Positions 1 to 64,000 of a DNA stretch of 64,000 bases are shown in pieces; within the stretch, counting starts at the first letter, position 1, and each line of letters begins with the position of its first letter. The notes under the pieces are model-generated. The model was not told the origin of the DNA. It did no database searches and was given only the letters and a program-made list of their open reading frames with translations. The stretch comes from Entoloma clypeatum (taxonomy: Eukaryota; Basidiomycota; Agaricomycetes; Agaricales; Entolomataceae), in contig OY751493.1 of the NCBI GenBank assembly GCA_963565915.1, positions 992,001 through 1,056,000 of the forward strand. Direction: 5' to 3'. The translations under genes and the position numbers were made by a program.

Positions 1-3000
1 ACGAGTGTACGGCCCGACGTTGGACGGGGGAACATCATGACGATGAACTGATTTACCAATCAGCATCGGGAGCCGCGAGTGTGCGGGAAAGGCGCAACTC
101 ACAGCAGCGGTGAACCCGATAATGACGAGAAGTCTGTAGCACACATCGAACAGAAGGTTGAACAAATCCTTGCTTGAACAGACGAGAGAAAGCACCCACG
201 CCCGCTTCCATCCAATATCAACCCCAACCCCTGCGTTGACAAGCACAGGCAGATGTGTGTCGATCCAACTGTATCCCACGACTAAGAAATCGTTCAAGTT
301 AGCCATGTTCGAGTAAGCAATAAAAGTGAGGGCATAGTCACCAAGGATAGCGGTGACCGCTCCCAGAGCCCATATCTGGAGCTGTGCCACTGGCGCTGCA
401 ATTCGCCCAAGCAAGAACGGGGAGACAAGGACGGCCTACAGAAAAGAGAGAAGGGACTTGTGATAAGAATCCGGATCTTTTTGGGGTGTAAGATGGGCTG
501 ACCGTGGCGATGACGATCCCGTAAGGGTTGCCATGGCCTTGGCCTGGTGCTCCAATGTACCAGATCACCATTCCAACTATTTGTGATAAACAAGATAAGA
601 ATGGGAAAGCAGGTGGAGAGACACAGGATCAGACTGACCCAGCAATCCAAGAACAGTGCCACTGATACGAAGAACAAAGAAAGCAATCTGAAAAAGTCAC
701 AACATCATCATGAGCGATAGCAGGATAAAGACATGTCGGCAAGTACCCACCTGGTCACCTGCATATGTCGCCAGCGCAGTCTAATACCCAAAAAGCAATC
801 CCTTCATCAAAATCACGCAAGACAGCAAAGGCATAGAGCCCACCTGTGCCATGATCAGAGCCCAAATGCCACGGTGACTGTAATACAACCACGCGGTCGA
901 GTGACACACCGCCGGAATCCACAAAGCCACCGACACAATCGCATGCCTCAGACTAAATATGGCTTCGGGAGATCTGAACCATCGCAGGACAGACCCGAGC
1001 CTGACGAAAAATCGACCAATGACGGTCCTGGGAGGTAATGCATCTGGGTTCTTACCTAAATTGACGCATAAGGTGCGACCGATATATCAAATGAAGGAAG
1101 ACAACTTACGAGCATGCTTGATGTTCCCAACACCATCCTCGTCCTCGCCGTCATCCAAAGATATATCGTCAAAAGCAGTCAGGTCGCTGGACCCCGAGCC
1201 AGTGAGAGGTGCGGCGCGCTTATCAACCTCGTCCTTGCTCATCAGTTTTCTGCCAAGCTTGCCAAAGCCGCTGGGAGCCCAGAGTCGAGGCTTGGGTCGT
1301 TTTCCGTCAAGCTCGACGATCATGGTCAGGAACTTGGCGAGCCGTTCTGCAAATGCGTCAATGGAAAACGAGAACACATAGCAGATGAACAACGATCTGT
1401 AAAACGACTCGGTAAGATAACGTTATTTCAACAGAAATAAAGGGTACGGGACCTTGCAGTGAATGCCCGAGTGTTTTCCTCAGACTTGACCTGGTGACCA
1501 GTTGTAGTGTTGAAAAACCGCTCGAAAGGCTCGACCAATTTGACCCGCTCAACTCTCCGGAAACTATCCAGCGCTTTTTGGACGGCATCCAAATGTTGGA
1601 CGAGCACGTCATGTCGCTTCTCGTTCCCGGCCTTGTCCACCTTCAGGAAGAATCCCCTCCACCGACCGCCGTTACAGTCGTGGAACCATTTTTCAACGCC
1701 TTTCATCGCCGCCTCACAGGCTTCGCGGAGCTCTGCCGATGAGGTGGAAAGGATGGGAAGAAGCGAGTCGAGGTCGTGGCTGTTCTTGACTTCGTGTTGA
1801 TGCAAGCGCTCGTGGAGCATGCTGAACCGGGCTGTGGAAGGGCGTCTCTCGGATGTAGGTGTCGTCGGGATTATTTTCTCCTCTGGTGGTACTTGCAAAG
1901 CATGAAGGTTTGAAACAAAGATCGGGAACGCATATAGGCCGCTAAGCAGAGCAATTGAGATTTGAGAGAAGGGCAAAAGAGTATGTTGGAATTATACTGA
2001 CGCTGCCTTGAAGGTAAGTAATTTTAGTTCTTTGCTGAGGCGATTCAGATCTCCAGGGCCGAGCCTTCCCACCGAAAACTCGAGGTCGGTCATTCCAATT
2101 TGTCCAAGGAGGCTTTTGGCGCCGGTCAAGAGTTCTTGTCGTTCAGAATAGCTTTGGTTGGCGAGCGCTTCCCATTTCTTCTTGTCAGATGCGTGGGAGT
2201 GTAGGGCTTGTGATTGTGTGGACAAGATCTGGGAGATGGGCTGTATTCGCAGATGAGCTCGGTATCAATTTGAATCACATGGGACACACTTTGAGAATTC
2301 CGGTTTGTAGGGTTGTCCTACAAAGTGATGAGTATGAAGTGTAACTTTCAAGAGATGATACTTACAGCCAAACATGATTAAGAGATTCAGGGAAAATGAA
2401 AATGAGGGTGGTGATCGCGATAGCGATATAGTAGCAGGTTGGAAGAAGGAAGATCTTGGCTAGTGTGTACTGGGAGTTCGGAAACACTGTTCCAAAGGTT
2501 CTGGTATGGATCCCTCATCAAAGGTTTATGAAGACGTACAAGGCCCATAAGTACACATCTAGCGAAAACAATCAGTCAAAAACATAGAATAAAAGGCGAA
2601 TATAATCACAATATCCAGCACGACACTCCCAAAGATACTCAAAAGGGTTACTTTTGGGATGTAGGCTCTCATTGCACCGAGAGCGAACGTTCCTATGAAG
2701 AGGAACGCGCCGTATACAGCCGACGTGCTGTACAGAGTGAGATTGGCGTGACCCTCGCAAGGTGTACGAGCTTACCGAGGATCCAGAAATCCTCCGTGAA
2801 AGGTGAAGCGCTGGATTTGAACGGTTTGGGGAATACCTTGTACGAGCCTTAAATCTGACTGTCAGTAACAATCCAACAATCCCACTGTTTGGACCTTACG
2901 AGGCCCTAAGCACCTGCTGCTGTTGTGCAAGCAACGCTTGATTCCTGACTGCAAGTCCTGCGGCCATCGCAGCAGCTCCCCAAGCCCAACCGACCAACAT

Positions 3001-3368
3001 ACCTATCCAGCGATCAACAAGGAGATCATACATGTTTTTAATGAACGAACACACCGAGAAGTAAAGTGAAAGCTGCAAAAAGAAATAACGAGAGCGCGAG
3101 CGATGGCGGCAGAAAGACCGCGATGATACTGGGTATGGTTCAGGTCTCCCGTGGTGTGCATGCGTAGCAGGACTCACGCAGCAAAGAACCCCGCTTGCCC
3201 CATGTTCTTCAACGACTTGTTTACCACCAGCAATGTGAGGGTGGCAGTGAGGGCTACGCAGGATCGAAACCATGTTTTGAGGGTGCGTCTCGTTTTGAAT
3301 GCTGGTACGACCCAGGAGAAGAAGCCCTGCGAGTCTTTGGCCGGTGTGGGAGCGTCACCAGAAGACAT
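1..3368 (-). CDS. ArAE / fusaric-acid-resistance-like membrane transporter, C-terminus beyond window
   Basis: Multi-exon gene starting at ATG 3368 and running off the left edge. The N-terminus carries a basic stretch followed by a hydrophobic helix (WFRSCVALTATLTLL) ending in GQAGFFAA. After a short intron (from about 3174) it continues as IIAVFLPPSLALSLFLF, the layout of the fungal ER-transporter 6TM N-terminal domain. A soluble loop follows (about 1990-2225 and 1430-1976) with charged, helical sequence. A second membrane region has WYIGAPGQGHGNPYG near 500-560 and FIVMMFPRPTSGR near the left edge; both are typical of DUF2421/ArAE_2 proteins. Family members are thought to export aromatic or other organic acids; substrate unknown here. 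The first ATG is placed by the conserved N-terminus. Several introns interrupt the frame and I did not resolve all of them. It is divergent from the F-box gene, with 117 bp between starts. Confidence 0.78.
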
Positions 3369-3485
3369 GACTGGTGGTCGGGATCGAGGAAGGAGGGCAC
3401 TCGTGAGATCTAATAATTAGCATTGAAAATCAAATGTCCTGTAAAGACGGAATCAAATGTAAACTCACGTTACTCAGTCTTGATC
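3369..3485. promoter_or_regulatory. Shared upstream region of two divergent genes
   Basis: The transporter ATG (3368, minus) and the F-box ATG (3486, plus) are separated by only 117 bp, so their core promoters must overlap. No clear TATA box is visible. This is inferred from gene arrangement only. Confidence 0.35.
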
Positions 3486-4715
3486 ATGCCACCACGTACA
3501 CGCGCCAGAGTCGCCAAGGACGAGATTCAAGCCCGCGAAGAACTCCTCCGCTCCGGTCCCCTCAACACCACAGGACTGCCAGCCTTGCCTCCCGAGCTTC
3601 TCCTAGAAATTATATCCCACGTCCCAACAATCGATGTTCCAATCATCATCCAAAACCGCCACGTCTTTCCTTACACCTATCTGGAGCGTGCCAAGCTTCT
3701 GTCTGCTCTCTCGCAAACGTGCGACTCCCTCCGTCGCGTGTTCCTCCCCATTCTCTGGCAACGACTCGAGGTTTGCGCGGGCGAGGAGATTGGCAGGCCG
3801 TATCGTTACCAGACCATGCGTTATTCCTGGGATAGAGCGCTTGCGGTCGAGCTGGTTTGGCAATTGGAAACCGTCACCATTCGCGACCCCTCCCTTGCGC
3901 AATTTATCAGGCCAGTAACACCACACGACCGCTCAAATCCTCTTATTGAAGTTGTCTCGCAGGATCGTCAACATCGTCCCCACCAAGTTCTCAAGCGACA
4001 CAGTGATTCCCGAGTTCGCTCGCTGTCTTACCCTCTTTCCGAACCTCCACACCATCCAGATTCTAGGCAGGGGAGGGGACGTCGGAATCAACTACAACGC
4101 CTTCCATGGTCGGTCTTACCCATCCGTTCGGACCGTGTGTGTGCCTAGACCCGCTTCGATTATCTTAACATGTTGCCCGAACGCGACCTCGGTCAGGTTG
4201 CTTTCTCCGCCCTGCGCGGAGTTGTTCAAACTAGTTTTGGACCACTGTCCTAATCTCGAAGAGCTATATGGCTTCTCTTCCATGTGCTATGATGCGATTA
4301 TTGGCGCAGATTCTTTCCTCGAGGGTGCGTCCTTGATGTTGTTTCTCCACAGCTCCTTTTGCCTTAAGACACGCTCAACCCAGCTTTCATCAAAACGTTT
4401 CCAAAGACTCGCAACATGGTTCTCGATACGGCGAATCCCAGTTTAACACCAGTGAGTCAATTCAGAAAAGTGTCGAGTCCCTCATTGACGTCGAATGTGG
4501 TACCAAAGGCCGTCGTCAAAGAGTTCTCCCGATTTTCGGAGCTACACCGTTTTGAAATATTTAGCCGATCGCGACATGACCTACCAGTGCCGCGTGAAGG
4601 ACAGATTGTTCAGCAGGCTACTGCCGTCCTCAACAAAGGAGGCCCAAAGGCCGGTCGAAAGAGGCAAGTGCTGTTGAAGTTTTCCGATGGTCAAAAAATT
4701 GTAGCAGTCGATTAA
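3486..4715 (+). CDS. F-box-like protein
   Basis: Residues about 25-45 (LPALPPELLLEIISHVP) match the N-terminal half of an F-box. Arginine- and leucine-rich helices follow (LLSALSQTCDSLRRVFLPILW), as in Agaricomycete F-box proteins that recruit substrates to SCF ubiquitin ligases. The frame then moves through an intron whose donor is at 3915. The acceptor is ambiguous: the one at 3962 breaks the frame and the one at 3987 keeps it. The second part (PEFARCLTLFPNLHTIQIL, then CPNLEELYGFSS) resembles the leucine-rich C-terminal region of this family. A third exon leads to VLLKFSDGQKIVAVD and a stop at 4715. The exon borders between 4320 and 4450 are uncertain. The gene converges with the caleosin gene, with 150 bp between stops. 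Confidence 0.6.
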
Positions 4716-4865
4716 GAAGAGTCCACTGCCGTTTATCCTTTACAGTAATAAAAATGAAAAAATATGAATCCTGAAAACGGTCCGCCCACAAAGCCCTATG
4801 TATAAAATATACCGATACCGAAGCGCTTCAGAAGAAACAAAAGAAAAAGAAATTTTCTAGACCAA

Positions 4866-5776
4866 TCAGTTCTTATTCGCTGGCACTTTCATCTTCCTTC
4901 CTGACTTCGACCTCTTGTAGAAAAGCGAGCCCTGCAAAATTCCAGGTCCGGTCAGGCGAAGTGAAAGCCATTATCGAAAGGAACAGCATACGTTGTAAAC
5001 ATCACGTATGTCGTCCTTCGAAATCTGTCCATCAGACGGCGAGACGAGGAGGTAAGTCGTGAGCCACTCGAACGCAGCGGCGAACCAGCCGAACTGTAAT
5101 CGACCCAAAATGACATCAAATACCGCGGGTTCTCGCGAGAGATAAACGCACCGGATCGAAAGGGTCGCGATTTCCATAGATCATTCTCATGCCTTGCCTA
5201 AACGACATGTGCGTATGGGGGTGTGTGGTATACATATTGAAAACTTCGTTGAAGCGGGTTTCGTCGAACTCGCCGAGGTTGTTGTATATCTCGGAGTCGG
5301 AGCCGTGTTTTCCCTACATTGATTGAAAAAAGGGGAATTAACAAAAGGCGGGGGCGGAATAGGGGACGACTGTACCCGGTGCATATTCTTGATCTGCAGG
5401 CGGAAGTAAGGGTCTGGGAGGAGAGTACTGTACGTGATCCATCTGACCACGAACTCCTCAGTCAACTTCTGAGCCCCTTTAACGAGGGGAAGAGGACTCA
5501 CGAGAAACCGCTATGAATAATGCACATCGCCAAAAAGGAGAGTATATATCCAAACCCAATGTCGCGGAACCCACGGAAGCTGAATGAAACATCCCTTCAG
5601 AAAGGCGGGCGCACGGATGAACTGAAGGACTTGACGAACGTGTCTGTGGGCCATATGACGCCATCCTCGTCCGAGTCGAAGAACGCGACGTGCGACTGCA
5701 AAGCAGTGTTGCCCTGGCCTTGGGGATTGTACCCGATTCCTGGGGCGGGGGTGGCACCGTCTTCAGGCTTGGTCAT
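4866..5776 (-). CDS. Caleosin / peroxygenase-like lipid-droplet protein
   Basis: The start is ATG 5776 (MTKPEDGATPAPG). Exon 1 carries LQSHVAFFDSDEDGVIWP, an EF-hand (D-x-D-x-D-G-x-I) preceded by the His expected to bind haem. It splices at 5640/5579 (60 nt intron) into TDTFRGFRDIGFGYILSFLA, the caleosin signature and start of the membrane-associated hairpin. The next exons give YSTLLPDPYFRLQIKNMHR (proline-knot region), then GKHGSDSEIYNN with the second conserved His, then FRQGMRMIYGNRDPFDP, GWFAAAFEWLTTYLLV and DVYNGSLFYKRSK, ending at TGA 4866-4868. All introns have GT-AG ends and keep frame. Caleosins bind calcium, coat lipid droplets and can act as haem peroxygenases on unsaturated fatty acids. 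No broken residue was found, and the LINE at 5942 lies upstream of the gene, not in it. Confidence 0.9.
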
Positions 5777-5941
5777 GTTTGAACCTACAGATGTTCAGAA
5801 AACTGCGGGGGTAAGGAGAGTTCGAGTCTTTAAAGGAGAAGGTCTGACTCCAAAACTGGAACCTTTATAGGGGAGGAAGGTGACGTCATTCACTATGATC
5901 GCTAAGAATATACCAGAGCGACTTTTGGAGGCATTCCCTCC

Positions 5942-7188
5942 GCCGAAATTTGAGACCTTTTTTTTTTTTTTTTTTTTTTTTAAAACCTCAATTTATATTC
6001 CGGCGCCCGATCGCAGTCTGGTCTTGTACACTAAGTTACAAATTTAACGAGAACTACATACGAAGAGTATTGGAGAGTAATGCCCTGTGGTCACGACACA
6101 TGTGCGGAGAGATATATAAGTATCCGAGAGTGGGGTCCGCCCATGGATCAAGTCCACAAGAACAGACCCCGTATATAAACTACATACGCCCATAGGCAGA
6201 GACCGTAGTAACTAAAGAGACCGTGAAAAGAAAGGAAATGTAACACTGAAGCTCACCCGGCAAATTAGGGTGGGGGAAAGGTGAATAACGCGGGATGGTT
6301 TGCGAGCATCCCCAGGAAATTGCCGATATTGTACCTTTTGTTGGAGGCGTCGTCCCTATCAAAGAGAGGACATTTATGGAGGAGGTGATCTACCGTCTCG
6401 AGAGTGTCATCGTCGCAGGCGCAAGTGAATGGGCCTGGATGTTTGAAGCGTTGTCTGTAAGCACCAATGGGAGTGTGGCCCAGGGTGGCACGGGTGAGGC
6501 AAGCAAACAGCGCGTTGTTGTTGCCCGCCCAGGAGTTGAGCCAGGGACCACCTTTGACGTGATCTGGCTGGAAAACTTTCTCTTTGTCTCCAGTATGAAG
6601 GGGAAGGAAGGAGCGACCTTGGAATTCGGGGGCGGAGTGGAGTTTGCGCCATCCGTCGACAGCACTGGTAGCGGCAGCGGTACGGACAAAGTTGGGCGAC
6701 AGAGGAGACAGAGCTGTTCCTTGGGTCGACTTAAAGTGTCGTGAGGGGGTGGGGAAGACAGAACCCCATTCGGACATGGGAGGTAGGTCGAGATGGACAT
6801 GAATGGTGCCAGCTCCAATGAGGAAGGGTCGGAGGAGGCGAGAAATGGTGCATGAGATGGAGTGGCCCGCATGGATGGAGCCGGTATCGAAGGCGAGTCG
6901 CACAGCCTGTATGTTCCGGGTGTAGATGTGAATCTCCGTGACATAGGGTGCGGTGGTGATGACTTTGTTAAGGCCAAGAAGGGTGGCGACGATGAGAGTC
7001 TCGGGGGTGAGGCTCCTACCAGCGCTAGCTCGGGTCATTTGGGGGTCTTGAGCGTCCTGACCAATGAAGGGGGCAAAGTGGACTACCGCTACTGCGGACG
7101 ACAATGTCTTACCGACGCTGGGTCGAGCCGCAATGGAGAAGGCCGCTTGGTGGTTTTCTTCCTCAGCCTTGGGCCGAAATTTGAGACC
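5942..7188 (-). mobile_element. 5'-truncated LINE insertion L1 with target-site duplication
   Basis: A poly(T) run starting at 5958 is the poly(A) tail of an element read on the minus strand. The same 16 bp (GCCGAAATTTGAGACC) lie at 5942-5957 and 7173-7188 and are the target-site duplication, so the inserted body is 5958-7172. It holds about 280 bp of 3' UTR and the last ~300 codons of ORF2. Long flanking duplication, poly(A) tail and 5' truncation are the marks of target-primed reverse transcription. It sits between the caleosin gene and a tRNA-Lys gene. Confidence 0.9.
6265..7172 (-). pseudogene. LINE ORF2 C-terminal fragment (RNase H-like region and zinc tail)
   Basis: An open frame of about 300 codons lacking reverse transcriptase. 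The first part (about residues 25-140) looks like a worn RNase H region, as found in Tad-clade LINEs of fungi. The last part contains C-x-C, then ETVDHLLHKCPLF, i.e. the C-C-H-C tail usual at the end of such ORF2 proteins. The apparent start, MAGLKFRP, is target flank rather than LINE. It is a dead fragment because the endonuclease and reverse transcriptase are missing. Confidence 0.75.
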
Positions 7189-7264
7189 TGCCAATAGCTA
7201 ATTTCTTTACTGTGAAGATGCTTGTCGCCGCCGTTTCACTCGACGGGACCAAGAACCCATTGAG

Positions 7265-7365
7265 GCCTGCCTAGCTCAATCGGATAGAGCATCAGACTCT
7301 TATCGATGACCTTGCCTGAATCTCGAGGAATCTGAAGGCTGCAAGTTCGACCCTCGCGGTGGGCT
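7265..7365 (+). tRNA. tRNA-Lys (CTT) with intron
   Basis: The acceptor arms GCCTGCC (7265-7271) and GGTGGGC (7358-7364) pair. The D arm reads TAGCTCAATCGGATAGAGC. The anticodon stem TCAGA/TCTGA surrounds a loop C-T-CTT-A-A that is interrupted after position 37 by an intron of about 27 nt. The T arm is GCAAG-TTCGACC-CTCGC and contains one A:C mismatch that the second tRNA-Lys copy in this window does not have. A run of T at about 7391 can serve as RNA polymerase III terminator. The T-stem mismatch could mean reduced function. Confidence 0.8.
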
Positions 7366-7707
7366 ATAGTGCAGTGGGCTCGGGAAATTTGTTTTTGTCG
7401 GTGTAGTCCATCGGACCAGGCAATTTGGCATGGTTGACCTGGTTGAGCCAGTGGCCGATTGGTTTGGTGAGTACTCCAGTAAGGCAAGCACCACAGGCCG
7501 GCTTACCTCAATCACACAGAGCGCGAGTCAGACGGGTTGTTCTGCGCCACAAGCTAACTGAAGCTCGCGGTGACTAGATGGACAAACGCCGGAAACAGTA
7601 TTTCTATTAGTGGTGTAGTTTGTTGGACCAGCCGCGTGAGATTGACCGATATATCGAGCTGTGGTTGTGCTTGACCACCAGTTTGAACTCGACATATGCG
7701 CAAGTTT
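7366..7707. other. Intergenic sequence with an imperfect internal duplication
   Basis: No gene is seen. Two related blocks, each with GTGTAG, then GGACCAG and GATTGACC/GGTTGACC (about 7400-7440 and 7611-7650), suggest an old imperfect duplication. The last 20 bp before the next LINE tail (GACATATGCGCAAGTTTTT) resemble 61961-61979, which lies upstream of the other tRNA-Lys gene. Confidence 0.4.
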
Positions 7708-8100
7708 TTATTTATTTATTTATTTATTATTTATTTTTTATTTAAAAACCTCAATTTATATACCGGCGCCCGATCGCAGTCCGGTCTGTACTAGGTACAA
7801 GGGGTAACCACTACTGCTAAGCAGGGACCGCAGTATGAGTAGCATGATAAAGAAAGGCCCTCTGGGGACGGCCTATGTGCGTATCCAATAAGTTAGGATA
7901 GAGATGGACACTGAAACGTCCGTGGAAGGATATTGAGACAGCATGTTGTAGATGATGTGTTGTATATAAAAGGAATAAAACAAAAAACCAGAAAGAGAGA
8001 TGTATGGGGGTGCTAGCCCATTCCTTATACGTGAAAGAAAGAAGGAGACTTCAGACGGAAGGGGACGAGAATGTCTGCCATGTAATCGTCGGGATCCCAT
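7708..8100 (-). mobile_element. LINE L2, 3' end only
   Basis: An A-rich tail made of TAAA-type units on the minus strand (7707-7745) is followed by the same ~55 bp 3'-terminal module found in L1 and L3 (CTCAATTTATA, then CGGCGCCCGATCGCAGTCCG). Sequence beyond the module is unlike L1, so this is another subfamily. No coding frame survives. The upstream boundary is uncertain. Confidence 0.6.
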
Positions 8101-8123
8101 CGGCGGCCCATCAGATCAGCGGG

Positions 8124-8188
8124 AGCGTGTAAACTGGCCGAAGTCCGGTTCGGTCCGGGTTCGGCCACTTTTTGGCTGAACTCGAACC
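8124..8188. repeat. Left part of a GGTTC-rich dispersed repeat, split by Copia A1
   Basis: It starts with ACTGGCCGAAGTCC and continues as degenerate GGTTCGG / GAACTCGAACC units. The repeat resumes at 20096 after the Copia A1 insertion. A related copy in opposite orientation lies at about 42187-42346 and ends in the complement of the same ACTGGCCGAAGTCC edge. Confidence 0.5.
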
Positions 8189-8498
8189 TGTTGAAGTTCC
8201 ACCTGGGCGCTAGCCACAGGTGTACTGAGCAACATAGCTACAGTGGAAGTACTCTACGATACCGCTATAGTCACTTACATGGTTTGGAGGGGGTAAGGCT
8301 AGTGAGAGCGGTTGAGGCTGGTGAGAGCGATGGAGCTGGTTAAGAGTCAAGAGACAACTTGTTGATATTGACAGTTTCCTGGTCTTATATACCGTACTAC
8401 TGTTTGTACCAACCAAACAAGTATGTAATGAAGATATGTAAAGGTCACGTGATGTAATCTAATCTAATCTAATCTACGTGATGGGAAAAGTTTCAACA
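8189..8498 (-). repeat. Copia A1 3' LTR
   Basis: 310 bp, TGTTGAA...TTCAACA. It contains the TATATAAG box and CACGTGA E-box found in the other LTRs of the family. Confidence 0.92.
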
Positions 8499-8572
8499 CC
8501 CCCCCATATTTAGTACATACTTCTAAATACATCTTTACTTTTTCCCACGTATATATAGGTACTCTGTTTCGC

Positions 8573-11427
8573 CTAGTTCTTTATTAATCCGAAGTACGGG
8601 ATAAACTTGGAAAAGAGGATTTTCCCCAGATTCTTAGTTAAAAGGTCTGCAGGGTTATTCACTCCTTCGATGAATTCGACCGTAATTATTCCTTCGGAGA
8701 CTTTTTCTCTGACGAAGTGGAATCGCACGTCAATGTGCTTGGATCGCTTCTCAGTTACAGGGTTGGATGCGATAAAGACGGAGCCGTTGTTATCTCCATA
8801 GATCGGTACTGATCCGATCTGCATTCCAAGTTCGGCAAGCATGCTTCTCAGCCATGTTGCTGCGCGACTGCAATCTGATAGCGCCATATACTCTGCTTCT
8901 GTAGAAGAGAGGGCGATGGTCTTTTGCGCCGATGATACCCATGTTATCGCTCCAGACGCCAGTGATATGAAGAAGCCGGTGGTAGACCTCCTCGTGTTTT
9001 CATCTGACGCCCAGTCGGAGTCTGTGAATGCATAGATCCCTTTCCCTGAGTCCCCATCGTACATGATCGCGTAATTTTTTGTTGCCTTTAAATATCTGCA
9101 AATATCCCTAGCCACCTCTAAATGGCGTTTGGTGGGATTTGCGGAGAATTGGGACATTTTGATTACAGCAAAGCAGATGTCAGGCCTCGTTCCGATCATC
9201 AGATATAGGAGTGATCCGATGACGGATTGGTACTTAGATCGGAGTTCCGCATTGGGTTCATCTTCGGATGCCATGGGTTTGTAGCCCATAGGGAGTGGGG
9301 TATGGGTGGCATTAGATTCGCTCATCCCCATGCGTGCCAGAATTTTCTCAAGATAAGGTACTTGATCAATGAAGATCTTCTTCCCACGTTGCCTTATTTG
9401 GATTGAGAGAAATTCCTTTGGTTCCCCATCGGGCACTAGGTGACCTAGGTCCCTACATTCCCATGTTGTCATGAAGGCCTTCTTCTTTTCTAGCGTATAT
9501 TCCCGGTTTGTGCCGAGAAAAGCAGAGTCGTCGACATAGATGACGGCAATTACAATTTCCCCGTTGGTACTTTTGTGAATGAACACTCCTGCATCGGAGT
9601 GAAGCCGGACAAAGCCGAGCTTTTTCATGGAGGAATCAAGTTCCCTCCACCAGGCTAATGCGGCCTGCTTAAGTCCATATAGAGCTTTGAATAGTTGGTA
9701 CACGAGGTTTTCTTTCCCTTTTACTATGTAGCCCTCAGGCTGTCGCATGTAGATTTCCTCAAGGAGCGTTCCATAGAGGAAGGCTGATGAGACGTCCAAA
9801 AGAGTCATGAACCACCCTTCAAGGGCTGTCAATGCCAGTATTAGTCGGACGGTTTCATATCTTACGACTGGTGAGAAGATCTGATCAAAGTCGATCCCTT
9901 CTACTTGTGAAAATCCTTTTGCGACGAGGCGTGCTTTCAGGCGCCCGTCGGACTTTTCATTGTAAACCCATTTGTTCCTTAGAGCTTTCCTTCCTGCAGG
10001 CAGGGGTACTAGCTCCGTGATCACCCCGCGGCGTTTGAGCATGTCTAGCTCTTTACGTTCAGCCGCATACCAGTCTTCTTTATTTGGAAGAGGGTATATG
10101 TCTTTATGGGACATTTCAACGATGCCAACTTGGACTGATATTGCCTCCATCAGGAGGTCATTCATCCATGCCGTTTGACTGCCCAATCTCCGTCTTTGAT
10201 CTAATTTTTCAAGATCAGACGCTGGAGTGTCTTCCCCATAGATGCTTCCTGGCATCTTCCGAACTCGTCGTTCCCTGATCGGTCGATCTGGTACTTGCTC
10301 GGGTTCCGGAGTGGGTACTCGCGGTTCGTCATCAGGCTCACTGGCAGGCAGTTCGTTGTCTGATTCAGGTTGATTCTGTTCAATGGGAACTGGGTTATGA
10401 GGTGTTTCGTTGTGACTATCGTCATCGTTGCTGCCGGGAATGAGATCCTCAAACTCATCAGCCGGCTCTGGGTTTTCCATTTCTGGGTGGTTTTCTGGCA
10501 ACGGGTCAATGTGGCATCTAGGGTACTTGCTTTCATCAAAGATAGCTTTCCCGCCCATGAAAATCGTGTTGGTCTCAGGATCCATGAAGCGGTATCCTTT
10601 GACCCCTGGTTTCGATCCGAGATAAATCATCAATCGGGATCTTGATTCCAGGGAGTTCCTACGTTTCTCCTTTGGGATATATACATATGCCTGACATCCA
10701 AATACTCTGACACTAGACATGTCGGGGATCTCATTGGTCACCCTGAAGTAAGGGGTTTTCCATTCAAGACGCTGCATGGGGGTTCTGTTGTAGAGAAATG
10801 CTGCGTGTTCCAAACAGAATTCCCACCACATGGGCGGTAAGCATGCATCGAAGCGCAATGCCTGAGATTTTTCCCATAGTGTTCGATTGATCCTTTCTGC
10901 TCTACCATTCTGCTGGTGCTGATATGGGAGCGTGACATCGATCAGAATTCCATGATCGGCAAGTACATCCTTGTATTCGTCAAATTCTCCACCTCCATCA
11001 ACCCGCCACTTTTTAGGGGTAGCGGCAAATTGATTCTGGATCATCGCAAGGAATTGTTTCAGCGCCGTGATGGCGCCTGACTTCTTCCTAAGCAAGACGA
11101 CCCAGACATGGGATGAAAAATCGTCCAAAAAGGTAAGGAAATATTTGTACTTATGGTACGATGCCGTGGATATCTGTTTCAAATCCGAATGGATCAAATC
11201 AAAGGGTTTGACAGCCCTTGTCATCGAGTTAGGATAAGATTGATTCGGCATTTTCCCTTTTAGACACCCCGTGCAGCTTTCCTGTGATTTCTCACGTACT
11301 AACGTTTTGGGTACTCCTTTGGTACTGGTGGGAATCTTATTGAGCGCTTGGTCATTTGGGTGGCCAAGGCGTTTATGCCAGGTTTCGACAGTGATTTCGC
11401 TAGAGATCGCGTGGATTTGGTCATAGC
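8573..11427 (-). pseudogene. Copia A1 pol, downstream part (integrase, RT, RNase H)
   Basis: The frame begins at DQIHAISSEITVETWHKRLGHP (GAG-pre-integrase with H-H-C-C) and holds the integrase core (VDGGGEFDEY, then NGRAERINRTLWEK), reverse transcriptase (KARLVAKGFSQVEGIDF, IYVDDSAFLG) and RNase H (FTDSDWASDENTRRSTTGFF, STEAEYMALSDC). The stop is at 8573-8575. By alignment to A3 the protein is otherwise undamaged, but it is cut from its gag-protease half by the Gypsy insertion. The frame happens to stay open ~60 codons into the antisense Gypsy LTR. Confidence 0.9.
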
Positions 11428-11871
11428 TGTAAGGGCAACCACTTTGCACTTTCCCTTTCCGTTCATTTCCACCATCTCCGACGCCCTCCGACGCCCTCCG
11501 ACGCCCTCCGATCGTATCTGTTGCCTCTGATATCTTATTCACCTCTCTGCACCTCTCCACATCCGACGACTCCGCGCCCCTCCGCTCCTCCGCACGTCGG
11601 ATCGCAGGTACTATCATTCATCTCGTTTCCATTCATCCCCCATCCCTACTCCCGACCATTACTCATCATTCCTATGTCTCGTTTTATCTTTTATTTCATA
11701 TCTCATTTTACTATTTATCTCGCTAGCTTGCAGGGGAATCCTTAGAACTTTCTCTTCGGATCTCCCTTGCAAGGTGTGTGTTGTATTACTTATCAGACTG
11801 CTCAATCTAATCTTCGGATCTCCCTTGCAAGTATCTGAGTTTGAGTCTTGGATCGTAAGGTCGCCCTTACA
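11428..11871 (+). repeat. Gypsy 5' LTR
   Basis: 444 bp. It includes three tandem copies of CCTCCGACG (about 11480-11510) and two copies of GGATCTCCCTTGCAAG. It differs from the 3' LTR by one C/T. Confidence 0.9.
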
Positions 11872-12032
11872 GTAGAAAGTTCTCATCTAATTGGACCGGG
11901 TCCGATTGCATCGTTGTCACGATTCCGCGCTTCGGAGTAGCTTCGTCCGCGTCCGACTCCAATACATCTCACACCCCTTCCAGTTCTTCTAATTACCTCT
12001 CCGTAACCGGTGATTCTGCTCCGCGCATAGTA

Positions 12033-13187
12033 ATGGACGACCCCAATCGCCTTGAACAGCTCGAGCACGAGTTCCAGGAACAACGTCAAACTCTCGCTGA
12101 TATCTCTACTCAACTTGACCAACTCCTCCTCGCCTTCAACGCAATTCCTGCCCCAGCTCCGCCACCTATCCCACCTGCTCCCGCACCCGCACCTCCACCT
12201 GCTCCGCTTGCTCCGGCCAATCCGGGCGTGCGTCGAGCAAAACCCGCCAATCCGTCAGACTTCGACGGATCGCACGCAAATGGCTGGACCTTTCTAAACT
12301 CCTGTGAATTGTTTATGGGGCTGGCTCCGGAACAGTTCGCAGACGACCACGCTAAAATTTATTGGGCCTTATCTTTCATGAAGAGTGGACGCGCAGCACG
12401 CTTTGCGGATCGCATTATCCGACAAGAGCGGAGGACCGGTGCTCCGCCTTATCGGACTTGGGTGGACTTCCGCGCCGTCTTTACAACGGAGTTCACTCCG
12501 AAGAATGAGGAACAGGACGCGAGACTGATCCTCGAAGGAGAATCCTATTATCAAGGTCAACGGGATGTCGAGACCTATATTGACGAGTTCAAAGACTACA
12601 TTGACAAAGCAGGCTATCAGGAGGATACCAATATAGTACTCAAATTCCGCCATGGTCTCCGTTCCGACATTCAGAACGAGATCGCCACCCTGACCCACGG
12701 ACGGCCTGCGGACGACAACCCCGATGAGTGGTACTCTGCAGCACGAGTCAACGACGACAATAGAATTGCCAACAAAGCCTTCAAAGCCACTGCTCCGACC
12801 CGCACATCCGCCTTCCGCAACGTCGTCGGACCAAGAGTACCTGGCACCTCAGTATTCCCTCGCCCCTACATTCCATTCACTCCGCGTCCAGCTCCGCTCG
12901 CATCCGCAACCGCTCCGCCGACAAGGGACCCTAATGCAATGGACATTGATACTTCACGCGTCAAAGGCAAGAATGCCAATGCATGCTTCAGATGTAACAA
13001 AACGGGTCACTTCAGTCGTGAATGCCCCCTTCGCTTCGACGTCCGATTCATGACGATGGAGGAACAAGACGAGTTTATCATGGAACAACTCGTGGTCAAG
13101 GACGCGGCGGAAGGCAACTCCGTTCCGCCCACGGAGTCTGCGGAGTCGGAGGGAGGACAGGAGGATTTTCCTCCTCACAACGAGTGA
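12033..13187 (+). CDS. Gypsy gag (capsid and zinc knuckle)
   Basis: 384 codons from ATG 12033. An N-terminal coiled-coil-like helix (residues 1-40) is followed by a proline/alanine linker, then a capsid-type retrotransposon gag domain (about 70-240, with FLNSCELFMGLAPEQF and YIDEFKDYIDKAGY). Near the end is a CCHC knuckle, CFRCNKTGHFSREC (about residue 315). Gag packages the element RNA into particles. The frame overlaps the pol frame for about 165 bases; pol lies in the -1 frame relative to gag, so ribosomal frameshifting is likely. I could not single out a slippery heptamer. The stop at 13185-13187 looks natural. Confidence 0.88.
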   Translation: MDDPNRLEQLEHEFQEQRQTLADISTQLDQLLLAFNAIPAPAPPPIPPAPAPAPPPAPLAPANPGVRRAKPANPSDFDGSHANGWTFLNSCELFMGLAPEQFADDHAKIYWALSFMKSGRAARFADRIIRQERRTGAPPYRTWVDFRAVFTTEFTPKNEEQDARLILEGESYYQGQRDVETYIDEFKDYIDKAGYQEDTNIVLKFRHGLRSDIQNEIATLTHGRPADDNPDEWYSAARVNDDNRIANKAFKATAPTRTSAFRNVVGPRVPGTSVFPRPYIPFTPRPAPLASATAPPTRDPNAMDIDTSRVKGKNANACFRCNKTGHFSRECPLRFDVRFMTMEEQDEFIMEQLVVKDAAEGNSVPPTESAESEGGQEDFPPHNE

Positions 13188-16100
13188 ACAGTGCGCCCTC
13201 GTTGTCTACTAAAAATCGTTATGCTGCCTTATTTATGGAACAATATGATCCTATACCCTCCATCTCTAAGCCTGCAAACGATCCTATAGTCGCACCCAAC
13301 TCCGCAAACCCTATCCGCATCCGCTTCTCTAAGTGGGAGCGGCGGCTTCCAAAACAATATGTTCTCGCCGCAGCCGCTCGCTCCGACAATTCCCTCGAAC
13401 TAGACATAGTTCTCGAAACTACCGACACTAAAGACATACTATCACAAAAGGCCTTACTCGACAGTGGGGCAACAGGATCGTTTATTGAACGTACTCTGGT
13501 CGAGAAACACCGACTCTCTACTCGAAAACTACAACGCGCAATTCCGGTATACAACATCGACGGAACTCCGAATGAGGCCGGAGCAATAACGGAGGTGTTG
13601 GACGTAGTGCTCCGCTATCGGGATCACTCGGAACGGACCCAGCTTGCAGTCACAAGTTTGGGAAAACAAGAAATCGTGTTAGGCTTCACTTGGCTCAAAG
13701 AACACAACCCCGAGGTAGATTGGACTTCAGGGGAAGTGAAGATGAGCCGGTGTCCTGCACGATGTCGGACATGCCAACAGGAGGCAGCCCAAGAGCGGAA
13801 GGAGCGGAAGTTCGAACAAGTCCGCATCCGAGCCTGTCGGATGGGTTCCACTCCGACGTCCGGTCTAGAGGAGGAGGCTCCACGCGGCCCATGGGTGGAG
13901 GATGTCACAGAAGGAGAAGAAACGGAGGAGTTAGCGGAAGACGATGAGGAAGAGGATGAGTTTGAGGAGGGAGACCGCCTTTTTGTCGGAACAGTACCTG
14001 CGGAGGCGGAGTTCATCCGCGCTTCATCCAATATCTCGCAACGTCTATCGGAGGCCTTCCTCAGTAACCAGAAACCCAAATCTTTCCGCGATTCCGTACC
14101 AGACCACTTGTTTGATTTCGAAGACGTATTCTCAAAGACCTCTTTCGACACCTTACCGGAAGAGCGGACGTGGGACCACGCCATTGAACTTGTTCCGGAC
14201 GCCTCTCCGGCGGGTTGTAAGGTATATCCGCTCGCCCCGAACGAACAGAAAGAACTCGACGCGTTTTTGGAGGAAAACCTTGCAACTGGTCGGATCCGCC
14301 CTTCCAAGTCTCCGATGGCATCTCCGGTGTTCTATATCAAGAAAAAGGATGGCTCCCTTCGTCTTGTACAAGACTACCGGTCACTCAATTCCAAAACTAT
14401 CAAAAACAAGTATCCGCTTCCGCTCATATCCGAACTGATCAATAAACTTCAACGCGCTCAATACTTCACCAAACTCGACATCCGCTGGGGTTACAACAAT
14501 GTACGGATAAAGCCCGGAGACGAGTGGAAGGCCGCTTTTCGGACCAATCGCGGACTCTATGAACCATTGGTGATGTTCTTCGGCCTCACTAATAGTCCAT
14601 CCACATTCCAGACTATGATGAACGAGATCTTTCAGGACCTTATCACTGAAGGTGTAGTTTGTGTTTACCTTGACGATATACTCATCTTCACGGAGACCCT
14701 TGCGGAACATCGGAGGGTCACACGGATTGTACTGGAATGACTTCGCGAACACAAACTCTATCTAAAACCAGAGAAATGCGAGTTTGAGCAAACGCGCATT
14801 GAATACTTAGGCCTTATTATTGAACAAGGACGCGTAGAGATGGATCCGGTGAAAGTAGCGGGGGTCGCGGAGTGGCCTGCTCCGACAAACGTCCGAGAAG
14901 TACAGTCCTTTCTGGGGTTCACTAACTTCTATCGCCGTTTTATTGAAGGGTTTTCGGACATCGCGCGCCCTCTTTTCGAGCTCACGAAGAAGGGGCACCT
15001 CTGGTCTTGGAAGGAAGGAGAAGTGTCCGCATTTGCGGAGTTGAAGCGGAGGATTACATCCGCTCCGATCCTGGTCTTAGCTGATCATCGAAAGGAGTGG
15101 CGGGTAGAAGTGGATAGCTCGGACTTTGCAACCGGAGCAGTACTGTCCCAACCAACAGAGGACGGTAAGTGGCACCCTGTCGCATTCTATTCCAAAAGCC
15201 TCAGTCCGGTGGAACGCAACTACGAGATCTATGACAAGGAGATGTTGGCAGTGGTCCGCGCATTAGAGGAGTGGAGGCACTTCCTTGAAGGAGCGGCAAA
15301 GACAGTGGAGATTTGGACGGACCACAAAAATCTTGAGTACTTCATGACAGCTCAAAAACTAAATCGACGACAAGCTAGATGGTCCTTATACCTCGCTCGT
15401 TTCGATTTTAAAATGCACCATCGACCTGGAAAGTCAATGGGCAAGTCCGACGCTTTGTCCCGACGAGCGGACCACGGAGACGGATCGCGGGACAACGAAA
15501 ACATCATCCTTCTTCGACCAGAATTGTTTGCAGTGCGAGCAATGCGTGGGGTAACTGTTCAAGGGGAAGAACGCGACGTCCTCTGCCAGGTCTGACAGGG
15601 AATCCGAGAGGGGCTACTGGAGGATAGTGTGGCGGAGGTCGTCAGATCCCTTCCGACCGTCGGAGCGGGGTCCGTCCGAAGTGCGGAGTGGAGGCAAGCG
15701 GAAGGTTTGCTCTACTTCAGGGATCGTATCTATGTTCCTAATAATCCCCAACTGCGTCATCAGATCCTCACACAACACCACGACACTCCGGTGGCCGGAC
15801 ATCCGGGACAGTGGAAAACCTTGGAACTGGTGTCGCGCAATTACTGGTGGCCACACATGTCTCGTTTAATAGGTCAATATTGCAAGACATGCGACTCATG
15901 CCTCCGCACCAAGGTCCGACGCACTCCGCCCTCCGGAGAGCTCAATCCACTACCGGTCCCCACGGAGCGGTGGCAAGTAACCAGTGTTGACTTCATTACT
16001 GAACTACCAGAAGCCCACGGCTACGACGCTATCATGGTGGTAGTGGACTCAGTAGGGAAGCGGGGACACTTCATCCCGACGCACTCCGACATCTCCGCAC

Positions 16101-17092
16101 TCGGGACTGCACGCTCCTATATTCAAAACGTCTGGAAACTCCACGGACTACCGGAGGCCATTGTCTCCGACCGCGGACCACAGTTTGTCGCCAAGTTCAC
16201 GTGCGAACTATATAGGCTACTTGGCATTAAGATTGCTGCCTCGACAGCCTACCATCCGCAGTCGGATGGACAGACGGAGCGGGTCAATCAAGGATTGGAA
16301 CAATATCTTCGCCTATTCGTCAATGAACGTCAAGACGATTGGGACGAATGGCTTCCGATGGCTGAATTTGCATACAACAACCATGTTCACGCATCGACAC
16401 GTCAAACTCCGTTCTACATTGACACCGGCCGCCATCCGCGCATGGGATTCGAACCTTGCGAGAAGCGGACGGAAATCGAGGCGGTAGCGGATTTCAGCGA
16501 GCGGATGAAGTCCGCTCTGGAAGAGGCTCGCGCAGCACTAACAAAGGCAAAAGACGACATGGCGCGATACTACAACCAGCATCAGAGCACCACTCCGACA
16601 TTCCGCCTGGGGGACAAGGTCTTTTTAGACTCATCGGACCTCAAAACCACCCGACCCACAAAAAAACTTGCACATCGGTACGTAGGCCCTTTCCCAGTGG
16701 TCCGACCTGTCGGAACACATGCCTACGAACTTCGCCTTCCCCCTTCCATGTCCCGCATTCACCCAGTATTCCACGTCGTCAAACTTTCACTAGTTCCCGA
16801 CGACCCTTTCCGACGCCAAGTCCGCTCTCCTCCGCCTCCGACGGTAGTGGGAGAAGAATTGGAGTATGATGTTGAAAACCTCTTGGACAGCCGACTGCAT
16901 CGAGGCAAGCTTCAATTCTTGGTCAAATGGAAGGGATATGGCTACGAAGAGAATTCCTGGGAAGCAGAAGACAATGTCCACGCTCCGCGCCTAGTCCGCG
17001 ACTTCTACCGACGTCATCCGGGAGCTCCGCGTCGGATCTCCGCTGCGATATTCGACTCGTTTCGCCTGACACGTCGAGACGCCGTGCCTTGA
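13022..17092 (+). pseudogene. Gypsy pol with two premature TGA codons
   Basis: In order: aspartic protease (ALLDSGATGSFI, about 13455-13490), reverse transcriptase (LRLVQDYRSLNSKTIKNKYP; catalytic VYLDDILIF near 14670), RNase H (VEVDSSDFATGAVLSQ, WTDHKNLEYF), integrase zinc region (H-H-C-C near 15780-15900), D,D,E core (SVDFITELPE, IVSDRGPQFV, HPQSDGQTERVNQGLEQ) and a C-terminal chromodomain (DSRLHRGKLQFLVKWKGYGYEENSWE). The frame is open except for TGA at 14738-14740 and 15593-15595. In both cases the family would normally have an arginine CGA, and both fit C-to-T change at CpG. The element is probably inactive despite its near-identical LTRs. Confidence 0.88.
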
Positions 17093-17103
17093 AGGGGGGG
17101 TGA

Positions 17104-17547
17104 TGTAAGGGCAACCACTTTGCACTTTCCCTTTCCGTTCATTTCCACCATCTCCGACGCCCTCCGACGCCCTCCGACGCCCTCCGATCGTATCTGTTGC
17201 CTCTGATATCTTATTCACCTCTCTGCACCTCTCCACATCCGACGACTCCGCGCCCCTCCGCTCCTCCGCACGTCGGATCGCAGGTACTATCATTCATCTC
17301 GTTTCCATTCATCCCCCATCCCTACTCCCGACCATTACTCATCATTCCTATGTCTCGTTTTATCTTTTATTTCATATCTCATTTTACTATTTATCTCGCT
17401 AGCTTGCAGGGGAATCCTTAGAACTTTCTCTTTGGATCTCCCTTGCAAGGTGTGTGTTGTATTACTTATCAGACTGCTCAATCTAATCTTCGGATCTCCC
17501 TTGCAAGTATCTGAGTTTGAGTCTTGGATCGTAAGGTCGCCCTTACA
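17104..17547 (+). repeat. Gypsy 3' LTR
   Basis: 444 bp, following the G-run polypurine tract at 17093-17103, with outer flank ATAGC. Confidence 0.9.
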
Positions 17548-17552
17548 ATAGC

Positions 17553-19425
17553 GTATTTCAGTATCTAACCAATAAATGGTTTGTCCGAGAATGTGAGGCG
17601 AGAACTGTATTTTGTTCTGTCCTTTGGAGATGTTGATTTCTCCACGCATTCCGTCTACTTTGTAACCGTGATTAAGGAAGATGCCTAGGGACAATAGGCG
17701 TGTGTCCATGTCCGGAATGTAGAATACAGGTCGGAGAAGATGGGTTTTTACTTCCCCATTTAGGGTATGCCGTACTGGAACAGCCCCAACTCCGAGAATT
17801 TCCAGTTTCTTTCCCTTTTCAGCTGTTTGGACAAATCGCTTAGCCTTGAGAGGCCTGTAGTATGCAAAGTCTTTAAACTCATGGGTAAAGTGTAATGATG
17901 CGCCGGAATCTAAGATCCACTGAGCGCGTTCTCTCTCTTTGCAGTGTGTGCAGGACGCAAAATGTTTGATATATTTTTTGTACAGATCATCACTAAAGAG
18001 ATCTATACTATCCGCATCGGTACTGGCTAATATGTATTCAAACGTCTGTGCGTGATTATTAGCTTTTCCCATTTGGTCAAGTTTATGAGAAGAATGTGAC
18101 GAACCGTCAAGTTCAATCAGCCTGTCCTCGAATTGTTCCGGCCCCATCCGCTTGCTTTGATGGTCTATGTCCATCATCCTAAGGGTTTGGTCCAGCGGCG
18201 GAGTAACTCGACGCTGCTTGGACGGTCTTTCGTCTTCTTCTGGGATAATCGTATCCAGAATGCGAAGGTTTGACCCTGAGGGGCGAGCACCAATGCCGCG
18301 CGCGAGTTTGCGAACATGGTCATTTTTCTTCCACACGGACGGCTTGCCCGAAGGAAGCCCGGTGTACTGGGATGGAGGCGGGTTCATTCGCTGAAGGAGC
18401 GACTGCATCCGCTGAGAGTCTGGCTGGGCGGTACTCGTCGTTTTTCCGCGCCCGGTGACGGTAGTGAAGGATGTTTGCGGAAGAGGAGGGAAGTGGATGG
18501 CGGGAGCAACAAACTCAACCATTTCTTCCACATGGTCGGACGTGTTGTCCGCAGTGTTAGCGCTTTTCTTCTGATTGCGCCAGCGTCCCTTTCCCTTCTT
18601 CTTTTCAGAAGCGGTACTTGGGTCGCCCGAGTTAGGCTGCTCGTCAGCATCGTTCTGCGAGGTACTCGGCTTTTGCTGCTTTTCCCATTTGGGGTCCTGC
18701 CCCTTTCGTTTTGTCCCGGAAATCTTCTTGGCCTGCTCATTGGACGTACGAGTAGACCCGATTGAGTACTTGCGCCGGTATTCAGAGATGATGCTGTCGG
18801 CGACGGCTTTGTAGGTGAAATCGTCGGCGTCATAGACCTGGAAAAGGGCGGTGGAAAGTGATGACCAGGCGTCGGGAATCGCATTGGCCAGGATCATTGC
18901 CTGCATCAAATCGGGGACGACAAAGTTCGAATCGGCAAGCCGGGCGAAAAGGGACCCCAGGCGTTCGATTTCGGGCACGGGGTCGCGTCCAGACAGTTTG
19001 TAGGTGGCGGCGGCCTTGAAGTCGCCGAAGATGACAGCCGGGGATACCTTGGAGTAGGCATTATTCAATGTTCCCCATGCGTCAAGCGCCGAGGTACTGT
19101 CTTTGATGTGGCGTCTTATCGCCTCAGAGACCTTCAGGGGTATCGCCCCGAGAGCTACGTCGTCGTCCCTGATCCAGGCTTTTTCTTCCTTGCGGAAGCC
19201 AGGCTGGTCGACCATGGTAGTCAGCACAGGGGGAGCAGCAGCAGTGGCTCCAGGGGTGGAGACCGTGGTGGTGAAATCGGCGATGTCAGGGCGTGTGATG
19301 TCGCCAGAAACAATGCGCCAGACTCCTTGGTGGAGGAGGTAGGACTTCATCCTTTCGGCCCAGCTTTGGTAGTCGATGCCGTCGAAGGGGGCGATGATGT
19401 CAAGAGCAGAGCGAGAGGTAGACAT
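17553..19425 (-). pseudogene. Copia A1 gag and protease half
   Basis: From ATG 19425 (MSTSRSALDIIAPFDG). A UBN2-type Copia gag spans about residues 1-235. A Lys/Arg-rich linker replaces the usual zinc knuckle. The protease has ILDSGASLHFTHEF near 17905-17925. The frame is intact up to the Gypsy insertion after residue ~624. About 90% similar to the A3 gag by eye. Confidence 0.85.
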
Positions 19426-19785
19426 TTTTAATGAATCTAAAAGGAGGTTTCCCAATCAGTGATGTTCTTGATTTTTAGAGAAAACAAATAAATGATTCCT
19501 CATAACATATTCCCTTCAGGAATAGCGGTTGTGGGAAAAACCCTTTTTGTCAGAAGTGTATGAGGTACGATCAACGTTTCCACATGATGTGTACTAAGTC
19601 AATCCCCTTAGGGACGCTTCATGACAGGTACTTGTCGTAATGATGTTTCCCAGGTTCATGTGTGAAGAAGTAAGACTCAGAACCTAGATCTTTCGATCGG
19701 TTCTTTTGCCAACCAGGGTAGAGTGGGCAGGTACTCGCTGTTGCCAGCGTTTCCCAAGTCCCTCTGCTATCCGGGGCCCATAACC

Positions 19786-20095
19786 TGTTGAAGTTCCACC
19801 TGGGCGCTAGCCACAGGTGTACTGAGCAACATAGCTACAGTGGAAGTACTCTACGATACCGCTATGGTCACTTACATGGTTTGGAGGGGGTAAGGCTAGT
19901 GAGAGCGGTTGAGGCTGGTGAGAGCGATGGAGCTGGTTAAGAGTCAAGAGACAACTTGTTGATATTGACAGTTTCCTGGTCTTATATACCGTACTACTGT
20001 TTGTACCAACCAAACAAGTATGTAATGAAGATATGTAAAGGTCACGTGATGTAATCTAATCTAATCTAATCTACGTGATGGGAAAAGTTTCAACA
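19786..20095 (-). repeat. Copia A1 5' LTR
   Basis: 310 bp with the same ends as the 3' LTR. The primer-binding site begins at 19785 on the minus strand. Confidence 0.92.
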
Positions 20096-21000
20096 GAACC
20101 CGGATTTGAAGGTCCAGTTCAGGCATCCCTCGAACTTGAACTCGAACCCATAGGTCCAGTCCGGTTCAGGTTCAGACCAGGTTCGTGACCTTCAGATGCA
20201 AAAAAACACCAATTTTTCGCCCACTCAATAATCTTTTGAACCCAGCCTGCCTACTGGCATTTTTGGCTCAACTGGGTTGACCGGCGGGTCGAAGGGGGTA
20301 CTGAACGATGTTAGAATACATATATGCAGCACTATACTAGTTTAATAATGATAATGTTGGGTAGATACATCACTGAATTGTGAAAAAAGCGCAACTTAAT
20401 AGAAAGTGAACCACTCCACAGATGTCTCTCATATTTTGGACGATTGAAATAGACTTATATTCGAGTAATTCCACCGAAGGAATAGTTGAGATGATGCCTG
20501 GGTCAGTAGGTAGACACCAATCTCATCAAAACTCCGAAACCATCACAAAATCATTAATCTGGGCACATCCGCCCAACCGATTCATATCGTCTTTCTCTCC
20601 CCTTGTTTTGTTCGTATATGGGTGGACTTACCCCAAGGTGATAAGGCGTACGATGCCTAGATCAGTGGGTGGGTCCTAATCTCATCAAAACCCCAACACA
20701 CCACAGAATCATGAGTTCCAGCACAACCACTGCACAGATCCCTTCAGTCTCTTTTGTTCCTTTCTTAGTATCTATATGACTGTATTTCCACTATAGGAAT
20801 GATATGGGTAATGTCTAGTTACAATTCTACATCATAGCCCTCTCAAAACCCCAAAGCACACAAAAGTCAATTTATTTTGGCACAACCGTGGGACGGATTC
20901 CTCTCGTCCTACTTCTATGTTGTTTAGGAAGTATATGGAGAGGTCTTCATCGCAGGAATAAGCCTGGGGCTGCCTAGTCTTATCTGGGCAAATGCCAGCT
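20096..21000. repeat. Repeat block, duplicated at 55915-56819
   Basis: The first ~110 bp are the right half of the GGTTC-rich repeat. From about 20490 there are three degenerate tandem units of ~155-160 bp, each with a GATGCCTRG-like start, CTCATCAAAAC and a TATATG-type stretch. The whole block recurs at 55915-56819 with only a handful of base changes. No credible gene. Confidence 0.75.
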
Positions 21001-21039
21001 CACATCAGCAAACTCTGATTTTGATCATATCAAACCATA

Positions 21040-21240
21040 GCAAACACACTCAAACTCATAGTAACCCATAACATTCTGTAGCATCATAGCGTCGCATAGC
21101 ATGTCATAGCATGAGAGCATGGGAGCACCATAGTGCTGTAGCAGGTTATAGTCACATAGCATAACATAGTATGGGAGTATTGGAGCACTATAGTGTTGTA
21201 GCAAGCTGTAGTTACATAGAATCCTATAGGATGACATAGT
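21040..21240. repeat. Left subterminal repeats of the Plavaka element
   Basis: Several copies of CATAGCAT / CATAGTATGGGAG, each followed by GAGCAC-ATAGTG-TGTAGCA, in direct order. CACTA-superfamily transposases bind such subterminal repeats. Confidence 0.55.
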
Positions 21241-22032
21241 TATCTTTATGAGCTTTAGATATTTCCTGGTGTTTCATCACAAAATAAAGCCATACAATCT
21301 GATTTTCATTCCGAGTGATTGATACAGCATCGTAGTAATGAATAGACAGATGGTTAAGATAATCTAAATGATAGTTCTGGAAACCGATGCAACTCATGTC
21401 GCACCTGTTACTATGCCTGGTGCAGTTGATGCCGCCCCTTCAAGCTCCTACCGTGCTCCCAAATGTGCGGACAATGCCCAACAACCCCAGCTGCATGCCT
21501 GAGTTGCACGCCGGAGTTGCAAAGAGACTGAGCGACGGCTCGGTGGCAAGGACTCCTTACGCGCACCAGGTGACAGCGGGCGAAGCAGCAGGCATCTCAC
21601 ATCCCCACCGTGCACATCGTGCCACAAGTGCTTGCAAGCCATCTGTTGATGGCTTGCGTCGCTTGCATTCCGATCGCGGGCAGGGTTTTGGGGGCTGTCC
21701 TTAGTTCCAGCGGTAAGGGACGGGGAGGGAATGAATCAAAAGGATGGTGGCTCGGCTATGGCCAAGTCCAACAAGATCTTGCTTGTCTCCCACTTGAGAG
21801 ATATCGGTGACAGGAGGGAATGCTGCCTAGGGGACTTTGAAGGCAGGGGTAGGCCGAGGAGAGGCAACCACGAGCCTAGGTTGTTGTCATCGTCAGCTTC
21901 ACTGCTGATGCGTCCAACGCCAAACAGCCCGCCCCGGCAGGTGGTAACACCTTCGTCGCAGTGGGTATTGTCAGAGGCGGCGAGGGACCTGAATCACGAT
22001 GGCCAGCCTGACTGCCAATGTATTTCGGAATT
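21241..22032. other. Plavaka left arm, no confident gene
   Basis: Short open frames occur on both strands but none has a recognisable domain or supported exon structure. This may be 3' untranslated or spacer sequence of the transposon. Confidence 0.35.
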
Positions 22033-22240
22033 GATGTCAAATATCCGGATCAGCAGGTGGTAATGCCTGTATCGGAATGGGCCCACAGGGATTGTAGGGG
22101 CAGCGGAACGGGAGGGTCGGATATTGTGAGGCTCGTCGGTGACTGGGTGTTGAGCTTGTGCATCTGGTGTGGGTGTTATCGTCAAGGAAATCGCTGAGAT
22201 GGTGCAGTTGTCAGTGTGGATGTCACGATAGCTGGCTGCG
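22033..22240. repeat. Direct repeat, copy 1
   Basis: About 200 bp running from GATGTCA-AT-CCG-ATC-GCAGGTGG to ATAGCTGGCTGCG. It matches 22531-22740 with scattered changes; the two lie about 500 bp apart. Confidence 0.7.
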
Positions 22241-22530
22241 CGGTGATTGAAGAGCTGGCGGGGCTGGGAGTCTTGGTCGCGTGCAGAAGGGGAGTGGGGG
22301 CAGGGCACGGGGGAGATAAGAGCTGCTGGTGGCGTCGGAGAGGGGTTCAGGCTCTGCTGTGCAGCGGAGGGGGGCAGGATCAGCATGGGGGTTGTAGAGC
22401 TTTGCAGACGGCCGCAGACGGCCTGGATTGGGGCTCGGGGGACGAGATCTTGAGGCGACGGGAAAAGTCGGGCTCAACATCTGGGGAGTGCTTGGTGCGC
22501 GTAAGTGGTGGAAGCGAAGAATGGGTGGTA

Positions 22531-22740
22531 TTGATGTCAGAAATTCCGTATCGGCAGGTGGTAATGCCTGTATCAGAATGGGCCCACGGGGATTGTAGGG
22601 GCAGCGGAACGGGAGGGTCGGGTATTGTAAGGCTCGGCGTTGACTCTGAGCTTGTGCGTCTGGTGCGGGCGTTGTCGTCAAGTGAATCGCGGAAATGGTG
22701 CAGCTGTTGGTGTGGATGTCGCAATAGCTGGCTGCGTGCT
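22531..22740. repeat. Direct repeat, copy 2
   Basis: Second copy of the 22033-22240 block, closer to the 3' end of the transposase gene. The sequence between the two copies has no confident gene. Confidence 0.7.
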
Positions 22741-22828
22741 AGGTGGGCAGGCATAGTGACGTTGATGTGTGGGAGGAGGAGGTGTCACACCAAGTCACGT
22801 CCAAAGAATCAGGAATGATGATATGATT

Positions 22829-25800
22829 CTACAAGTCTAACACGTAGAATAACTCCTTGTCAAAATACTTATTCAACCAGAATTCTGTACTGTATGCCAG
22901 AGAGTTTGTTTTCGTCAGACGCCGATCAGCTTTCTCTCCAAATCTCGGTACCAAATCCACCATCCCCCGGATCTGTTGGAGCGGGATAACACCGCCGATG
23001 AATGAGTTATTGGCTCTTCTAGCGCACTTCAAGATGTACATGGAGGATGCAGGTTCTGGGTACGGTCCCCTTGCGGTACTGGAACTTGTCAATGGAGGAT
23101 TGAGCTGTGGAACGATGTCGAAACGATGGATGTATGCCAGAAAACACTTGGGAAGCCTTGTAAAGTGAGCAGAAGATGGAACAACTCTGAAAACTAGTGC
23201 AACTTGACCAATTTGATGCCCTTCAAAAAGAAAATGAGTATGCAAAGCCCAGGATGACATATTGAAAGAACCTTTGAGTCCACTGTATGGCCATTGTTCC
23301 TCAGGATTTATGTTGTAAACTATGGGATCGCCCTGCCCAAATGAGATTCCCTCGGCTGGCGGGACTGCATTAATTCTTTGCGAAGGCATCACCACATTGG
23401 GTGCGTGGTAGGTCTTGGATTGGAGGTGAAAGCTCTTCCAGACTTGAAGATGAATGAACGGAAGCGGAGTCTCCGTTGCTCGACACCAAGAGTTTATCGA
23501 GAAGGTACCACTATTGGCTCTGATTTGAGCCACATATTCCATGAGTGCCCCTTGCAAGTCACAAAGATTGAACCGTTGAGCAATGTCCTCAACCGTGCAT
23601 AGCTTGAAATCCGGATCACGGTTGAGGTGGAATGCAACGCGCGCATCGGCGAAAGTACAAGAAGGGATTGTTGATGCTTTGAGTCCCTGTTGGATTTGAA
23701 GTGCTTCCTTGAAATAATCAGTGTTTTGGCAACGTGCTCCTCCTAAGTCGGCAACAGGATCAATCATATGAAGAAGATTGAGAGGACATTCCTCTGGTAT
23801 GTTCCGTTCCTCGTCAACCTCGTCAAGCTCTGGTGCGTCTTCAGGGTTTGGCTCTACCTCTCGAATGGCCGTTGCAAGGTCAAAACAGCGGATTTTCTCC
23901 CGGCGGTCGAGGTATCGGCATATCTGGGCTTCGTGGTCCTGGTTATTAGTCGTCCGAGATGGATCTTTGATTTCTGTTATATGCACATGCTCGGTGATGT
24001 CAGCAGACCATTGGATTGCAGCACCATTGGCCAAGATGCTGGGTACAACACTCTGCAAGAATTTCAACTTCGGAATATACCAATTGTTGATGATGTCCTT
24101 TTTACCACGCCGGCCTCCTGCTTCAATAATCGATTGCTTGTTCTCGTGAAATTCGGCCAAGGCTCTCTCGATTTTGTTGCATGTATCCTCATCAATTTGG
24201 CAGGCTTGTGCATGATAGCAAAAATCCATTAGGGCGCGGAGAGCAATGAAAAACTTCTTTGGGACGGCTCCTGCAATGATGGGAATGATGAACCGCTGAA
24301 TATCACGGTGTTCCCAGCCTGTAACTTGTTTGAGCGTGGAAATCCCATTGGAGAAATGACGGAAGCCAGTGTGAGGATGGATGATAGAAAAACGGAAACC
24401 CAGTTCATTGCGGCCCATGACATGAACACACCATTTTGTGTCGTGGTCCCAGAATTGCTTATGCCAGTGGTGAAGTGGTTCTGGTGTCAGGAATTGGGAA
24501 GGATCAGAGAGGGGCCAATCACGCCAGAAAGGACAATGGACGCCGTTGAAGCGGTATGTTGCCAGAGCCTTGATATATGAGCGAAGATCCCAGGGGTCCG
24601 TTTGAACCTCAATTGATGCTAACTGTGCCAGGGTTGTTGCCGCAGTCCGGGGTGGATGACGGAAAGCATCACCAAATTCTTTATATGATGCCATCGTAAC
24701 AGAAGAGGTTTTGCCTCCAACGCCAGACAGAAGTGCAGATTCCGGTGTGTCAACAATGTAGGACGCAAGCGGTGTGAAACAATAGCGTGCATTCCCCACA
24801 GGATCGTTCATCATAATACCAAGTCGGGCAGCAGTCTTGAGCGGTTCCAAAATAAGGTCAAGGCATTCATGGATTAATCGCGATTCAAGAACACCCTTCA
24901 TCTTCTTCGTTTGGGTTATGAATTTTGGAAGAGGAAGTAGGGCAAGGAGAATAAATGCGTGGTTGGAGGCTTTCATACGAAACTCCATGTTGAGGTTGGC
25001 GAGGCTAATCAAAAGTATATATGCTTGACGATGGCCTGTCATGACCGATATCTGAGTCTTGTCCGAGGATAGAATCACGCCGAGTAGAGTTGCACCAACA
25101 GGAAGTTCAGCCTGATTGGATATGTATCAATATGTATGCAAGCAAGATATTCTTTGATATTCACCTGCATTTCCCATGCACGATCACCCGATAACCATTC
25201 CATGAAGATACGCGTCACTTTCTCAGCTGTCTTGAAAAGTTGAAAGAGAATGAAGTTGATGTGATCCTTCACCAATGGACTCATTAGAAGGGATTGAAGA
25301 CAATCAATGGGATCATGATAAAACAGATGAACGGGTTTTTTGGTGGGATAGCGGGTCTGGATAGCTTTGGATTTCCACATCGGCCCCGAGGGAAGTAATT
25401 CGGCACGAGCGCGTAACTCCTTTGCCGACTTGAAGGACAATGAAAGACTTTGGATCTAGAGAACAAGACTCAATGAAATGTTATGGAAGAGGAAGTATTA
25501 CGGACTCACCATCCCAAGTTTTAGGAACTCATCAATTGTAGCCATGCTCAGGTCAGAACGCAGCAGAAAAGATGCCAGTTCCCATTCGTCCCGTGAGGTA
25601 AAGGGATAGTATGGAAGATTCTGGCGACAACCTGCATTTCCGTCCAAGTTGAATACATCCATGAATGTTGTTCCTTGCCCATAGATCTCTGCAGCCCCAG
25701 AGTACTTGTTGATGAAATCCAAAGATGACAAGCTATCATCCGACGGCAAGGCATCGCCATCAAAGTCCATCGAAACATCTGGCTCATCTGGGACTGGCTT

Positions 25801-26004
25801 GGGGGCGCATGTAAAATCGTTGTCGGTCAGTGGAGAGGTTTGTTGTATGGGTGCTTGATGAAGTGTAGGTGTACGAGGGTGGAAGTTAAAATGGCAAGCG
25901 ATATTTGGTTGATTCATATGCTGAAGTACAGCAGTTCCATTATTGAAGCACTTTGAGCAGCGAGGGCATTGATGTCGGTCACATCGGGCTCGTGGTGGTG
26001 GCAT
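22829..26004 (-). CDS. Plavaka-type transposase
   Basis: Three exons: 25510-26004, 25165-25455 and 22829-25111, joined by 54 and 53 nt GT-AG introns that keep frame, giving 1022 residues. The N-terminus has a C2H2-like finger (CPRCSKCFNNGTAVLQHMNQ, residues ~14-34). Then come FTSRDEWELASFLLRSDLSM, KELRARAELLPSGPMWKSKA, VHLFYHDPIDCLQSLLMSPL and WLSGDRAWEMQ. Exon 3 opens with LPVGATLLGVILSSDKT and MTGHRQAYILLISLANLNM. These blocks are what I know of the Agaricomycete Plavaka transposase family (CMC superfamily), which cuts and pastes the element. The C-terminal ~350 residues are less conserved. No stop or frameshift is seen, so it may be functional in trans. The start is the first ATG before the zinc finger. 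Confidence 0.85.
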
Positions 26005-26169
26005 GGGTGACTCAGCATGTCCTTTGCAACCACAACTACGACGACCTCTCCCTCACACTTGACAATATTGTTTGTACTTATATTATACAATATGTAAGTA
26101 ACACTTCTCATGTTCATGTTTATCCAGAGCTGACTCTCCCTCGTCATTCAGATATTCTTCTTCAAACTC

Positions 26170-26636
26170 ATGGACCCACCATTCAACTTCTCATCACCGA
26201 GCCCCTCAAAATGCTCAATCAATGTATGTTTCCTCCTATATTCTTTTCCTTGCTGCATCAATTGGCCTTTAAAGAAACCCGAAGACCTCTCCAAACTGAC
26301 AGTTGCTACAAAACTCTTGCGCAGCAGACTAGAGCAACAAGCAGAGTCAAGATCCATGAAAGCAATGGCTGAAGTCCAGTTTGCTAAGGCTCGTCGTGCT
26401 CTCCTGCTTGCCAAGGAAGAGGTTGAACATGCAGATCTAACTTTGGCAAGACTCATATCTTCGTTGAGCTCACAAGGATTTACACCCACAGTCTGCACGC
26501 AAGACCATTTTGAAGTTGACAAAGGTATATTCCTCTCCGATTTCATTTTAATTCATCCGACTAACACACTCTTATTAATAAAGAAGGAACTATCTATGTA
26601 CCAGGAATAGGAAGCTTTGGCGTGGTGCTTGACTAA
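26170..26636 (+). CDS. Small coiled-coil protein, Plavaka-associated, unknown
   Basis: ATG 26170 opens MDPPFNFSSPSPSKCSI. A short intron (about 26223-26272) leads to a helical, charged exon (KKPEDLSKLTVATKLLRSRLEQ, then FAKARRALLLAKEEVEHADL). A second intron (about 26525-26582) leads to GTIYVPGIGSFGVVLD and a stop at 26634-26636. About 120 residues, probably coiled-coil in the middle. It is divergent from the transposase gene across a 165 bp spacer, so the two could share a promoter. I do not recognise the family. Exon borders are plausible rather than certain. Confidence 0.5.
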
Positions 26637-28070
26637 ACATCTTGTTAATATGTACTTGCTGTCGCCGGGATGCAAATCTTGTCCTCTTCTCCAATCCCCA
26701 GTGACCCTGAAGATTTCGAGAAGCTTCCACAATGTTCCGTTTATCTTATCTTATTCATTTTCTTTTTGATCTCTTCAGGACCTTCAACATGGCAGCAGTC
26801 ATTGCAGGCAGATATATAAGGTCAGGAATGCCAGGCTATCCACCCATTCCCTCACTCATGCCTACACCACAGCAGCCAGCTCCTGGGCAGAACAAGATAA
26901 ACATGAATGCTCAAATAGCCTCAAAGTCGACCACAAGTTTGATTAGTCCCGCCCTTCTCTGACCCTTCAGATTCCTAATTATTGTCACTGGATTTGCAGA
27001 ATCTTCTATTGGAACATGTCGATCAACACGCAACAACCTTGGACAGGGTGGAGCAGTTGTGCAACTGGAGAAGGCCAGCGAGGCTGTACAACAGGCTGGG
27101 CGGAAGCATAGGTCTGCAGTTACTAACATTCCTGATGCCTTGGCCAAAAATGTCATGGCCCCGCCCGCACCAAAACGCGGAAGGGTAAGTATCATCATCT
27201 TCTTTTGTATTACATTGTATTAACTCTTGTGTTTAGAAGGAAAACACTACTTCGACACCTACAGTTGAGGGGGGAGGTGCCCCGTCTTCGAGACAGAGAG
27301 CGTCTAGACAGGTGAGATGCAACAATCATATATTCTCGAGCTTTCCACTAACTTTGGTGTTTAGCAACAAAACAAGACTACTAAACTGGCTGTGCATGTT
27401 GATTTTTCGGAACTTCCTTCAAGTCTTCAGAAGCGAGCCTCAAAGTTGAGTGCAAAGCAGAAGCAGGCCCCAGCACTCTCAAAAGTCGTGACGCCTGCGC
27501 CCAAGCCTCAGTTTGTGACTGCCGACTCTTCATGCTATGGTTACAAAGCCAAACAACCACGCGGTGGTGATGGAATGGAACAGTCTGTGACAGAACAAAT
27601 TGACAAGGATCTCGGCAAGTTCCTCATAATATTTTGATACAAAACAGACTTATCTCTCTTCAGCGATTGATGAAATGTTGCCTGACAAGGACGATCGAAA
27701 TGCTCTCTTAGCATTGCAGCCTCAGCGCAACTTTACTGAATGCAAGTATTGTACTTCACTATTCCAATCTTTTTTTGATGCTTCTTGTTTCTATAGGTGT
27801 TCAGGAGGAAGAGCATCATGATCTCGACATGGAAATGCAAGATCCATGGGCTGACCAAGCAGATGATCTCAACGGAGTCCCACTGCCACGTCAAACTGAC
27901 AAATGTAGACACCGTCGCCTTTGACAAGCACAAAGCCAGGTTTGCTTTTCCCAATTTCAATTGTGATGCCTTTCAGCTAGCTACATTATCAATAGATTGT
28001 TGAGGAAGAGGAGGATAACATGTTGGACCCAGAAATGGACGGAGAACAGGACCCAGAAGTGGATGAAATG

Positions 28071-28380
28071 TGTTGAAACTTTTCCCATCACATAGATTAG
28101 ATTAAGATTAGATCACATCACGTGACCATTACATATCTTCCTTACATACTTGTTTGGTTGGTACAAACAGTAGTACGGTATATAAGACCAGGAAACTGTC
28201 AATATCAACAAGTTGTCTCTTGACTCTTAACCAGCTCCATCGCTCTTACCAGCCTCAACCGCTCTCACCAGCCTCACCCTTCCCAACCAAGTAAGTGACT
28301 AGAACGGTAGAGTAGAGTACTTCCACTGTAGCTGTGTTGCTCAGTACATCTGCGGCTAGCGCCCAGGTGGAACTTCAACA
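28071..28380 (+). repeat. Copia A2 5' LTR
   Basis: 310 bp. U3 contains the E-box CACGTG (28119-28124) and a TATATAAG box (28179-28186), so transcription should start at about 28210. Confidence 0.92.
28119..28186 (+). promoter_or_regulatory. Copia A LTR promoter: E-box and TATA box
   Basis: TCACGTGACC at 28118-28127 is a full bHLH-type E-box, and TATATAAG lies 55 bp further on. The same pair occurs in the A1 and A3 LTRs. In the A2 3' LTR the E-box reads CATGTG, one C-to-T change. Confidence 0.6.
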
Positions 28381-28396
28381 GGTTATGGGCCCCGGA
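28381..28396 (+). other. Primer-binding site, initiator tRNA-Met anticodon arm type
   Basis: GGTTATGGGCCCCGG directly follows the 5' LTR. Its complement contains GGGCCCATAACC, the anticodon stem-loop of fungal initiator tRNA-Met with CAU in the loop. Drosophila copia is known to prime from this internal half-tRNA. The same site occurs in A1 (minus, 19785), A3 (minus, 55604) and the gag-only element (30049). Confidence 0.7.
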
Positions 28397-29610
28397 TAGC
28401 AGAGGGACTTGGGAACGCTGGCAACAGCAAGTACCTGCCCACTCTACCCTGGTTGGCAAAGAACCGATTGAAAGATCTAGGTTCTGAGTCTTACTTCTTC
28501 ACACATGAACCTGGGAAACATCATTACGACAAGTACCTGTCATGAAGCGTCCCTAAGGGGATTGACTTAGTACACATCATGTGGAAACGTTGATTGTACC
28601 TCATACACTTCTGACAAAAAGGGTTTTTCCCACAACCGCTATTCCTGAAGGGAATATGTTATGAGGAATCATTTATTTGTTTTCTCTAAAAATCAAGAAC
28701 ATCACTGATTGGGAAAACTCCTTTTAGATTCATTAAAAATGTCTACCTCTCGCTCTGCTCTTGACACCATCGCCCCCTTTGACGGCATTGACTACCAAAG
28801 CTGGGCCGAGAAAATGAAGTCCTACCTCCTCCATCAAGGAGTCTGGCGCATTGTTTCTGGCGACATCACCCGTCCCGACATCGCCGACTTCACCACTACG
28901 GTCTCCACCAATGATCCCACCGATGCGCTGGTTACCACTGTTGACCAGCCCGGCTTCCGCAAGAAAGATAAAGCCTGGATCAGGGATGACGACGTAGCTC
29001 TCGGGGCGATACGCCTGAAGGTCTCTGAGGCGATCAGACGCCACATCAAAGACAGCACCTCGGCGCTTGACGCATGGGAAACGTTGAAAGATGCCTACTC
29101 CAAGGTATCCCTGGCTGTCATCTTCGGCGACTTCAAGGCCGCCGCCACCTACAAACTGTCTGGACGCGACCCTGTGCCCGAAATCGAACACCTGGGGTCC
29201 CTTTTCGCCCGGCTCGCCGATTCGAACTTTATCGTCCCAGATCTGATGCAGGCAATGATCCTGGCCAATGCGATTCCCGACGCCTGGTCGTCACTCTCCA
29301 CCGCCCTTTTCCAGGTCTACGACGCCGACGATTTCACCTACAAAGCCGTCGCCGAGAGCATCATCTCTGAATACCGGCGCAAGTACTCAATTGGGTCTAC
29401 TCATACGTCCAATGAGCAGGCCAAGAAAATTTCCGGGACAAAGCGAAAGGGGCAGGACCCCAAATGGGAAAAGCAGCAAAAGCCGAGTACCTCGCAGAAC
29501 GATGCTGACGAGCAGCCTAACTCGACCGACCCTAGTACCGCTTCCGAAAAGAAGAAGGGAAAAGGACGCTGGCACAATCAGAAGAAAAGCGCCAACACTG
29601 CGGACAACAC

Positions 29611-30048
29611 TGTTGAGAATACATTCTAGACGGATGTCTCGACAGTCAATCACATGTCTATAAACATGTGTATTCCCATATGGAGTTACATATGGAAGTG
29701 TTCTAGACTTAGAACAATCTAGACTCGCTCTAGATCCCTGACTCATTAAATATGTGTCAGACGTGCATAACATATGTCATGTTATGTCACATCATGTGCT
29801 TGTCACACTATATGACTATAAGTCACATATTACCATATATGTGAGTTTATGGTTCTGCGACAGAACTCAGTTTGTACTTGTTTGTACATGGTCTGTGCGC
29901 ATCCTTGTAGGTATAAATACTCGATGTATCTGTATCTGCAAATATAGGACTTTTACCAAGTACCTTCATCACTCAAGCTCTCTCTTCTTACCTCCAATGT
30001 GAGTATCTTACCCAGGCTTCCCTGCGTATGTAGGTGTGCTGTTCAATA
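29611..30048 (+). repeat. Gag-only element 5' LTR
   Basis: 438 bp with a TATAAATA box at 29912-29919. It is identical to the 3' LTR as far as I can read. Confidence 0.92.
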
Positions 30049-30160
30049 GGTTATGGGCCCCGGATTGCCCAGTACAGTCTGCGCACTCTAACGGAGTTGC
30101 TGCGACTGTCTAGCCTGTTAGATACTAACCTGGCCTAGCCAGTGAGCGCGAGTTTTAAAA

Positions 30161-33100
30161 GCGCCCTTTGGGCTGCTACCGCCTCTTTAGCTAGTAGCAT
30201 AAACTAGTCTAAGTTAGTTATCTGGTTTGATACTCGGAGGTTCCAGACTAGTGAGCGCCCTTTGGGCTGCACCTAGTTCTGATGTCCAAGACTAGCAAAG
30301 CGCCCCTAGGGCTGCATCTAGTTCTTGATCTAGACTAAGGCCTTTTATGGCCTATGTCTATATTTGGACATTTTGTATAAAGCCTGTGGCTTGAGCGCCT
30401 TGATAGGCGGCCGCCACACCCCTGTGAAAAACCCTCTCTTGTATCTGCGCCTTCTTTTGGCTGCGATCTAGATTTGGGGTTTTCTCATGCTGTGTCATGT
30501 CCTGTCTGGCATTTGGTTTTAACCAAATTGAGTATATCTCGATGTGCTGACATTCGGACATTACGATTCTCAGGAACTTTCTGTTCCTTGAACCTTTTTC
30601 GTCGATCAATCTTGATCTATTGCACCCTGTACCTGATAGAAGCGCCCTTTTTGGGTTGCCTCAGGAACTTCCCATTTTTTATCATGGTTGCACGATCTCA
30701 GATTTGATGCTGACTTAAAATCGTTCCTAGATGAAAGGATCTTGCATCTGCTTCCATTATGGTTTCATTCAAGCAAACCATTGGTCACACCATGACATCC
30801 GCGTTATTCAGCGTGATGATGGTTTCCACAGACGACACCTCTGTACTCTGGATTGCATGGTCACACCACGCATCCGGAAGGTGAAAGTCACGCAGCTGCG
30901 ATACGGACGGCATGCACGCCATGTCTGTACTCGCAAATGTGGAAAGAAAAAAGCAGTATGCATCCCCATCTATATTCTCTTCACTTGTTGAACTTTGACT
31001 CTAGGATCCCTGGGCGCCACGCCCAAGTAACATCCGGAGAGCTCGAACGAGGGACTTACCGTCCCCCTTCAATCATAGTGACGATGAAGAAAGGAGAATC
31101 ACACCCGAGGTTACACCTGGGGTAATAAAGATGGAGCAATCGCCTGATCTATAGGCGACCGTCTTTATGTAAAATACCACAGCATTGTGACCCTTAGTCA
31201 CATAAAATAAAGGCTATTACATAAACTCTCTCTGACATGTGTCACAAACAATTCAGACAATACCTCTTATCGGTTCAAATTGGTCTTGAATATTTGCTGA
31301 CCACTGTTTCTTTTTAGAAACAAACATGTCTTCAATCACTTCTTTGATTGCTGTTCCCGTTCTTGACGGCACAAACTACCCTGAGTGGGCGAACAACATG
31401 TGTTCGTTCCTTAGATCTCAGGATTTGTGGCAAATTGTTGATGGTGCTGAAAAGCGACCCTTGATGTCTGCTAACCTTACAAGGAAAGCCCATACAACTA
31501 AAGTCAAGGCATGGAACATTAGGGATCAAATGGCTTTAGCCAATATTCGACTTCGTGTCGACCCGTCGATCAAACTCACCAAAAATATGTCTTCTGAGAC
31601 TTGGTTTGAGTTGAAGAATAGGTTCGGACGAGCTGTTTATAAAACAGTTCTGTCTGACATTCGTGCTGCATTGTCCTTCAAGCTTTCTATGAAGCGACAA
31701 CCTGCAACCGAGATTGATTATCTTGATAAAATCTTTGATCATCTCGGTGCACATCATTCTATTTCTCCATCGACTCGGGCCCTAATGCTTCTATCTGCCC
31801 TCCCGTCTCCTGATTGGGATGACTTTGCCATAGAAACCCTTCTTTACAATGATGATCTCACCTATGATAAGGTTCGAGAATTGATTGTTGAAACATACAA
31901 TCATCATCGTGTTGATCCTGTTCCCGATTTGTCACTTGAGGATTACCTTTACGGCATAGGTATCTCCTATGATCCTCAACCGACATCGTGCGATGTTTTT
32001 CATCAGCCGTTTCGGAACTTATGGAAAAAGAAGTCTTTCTTATCTGCACCAACAGACCCTGGTGCTCTGCGCTACTCTAGCTGTGTCGCCGGTCTGGTGC
32101 ATGATGCCGTCATAACAGAACAATGCAAGGGTCCACCCGTCGACAATTATGACATAGCGTTTCCACGCCTGGACCTTATAACAGCATGATCATTGTGTAG
32201 AACGATTGTATTTTCTTTCTTTGCAATCAATACATTGATTTGCAATGTGTTCATATTTTGAACGAAAGAAAGAGAGATTTAAAAATGCAAATGCATTTTA
32301 TGTTCAAATAACTTATATCCAATCTGGAATAATTCCAATAAGTTGGATGTGCCGTTGAGCCACCTACTATAAAGGAAACAGCTTAATAAGCTTGTTAAAA
32401 AGACTGCGCGAGTCATTAATTTGTCTTTCTGCTGCGTCTGTCTTTCCTTTTCAGGAATTTATATTCCACCTTATATTGGATAAGACAAAAAATGATTTCA
32501 AAGCATTTAAAAAGTAATATTGTATTCGTGCGCTATGGCATTTGCATAACACTTATTCTGCGCCTTGACAGGCTGCGATAGTGTTCAAAAATTGTCATTC
32601 TGGCTGCCAATATATAATACTTTATTATGCGAAGAAGAGTTTTCCAACCCTTCAACCTAAATCGATTCAAATTGGTCTAGCCAACCAATCTTGTTCCTCC
32701 ACTCTTTCACCAAAAAGTAGTGATGATTTGGGGCAATGCAAAGCTTCTTATCTGAACTCTCCATTTCCTGCATGGGAATGATCTCTGATGCATCTTGCAC
32801 CTTTTAGGCTAGCATTGCATTTTGACTTATAAGGCATCTGCGCTTTAATCAAGCAGCGATGGCCTTGTCACAGAATCATATAGGGATGACCGTGATGGTA
32901 CACACCCTATGGCAAAAATGGATATAGTCAAAAAATCAGATTGTATCACAGCTTACAAATATTGCTGGAATAAATCGCCTGAGAGTAATTACCTCAGCAT
33001 AACTTGGAGAGTAATTCCTCCGCAGTTTGCGATTATTTTTTCTGCATGAATTTCTGGTTTCCCAACCAAGTTCTGCATCTATTTCAGTATATGCTCTTTG

Positions 33101-35388
33101 AAAGCCAAAGATACATGGGAAATGATTGCCATACTTGACTGTGAAAAGGGGGAGAATATAGAGAAGCATTTTAATGGCAGCATTCTGCGCTATTTGCTTT
33201 GCGATACCATTGCTAGAAGACTGATCTTTGATCTTTTGATCTCACCATCAGATGCATTGCTTCGTATACAACACTCTATAGGTTGTACCATTAAAGGAGC
33301 GCCGTGACCGCTGCATACTTATCAAATGGTCAACTTGAACAAAAGAAAAAGCTTATCCCAGCTTATACCCCTATGATTTCTCATCTAGAAACGATGAATT
33401 CTGGATAAAAGAGAATATCATATGAATCGATCCGTTAGTCTTATCAGACTATTGTTGGGTTCTATTCCCAAGTATATCTTCCATGATTACTTGATGAAGC
33501 ATCTTAATTGATGACTTACTAATAATGCATTAATTTGCATTATATGGTTCTTGGAATACCAAGATTACTATTGTTTGCATGAAACACATCAGAGTGCTTG
33601 TTACACTCTTAAGATTTGGATCAACCCATCATCTGATCTGCGCCTTGTTTTGGCTGCGACAATGATCCGGTTCTTGCATTGAGTAGAGCGCCTGTGTTGG
33701 CTGCCTCCTTTGACAAACAAGACCAAATAACACCCTCACGCGTTATTGTTGTATCATGCAACAAACATAGTAAATCTGTGTTGATGCCTTAGAGTGGATT
33801 CTCTATTGACCTCTGAACATAAATCGGTTGTTCACCAACATAAGTATTACCAACCACAAAGAACTACATTGCAAAGTCATTTATTTGACTATAATCTGCA
33901 ATATTGCTTGCACATCATCACATATAACAGTTGGCTTGATTGCCTATAAAATCTGTAAAATGTACTCCACGGAATTGGTTTTCAGGGGGAGTTAATTCAT
34001 TCTCTATTAACCCTAAAAAACAATCCACATGATGTTTGCTTGTCTAGCCTTTGCATAACAATGTGCGCCCCTTTGGGCTTGCCACAGTTACTAGGCTTGA
34101 TTATATCTGCGCTCAAATAATGGCTGCAATATCAATCATTGCGATTATATTTTGCAATAGCTTGGATAGTACGTCAGACGATATGGGAAACGATGACGGA
34201 ACTACCAGCTGTCTCAGATATTATATTCTGAAGACTCAACGTCCACTATGACGATAAACTAGACCCTACTCCGAAACAGAGCATAAACTATCACAGTGGA
34301 CTCTGAACCTAACTAGTTCATCCACATCCCTGAAGTCTGGAGTATTACACTCGACTCAGATGACATTATCTATAAGCACACCTTAAAAGTGTTGCCATGA
34401 TAATATTACATACTCAGGATAAAGGCACCCTTGTCTAAAAATCCATGGTTGTTAGCGCCTTATTTGGCAGCTTCCCAGAGTATAAATAAGCTATTTATAG
34501 CTTACATCATGCCAAGCATGATATCATCAGTTGGTTAAATGACCCTTTGAGCCAGATCAAGTCTGACGAGCTCTTAATTGAGTTGTGTCTTCTGACTTAT
34601 CCCCGGCCTTAGTGCCACATGCTCTTTCCATACTAGTTCTTGCGCTACTACTGGCTGCAACTACTATGTGATCCATAAAAAACTGAGTACCACTACGTCT
34701 TGAGCGCCTTCTTGGGCTGCCTGCATTGGTAGTCTCATTTTTTGTGTGAATCATGGTCAAAACCATTGATACTCGTCTGGAATGACAATAAACTATCACA
34801 CGTGGTTTGCTGATGCAATCAGGCCAAACACCTGACTCAGCATGGTCCGTGCGAGATAGGCAAAGCCTTAAATATGCTCCTCAAAGTTGAGTTTTAGAGC
34901 AGGCTTCCAATGGCATTCTTCGCCTACTTCTCCACCGCCTTTTACACTCGCTTCGCACATGCCGACCAGTTGGCGCATGTTGCCTCGACCAACGCCAGCA
35001 CCACCACCACCACCACTACTGCAGCCTCCGCCGCTGCTTCTTCATCGCCCTCTGGCAATAACACTGCCATGACCACCGACGATAAGACGTCAGAAAAGAA
35101 GTAAAAATAGTTAGTGGTACAAAGTAATTAAATAATCAATTACTTCAGTGGCTGCTCTAAGCGCTACACTGGCTGCTTCAAGCGCCATTATGGCTGCATG
35201 TTTATTGCACTATTTCATGTCTCTCAAAGGTATTTTTATCCTTTGATGATCTATTAATCTCAGATTGACTTCTGATGAGACCTGTCTATTCTTGCCTTGG
35301 AATTAGACTCATGGGTCTCTGATAAGACCTTAAATGACAGCGTATGCTAAACGACACAGCAGATCCCCTTTAGCGCCCTTACAGCTGC
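30161..35388 (+). repeat. Nineteen dispersed bulged mini-hairpins
   Basis: Copies of one design, GCGCC(C)-loop-(G)GGC-N-GC, in which a single extra base (mostly T, also A, G or TT) bulges before the closing GC. Starts: 30161, 30255, 30300, 30395, 30447, 30642, 32560, 32840, 33299, 33640, 33688, 34065, 34109, 34455, 34642, 34704, 35161, 35182, 35373. Loops vary in sequence and length (3-10 nt), while stem and bulge stay. All are in the same orientation, six in the leader and thirteen after gag. None is intact inside the gag ORF; a weak GU variant sits at 32069-32084. Confidence 0.8.
31326..32189 (+). CDS. Copia-type gag of the gag-only element
   Basis: 287 residues from ATG 31326 (MSSITSLIAVPVLDGTNYP). 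The layout follows UBN2-type Copia gag: WANNMCSFLRSQDLWQIVDG, then MALANIRLRVDPSIK, ETWFELKNRFG, AALSFKLSMKRQPATEIDYL and ALMLLSALPSPDWDDF. It aligns block by block with the gag of Copia A (SWAEKMKSYLLHQGVWRIVSG, etc.) but is clearly diverged. No zinc knuckle follows. It should form the particle shell and bind the element's RNA. The leader between LTR and ATG is unusually long, about 1.28 kb. Confidence 0.85.
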   Translation: MSSITSLIAVPVLDGTNYPEWANNMCSFLRSQDLWQIVDGAEKRPLMSANLTRKAHTTKVKAWNIRDQMALANIRLRVDPSIKLTKNMSSETWFELKNRFGRAVYKTVLSDIRAALSFKLSMKRQPATEIDYLDKIFDHLGAHHSISPSTRALMLLSALPSPDWDDFAIETLLYNDDLTYDKVRELIVETYNHHRVDPVPDLSLEDYLYGIGISYDPQPTSCDVFHQPFRNLWKKKSFLSAPTDPGALRYSSCVAGLVHDAVITEQCKGPPVDNYDIAFPRLDLITA

Positions 35389-35475
35389 TGCCATTTAATT
35401 TGGCTCTTCACTAGGACTTGAATGTCTTCTTGTGAACAAGTATTGAAACCTGACGGAATCACACTTGAGGGGGAG
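32190..35475 (+). other. 3.3 kb non-coding interior of the gag-only element
   Basis: There is no pol-like frame in any of the three forward frames. It contains 13 of the bulged hairpins. One 64-codon frame (34910-35104, MAFFAYFSTAFYTRFAHADQ, then Thr/Ala/Ser-rich) is more GC-rich than its surroundings. It could be a captured host fragment but matches nothing I know. Confidence 0.6.
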
Positions 35476-35913
35476 TGTTGAGAATACATTCTAGACGGAT
35501 GTCTCGACAGTCAATCACATGTCTATAAACATGTGTATTCCCATATGGAGTTACATATGGAAGTGTTCTAGACTTAGAACAATCTAGACTCGCTCTAGAT
35601 CCCTGACTCATTAAATATGTGTCAGACGTGCATAACATATGTCATGTTATGTCACATCATGTGCTTGTCACACTATATGACTATAAGTCACATATTACCA
35701 TATATGTGAGTTTATGGTTCTGCGACAGAACTCAGTTTGTACTTGTTTGTACATGGTCTGTGCGCATCCTTGTAGGTATAAATACTCGATGTATCTGTAT
35801 CTGCAAATATAGGACTTTTACCAAGTACCTTCATCACTCAAGCTCTCTCTTCTTACCTCCAATGTGAGTATCTTACCCAGGCTTCCCTGCGTATGTAGGT
35901 GTGCTGTTCAATA
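35476..35913 (+). repeat. Gag-only element 3' LTR
   Basis: 438 bp; outer flank AACAC. Confidence 0.92.
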
Positions 35914-38900
35914 AACACGTCCGACCATATTGAAGAAACGGTTGAGTTCGCTGCTCCCGCCATTCATTTTCCTCCTCTTCCGACGCCGTCCTTCACCACC
36001 ATCACTGGCCACGGGAAAATATTAAGTACCGCCCAGCCCGACTCCCAGAGGATGCAGTCTCTGCTGCAGCGGATGAATCCACCTCCGTCACAGTACACCG
36101 GACAGACTCCTAGAATGTCGTCAGCGTGGAAAAAGAACGAGAAGGTTAGGAAACTCGCCCGAGAAATCGGCGCCCGACCCTCTGGGTCAAATCTTCGTAT
36201 CCTGGATACCATCATCCCGGATGTTGACGAAAGGCCATCCAAGCAGCGTCGAGTCACTCCGCCGCTGGATCAAACCCTCAGCCGCATGGACATTGACCAT
36301 CAGAGCGAGCGTATGGGGCCGGACCAATTCGAAGATGGGCTTATTGAACTTGACGGTTCGTCATCTTCCTCTCCTGAATCTGACCAATTAAGGAAAGCTA
36401 ATAACACCTCCTTACAGACGTGTAAAATATTAGCTAGTACTAGTGCAGAATGTATGGATCATATTGACAACGATCTATATAAAAAATATACAAAGCACTT
36501 TGCGTCATGCACACACTGTAAGGAGAAAGAACACGCACAATGGATCTTAGACTCCGGTGCCTCGTTACACTTTACCCATGAGTTCAAGGACTTCGCGTAC
36601 TACAGGCCTCTTAAGGCTAAGCGATTTGTCCAAACAGCTGAAAAGGGAAAGAAACTGGAAATTCTCGGAGTTGGGGCTGTTCCAGTACGGCATACCCTAA
36701 ATGGGGAAGTAAAAACCCATCTTCTCCGACCTGTATTCTACATTCCGGACATGGACACACGCCTATTGTCCCTAGGCATCTTCCTTAATCACGGTTACAA
36801 AGTAGACGGAATGCGTGGAGAAATCAACATCTCCAAAGGACAGAACAAAATACAGTTCTCGCCTCACATTCTCGGACAAACCATTTATTGGTTAGATACT
36901 GAAATACGCTATGACCAAATCCACGTGATCTCTAGCGAAATCACTGTTGAAACCTGGCATAAACGCCTTGGCCACCCAAATGACCAAGTGCTCAATAAGA
37001 TTCCCACCAGTACCAAAGGAGTACCCAAAACGTTAGTACGTGAGAAATCACAGGAAAGCTGCACGGGGTGTCTAAAAGGGAAAATGCCGAATCAATCTTA
37101 TCCTAACTCGATGACGAGGGCTGTCAAACCTTTTGATTTGATCCATTCGGATTTGAAGCAGATATCCACGGCATCGTACCATAAGCACAAATATTTCCTT
37201 ACCTTTTTGGACGATTTTTCATCCCATGTCTGGGTCGTCTTGCTTAGGAAGAAGTCAGGCGCCATCACGGCGCTGAAACAATTCCTTGCGATGATCCAGA
37301 ATCAATTTGCCGCTACCCCTAAAAAGTGGCGGGTTGATGGAGGTGGAGAATTTGACGAATACAAGGATGTACTTGCCGATCATGGAATTCTGATCGACGT
37401 CACACTCCCATATCAGCATCAGCAGAATGGTAGAGCAGAACGGATAAATCGAACTCTGTGGGAAAAATCTCAGGCATTACGCTTCGACGCATGCTTACCA
37501 CCTATGTGGTGGGAATTCTGCCTGGAACATGCAGCATTTCTCTACAACAGAACCCCCATGCAGCGTCTTGAATGGAAAACCCCTTACTTCAGGGTGACCA
37601 ATGAGATCCCCGACATGTCTAGCATCAGAGTATTTGGATGTCAGGCATATGTATATATCCCAAAGGAGAAACGAAGGAACTCCCTGGAATCAAGATCCCG
37701 ATTGATGATTTATCTCGGATCGAAACCAGGGGTCAAAGGATACCGTTTCATGGATCCTGAGACCAACACGATTTTCATGGGCGGGAAAGCTATCTTTGAT
37801 GAAAGCAAGTACCCTAGATGCCACATTGACCCATTGCCAGAAAACCACCCAGAAATGGAAAACCCAGAGCCGGCTGATGAGTTTGAGGATCTCATTCCCG
37901 GCAGCAACGATGACGATAGTCACAACGAAACACCTCATAACCCAGTTCCCATTGAACAGAATCAACCTGAATCAGACAACGAACTGCCTGCCAGTGAGCC
38001 TGATGACGAACCGCGAGTACCCACTCCGGAACCCGAGCAAGTACCAGATCGACCGATCAGGGAACGACGAGTTCGGAAGATGCCAGGAAGCATCTATGGG
38101 GAAGACACTCCAGCGTCTGATCTTGAAAAATTAGATCGAAGACGGAGATTGGGCGGTCAAACGGCATGGATGAATGACCTCCTGATGGAGGCAATATCAG
38201 TCCAAGTTGGCATCGTTGAAATGTCCCATAAAGACATATACCCTCTTCCAAATAAAGAAGACTGGTATGCGGCTGAACGTAAAGAGCTAGACATGCTCAA
38301 ACGCCGCGGGGTGATCATGGAGCTAGTACCCCTGCCTGCAGGAAGGAAAGCTCTAAGGAACAAATGGGTTTACAATGAAAAGTCCGACGGGCGTCTGAAA
38401 GCACGCCTCGTCGCAAAAGGCTTTTCACAGGTAGAAGGGATCGACTTTGATCAGATCTTCTCACCAGTCATAAGATATGAAACCGTCCGACTAATACTGG
38501 CATTGACAGCCCTTGAAGGGTGGTTCATGACTCTTTTGGACGTCTCATCAGCCTTCCTCTATGGAACGCTCCTTGAGGAAATCTACATGCGACAGCCTGA
38601 GGGCTACATAGTAAAAGGGAAAGAAAACCTCGTGTACCGGCTATACAAAGCCCTATATGGACTTAAGCAGGCCGCATTAGCCTGGTGGAGAGAACTTGAC
38701 TCCTCCATGAAAAAGCTCAGCTTTGTCCGGCTTCACTCCGATGCGGGAGTGTTCATTCACAAAAGTACCAACGGGGAAATTGTAATCGCCGTCATCTATG
38801 TCGACGACTCTGCTTTTCTCGGCACAAACCGGGAATATACGCTAGAAAAGAAGAAGGCCTTCATGACAACATGGGAATGTAGGGACCTAGGTCACCTAGT

Positions 38901-39830
38901 GCCCGATGGGAAACCAAAGGAATTTCTCTCAATCCAAATAAGGCAACGTGGGAAGAAGATCTTCATTGATCAAGTACCTTACCTTGAGAAAATTCTTGCA
39001 CGTATGGGGATGAGCGAATCCAATGCCACCCATACCCCACTCCCGACGGGCTACAAACCCATGAAGTCTGAGGATGAACCCAATGCGGAACTCAGATCCA
39101 AGTACCAATCCGTCATCGGGTCACTATTGTACTTAATGATCGGGACAAGACCCGACATTTGTTTCGCCGTGATCAAGATGTCCCAATTCTCCGCAAACCC
39201 TACCAAACGCCATCTAGAAGTGGCTAGGGATATTTGCAGGTATTTGAAGGCGACAAAAGATTACGTGATCATGTACGATGGCGATTCTGGGAAAGGGATC
39301 TACGCATTTACAGACTCCGATTGGGCATCAGATGAAAACACCAGGAAATCCACTACTGGTTACTTCATATCACTGGCGTCTGGAGCAGTAACATGGGTTT
39401 CGTCAGCGCAGAAAACCATTGCCCTCTCTTCCACGGAAGCAGAATACATGGCGCTATCAGATTGCAGTCGCGCAGTGACATGGCTTAGAAGCATGCTTGC
39501 CGAACTTGGAATGCAGATCGGATCAGTCCCGATCTATGGAGATAACAATGGCTCCGTCTTTATCGCATCCAACCCTGTAACTGAAAAGCGGTCCAAGCAC
39601 ATCGACGTGTGATTTCACTTTGTCAGAGAAAAAGTATCCGAAGGAACTATTACGGTCGAATTCATCAAAGGAGTGAATAACCCTGCAGACCTTTTAACTA
39701 AGAATCTGGGGAAAATCCTCTTCAACAAGTTTATCCCGTACTTTGGATTACTTAAAAACTAGACGAAGAAAGAGTACCTATATGGGAAAAAGTAAGATGT
39801 ATTTAGAAGTATGTACTAAATATGGGGGGG

Positions 39831-40140
39831 TGTTGAAACTTTTCCCATCACGTAGATTAGATTAAGATTAGATCACATCATGTGACCATTACATATCTTC
39901 CTTACATACTTGTTTGGTTGGTACAAACAGTAGTACGGTATATAAGACCAGGAAACTGTCAATATCAACAAGTTGTCTCTTGACTCTTAACCAGCTCCAT
40001 CGCTCTTACCAGCCTCAACCGCTCTCACCAGCCTCACCCTTCCCAACCAAGTAAGTGACTAGAACGGTAGAGTAGAGTACTTCCACTGTAGCTGTGTTGC
40101 TCAGTACATCTGCGGCTAGCGCCCAGGTGGAACTTCAACA
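39831..40140 (+). repeat. Copia A2 3' LTR
   Basis: 310 bp; outer flank AAATG. It has the E-box variant CATGTG. Confidence 0.92.
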
Positions 40141-41510
40141 AAATGGACAACACTAGAGCGGGTGAAGAGGGCAACACAGGAGCAGAGGACAAAGAGGATG
40201 ACACAGGAGTGGCAGATGAAGCGGGCAAAGAGGACAAAGATTACGATGCAGGAGCAGGCGAAGTGGACAATACAGGAGCAGGTGAAGTGGATGAAACATA
40301 TGACTCAGAAGCAGACCAGCATGAAGGACGAGGAAACGAACAGGATCCGGTCTCCGAAGAGGAAGATGTCATTATCTGTTATCGCCAAAGGAATTCGGCA
40401 TGCCAACCTCCAAAGATTGAAATCCTGCGATGCCATGCCCAAGCTCAACAACGATCCAGACCCCAGACATCTCCAGCATATGATGCAAGTGACGAGGAAG
40501 CAGAACTAGATGAGGATGAACCTGCCCAACTCAAACGAGTGCCACGCCACTCCAAGGGACCCAAGGAGCCTGCACCAGATATCCTAGGCTGTTATCCACA
40601 TTACTGGAAGGAGATGCTTGAGGTTGCGAAGGCTCACTGGCAACACCACATTGTTGTTAATCACGCCTTTCCGGCGCGTTCCCTGGATCTACACGAAGCT
40701 TCCGAGACCATTGTTCATGTCATGAATCAAGAGGAATATAAAGACATGCTCGAAGATGGTTTTTATTTTATCTTATTTCTCCGTACCATATCTCACCAGT
40801 AATTTCAGGTTATACTCACACCCATGACATGAATATACTCGTACGTTTTCAAATTCTTGCTCCTTGAGGCACCCTTATGAAGATCTTTAAATAGGTATTC
40901 AAGGAGGGTGCGACATTCCACAATAGAATAAAGAAGATGGCTCAAGAAATTGTTCAAACTTATTTCGCAAGAGCCATCGGCGTTATAAGGCCGGGTCAAG
41001 CTGAGACATATGAACTCGTTAAACAGAATATTACTAATCTCCTGAAGGATTCTTTTTTCCTTCAAGATGGAGTAGATGAGCAAGTACGTCGGTGCTTTAG
41101 ATCTTGCACCCTGCTAATCACAAGCTCCATTAGAGACATACAAAAAAATTCTCTCATCCTGCCATTCATAAATTATGTATTAGATTTTACTACGAGGACT
41201 CAAAGTCTGTCGGCCCTGTTTGGTTTAAAGAACAAATTCCCGAGCATGCGCTTATTCTGGCATGCACTTGTGTAATGTATCTTGTTCTTATCTTTTATGA
41301 TTAACTAATGATATCATATTGATCCGCAATTGTCTTGAGGAATGGTCAAATGGATATCAGACTAAAGTCAAATTCACGGGCACACGTTATCGCAAGGTTT
41401 TCCATGCCATCGCAAGGCTTATCAATCAGATAAAGGATGCCAGAAATTTACCATGGCACAACGCCCGGCTCAAATACAATCTCAGAGCCTGGCATGAAGT
41501 GGGAATGTGA

Positions 41511-42045
41511 GCACCCGTTCCCAGCTCTTTTCATGAGTTCGTACTTATATTTTCCTAGGGCTTCACTCGAAGATCATGGTCCAGTCGATGAATATGGGTT
41601 TGCTATAGGTCTTGATTAGAAACATATGAATAGGGCTTGAAACTTCTAATTACTATATTATACATTCAATGATAATGGTTTTTATATGCCAGATGACGAG
41701 CTGCCCATATTTTGACCTGCTGTGGGATGCATACAAGCAATCGATATTGTGCACCAATATCTCTTGAGTACCTCCTAGTGGTCGAGAGCACTCCCATACT
41801 ATAGTTGCTATAGGAATATAAACCAGCACAAACTGAATCTGACGAGGTTTGTAGCATATTGAGGGTGTTATAGAATGCTATGGAGCACTCCATAACACTA
41901 GAAAGTTCCCATGTGACACTCCATATCTTGTGGTGAACACTTGGAAGCATTATAAACATGAGAACCTTTACTATGGCACTATGGTACTATAATATGCTAT
42001 AGACTGGTTCCAATGACTTCAGAACCAGCCCCCAGATTGCTGATG
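41511..42045. repeat. Right arm of the Plavaka element with subterminal repeats
   Basis: After the DUF6532-like gene, 41770-42005 carries repeated GAGCACTCCCATA, CTATGGAGCACTCCATAAC and TATGGCACTATGGTAC motifs, in inverse orientation to those at the left end. The arm ends in CAGATTGCTGATG. Confidence 0.55.
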
Positions 42046-42385
42046 CAGCCAGTCTGACACGAAAATAAGTGTACAATACTTGTGGGTACTCACCACAGGC
42101 ATGTCTAGTCACAAGTTAGACTTCCTTTCTGGGTCATTCAACACATCCAAGATACATAGCATGGGCCAAGATTTACAAAGTTCGAACCAAGTTCAAACTT
42201 CAGGTTCAGGTTCAACCATCTTCCAGACTGAACCTCCATACAAGGTTCGGTTCAGCTCAACGGCGGACCTGAACCCCGAACCTGAGGTCAGGTTCAGGTT
42301 CGGACCAGGTTCGCGAGGTTCAGAAACTGGACTTCGGCCAGTCTAGACCTGTTTTCTCCAAGGATTATCACAGGGTGTCTTACAC
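42046..42385. repeat. GGTTC-rich repeat, inverted copy
   Basis: From about 42187 there are repeated AAGTTC / GGTTCAGGTTC / GAACCTGA units, ending in GGACTTCGGCCAGT (the complement of the start of the 8124 copy). It shares GGTTCAGGTTC-GACCAGGTTCG with 20165-20190. Confidence 0.5.
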
Positions 42386-42900
42386 AGAACTACCGCATAT
42401 CTCCCTCCCCCTTTTGCCAATGGCCTCCTATCCCACCATCTGGTTGTCTCTCGCCACCAACTGCCCAACAGCTGCCTCCCTTCACCAATGCTCGTCAAGC
42501 CCCAAACTCATCCTATGGGCTAGCCTCCAACAGCGCCCTCTTGTCCCTAATGGAGCTCTCTACCCCCCTCTTGTCCCCACCGCCTGTCTGTTGTCTCCAA
42601 CAGCGTCGTCTCACCCCCTCTCCTGCCTACCACCCTTCTGTGGTCGCCAACAGCCTCGCCACCTGTCTCTTGTTGCCTCTCATCCCCTTTCGTCGTCTTT
42701 CGTCCCCAACGCCCCCCTGCTGTCTCCTACAACCTCCTCTTGTCCCCACCCGCTCCCTTTCGCCCCCCGCGGCCTTCCTCTTGCCCCCCTCTCGTGCCCA
42801 CCTCCCATCCCTTGTCCCCAATGGCACCCTCTTCACCCAACTTGTGCCCACTGCTCTTCTCTGGTCGCCAATGGCCTCCTCTTGTCTCCTTCACAATGAC
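42386..42900. repeat. Pyrimidine-rich degenerate minisatellite
   Basis: The top strand is almost free of purine-rich stretches and is built from variants of CCTCTTGTCCCCAA-GCCTCC. It is open in several frames only because stop codons need purines, so the frames here are not genes. Confidence 0.65.
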
Positions 42901-43439
42901 GGCTCCAACATCACCCTCAGTTTTGAGACCAAGGTTTGCACAGGTATCATTCGAGATTTTTCTAACCCTGGCAAAATTAAATAATATGGACTCAACATTA
43001 GACTAACAATGGCTACCAATCCGATACAAGATGGAAACCGAATCATTTAGTACATGTGATGGGAATGCGTCCCAGAGTTCCTGTACAGGGCCTCAAGTAA
43101 TATTTCTCTGACAGGTCAGCCCACCTGTCACAACAAGTGTCAGCTGTTCATGGGCTGACTCCGCTGGCCTGTCATCACAGGTTAAATCTCACGTCCGTGC
43201 TTATGTTATCACAGAAACTTTCCACTGGATGCCCTGCCTAATCGAAGAAAATCTTGACGTTGATGTCCCAACATCAAGGTTTCCTATTCTCACCCAGGAT
43301 TGTACTTCCAATTGGTCCGCCGCCTCCTAATGTTCCCCTGCTGACGATTATTATACAGGGATTTCAACCAAGGAGCCTGTCCACCCCTCCATCAACGGGG
43401 CCCACGTCAAGCATACTCACACCTATCTGAATATCAATA
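42901..43439. other. No gene seen; local inverted repeats
   Basis: The only structure is a pair of nested inverted repeats at about 43110-43180: GACAGGT/ACCTGTC, and GTCAGCCCA with TGGGCTGAC. No supported coding frame. Confidence 0.4.
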
Positions 43440-44580
43440 GTAGCAGTCAGAGTAGGCGATTCAGGGGCGATTCGGGTCGTCAATTCGCGCACGATTCGCC
43501 AGTTGGAATCGCCGTTGAATCGTGCTGCTTACTCTGACCATCATAGTTGTCAAAGGCGATTTGCATGCAGATTCAATATGTCAATTCACTTGCTTTTCAG
43601 CCTACAAGTGCATTTCCTGTAATTGTGTCATAGAGTACCAATACTTTGGAGGTGCATAAGAGAACACTTGTCAATTTGCAGGCTCACAAAGACTGAGCCT
43701 AGCAGGCTTCAAAATCCATCAAAATCCAGCAACTTTTCATGGAATTACGGTGACTGATGATTGCAAAATAATTCTTTCATGTAAAATATAAAGAAATCTG
43801 ACACAAATACATCTTGAGAGACCGTAAGCCAATTTCAAGCTAAGGTTTGAAGGGCGGATCTGGACAAAAATGCGTAAATTTCTGTTTCGCGGCAAAATCT
43901 ATCACTATCTTTCAAGATAGATGTTGAAGATCAAGTGCAGCATTCCCCATCTACCGAAACATGTTGACCTATATAGATATATGCAGATATACATAGTAGA
44001 TCTATATATTTCTTTGTCTTTCTGCACACTCTCAAAGCCGACATTCATGCTCAATTTTGCTATATTTTGATTTTGCTTGATTTTGCTCGATCTATACCAA
44101 TACAAGCTTATCGATTTTGATCGATTTCGCTCGATCTCTATCCATTGACAACAATAGATACATCAGCAAATCCTGGGTGCTGCCGGATGCTATGGGCCAC
44201 TATGGGTTGCTATGGGCACTGTCATTAAAGGGAAGTCCACTATAGAGTGCTCCATAGCAACCTGTAGTGCAATCAGGATTTGCTGATGTAGTATCTATCT
44301 TGCAATATCTAATCTATGGTCAGGTCACAGCCACAGGCAAGTAAAATGATTTTTGTCCACAACCGCCCTTCATACTAAGGGCAGAGGGAATGGACGGGCA
44401 GGCAGGGGAGGAGGAGTGAATCAGGTCGACGTTCAGTCCGTTGAACCGCCTCCGGAGGCGGTTCAAAAATTCGAGTGAATCAACGATTCAAGGGGGTCGA
44501 TTCGACATTCGATTCGCCACTGAATCGACCCCCTGAATCGTCGTTGAATCCGACAATGAATCGCCTACTCTGACTGCTAC
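43440..44580. mobile_element. Non-autonomous TIR element with TA target duplication
   Basis: Terminal inverted repeats start GTAGCAGTCAGAGTAGG and continue for at least 24 bp without mismatch. TA flanks both ends (43438-43439, 44581-44582), as for Tc1/mariner-like insertions. Subterminal CGATTC motifs recur in both orientations. There is a 26 bp perfect palindrome centred near 44453 and a longer hairpin at about 44480-44550. 1141 bp, no transposase frame. It hosts the Plavaka MITE. Confidence 0.85.
44161..44288. mobile_element. Plavaka-derived MITE, 128 bp
   Basis: CATCAGCAAATCCTG at the left and its exact complement at the right, flanked by TA. The interior carries GCTATGGG and GAGTGCTCCATAGCAAC, the subterminal motifs of the big element at 21003-42045. 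It looks like a deletion derivative that the transposase could still move. Confidence 0.75.
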
Positions 44581-44582
44581 TA

Positions 44583-46555
44583 ATGACTGGCCACCACAGT
44601 CATTCTCTCGACTCCCATACCTCACCATATTCTTATCAGGCATTGCGAATACGGTACGGTCAACTCATACGCAGTTTTTGGTCTAGCAGCGACATGTACA
44701 AATCAGTGGCCACTCGACGAAATTTCCCACCGATATCCCGTAATGACGAGCTTAATTTCGCCGTGTTTGCATTCCGTGCTCGCAAGTCACCTGAAGTTCA
44801 CAACTCTGAAACTCTCCCTACCATTTATCCCAGCTTCGGAATCGACAGCAGAGGTACAGTGTTCTGTGCACTAGCCACCTTATATCGTCCTGACTTTAGA
44901 TACATATCTCGTTTTGTGTTCCATTGTGCTCGGAATATCTCCAGGACCCGAAATCCCCTACCCTACAACGGTGAGTTTTCTCCCATTCTTTCCTTTCTTA
45001 TTTGTCCACCGGCACCATAGGCTGTTATTCTATGATTTTCAACCGTAATTTCCTTTCACCTCCCCTCCAGAACTCGACATTCGGGCCCCGGCATAAGACA
45101 CGCCACGCCACTCCCTCGACGAACGCCCGAAAATTGCAGGCCTCCAAACAGCCCTACAGCCTGCGAAGGAATTATCTGTAGCGTTCGTTTGTCGAACGTT
45201 GATGTTCCCGGTCCAGAAGAAGCCAAAGATGCCCGAGATGGCACCCCTACCCAACAACAGTGAGTCGCTATCCGTTTTTCATTTTATTTCTAATTCTGAT
45301 TCACGAAACGGCACCCTAGCGCGTCATTCCATGCATTCCAACGAACTTTTTCATTCAACGCATGCTCCACAATTACAACTCAATGCACACAAGCCATGCC
45401 CACTGACGCCACTTCTTCCTCTGGACGAATGCCCACCAGACACCAGCCAGGAATATCTCCCAGATAACCCTACAACCCGTGTAGGTGTCAGCAACATTCG
45501 TTCGTCAAGCATCAAGATGCTAGGTGCAGGCGACGCTAGGAACCGGCGAAACGGCACTTTTCACAATCGAGGTGCGTTTTCTCCTGTATTTTCTTTCAAT
45601 CTCGATTCTGATTCGGCGAATAGCAGCCTAGGCTGTCACTATTCAAGTACAAGCAAAAACCTTTATTTGTCCACACCTCCACAACATCATGCACGCAAAC
45701 CGAACACTGCCATGTCACACACCATCCATGACGAACGCCCACCCAACGTTCTTTTGGGGACCCTTCGAAACGGCCCTGTGACCCATATGGGAGGAGTCTC
45801 CAACATTCATCTGTCGAACATCGCAGTTTCCAATGCAGGGGAGGCCAAGAAAGGGTGAAACAGCACTTTTTCAGAAGGTGGTGCGTTTCCCCTCATTTTT
45901 TCTTTTGCTTCAAGTTCTGGTTCATCAAACGGCACGATAGGCCGTCATTCAATGTACGCCATCTTTACTTTTCATTCGCCATTATCTCCACAGCGAGCCG
46001 GCTGAAATCACGCCAGCTCTCCCTCAGAGTCCCTCCTGGTACACGCCCTCAAACACAGATTTGAAATACCTTCCAGATGCACTTTTGACCCATGTGGATA
46101 GTGATTTTCTCACTGAATGTCAGTGTTGCCCACGCCCCAGAGTTGAAAATGGGCGAAACGGCACCTTTTTCAAAAGTGGTGCGTCTTTCCGCACTTTCCC
46201 TCCTTCTTTCAATTCTAATTTGCGAAATGGCGCCTCAGGCCATCGTTCTGCAACGACCGACAACGCTTTCCATCCAGACTTCATTCCGCAGCTCGACGTT
46301 GGTGGAACGCCTCCATCAACACCAGTGATTTTTGTCAATGAATGCATGCCGAACGCAGGCTCAGGGACCCTTCCAAACGACTCGACAACACTCGTAAACA
46401 CCGTCCCCAGTGTCCGTTCGTCGAACGTCACTTCTCTTGTTGCTGGGAATTCTCATCATAACCACATGCGCGGTATGAGAGAGAATATTCGTAGAAGGAG
46501 GATTTCAAAAAATCTATTTGTGATGTATTTCGTGCAAAGGTTTTCTGTATTATAA
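44583..46555 (+). repeat. Degenerate ~305 bp tandem array with splice-donor-like sites
   Basis: Five units are recognisable from a shared block (GGCACCATAGGC-like) at about 45010, 45318, 45620, 45932 and 46225. Each unit also has a CGAACGCCC-like stretch, a CGTTCGTCGAAC-like stretch, a GCGAAACGGCAC-like stretch and, just after it, GTGAGT or GTGCGT followed by a pyrimidine run. Open frames in the units translate to related peptides (VSNIRSSSI, VSNIHLSNI, VPSVRSSNV; RRNGTF, GRNGTF). This looks like a decayed exon-intron duplication rather than simple satellite DNA. A first exon may start at 44583 (MTGHHSHSLD). No known domain. Confidence 0.6.
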
Positions 46556-46750
46556 TGCCACACAAAATCTAAACTGCAAGTCCATGTTTTGCCCAAGAAT
46601 CTAAAAAAGTTCAGCAAACGGTCAACAAGAATACACTTTTCGCATGAGGCCTGATCTAGTCATGAGCTCTTTCCTTCAGTTCGGCAGATGTCAGCTGGAA
46701 GACACAAAAAACTATGATGTAGGACAAACCTGCACAACCAAATGTCCAAA

Positions 46751-47343
46751 CTAGGTTCGCCAGTTCGCTGCAATTCCGGCACCAATAGAAGGGCGAGAGT
46801 ATCTGGGTAAAGCAGGCGGAAGCGCAGGGATGATTGGTGGGACTGCCAACAGAGCAGCAACAGGGGTGACAAGGTTACGGGGTGTCGGACCTCTCAAAAT
46901 GGTTGCATGTACACCGCCGAGCTGAACATCAGCTGTGACGTCTTGAAGTGCTGGAAATTGGATGAAATGAAGTTTGAGGCCACCGACTGTGGTTTCCATC
47001 CTTCCCGGAGGTTGGATGTTCATGAGTGAGAACATTGTGACCCAGGCGAAGAAGGCTGTCGTGAATGGATTGTCATAATCAGAGTACTGACACCTGAAAA
47101 AGCCGTTGATTTGGAGAATGCGAATTAGCTGGTCATATGTGCTCCCTAGGAGTAAGAAGGCAATCGCTCAGCAACAGCCTGAGGCAAAAGTCGGACGGAA
47201 GGACACTCACCAAGATATGAGTTCCATCCATGAGGCAGATTGCGCTTAATTGGGTTAGTCTTGATGTCGTATGATATACCGTAGCATCCCATAGGCATCG
47301 CAAGGATCGCTGGTGGGGGGGCGGGTGGCAAAAATGCAGCCAT
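46751..47343 (-). CDS. VapD/Cas2-like small protein
   Basis: Two exons, 47211-47343 and 46751-47145, with a 65 nt GT-AG intron that keeps frame; 175 residues. After a Pro/Ala lead, GCYGISYDIKTNPIKRN (residues ~19-35) forms a first strand ending in Asp26. TYDQLIRILQINGF (47-60) is a helix, FRCQYSDYDN a second strand, AFFAWVTMFSLMNI (75-88) a second helix, and LKLHFIQFPALQDVTADV (101-118) a closing strand region. This order and the spaced motifs Y-D-I, GF-x-x-x-Q-x-S-x-Y and D-V-T fit the ferredoxin-like VapD family, small endoribonucleases related to Cas2. The Gly/Pro-rich tail (~120-175) is extra. Identification is by motif reading only. Divergent from 47879, with a 15 bp inverted repeat 61 bp upstream of the start. 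Confidence 0.62.
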
Positions 47344-47403
47344 GAACAGATGTTGGCTGATGACTTTGTGAACGTTCTCTCGAGCATGTGATGTTATCGA
47401 TCA

Positions 47404-47440
47404 TTTGTCACTGGTCACATTAACGGTGACAAGTGACAAA
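47404..47440. promoter_or_regulatory. Inverted repeat upstream of the VapD-like gene
   Basis: TTTGTCACTGGTCAC and its near-exact complement (one mismatch) are separated by 7 bp. Each arm itself contains two GTCAC motifs. It lies 61 bp before the VapD-like ATG in the divergent intergenic region and could be an operator-like site or a small hairpin. Confidence 0.4.
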
Positions 47441-47878
47441 CGTTCACTCTCCCTGGGCACGAGCAATTCACGGTTAATTTAAACTCCGTCAGCTGATCTC
47501 TTCCGTCCAAAACCGACAAAATTTATGGCAAGTTTTACCAGAGCATGAACCACCAACAATGGCGAGAAGTTTGTATGGAGACTTTTGGTTGGAATAGAAT
47601 TCTATATGTATTGTATTTGGCAAAACATGAAAATTCTTCTTGAATGACAGTGAACACATGTTCCTCCTAGCCAATGCACACCCTTCCACCTCCGAAAATG
47701 CAATTCTGCCAAATAGAATACAAGTAGAATCAACATTCAATGTGTTCCTGATAGTCAGTTTGGTTATAAGTGCTCATGTTCAGCTTGCACCAGATCCACC
47801 ACGATTTGAGGGAAATACTCTGTTTATGTAATCAAATTGGCGCGTCGCGACGCGTCTCGGCCATACAATGCACGCAAG

Positions 47879-48397
47879 ATGTACAAGCAAAACAAGACAG
47901 GAGATTACCTCGAAGCTATGCCAGTACTGGGTCATACAGTCGTTCGGGGACTGGCGCGTGAGGCCGATCAGAACCAGAATGAGAAGAAGAGGCGGGAGGC
48001 ACAGGCAGAATATGATTGCACGGTCGTTCGAAAAAAGCTCGAGAAAGATCACATTCGCCAGCAAAAGCAAGATGCGAAGGCAGACTGGTTAAAGGAGGTG
48101 GTTCCATGGCTGGAGGCTGAGGAGCTTGTGAATAGGAGGTTCTTGGTGGTGGAGCTGGAGCTTCAACTCAAATGGCATCGGCAGTGGGACACAGATGGGA
48201 AGATACCTCTGAAGAGCAAACTTCCAAACAAGGCCCTCAAGGTTGCTGCATTGAAAGACGTGATAGAACGATTCAATAGGCTAGGGAGGGGAGTCGGAAC
48301 CAACTCACAGCCCGAGCAAGGCAGTGGCGAGGCATCTGGAAGCATGGATGGACCTGAGGAGGATGATAGTGACGATGAAATGCTATTATACCATTAA
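47879..48397 (+). CDS. Unknown charged helical protein
   Basis: About 172 residues from ATG 47879; the frame is open a little further upstream, to about 47814, so an earlier exon may exist. Long charged helices (NEKKRREAQAEYDCTVVRKK, then KDHIRQQKQDAKADWLKEVV) suggest a coiled coil. KLPNKALKVAALKDVIERFN (about residues 118-137) has the look of a SAP-type DNA-binding helix-extended loop. The tail is acidic and Ser/Gly-rich. Its position next to the VapD-like gene is the only context. No family assigned. Confidence 0.5.
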   Translation: MYKQNKTGDYLEAMPVLGHTVVRGLAREADQNQNEKKRREAQAEYDCTVVRKKLEKDHIRQQKQDAKADWLKEVVPWLEAEELVNRRFLVVELELQLKWHRQWDTDGKIPLKSKLPNKALKVAALKDVIERFNRLGRGVGTNSQPEQGSGEASGSMDGPEEDDSDDEMLLYH

Positions 48398-48605
48398 CTA
48401 AGCTGCAACCTGGTTGTAATTGTACTTTACCTGGACATATAATAGTAGTTCCGAACTTATTTGTCATGCGGGGGCATCGAAATAAGGAGAAGAACGCGAG
48501 AGGAACATCGATCGCGAGGATTTGCCACAGAAAACGCAGTTTGGTCATTACATAAGCTCACACATTTCGAATCGAGGTTGCCAGAGCCCAGAGTCTCCCC
48601 TCGAA

Positions 48606-49414
48606 ATGACTCAACATTCAGACCCTATCATTGAAGAGCTCGCGCAGAGGAGGTTCAAACTGGAGTCTCTCTTAGAAGAACAATCAGCAGTGATTAGGGA
48701 GGAGCCTGGCGGGTATCAAGCAGTGTATGAACGTAACCTCCATGGTTTTGCTACCAAACCCGGAGACCAGTGGATTCCCGTCGACGCCGCTGATAAGGAT
48801 AAGAACAGAAAGATAATGGAGGAGATTTGTGCTAGAACCCCAACATGCATTGACGAGTGAGTACACAGTTACCTCCCTTATCTCATGCTTCTCTACAAGT
48901 ACTTTCAGCCGTATGAGGATCGTGTTTGCTGCGCACGGCCTTTTGATGTATATTGTGAGGTTGGATATGAACGAGTTACCTATGAGCATCCAGCTCCAAA
49001 TCGGCAAGAGAACATTGGAATTACAGTATGTACTCTTATTGTTCCACAATGCCCACCCATCATTCCATTCCCAGTCGCGAGGCCTTCCCTCTTCCAGAAC
49101 CCGCCGGAGTTGCATCCTACGAGTCAGCGTTGGAAAAACAACGGAACCTTTTGAAAAGGCCTTCCAGTTCTCCCACCTGCACTGTCAACGCACATGACAT
49201 GAACGCATTCAAAGACAACCCGTCTCGACTTGTTGGCAAGTCGTTCATTCTCCAAGCTGAAGATGAGGGGGTCTTTTACGAGGTTGTCGAAATGGGATTG
49301 TCGAAGGAGGCAACGTGGTACCAGATCCAGTTTGAGGATTGTGCTGATTATATGCAGATGGATCAGGACGCGGTGTTGGACATGGTAAACGGCAGTGTGA
49401 TGTGTATTGCCTAA
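48606..49414 (+). CDS. Unknown three-exon protein, 235 residues
   Basis: Exons 48606-48856, 48909-49025 and 49075-49414 are joined by 52 and 49 nt GT-AG introns. The summed length, 708 nt, is an exact number of codons ending at TAA. The N-terminus is helical and charged (IIEELAQRRFKLESLLEEQS). The last exon has SFILQAEDEGVFYEVVEMGL followed by ATWYQIQFEDC, a beta-rich pattern like small chromo/Tudor-type domains, but I cannot name it. It starts about 210 bp after the preceding gene's stop and runs in the same direction. Confidence 0.6.
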
Positions 49415-49438
49415 TGTAACCTGTAGGGCCACGCTGTA

Positions 49439-49689
49439 CTATCTACTTACGGGTGGAATGGTATCAAGCTGCTCTATCGTCCTTCGAGCGACTGTACCTA
49501 TGGTTATGCTGTTAGCACAGCATGGTTCCTCGACCCCGCCACCACGCACCGGAGCAACACGCGCTCGGGCGGGGTCGAGAAGTGTGACGGCGTCGCTAGG
49601 CCACCGCGGCGGTACACCTGTTGATGCCCTACGTAGACCATCATGTCTGAAGGCCATCATGTCCCGCGAAATCATCACACGTCTAACTG
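49439..49689. other. Hairpin-rich sequence, no confident gene
   Basis: Inverted repeats CTCGACCCCGC...GCGGGGTCGAG (about 49531-49580) and TGCTGT-TAGC-ACAGCA lie here. It follows the NLR-like fragment but I see no NACHT motif in any frame. Confidence 0.35.
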
Positions 49690-50125
49690 GACGTCAGACA
49701 GCTGTGCAGAATATAGGAAACTGGGTACTCGCTTGCAGTCGACGAAACACTGGCAGCGACTCGATACGACGATGATATCCCTGGAATCCCCATTCGCCTC
49801 CACTATTCGAATGCCAGGGTTAGGATTTGGTACATACTTCGCAATGTGCGCCATCTGGTCTCTGGCATCGCTTTCGACAAGCCTGGATACACACGGAGCC
49901 AGCATTTCCGCCATGGTTTTCAGTTCATTTGCCAGGTTTTCATACTCCCTACGGTTCTCGAGGACTGCCTGAGATCTACTTCAGAAACTACGTGGAGTAA
50001 ACCAAAGCAAAAACAGTAACTTACCTCAGTTAGATCTAAACAGGCGACTAAACCGACGGCTGATTTGAGAGGAGGAAAAGCGCCCGCGCTCTTTTCCCAA
50101 AAGCCTAAGCGCCGTTTCTAATCCC
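49690..50125 (-). pseudogene. NLR-like N-terminal fragment
   Basis: On the minus strand, ALRLLGKERGRFPPLKSAVG and LVACLDLTE are followed by an intron with donor GTAAG (about 50028), then AVLENRREYENLANELKTMA and QMAHIAKYV. This is the helical N-terminal region found ahead of NACHT domains in basidiomycete NLR-type proteins. The P-loop and repeats are missing, and the 5' side is cut by Copia A3. A second piece of such a gene lies at 58963-59066. Confidence 0.5.
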
Positions 50126-50435
50126 TGTTGAAGTTCCACCTGGGCGCTAGCCACAGGTGTACTGAGCAACATAGCTACAGTGGAAGTACTCTACGATACC
50201 GCTATGGTCACTTACATGGTTTGGAGGGGGTAAGGCTAGTGAGAGCGGTTGAGGCTGGTGAGAGCGATGGAGCTGGTTAAGAGTCAAGAGACAACTTATT
50301 GATATTGACAGTTTCCTGGTCTTATATACCGTACTACTGTTTGTACCAACCAAACAAGTATGTAATGAAGATATGTAAAGGTCACGTGATGTAATCTAAT
50401 CTAATCTAATCTACGTGATGGGAAAAGTTTCAACA
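50126..50435 (-). repeat. Copia A3 3' LTR
   Basis: 310 bp; left flank ATCCC within an NLR-like exon. Confidence 0.92.
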
Positions 50436-50513
50436 CCCCCCCATATTTAGTACATACTTCTAAATACATCTTACTTTTTCCCACATATATATATATAGGT
50501 ACTTTTGTTTCGC

Positions 50514-53500
50514 CTAGTTCTTTATCAGTCCGAAGTACGGGATAAACTTGGAAAAGAGGATTTTCCCCAGATTCTTAGTCAAAAGGTCTGCAGGGTTATT
50601 CACTCCTTCGATGAATTTGACCGTAATAATTCCTTCGGAGACTTTTTCTCTGACGAAGTGGAATCGCACGTCAATGTGCTTGGATCGCTTCTCAGTCACA
50701 GGGTTGGATGCGATAAAGACGGAGCCGTTGTTATCTCCGTAGATCGGTACTGATCCGATCTGCATTCCAAGTTCGGCAAGCATGCTTCTCAGCCATGTTG
50801 CTGCGCGACTGCAATCTGATAGCGCCATATACTCTGCTTCTGTAGAAGAGAGGGCGATGGTTTTTTGCGCCGATGATACCCATGTTATCGCTCCAGACGC
50901 CAGTGATATGAAGAAGCCGGTGGTAGACCTCCTCGTGTTTTCATCTGACGCCCAGTCGGAGTCTGTGAATGCATAGATCCCTTTCCCTGAGTCCCCATCG
51001 TACATGATTGCGTAATTTTTCGTTGCCTTCAAATATCTGCAAATGTCCCTAGCCACCTCTAAATGGCGTTTGGTGGGATTTGCGGAAAATTGGGACATTT
51101 TGATTACAGCAAAGCAGATGTCAGGCCTCGTTCCGATCATCAGATATAGGAGTGATCCGATGACGGATTGGTACTTAGATCGGAGTTCCGCATTGGGTTC
51201 ATCTTCGGATGCCATGGGTTTGTAGCCCATAGGGAGTGGGGTATGGGTGGCATTAGATTCGCTCATCCCCATGCGTGCCAGAATTTTCTCAAGATAAGGT
51301 ACTTGATCAATGAAGATCTTCTTCCCACGTTGCCTTATTTGGATTGAGAGAAATTCCTTTGGTTCCCCATCGGGCACTAGGTGACCTAGGTCCCTACATT
51401 CCCATGTTGTCATGAAGGCCTTCTTCTTTTCTAGCGTATATTCCCGGTTTGTGCCGAGAAAAGCAGAGTCGTCGACATAGATGACGGCAATTACAATTTC
51501 CCCGTTGGTACTTTTGTGAATGAACACTCCCGCATCGGAGTGAAGCCGGACAAAGCCGAGCTTTTTCATGGAGGAATCAAGTTCCCTCCACCAGGCTAAT
51601 GCGGCCTGCTTAAGTCCATATAGAGCTTTGAATAGTTGGTACACGAGGTTTTCTTTCCCTTTTACTATGTAGCCCTCAGGCTGTCGCATGTAGATTTCCT
51701 CAAGGAGCGTTCCATAGAGGAAGGCTGATGAGACGTCCAAAAGTGTCATGAACCACCCTTCAAGGGCTGTCAATGCCAGTATTAGTCGGACGGTTTCATA
51801 TCTTACGACTGGTGAGAAGATCTGATCAAAGTCGATCCCTTCTACTTGTGAAAATCCTTTTGCGACGAGGCGTGCTTTCAGGCGCCCGTCGGACTTTTCA
51901 TTGTAAACCCATTTGTTCCTTAGAGCTTTCCTTCCTGCAGGCAGGGGTACTAGCTCCGTGATCACCCCGCGGCGTTTGAGCATGTCTAGCTCTTTACGTT
52001 CAGCCGCATACCAGTCTTCTTTATTTGGAAGAGGGTATATGTCTTTATGGGACATTTCAACGATGCCAACTTGGACTGATATTGCCTCCATCAGGAGGTC
52101 ATTCATCCATGCCGTTTGACCGCCCAATCTCCGTCTTCGATCTAATTTTTCAAGATCAGACGCTGGAGTGTCTTCCCCATAGATGCTTCCTGGCATCTTC
52201 CGAACTCGTCGTTCCCTGATCGGTCGATCTGGTACTTGCTCGGGTTCCGGAGTGGGTACTCGCGGTTCGTCATCAGGCTCACTGGCAGGCAGTTCGTTGT
52301 CTGATTCAGGTTGATCCTGTTCAATGGGAACTGGGATATGAGGTGTTTCGTTGTGACTATCGTCATCATTGCTGCCGGGAATGAGATCCTCAAACTCATC
52401 AGCCGGCTCTGGGTTTTCCATTTCTGGGTGGTTTTCTGGCAACGGGTCAATGTGGCATCTAGGGTACTTGCTTTCATCAAAGATAGCTTTCCCGCCCATG
52501 AAAATCGTGTTGGTCTCAGGATCCATGAAGCGGTATCCTTTGACCCCTGGTTTCGATCCGAGATAAATCATCAATCGGGATCTTGATTCCAGGGAGTTCC
52601 TACGTTTCTCCTTTGGGATATATACATATGCCTGACATCCAAATACTCTGATGCTAGACATGTCGGGGATCTCATTGGTCACCCTGAAGTAAGGGGTTTT
52701 CCATTCAAGACGCTGCATGGGGGTTCTGTTGTAGAGAAATGCTGCGTGTTCCAAACAGAATTCCCACCACATGGGCGGTAAGCATGCATCGAAGCGCAAT
52801 GCCTGAGATTTTTCCCATAGTGTTCGATTGATCCTTTCTGCTCTACCATTCTGCTGGTGCTGATATGGGAGCGTGACATCGATCAGAATTCCATGATCGG
52901 CAAGTACATCCTTGTATTCGTCAAATTCTCCACCTCCATCAACCCGCCACTTTTTAGGGGTAGCGGCAAATTGATTCTGGATCATCGCAAGGAATTGTTT
53001 CAGCGCCGTGATGGCGCCTGACTTCTTCCTAAGCAAGACGACCCAGACATGGGATGAAAAATCGTCCAAAAAGGTAAGGAAATATTTGTACTTATGGTAC
53101 GATGCTGTGGATATCTGCTTCAAATCCGAATGGATCAAATCAAAGGGTTTGACAGCCCTTGTCGTCGAGTTAGGATAAGATTGATTCGGCATTTTCCCTT
53201 TTAGACACCCCGTGCAGTTTTCCTGTGATTTCTCACGTACTAACATCCTGGGTACTCCTTTGGTACTAGTGGGAATTTTATTAAGCGCCTGGTCATTTGG
53301 GTGGCCAAGACGTTTATGCCAGGTTTCAACAGTGATTTCGCTAGAGATCGCGTGGATTTGGTCATAGCGTATTTCAGTGTCTAACCAGTAAATGGTTTGT
53401 CCGATGAAATGAGGCGAAAACTGTATTTTGTTCAGCCCTTTAGAGATATTAATTTCTCCGCACATTCCATCAACTTTGTAACCATGGTTAAGGAAGACGC

Positions 53501-55241
53501 CTAGGGACAATAGACGTGTGTCCATATCCGGAATATAAAATACCGGTCGTAGGAGATGGGTTTTAGTTTCCCCATTCAGGGTATGCCGTACTGGAACGGC
53601 CCCAACTCCGAGAATTTCCAGTTTCTTTCCCTTTGCAGCTGTTTGGACAAATCGCTTAGCCTTGAGAGGCCTGTAATACGCGAAGTCTTTGAACTCATGG
53701 GTAAAGTGTAATGATGCGCCGGAATCTAAGATCCACTGAGCGCGTTCTTTCTCTTTGCAGTGTGTGCAGGACGCAAAATGTTTGGTATATTTTTTGTACA
53801 GATCATCGCTAAAGAGATCTATACTACCTGCATCGGTACTAGCTAATATATATTCAAACGTCTGTGCGTGATTATTAGCATTTCCCATTTGGTCAAGTTT
53901 GAGAGAAGAATGTGACGAACCGTCAAGTTCGATCAGCCCATCTTCAAATTGTTCCGGCCCCATCCGCTCGCTTTGATGGTCTATGTCCATCATTTTCAGT
54001 GATTCTTCTATCGACGGGGCTACGCGACACTGTTTAGCCGGCCTTTCGTCGATGTCAGGAATGATGGTGTCTAGGATATGAAGATTCGATCCTGAGGGGC
54101 GAGCACCAATGCCGCGCGCGAGTTTGCGGACATGGTCGTTCTTTTTCCACACGGATGGTTTTCCAGAAGGAAGCCCGGTGTACTGTGACGGAGGGGGGTT
54201 CATACGCTGCAGGAGCGACTGCATACTTGCGGAATCGGGCTGGGCGGTACTTGTCGTTTTCCCGCGACCAGTGACGGTTGTGAAGGACGGTGTCGGAAGA
54301 GGAGGGAAGTGGATGGCGGGAGCAACGAACTCAACCGTTTCTTCCACATGGTCGGACGCGCTGTCCGCAGTGTTGGCGTTTTTCTTCTGATTGCGCCATC
54401 GTCCTTTTTCCTTCTTCTTTTCAGAAGCGGTACTATGGTCGGTCGAGTTAGGCTGCTCGTCAGCATCGTTCTGCGAGGTACTCGGCTTCTGTTGCCTTTC
54501 CCATTTGGGGTCCTGCCCCTTTCGCTTTGTCCCGGAAATTTTCCGGGCCTGCTCGTTGGACGTACGAGTGGACCCAATCGAATACTTGCGCTGGTACTCT
54601 GATATGATGCTTTCGGCAACGGCCTTGTAGGTGAAATCGTCGGCGTCATAGACCTGGAAGAGGGCGGTGGACAGTGACGACCAGGTGTCGGGAATTGCAT
54701 TTGCCAGGATCATTGCCTGCATCAGATCGGGGACGTCAAAGTTTGAATCGGCGAGCCGAGCGAAAAGAGACCCCAGGCGTTCGATTTCGGGGACGGGGTC
54801 GCGTCCAGAGAGCTTGTAGGTGGCGGCGGCCTTGAAGTCGCCGAAGATGACAGCCGGGGATACCTTGGAGTAGGCATCCTTTAATGACTTCCAGGCGTCT
54901 TTCGAGGAAGTGGCGTCCTTGATGTGGCGTCTGATCGCCTCGGAGACCTTCAGGCGTATCGCCCCAAGAGCTACGTCATCGTCCCTGATCCAGGCTTTTT
55001 CTTCCTTGCGGAAGCCGGGCTGGTTGACCGTGGTAGCCAGCACAGGGGGAGCAGCAGCAGTGGCCCCAGGGGTGGAGACTGTGGTGGTGAAGTCGGCGAT
55101 GACAGGGCGGGGGATGTCGCCAGAAACAAGGCGCCAGACTCCTTGATGGAGGAGGTAAGACTTCATTTTTTCGGCCCAGCTCCTGTAGTCGATGCTGTCG
55201 AAGGCAGTGATTGTGTCGAGGGCAGAACGAGAGGTAGACAT
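50514..55241 (-). CDS. Copia A3 gag-pol polyprotein, intact
   Basis: A single 1575-codon frame from ATG 55241 to TAG 50514. UBN2-type gag spans residues ~1-235. A Lys/Arg/Gln-rich linker (~245-300) stands where a zinc knuckle would be. Protease: ILDSGASLHFTH at ~505. GAG-pre-integrase: TWHKRLGHP...CTGCLKGK at ~640-690. Integrase D,D,E: IHSDLK ~705, VDGGGEF ~765, GRAERINR ~799. Reverse transcriptase: KARLVAKGFSQ and IYVDDS, the latter near 1254. RNase H: FTDSDWASDENTRR and STEAEYMALSDC, ~1415-1480. No damage seen, so it may be active and could supply enzymes to the gag-only element, which shares its primer site. Gag and pol are one frame with no frameshift, as in plant Copia elements. Confidence 0.93.
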   Translation of the reverse strand: MSTSRSALDTITAFDSIDYRSWAEKMKSYLLHQGVWRLVSGDIPRPVIADFTTTVSTPGATAAAPPVLATTVNQPGFRKEEKAWIRDDDVALGAIRLKVSEAIRRHIKDATSSKDAWKSLKDAYSKVSPAVIFGDFKAAATYKLSGRDPVPEIERLGSLFARLADSNFDVPDLMQAMILANAIPDTWSSLSTALFQVYDADDFTYKAVAESIISEYQRKYSIGSTRTSNEQARKISGTKRKGQDPKWERQQKPSTSQNDADEQPNSTDHSTASEKKKEKGRWRNQKKNANTADSASDHVEETVEFVAPAIHFPPLPTPSFTTVTGRGKTTSTAQPDSASMQSLLQRMNPPPSQYTGLPSGKPSVWKKNDHVRKLARGIGARPSGSNLHILDTIIPDIDERPAKQCRVAPSIEESLKMMDIDHQSERMGPEQFEDGLIELDGSSHSSLKLDQMGNANNHAQTFEYILASTDAGSIDLFSDDLYKKYTKHFASCTHCKEKERAQWILDSGASLHFTHEFKDFAYYRPLKAKRFVQTAAKGKKLEILGVGAVPVRHTLNGETKTHLLRPVFYIPDMDTRLLSLGVFLNHGYKVDGMCGEINISKGLNKIQFSPHFIGQTIYWLDTEIRYDQIHAISSEITVETWHKRLGHPNDQALNKIPTSTKGVPRMLVREKSQENCTGCLKGKMPNQSYPNSTTRAVKPFDLIHSDLKQISTASYHKYKYFLTFLDDFSSHVWVVLLRKKSGAITALKQFLAMIQNQFAATPKKWRVDGGGEFDEYKDVLADHGILIDVTLPYQHQQNGRAERINRTLWEKSQALRFDACLPPMWWEFCLEHAAFLYNRTPMQRLEWKTPYFRVTNEIPDMSSIRVFGCQAYVYIPKEKRRNSLESRSRLMIYLGSKPGVKGYRFMDPETNTIFMGGKAIFDESKYPRCHIDPLPENHPEMENPEPADEFEDLIPGSNDDDSHNETPHIPVPIEQDQPESDNELPASEPDDEPRVPTPEPEQVPDRPIRERRVRKMPGSIYGEDTPASDLEKLDRRRRLGGQTAWMNDLLMEAISVQVGIVEMSHKDIYPLPNKEDWYAAERKELDMLKRRGVITELVPLPAGRKALRNKWVYNEKSDGRLKARLVAKGFSQVEGIDFDQIFSPVVRYETVRLILALTALEGWFMTLLDVSSAFLYGTLLEEIYMRQPEGYIVKGKENLVYQLFKALYGLKQAALAWWRELDSSMKKLGFVRLHSDAGVFIHKSTNGEIVIAVIYVDDSAFLGTNREYTLEKKKAFMTTWECRDLGHLVPDGEPKEFLSIQIRQRGKKIFIDQVPYLEKILARMGMSESNATHTPLPMGYKPMASEDEPNAELRSKYQSVIGSLLYLMIGTRPDICFAVIKMSQFSANPTKRHLEVARDICRYLKATKNYAIMYDGDSGKGIYAFTDSDWASDENTRRSTTGFFISLASGAITWVSSAQKTIALSSTEAEYMALSDCSRAATWLRSMLAELGMQIGSVPIYGDNNGSVFIASNPVTEKRSKHIDVRFHFVREKVSEGIITVKFIEGVNNPADLLTKNLGKILFSKFIPYFGLIKN

Positions 55242-55604
55242 TTTTAGATGAATCTAAAAGAGGGTTTCCAATCAGTGATGTGTTATGAATATGATTTAAG
55301 AAAACAATTAAATGATTCCTTATGACATATTCCCTTTAGGAATAGCGGTCACGGGAAAGCCCTTTATATGTCAGAAACGTACAAGGGGCGATCAACGTTT
55401 CCACATGGAGTGTACTAGGTCAATCCCCTTAGGGACGCCTCATGACAGGTACTTGTCGTAATGACGTTCCCAGGTTCATATGTGAAGAAGTAAGACTCAG
55501 AACCTAGATCTTTCGATCGGTTCTTTGCCAACCAGGGTAGAGTGGGCAGGTACTCACTGTTGCCAGCGTTTCCCAAGTCCCTCTGCTATCCGGGGCCCAT
55601 AACC

Positions 55605-55914
55605 TGTTGAAGTTCCACCTGGGCGCTAGCCACAGGTGTACTGAGCAACATAGCTACAGTGGAAGTACTCTACGATACCGCTATGGTCACTTACATGGTT
55701 TGGAGGGGGTAAGGCTAGTGAGAGCGGTTGAGGCTGGTGAGAGCGATGGAGCTGGTTAAGAGTCAAGAGACAACTTGTTGATATTGACAGTTTCCTGGTC
55801 TTATATACCGTACTACTGTTTGTACCAACCAAACAAGTATGTAATGAAGATATGTAAAGGTCACGTGATGTAATCTAATCTAATCTAATCTACGTGATGG
55901 GAAAAGTTTCAACA
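55605..55914 (-). repeat. Copia A3 5' LTR
   Basis: 310 bp; outer flank GAACC, identical to that of A1. Confidence 0.92.
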
Positions 55915-56819
55915 GAACCCGGATTTGAAGGTCCAGTTCAGGCATCCCTCGAACTTGAACTCGAACCCATAGGTCCAGTCCGGTTCAGGTTCAGACCAGG
56001 TTCGTGACCTTCAGATGCAAAAAAACACCAATTTTTCGCCCACTCAATAATCTTTTGAACCCAGCCTGCCTACTGGCATTTTTGGCTCAACTGGGTTGAC
56101 CGGCGGGTCGAAGGGGGTACTGAACGATGTTAGAATACATATATGCAGCACTATACTAGTTTAATAATGATAATGTTGGGTAGATACATCACTGAATTGT
56201 GAAAAAAGCGCAACTTAATAGAAAGTGAACCACTCCACAGATGTCTCTCATATTTTGGACGATTGAAATAGACTTATATTCGAGTAATTCCACCGAAGGA
56301 ATAGTTGAGATGATGCCTGGGTCAGTAGGTAGACACCAATCTCATCAAAACTCCGAAACCATCACAAAATCATTAATCTGGGCACATCCGCCCAACCGAT
56401 TCATATCGTCTTTCTCTCCCCTTGTTTGGTTCGTATATGGGTGGACTTACCTCAAGGTGATAAGGCGTACAATGCCTAGATCAGTGGGTGGGTTCTAATC
56501 TCATCAAAACCCCAACACACCACAGAATCATGAGTTCCAGCACAACCACTGCACAGATCCCTTCAGTCTCCTTTGTTCATTTTTTAGTATCTATATGACT
56601 GTATTTCCACTATAGGAATAATATGGGTAATGTCTAGTTACAATTCTACATCATAGCCCTCTCAAAACCCCAAAGCACACAAAAGTCAATTTATTTTGGC
56701 ACAACCGTGGGACGGATTCCTCTTGTCCTACTTCTATGTTGTTTAGGAAGTATATGGAGAGGTCTTCACCGCAGGAATAAGCCTGGGGCTGCCTAGTCTT
56801 ATCTGGGCAAATGCCAGCT
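55915..56819. repeat. Near-identical copy of 20096-21000
   Basis: It begins at the LTR edge with GAACCCGGATTTG and follows 20096-21000 with only a few substitutions (for example around 56430-56500 and 56575-56590). It stops at the assembly gap. Confidence 0.9.
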
Positions 56820-57019
56820 NNNNNNNNNNNNNNNNNNNNNNNNNNNNNNNNNNNNNNNNNNNNNNNNNNNNNNNNNNNNNNNNNNNNNNNNNNNNNNNNN
56901 NNNNNNNNNNNNNNNNNNNNNNNNNNNNNNNNNNNNNNNNNNNNNNNNNNNNNNNNNNNNNNNNNNNNNNNNNNNNNNNNNNNNNNNNNNNNNNNNNNNN
57001 NNNNNNNNNNNNNNNNNNN
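56820..57019. other. Assembly gap, 200 N
   Basis: Exactly 200 unknown bases: a placeholder, not a measured length. Order and orientation across it are not proven. Confidence 0.99.
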
Positions 57020-58962
57020 TGCCCGGCAGGGGTGGGGGCGATGGGGGGATTGGCTTCAGGCGCGCCCTTGCAACAGGGGGCATGATGCCTGTGGTTGTCG
57101 ACGTGGTGAGGGCCACCACATGCGGAGCAGAGTTGGGTCTAGAGGGACAGCCAGTTCCATTGTCCCGGATCTGGTGCCCCCACTGGAAGCAGTTCCTGCA
57201 GAGGGGGGCGCCGATGCGCTTGTCTGCCTGTCTGATGGGGGAGGGCCTAAAGTTCGCCTTGACGTTCCAGCGAATCTTGGTCTTGATGAGGGTGTTCAGG
57301 GCAGCCCCGCTCTGGGAGTCCTGGATATCGAAATAGACTGTACATGTATCCACAGTTTTGGAATAGGTGACGATCCGAGCAGCAGACGTGAGGGCGACTC
57401 GTTTCCTCATGACAGCAAAGCAGTGTTTCGTAATGATTTTGCCAATGGCCTCAGACGAAATGGGCTCATCGTTGAGGACGCGGGGCATGCCAGTCAAGTT
57501 TAGGAAGGATTTAGATGTCGGAAGATAGACATTGATCTCCGCATCATTGGTTTTGAGCAAGCGTTCAACGAACTTGCCGATGTTGGTGAGTTCGACATCG
57601 GTGGGGACAACCCGACTGGTGGAACTGATGGTTTTCATCCTCAATCCTTCAGGGCATAAGTCAGCAGCCTCGAGGGAGAGAGGAGAGTTGAGATTCACAA
57701 GTGCTTCAAGAGCAGCTTTGTGAACCTCATCGTGTTTCTTGAAAAGAGCCCACTCGGAGCTCGATATCATGACAAAGCGCCTGTTGGCGCCTTTGGTGGT
57801 CGAGGACACTCTGGGCTTAGAAGCTGCAGGAGTCTTCGGGGTGGGTACATCGCCTCCAGTTTCTGCAGGTGCTTTGCCTGTAGGCGCGGCGTGTGCTCCA
57901 CTCTTGGCTTTGTTGGCGTAGGAAGGCCTGGGAGCTCTGTTGTAGGCAGAGCCCCTGGGCGGTAAGGGCGGGAATGCCGACGTGTTGTCGATCCTGGGGG
58001 CTCGCTTGACCATTCCAGAGGGTAGACCCCTGGAAGGCTGGGCTGCTGGGGCAGGCGCCAAGGGTAAACCCTTGGTGCCACGCGGAATCGGGGCCTTAAC
58101 AGAGCTAGAAGCTTTGGGAGGGGCAGGGGATTTGTGGACTCCCCAGGAGTCCGACATGGAGGCGTCCGCCGCCTGAGAGGTGGTGAGGGGGTTGGGAGGA
58201 GGAGGGGCTTTTGACTTACCCTTGCCTTGGGAGGCAGGGGTCAGAGGCGGAGGGGGGGGGACGTAGTCCTTGTGTATGAGATTGCCATCGCTGTTAAGGC
58301 TAAAGCCGAGTTTGTCGCCCATGAGAGCGAAGAGCATGAAAAACTCATCTTTGAGGACTCCATCAGAAGCGACGGCGTCACGTGTGATGCCTCGAATGAT
58401 GATCCGCTGTGCCAATGAAATGACAGCAGCAGAGAGGGTGGCCGTGTTGAGCCGAGTGAGGGTGCCGCCAGAGGCCAGACCGAAGTCAATAGCCTCGCCG
58501 ACAGTTTTGAGTGCAGCGACCATTGCAACGAGATTGTCCTCGCTGTCACCTGCCATGTTGACCTGTAACTCGCTGGGGATGAGATCTTGATTCGGATTGT
58601 TGAGTATGTAATCCAGAACAGTCTCAAATGTCACAAGTCCGGCGTTAGCGGAGAGTGTGATGGAAGCGTGCCTCACCGCTTCGGCCTGCCCACTGAAGGG
58701 GGTGTCGCTGCGGTAGATGGTCTTGTTGGGGGCTAGAGGCCCCACAGAAATGAGTTGGTCGACATCCGGAAGAGTGTCGACATCGATCGGTTCTTCTGAC
58801 CAGTTACCAGTGGGATTACCTTCCACAGGGCTGACAGATCCAAGGGCAGACTTGCGAGCCTTCTGCCTGAGACGGATTTCCTCAGCCTTACCAGATGGTG
58901 CGGGAGAGGTTGGGGTTTGAGTGTGATCGGCTGGAGAATCCGGCCAATCAAGGGAGACGGGG
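57020..58962 (-). pseudogene. LINE ORF1 (gag-like, CCHC), 3' end lost in gap
   Basis: An open frame on the minus strand of about 645 codons before the gap. Acidic and Ser/Pro-rich N-terminal half, a proline-rich middle (VPPPPPLTPASQGKGKSKAP), then a folded region (RFVMISSSEWALFKKHDEVH, then INVYLPTSKSFLNLTG) like the RNA-binding part of fungal LINE ORF1 proteins. It ends with a single knuckle, CRNCFQWGHQIRDNGTGC, and a Pro-rich tail. ORF1 proteins coat LINE RNA. The 5' edge at 58962 adjoins an NLR-like exon, so the copy is 5'-truncated or rearranged. ORF2 is not seen because the gap and other repeats follow. Confidence 0.65.
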
Positions 58963-59066
58963 GAGGAGGAAAAGCACCCGCGCTCTTTTCCCAAAAGCCT
59001 AAGCGCCATTTCTAATCCCTTCCATGCCACACTTCCAGTCTTCACAAGAGCATTGGAATTGGAATG
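58963..59066 (-). pseudogene. NLR-like exon fragment
   Basis: After a CTCTTAG splice-acceptor-like site the minus strand reads HSNSNALVKTGSVAWKGLEM and ALRLLGKERGCF, typical of the exon that precedes the PLKSAVGGL block in basidiomycete NLR proteins. Its 3' 57 bp (58963-59019) are repeated at 50069-50125 with two changes. The exon is then joined to LINE ORF1 sequence. Confidence 0.5.
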
Positions 59067-60519
59067 CTAAGAGGGTCAAACGGACGTAGAGTGATCTTTG
59101 CTTTGCAGTTGATCGGTCTCTTTGATACTCTCTGGCACGACTGGCGCCTGATTTGCCGTATCCACTCGGGAATGAGCAAATGAATGCAGAGGCGCAGTAC
59201 GAGGATTTAAGAGAGCAGCGGCCTGAGGTTGATTGGGAACAGTGAATGGGACAGTACTCTTAAAAATGTTATCATTGAGAGACGCAGTGGACCGTGCTGA
59301 GGCTGGATCATGGGATGCAGAGGGAACGTCGAGGGATGAGTGGGGCTGAGCTTGATCTTCAACACAGCGGCGTGTGACCTTGGACAGGCCGGACAAGCAG
59401 GAGGGAAGGGGGACAGAGGGGGCGGGTTGAGGCGCAGCCTTCGGGTTGAAGTTCTTCAAGAACACAGGGAGGTAGGAGGGCCGTGGTTGCGGCAATCCTG
59501 GCGGGGGTCCCATATAGGGGAAGAAGGGGGGAGAGGGAGGGCACGGAGAGCACACCCTGAGGGGGAGGGGCAGAAGCAAAGGGGAGAAAGCCTTCCAGAG
59601 AGGGGGAGGTGGTGGGCCGCCGCATTTGAGGGCAGAAACATGAGGGGGCTCAGGACTCAAGGGTCTAGGCGAGCGGGGGACAGGTGCCGGTTTGGACGGC
59701 AAGGGGTGGGGTGACCTGGAGGAAGACTGATGGTGCTTCTTACCAGAGGGGGGAGGTTGCCGTCCACAAACTGGCCGAGGAGCCACTGAAGGCCCTTCCA
59801 GGACGGGGGCGGGGATGGGAGAGGGTGCACAAGAGGGTGCAGGAGAGGTGGAGGCCGCAGAGGCATAGGAGTGTGTTGGTGAGGGTGGCGTCAGGGTGGG
59901 CGCTAGAGGTGTGGGCGCCTGTGGGTCTGGGCCTGAGGCCTGGACTGTGACGGAGGCATGAAGGACACGAGGCAGTGCCTGGGGAGGCATGGGGAAGAGG
60001 GTGGGTGCTTGTAGCAGATCCAGACCTGTGGTCTGGGCTGCTGCAGAGGCGTGGGGGGCATGAGGTGTTTGCGAGGAATGAGCCTTGTGCGTGGGAGGGA
60101 GAGTCTGCATTGAGTGAGACTGTTCAGCAATTTGGATTGCGGAGAGAGGAGATGTCTGGGTGGACCCATCAGAATGTGAGGTTTGTCCCATGAAAGCTGT
60201 GAGCTGGCGATGGAACAGGATGATCTTTCCTTTGAACAGGTTGGCTAACTCATCAAAGCGGAAGCAGGGGTTGGCAAAGGCAGTGAAAATGTGTCAGCTA
60301 GGCTGTCGAGATATTCGATGTTCCCTACTGCGTCATCAGCACGCACGGGGCATCTAGCCAGGTACATGCAGAGAGGATGGCGAGAGTCGAGGAAGACATC
60401 ACCATTGGGTATGGGTGGTGGGACAACGTTGGTGTGCGGCCAGCCGCTGGCATACGAAAAAGGGTTGGTAGACGCTTGATGTTGCTGGGATTGCTTGGAT
60501 GGCTTCTTGCGAGGCATGA
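59067..60519 (-). pseudogene. Proline-rich reading frame, possible LINE ORF1 5' part
   Basis: It begins at ATG 60519 (MPRKKPSKQSQQHQ), with PFSYASGWPHTNVVPPPIP and HPLCMYLARCPVRADDAVGN, then shifts frame near 60285 into RFDELANLFKGKIILFHRQL. It continues as ~370 residues of Pro/Ser/His-rich sequence to a stop at about 59076. The frameshift argues for decay. It could be the 5' part of a LINE ORF1 or an unrelated gene; I cannot decide. Confidence 0.35.
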
Positions 60520-60652
60520 AGGACGAGATCGTAGTAATCAAGGATAAGTTGGATGCTACTGTGGTGCTACAACGATGACAATCAATGAAAAAGCGACGGG
60601 TGCTTAATCACGATGGTGGTGGTTGGAGGAAGAGGATCACGGGAAGGTAACG

Positions 60653-61948
60653 TTTTTTTTTTTTTTTTTTTAAAACCTCAATTTATATTCCGGCGCCCGA
60701 TCGCAGTCCGGTCTTGTACACTAAGTTACAAATTTAACAAGAACTACATATGAGAGTATTGGAGAGTAATGCCCTGTGGTCACGGCACATGTGCGAAGAA
60801 AAATATATAAGTATCCGAGAGTGGGGTCCGCCCATGGATCAAGTCCACAAGAACAGACCCCGTATATAAACTACATATGCCCGTAGGCAGAGACTGTAGT
60901 AACTAAAGAGACTGTGAAAGAAAGAAAACATAACACTGAAGCTCACCCGATAAGTTAGGGTGGGGGAAAGGCAAATAACGCGGGATGGTTTGCGAGCATC
61001 CCCAGGAAATTGCCGATGTTGTACCATTTGTTGGCGAGATTTAGGGCCCCCCTTGCAGGGGACCCTGGTATGTCACAGTTGGTCACCTCAGGCCATTACT
61101 GACCCTCGGATTTATCCCAAGCTTGCCCATCCCGGAATCAACTTAGATTCACACCTGAGCTTATTAATCTCAAGTGAACCGACAGAGGATTTAGTACTCT
61201 CAAGCCAGTCTTATACCAGACTGCTACGGCCCACTACCCAATTGGGTAGCTTCCCGTTGCCAGGCAGATGGTTCGCTGATGCCAACTGGCGCAGATCCCC
61301 ATCTGTCCCAGCTCTCTGTCTTGCCACAAGGCCAACCGGTTTGTGCACTTCAGGCTTGTACCTTACTACCGGAGTTGTTATGAACCTGTGACTAACGACC
61401 AGCCTTTGACCCGAATGGCCGAACACTAATTCAGGAGTCTGGGCTGGGGGGGGTGACCTTATCGGCTTGTTATCACCTCCAAATACCCCCTCTTATCATC
61501 CCCTATCCTTTTGGTCCCTTTCGGGCCACTCCAGAGTGCCGGGTCACCACTTAAGGCATCACCAGTCCCATCTGGACACCTGCCCCTGAATCAGCAGGTC
61601 ACCACTTAAGGCATCACTACCAACCCAGGAACTAGTCGCCCCGTGGGGCTACTTAGGAAGTTAGTCATCATGCTGGGGCGGCTTTTTATACTGGTTCTCA
61701 CCCAGGATAGCCCATAGTCAGCAATCATGTGACTCTATACCACTGGCGCCAGTAGCCCAGCAGCTGCCCAACTTTACTAAGGTCGGACTGATGTTATGTG
61801 GAAACACATTCCATCATGTGATATTATGTAACGACACATGACTACTCCGTGCACCCCCAACTTTGTGCTATCATAGGAGACACTCCCACAATAGACTTAC
61901 CAGGTGTTGGGATCAGCTGGATTCGAACCAGCGACCTTTCCCTAGGCA
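60653..61948 (-). mobile_element. Chimeric LINE-tailed insertion L3
   Basis: Read on the minus strand it ends in a 20 nt poly(A) (60653-60672), preceded by the L1-type 3' UTR and the end of ORF2 (to 61034). The rest, 61035-61948, is not LINE L1 sequence and ends in a tRNA 3' half. CACGGGAAGGTAACG (60638-60652) and CACGGGAAGGTGACG (61949-61963) flank it and look like a 15 bp target duplication with one change. 61035-61900 contains a TATAAAAAG box (minus strand, near 61690) and two copies of GGTCACCACTTAAGGCATCA; it may be an LTR or another repeat. Confidence 0.6.
61908..61937 (-). other. tRNA 3'-half remnant
   Basis: The minus strand gives AGGTC-GCTGG-TTCGAAT-CCAGC followed by TGATCCCA: a perfect T arm with the standard TTCGAAT loop plus the acceptor 3' strand. 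There is no D arm or 5' acceptor strand nearby, so this is not a full gene. Confidence 0.55.
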
Positions 61949-62045
61949 CACGGGAAGGTGACGTATGCACAAGTTTTTGAATGAAATAGCTTGCACTTCT
62001 ACTTAGATCATCGGTGAAGGTACTCCATTGAACACAGAATATCAT

Positions 62046-62133
62046 GCCCGCCTAGCTCAATCGGATAGAGCGTCAGACTTTTAATGCGGGCGGACCAATC
62101 TGAAGGCTGCGAGTTCGACCCTCGCGGTGGGCT
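62046..62133 (+). tRNA. tRNA-Lys (TTT) with intron
   Basis: Acceptor GCCCGCC (62046-62052) pairs with GGTGGGC (62126-62132). The D arm is TAGCTCAATCGGATAGAGC. The anticodon stem TCAGA/TCTGA has loop C-T-TTT-A-A interrupted after position 37 by an intron of about 14 nt. The T arm GCGAG-TTCGACC-CTCGC is fully paired. A T-run at about 62156 fits polymerase III termination. It looks functional, unlike the slightly worn CTT copy at 7265. Confidence 0.9.
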
Positions 62134-63326
62134 ACTTATATTTCAGTCAGCATTTGTTTTTGGTGATGCATATGTACAACAAGTGCAGCGGTACCGGAAG
62201 TTGTCGGTATACATCCAAGACCAGTCCTTGAATCAGTACGCGGGAATTTGTGCCCACCCAACTCGACTGGCTACCGGGAAGATAGCCGGTGGTTACGAAA
62301 AATCCGCTGCATAAATATAGAAGGGATGTCATGTTCGGTTCTGTCGTGCGTTTTATGGCCTGGAGCGAGGTATCGACAGGGATGAGCACTTGGGGAAGGT
62401 CACCAACAGAAACCCCGCATGACCTAAACGGCCACGGCCGATCTGGGGTGAAATCGTGTGCGCTCTTCGATCTCAGGATTAGCCATGAACTGGCGATCGC
62501 CCGACGTTTTCGCACTTTCGACGGCAATTGTGACTCCTACCCCCCAAGGAAGAGGCAAGAGAGCACTACTGAGCCGCAGCCGCGAGTCGTGAGGTGCATC
62601 CGTCAAGCATCTCCAGTTGTGTGCCTGGAAAAGTCCAGGTCAGTTTTCTGAAAGAAACCAACGGACTTTGGACATCGCTTCTTGAATGGAAAATCGGCGC
62701 CCATGTTCATTACGTACACAGATCGTCTTGTGCAGATCTCATGATCCCTCATTGATGCTGCCAGTGGTGAACAAGGTAAATTTGTATGTCCTCGCGAGCC
62801 AAGCAGGAGACAGCGGAGTTGACAGCATTCTGATTCTCAAGTGATATTTTGCAGCAATTTTTCCTCAAGAGAGATTGTATGACAGACAAGCAATTAGGAC
62901 CACCCTTCCGGATGAACACCCCATCCTGACAGTGCTGTGAATCCAACTGCGGCTTGCAACGTATTGACTCACAAATTTCTGGAAAATGATCCTTTTAGAA
63001 CAGTCAGAGATCAAGACACAGGCGGCGAGGTGTTGGGGATTTCTCGGACCGGACTCCACAACAAAAGGCGGAGCGGTCCGATGACAATTTGCTCCAGAGA
63101 GAACAGCTCGCATAGTATTCCTGTCGTGTTTTGACATATCACTGTAAGGAGAATGTTCGATACAGTAACACAGTATCGGGGATCCTAGCCTTGTGGGGAA
63201 ATCGGAGGAAGTATTGCATCCCTCTACGCAGCTCTTTGTTCTGCTGTAAGATCCCCGGATATGAGTAAAGTAAATATGATAGATGACTTGTACGTCTGTT
63301 TTCTCACCTGACCTCCACAGTACGAC
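62134..63326. other. Intergenic, no gene recognised
   Basis: Only short open frames without domain signatures or convincing introns. Base composition is ordinary and I see no repeat shared with the rest of the window. Confidence 0.45.
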
Positions 63327-64000
63327 TCATAGAGACGGGTCGTGTACGTTGTTTATTATCCTCGTAGGCTCCAACATATTCGCGATAACGAAACGGCCGT
63401 CTATTAGGAAGGGTCAATGACCATGATAACATGTCAACGAATTATAACTCACTAGGCATGTCATTTTCTTCCGCTCTCCATATGGCCTCCTCTGTCTTCG
63501 ATGCAACGCCAGTCTCAACGTGGCGCTTTACAACTCTTTGCTGCGCCTCGTCGATATCTACCTCAATCAGCCATCTTTCATCCAGGAGAAGTCCAGCCTC
63601 ATTCCAGGGTGCAATCGATAAAAACGTGTAGAGCCCTTCGATGATGACAATGCGATGGCACGGGTGAATCGAGATATCGTCATACGTGGGATCTTTGAGG
63701 GAGTGATCGAAGGACGGAGCGGTAATGACCGGGGTGGTTGGTGTCAATTCTTGCCGTAGGGCGTGAACGAAGGCAACATATCCTGCTGCATCAAATGTCC
63801 AATGTATCCCTCGCCTGTCATGTGCCAATTTGGGATCTGGAAGAGCATCGAGCTGAGCACGACTGAGATGCCACCCATCCAGGCCGACGAGAAGGGCCTT
63901 TGAAGCCACGTTGTTGGAGACAAGAAGCTCGTTGGTATGGCTGGTCAATAGCTTCCCGAATGTTGACTTTCCTGATCCTGGTATGCCTGTGATGCCAACC
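63327..64000 (-). CDS. P-loop kinase, uridine kinase/YFH7-like, 5' end beyond window
   Basis: The minus strand enters the window at VGITGIPGSGKSTFGKLL, a Walker A motif. It continues with ALLVGLDGWHLSRAQLDALP (substrate-binding DGxH), RRGIHWTFDA, ITAPSFDHSLKDPTYDDI, HRIVIIEGLYTFLS, DERWLIEVDI and RVVKRHVETGVA. These blocks, in this order, are those of the fungal YFH7/phosphoribulokinase-uridine-kinase fold. After AEENDMP a 52 nt intron (63401-63452) joins NGRFVIANMLEPTRIINNV and the stop at 63327. The substrate is not known for most members. Only the first few residues are missing. Confidence 0.88.

Follow-up and report, generated by a model that had tools for sequence, protein, structure and literature searches.

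The TR-GAG elements of plants have LTRs, a primer binding site (PBS), a polypurine tract (PPT) and a gag domain and carry no pol; the available extracts of their description mention no repeated hairpin (PMC6022998). The wheat elements RLG_Sabrina_SA and RLG_WHAM are semi-autonomous: they code for gag and are presumed to rely on an autonomous family with little overall similarity to them, RLG_Wilma being the likely partner. They differ in belonging to the gypsy superfamily and in encoding a protease, and the extracts of that account describe no RNA motif (PMC9744471). The window analysed here, a stretch of 64,000 nucleotides (64 kb) from the genome of Entoloma clypeatum, contains a non-autonomous, gag-only copia LTR retrotransposon which shares with TR-GAG elements the paired LTRs with target-site duplication (TSD), the PBS, the PPT, the gag domain and the lack of pol.

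Ty1 belongs to the copia superfamily as well. This yeast LTR element has cis-acting packaging sequences, but in the extracts of two accounts these are placed in one region near the 5' end together with a 5' pseudoknot, and no repeated short hairpin is named (PMC4974528, PMC8396678). The review of Ty1 and Ty3 treats Gag binding sites and packaging structures as not clearly defined, and expects scattered further sites, which may contribute (PMC4974528).

The hairpins of the window element have their bulge on the 3' arm and a free loop. In contrast, the TR hairpin of the RNA phage MS2 is bulged on the 5' arm and makes loop-specific contacts. MS2 is nevertheless comparable in its short capsid-bound hairpin and in the dispersed lower-affinity packaging sites over its RNA (PMC8472981). 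A degenerate hairpin of one design recurs over the predicted RNA of the window element, as is looked for in distributed packaging signals. Many small hairpins in non-coding DNA are also found as yeast mitochondrial GC clusters, which are insertion elements of organelle DNA. The repetitive hairpin-forming elements of sponge mitochondrial DNA are similar and are likewise insertion elements (PMC2800124), whereas the window hairpins are nuclear and in one orientation, with no insertion alleles seen.

A gag-only copia element

The first-pass annotation had described hairpins at 30161..35388 in a gag-only retroelement. The gag-only nature holds, and the element is now delimited at 29611-35913 (6.3 kb):

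29606..29610, no strand: target-site duplication AACAC (left)
29611..30048, + strand: 5' LTR, 438 bp, TGTTGAG...TTCAATA, with TATAAATACT promoter block
30049..30061, + strand: PBS GGTTATGGGCCCC, which we take to be of the half initiator-tRNA-Met type
31326..32189, + strand: gag ORF, 287 aa, Retrotran_gag_2 (copia type)
35466..35475, + strand: PPT TGAGGGGGAG, identical to that of the L011 family
35476..35913, + strand: 3' LTR, 438 bp, same sequence as the 5' LTR
35914..35918, no strand: target-site duplication AACAC (right)

The gag domain is PF14223 (2e-10). The C-terminal part of the protein is unaligned to other gags, and it is without the basic tail that those have. Among the matches listed (identity of at least 94% over at least 266 aa), 30 of 37 gag copies have no internal stop. 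Apart from the gag match, two pol queries gave nothing but short hits, with E values of 0.5 or worse. No gag relatives were found in a large protein set at E<=0.001, nor among viral contigs. An AlphaFold2 model of the protein from a 10-row alignment was set aside (mean pLDDT 42).

Nineteen hairpins of one design

The hairpins follow the design GCGCY-loop-RGC-N-GC. The count of 19 sites given at first pass, all in RNA sense, is reproduced when U-A and G.U pairs are permitted besides the strict pattern used there. In the list, L022 is a diverged copy of the element and L011 an autonomous-type copia family of the same genome which bears the same design.

30161..30176, + strand: hairpin GCGCCCTTTGGGCTGC; pair 6 T-A in L022
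30255..30270, + strand: hairpin GCGCCCTTTGGGCTGC; pair 6 G-C in L022; forms poorly in local context folding
30300..30315, + strand: hairpin GCGCCCCTAGGGCTGC
30395..30411, + strand: hairpin GCGCCTTGATAGGCGGC, bulge G; inner three pairs only in context folding
30447..30464, + strand: hairpin GCGCCTTCTTTTGGCTGC
30642..30659, + strand: hairpin GCGCCCTTTTTGGGTTGC; third pair G.U in 18/30 copies, A-U in 12/30
32069..32084, + strand: hairpin within the gag 3' end; all five core pairs in 30/32 copies
32560..32576, + strand: hairpin GCGCCTTGACAGGCTGC
32840..32857, + strand: hairpin GCGCTTTAATCAAGCAGC, bulge A (G in 5/32 copies)
33640..33657, + strand: hairpin GCGCCTTGTTTTGGCTGC; present in L022 with a shorter loop
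33688..33704, + strand: hairpin GCGCCTGTGTTGGCTGC
34065..34082, + strand: hairpin GCGCCCCTTTGGGCTTGC, 2-nt bulge
34109..34127, + strand: hairpin GCGCTCAAATAATGGCTGC
34455..34471, + strand: hairpin GCGCCTTATTTGGCAGC, bulge A
34601..34659, + strand: stretch homologous to the L011 post-PBS leader (L011 1343-1401, 76%)
34642-34658, + strand: hairpin GCGCTACTACTGGCTGC, inside the preceding stretch
34687..34722, + strand: stretch homologous to the L011 LTR U5 ends (1281-1315, 86%; 7648-7682, 89%)
34704-34720, + strand: hairpin GCGCCTTCTTGGGCTGC, inside the preceding stretch
35161..35176, + strand: hairpin GCGCTACACTGGCTGC
35182..35197, + strand: hairpin GCGCCATTATGGCTGC; unformed in local context folding
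35373..35388, + strand: hairpin GCGCCCTTACAGCTGC; C.A mismatch in the window copy, C-G in 6/7 copies

The one-base bulge described earlier is mostly present, U being commonest, with the 2-nt bulge at 34065 as the exception; likewise, 18 sites avoid the gag ORF as had been claimed, and 32069 does not. The closing pair at 32069 is G.U in 4 of the 30 copies with all core pairs, including that of the window. The first inner pair is C-G, U-A or U.G in 27/29 hairpins (C.C or C.A in the remaining two), and base -1 is A/T at 25/25 sites. A 20th candidate, 33299, was left uncounted, its fifth pair being mismatched in 32/32 copies (C.C in 31, U.C in 1). When folded in +/-60 nt of context, 11/19 sites form all five core pairs at P>0.7 and 2 more form four of the five; 6/19 reach three or fewer, and the 35373 hairpin of the window copy is unformed.

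The strict pattern GCGCC N3-9 GGC N GC occurs 11 times on the + strand of the 64 kb and 0 times on the -, with 11/11 inside the element. If GCGC is extended by one Watson-Crick pair and matched to GC-N-GC, the element has 12 hits on + and 3 on -, and the remaining 57.7 kb of the window has none on either strand (1000 dinucleotide shuffles: mean 0.052, maximum 1). Dropping that extra pair gives 17 (+) and 3 (-) within the element and 3 on each strand outside it, with a shuffle mean of 0.175 and a maximum of 4; with two added pairs, the element has 7 on + and 0 on -. Thus neither shuffled sequence nor the rest of the window has the density of the element, a comparison proposed at first pass. When 4-mer x bulge designs were scanned, this one ranked first in the element, with 13 occurrences against at most 6 in any of 30 shuffles. 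None of 4227 Rfam models matched 29000-36500 at E<=1, and the pattern GCGCTT N3-8 AAGCTGC showed no clear excess genome-wide (9 matches vs 6 in the control).

Strand bias alone cannot separate RNA from minus-strand cDNA, and the hairpin could act in single-stranded cDNA or in DNA, for example in template switching. We consider this very improbable, as the wobbles seen in most copies at 30642, 34109, 34642, 35161 and L011 1384 are G.U in RNA sense and A.C on the other strand. By eye, CpG decay in GCGC among young copies yields U.G, which is tolerated, as well as A.C, which breaks the pair, and so does not favour RNA above DNA.

Conservation among copies and in an autonomous-type family

The first-pass annotation had staked its claim on positions and stems being conserved in family copies, and both are kept. 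Copies found via gag alone have all five core pairs in 263/278 site-copies (11 sites, 33299 excluded), and their variation per base is 0.0034 in the non-CpG core, 0.0153 in flanks, 0.0144 in loops and 0.0095 in gag. All fetched copies give 353/376 site-copies over 19 sites, a figure that includes six biased copies, those covering the 3' sites. Breaks common to several copies occur at 30300 (3/31) and 30447 (4/31). Two compensatory changes separate the window from L022, in which a C-G pair has become T-A at site 30161 and another has become G-C at site 30255. They amount to two events only, and further diverged copies were found with patterns demanding pairing. L022 is without several of the hairpin sites, and its motif count in the design scan (4) is below first place.

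The alternative named at first pass, a mobile GC-cluster, now appears improbable. On this view, small GC-rich hairpins that move or are copied, comparable to mitochondrial GC clusters or to repetitive hairpin-forming elements, would have spread through AT-rich retroelement DNA with no role. The setting of GC-rich hairpins in AT-rich non-coding DNA suits it, as do a 24-nt unit common to 30443 and 33636 at 96%, 37 nt common to 30158 and 30297 at 73%, the flanks of 32560 and 32840, which are slightly more alike than random (28/60; random maximum 26 in 300), and eight sites wholly or partly within stretches absent from L022. However, the two alignable sites found on one side only (near 32340; 34455) differ from L022 by substitution with a 1-nt gap and not by an inserted hairpin, which weakens the idea, and the hairpins keep one orientation, vary in loops and outer pairs around a constant core, and include three within the L011 gag frame.

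What is new here is this autonomous-type family, L011, which bears the hairpin beside its primer site and has an LTR related to that of the gag-only element. L011 has an LTR hairpin 20 nt upstream of the PBS, another in the leader and three in the gag frame, where codon shuffles with two added pairs average 0.07 and 0/2000 reach the observed three. The LTR hairpin is present in 7/7 L011-type copies, a biased figure because these were chosen by that very pattern; site 3333 has GCGC in 3/7 copies only. In an unbiased design scan of L011 the motif ties for first place (5; shuffled maximum 6), so that the count alone is unremarkable. The two families have the LTR promoter block, PPT and LTR start in common, the TATAAATACT block being 77% identical over 170 nt between the 5' LTR and the L011 LTR. 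Their Gags are not closely related (27% identity over 157 aligned positions).

These related LTR parts and the leader pieces would also fit shared ancestry only, in which both families derive from a hairpin-bearing element and the hairpins persist without present function. This is highly unlikely given that only 2 gag-only sites match L011 sites when aligned by flanks, and that young copies show less variation in the core sites than in the flanks.

A putative packaging signal

Our preferred reading, with a probability of slightly under one half (roughly 0.47), is that Gag recognises the hairpins as packaging signals distributed over the RNA. The hairpin may be a tag which chooses such RNAs for packaging, because it is also found in a complete retrotransposon that may be the helper; the L011-type family may have that role. 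The gag-only RNA would carry 19 recognition hairpins, each with a 5-bp stem (GCGCY/RGC-U-GC), one bulged base and a free loop. L011-type elements would supply reverse transcriptase and integrase, and either L011 Gag or the gag-only Gag would bind these hairpins, which would serve as distributed signals for packaging or assembly. With about four times the L011 hairpin number, and with L011 leader and U5 pieces taken over, the gag-only RNA could then compete for particles. Against this reading stand the missing basic tail of the gag-only protein and its distance from L011 Gag, the six poorly formed sites, the breaks common to several copies, the sites absent from L022 and the modest rank of the motif in the L011 and L022 design scans. 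More tentatively, this might amount to a distributed packaging code of LTR retrotransposons, with about 5 hairpins, near the primer site and within gag, in the autonomous copia family and 19, partly in captured leader and U5, in its gag-only parasite, the signal dose deciding particle filling.

The main rival, which we regard as unlikely, is a host RNA-binding protein site for export, localisation or stability, used by both families and multiplied in the gag-only element. The excess, pairing and conservation would serve it equally, and the hairpins are spread along the whole RNA, beyond the 5' end. Some host sites are also possible since contig C1 has 22 pattern matches outside both families (by eye), against about 9 expected from a reversed-pattern control that contains more CpG than the motif, so that the expectation may be too low. 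However, eight of the 22 are in other repeats or pairs (four L012-type, a subtelomeric pair and one close pair), and the hairpin is absent from one other copia family.

Among copia families at 30-36% gag identity, the check for the hairpin covered the one in the window and L012. No hairpin was found in that one other family (four elements, five coding stretches), nor did its design scan give an analogue with clear excess: the highest count, reached in one of three segments, was 6 against 5 at most in shuffles. A gypsy element has TCCG/CGGA hairpins (8; shuffled maximum 5), which read identically on either strand and may reflect base composition. The packaging idea put forward at first pass gains from the autonomous-type family with its hairpin by the primer site and from the other copia family having none, and the packaging role itself stays a putative one.

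A short motif that one RNA carries 19 times, and that recurs in a probable helper, provides a countable object for the question of packaging. If the favoured reading is true, it would show how a retrotransposon parasite gains its share of the particles.

The gag-only element and its surroundings

The window (G000:C12:992001-1056000), taken from a 60-Mb genome in 20 contigs, is crowded with transposable elements:

Copia family, three elements: LTRs at 8.2/20.1, 28.1/40.1 and 50.1/55.9 kb
Chromodomain gypsy element and Plavaka transposase: within the window, the latter indicative of a mushroom-type basidiomycete
29611-35913: gag-only element, identical 438-bp LTRs, TSD AACAC, PBS GGTTATGGGCCCC, PPT TGAGGGGGAG

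The gag-only element sits in an older copia element, splitting its gag (28709-29629) from its pol (35899-39612), and its identical LTRs indicate that it inserted recently. The single gene found in it is a 287-aa copia gag (31326-32189), the C-terminal part of which does not align with the other gags and which is without their basic tail. A genome search with this gag gave at least 37 matches at ≥94% identity over ≥266 residues, at least 30 of them without an internal stop; a diverged set, mostly near 64-75% identity, ranks next in the listed matches. The window also holds two tRNA genes (7265-7365 and 62046-62133), one of them tRNA-Lys, and gene length suggests that these contain introns.

A recurrent bulged hairpin

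The first-pass annotation described hairpins of one design recurring 19 times in the element, and this is borne out, with 19 sites of the design GCGCY-loop-RGC-N-GC. The strict pattern has 11 matches, every one in the gag-only element and in its orientation. If one Watson-Crick pair is added, the element has 12 (shuffled mean 0.052), its opposite strand 3 and the rest of the window 0; with no added pair it has 17 (shuffled mean 0.175), and the rest of the window 3 and 3. In a scan of 4-mer plus bulge designs this one ranks first in the element (13 vs a shuffled maximum of 6), and 20 of the 29 listed GCGC words, counted by eye, start a hairpin or the near-miss 33299, a candidate mismatched at its fifth pair. 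Genome-wide, GCGCCN(3-9)GGCTGC gives 440 and 406 matches, and the reversed pattern, a control which has more CpG than the motif and whose counts may be low, gives 54 and 39. Rfam gave no match around the element. In one other copia family, sampled in four elements (three in the window, one in locus L012), five coding stretches contain no such hairpin, even without an added pair. The gypsy element (12251-17265) has many unbulged TCCG..CGGA hairpins (top design, 8 vs a shuffled maximum of 5); this design looks identical from either strand and may be compositional in origin.

The consensus is U-N-W-GCGCY-loop-RGCUGC-N-W-C. Across 20 window sites (33299 included) and five sites of L011, a copia element of the same genome, position -1 is A/T in 25/25, -3 is T in 16 and +3 is C in 16. 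Among 29 hairpins from three sources the first inner pair is C-G in 19, U-A in 4, U.G in 4, C.C in 1 and C.A in 1, and the bulge, as had been claimed, may be U (23), A (5) or G (1); part of this set was listed via a Y-R pattern, and open searches agree with its pair and bulge picture. Folding with ±60 nt of context gives five core pairs at P>0.7 in 11 of the 19 sites, four in two and three or fewer in six. Shortly 3' of the PBS, at 30081-30103, lies a kindred two-bulge structure, GCGCACTC..GAGT-T-GC-T-GC, outside the 19; with GCGCA it is an exception to the inner-pair picture and was left out of that count.

A long single hairpin of the same design, GCGCCGG-TTAWT-CCGGC-T-GC, was found at more than 10 genome places, including:

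L012, 886 and 9412 (-)
L018, 1121 (-)
L019, 1080 (+)

One L012 copy sits in a 538-aa frame without a Pfam match, and identical 1389-bp direct repeats (L012 1-1389 and 8527-9915) bracket a stretch with a copia element.

Conservation among copies

Family copies keep the sites and stems: in 29 loci located through gag only, all five core pairs are intact in 263/278 site-copies at 11 sites, counts that are not independent because the copies are related. This sum omits 33299, mismatched in 29/29. Variation per base in these loci is 0.0034 for the non-CpG core, 0.0153 for flanks, 0.0144 for loops, 0.0095 for gag, 0.0118 for other non-coding sequence and 0.0372 for CpG-type core sites, a class which also takes in TG and CA. 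When every fetched copy is included, with four duplicate loci removed from the pairing tally, all five core pairs are intact in 353/376 at 19 sites (353/408 with 33299) and the non-CpG core varies at 0.0034 vs 0.0154 in flanks; the copies covering the 3' sites (six loci and the window) entered via the hairpin pattern and are biased. Stem breaks are mainly A.C at the CpG of GCGC. The third pair of 30642 is G.U in 18/30 copies and A-U in 12/30, which gives weak support since a G-to-A change is what CpG decay usually produces as well.

L022 is a diverged copy, its gag 67% identical to that of the element. Its two 5' GCGCC..GGCTGC sites and the one at 8492 are biased towards intact because L022 came via a genome-wide pattern listing; the paired change at the sixth pair of these sites lies outside the search pattern. 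Paired changes are seen at 30161 (GCGCCT..AGGC) and at 30255 (GCGCCG..CGGC, flanks nearly identical); the stem of 33640 is retained around a shorter loop, 30395 carries a C.A mismatch, and at 30300, 30447 and 34455 the hairpin is not retained. Alignment gaps cover 34065, 34642, 35161, 35182 and 35373 wholly and 32840, 34109 and 34704 partly. Using patterns that demand pairing, these two L022 variants of 30161 and 30255 were found spaced 101-103 nt at six positions in the genome; in five cases a diverged gag lies 1.2-1.5 kb downstream.

A probable helper and the role of the hairpin

L011, with a 1602-aa gag-pol frame, is the probable helper of the gag-only element. A gag-based search gave at least 150 rows, at least 107 at ≥83% identity (a few rows split). 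The two elements have in common a 170-nt LTR block, TATA box included, at 77%, and a 16-nt run across the PPT and the start of the LTR is the same in both; the older copia family's LTR has no such block in common. The L011 LTR hairpin (1298-1313) ends 20 nt before the PBS (from 1334) and is present in 7/7 L011-type copies, L011 and six relatives (L014, L015, L016, L021, L024, L026) selected by this same hairpin through an LTR match to the pattern. The L011 hairpins at 1384, 2284, 3088 and 3333 do not match the selection pattern; GCGC...GC-N-GC is kept there in 6, 6, 6 and 3 of 7 copies, and the last three fall where the frame encodes gag. When two added pairs are required, three hairpins are counted in the frame vs 0.07 in codon shuffles (0/2000 reach three), and with one added pair and a shorter span two (1/2000 reach two); the other strand has 1 and 0. 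The unbiased design scan ranks the motif joint first in L011 with 5, within the shuffled range (maximum 6), and not first in L022, so both count only given the prior motif definition.

Within the element, the L011 post-PBS leader has a counterpart at 34601-34659 (76%) and the L011 U5 one at 34687-34722 (86-89%), and both stretches include their hairpin. These site pairs have the highest flank similarity among 300 (32 and 31 of 60; next-best 28/60, random maximum 26), and the mean is 0.274 vs 0.264 at random; by this comparison two sites arrived with L011-like sequence, and most others have no longer stretch in common. A further 26 nt in the non-coding 3' part (34171-34196) match L011 pol at 24 positions.

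Strand bias, majority-copy G.U pairs, paired changes and a base-specific core point to an RNA-level recognition site. No paper among the matches listed appears to address a repeated hairpin of this kind in LTR elements. The hairpins next to the PBS and within gag in the autonomous-type family, and their multiplication in the gag-only family, fit a possible packaging or assembly signal. A site for a host protein would fit nearly as well.
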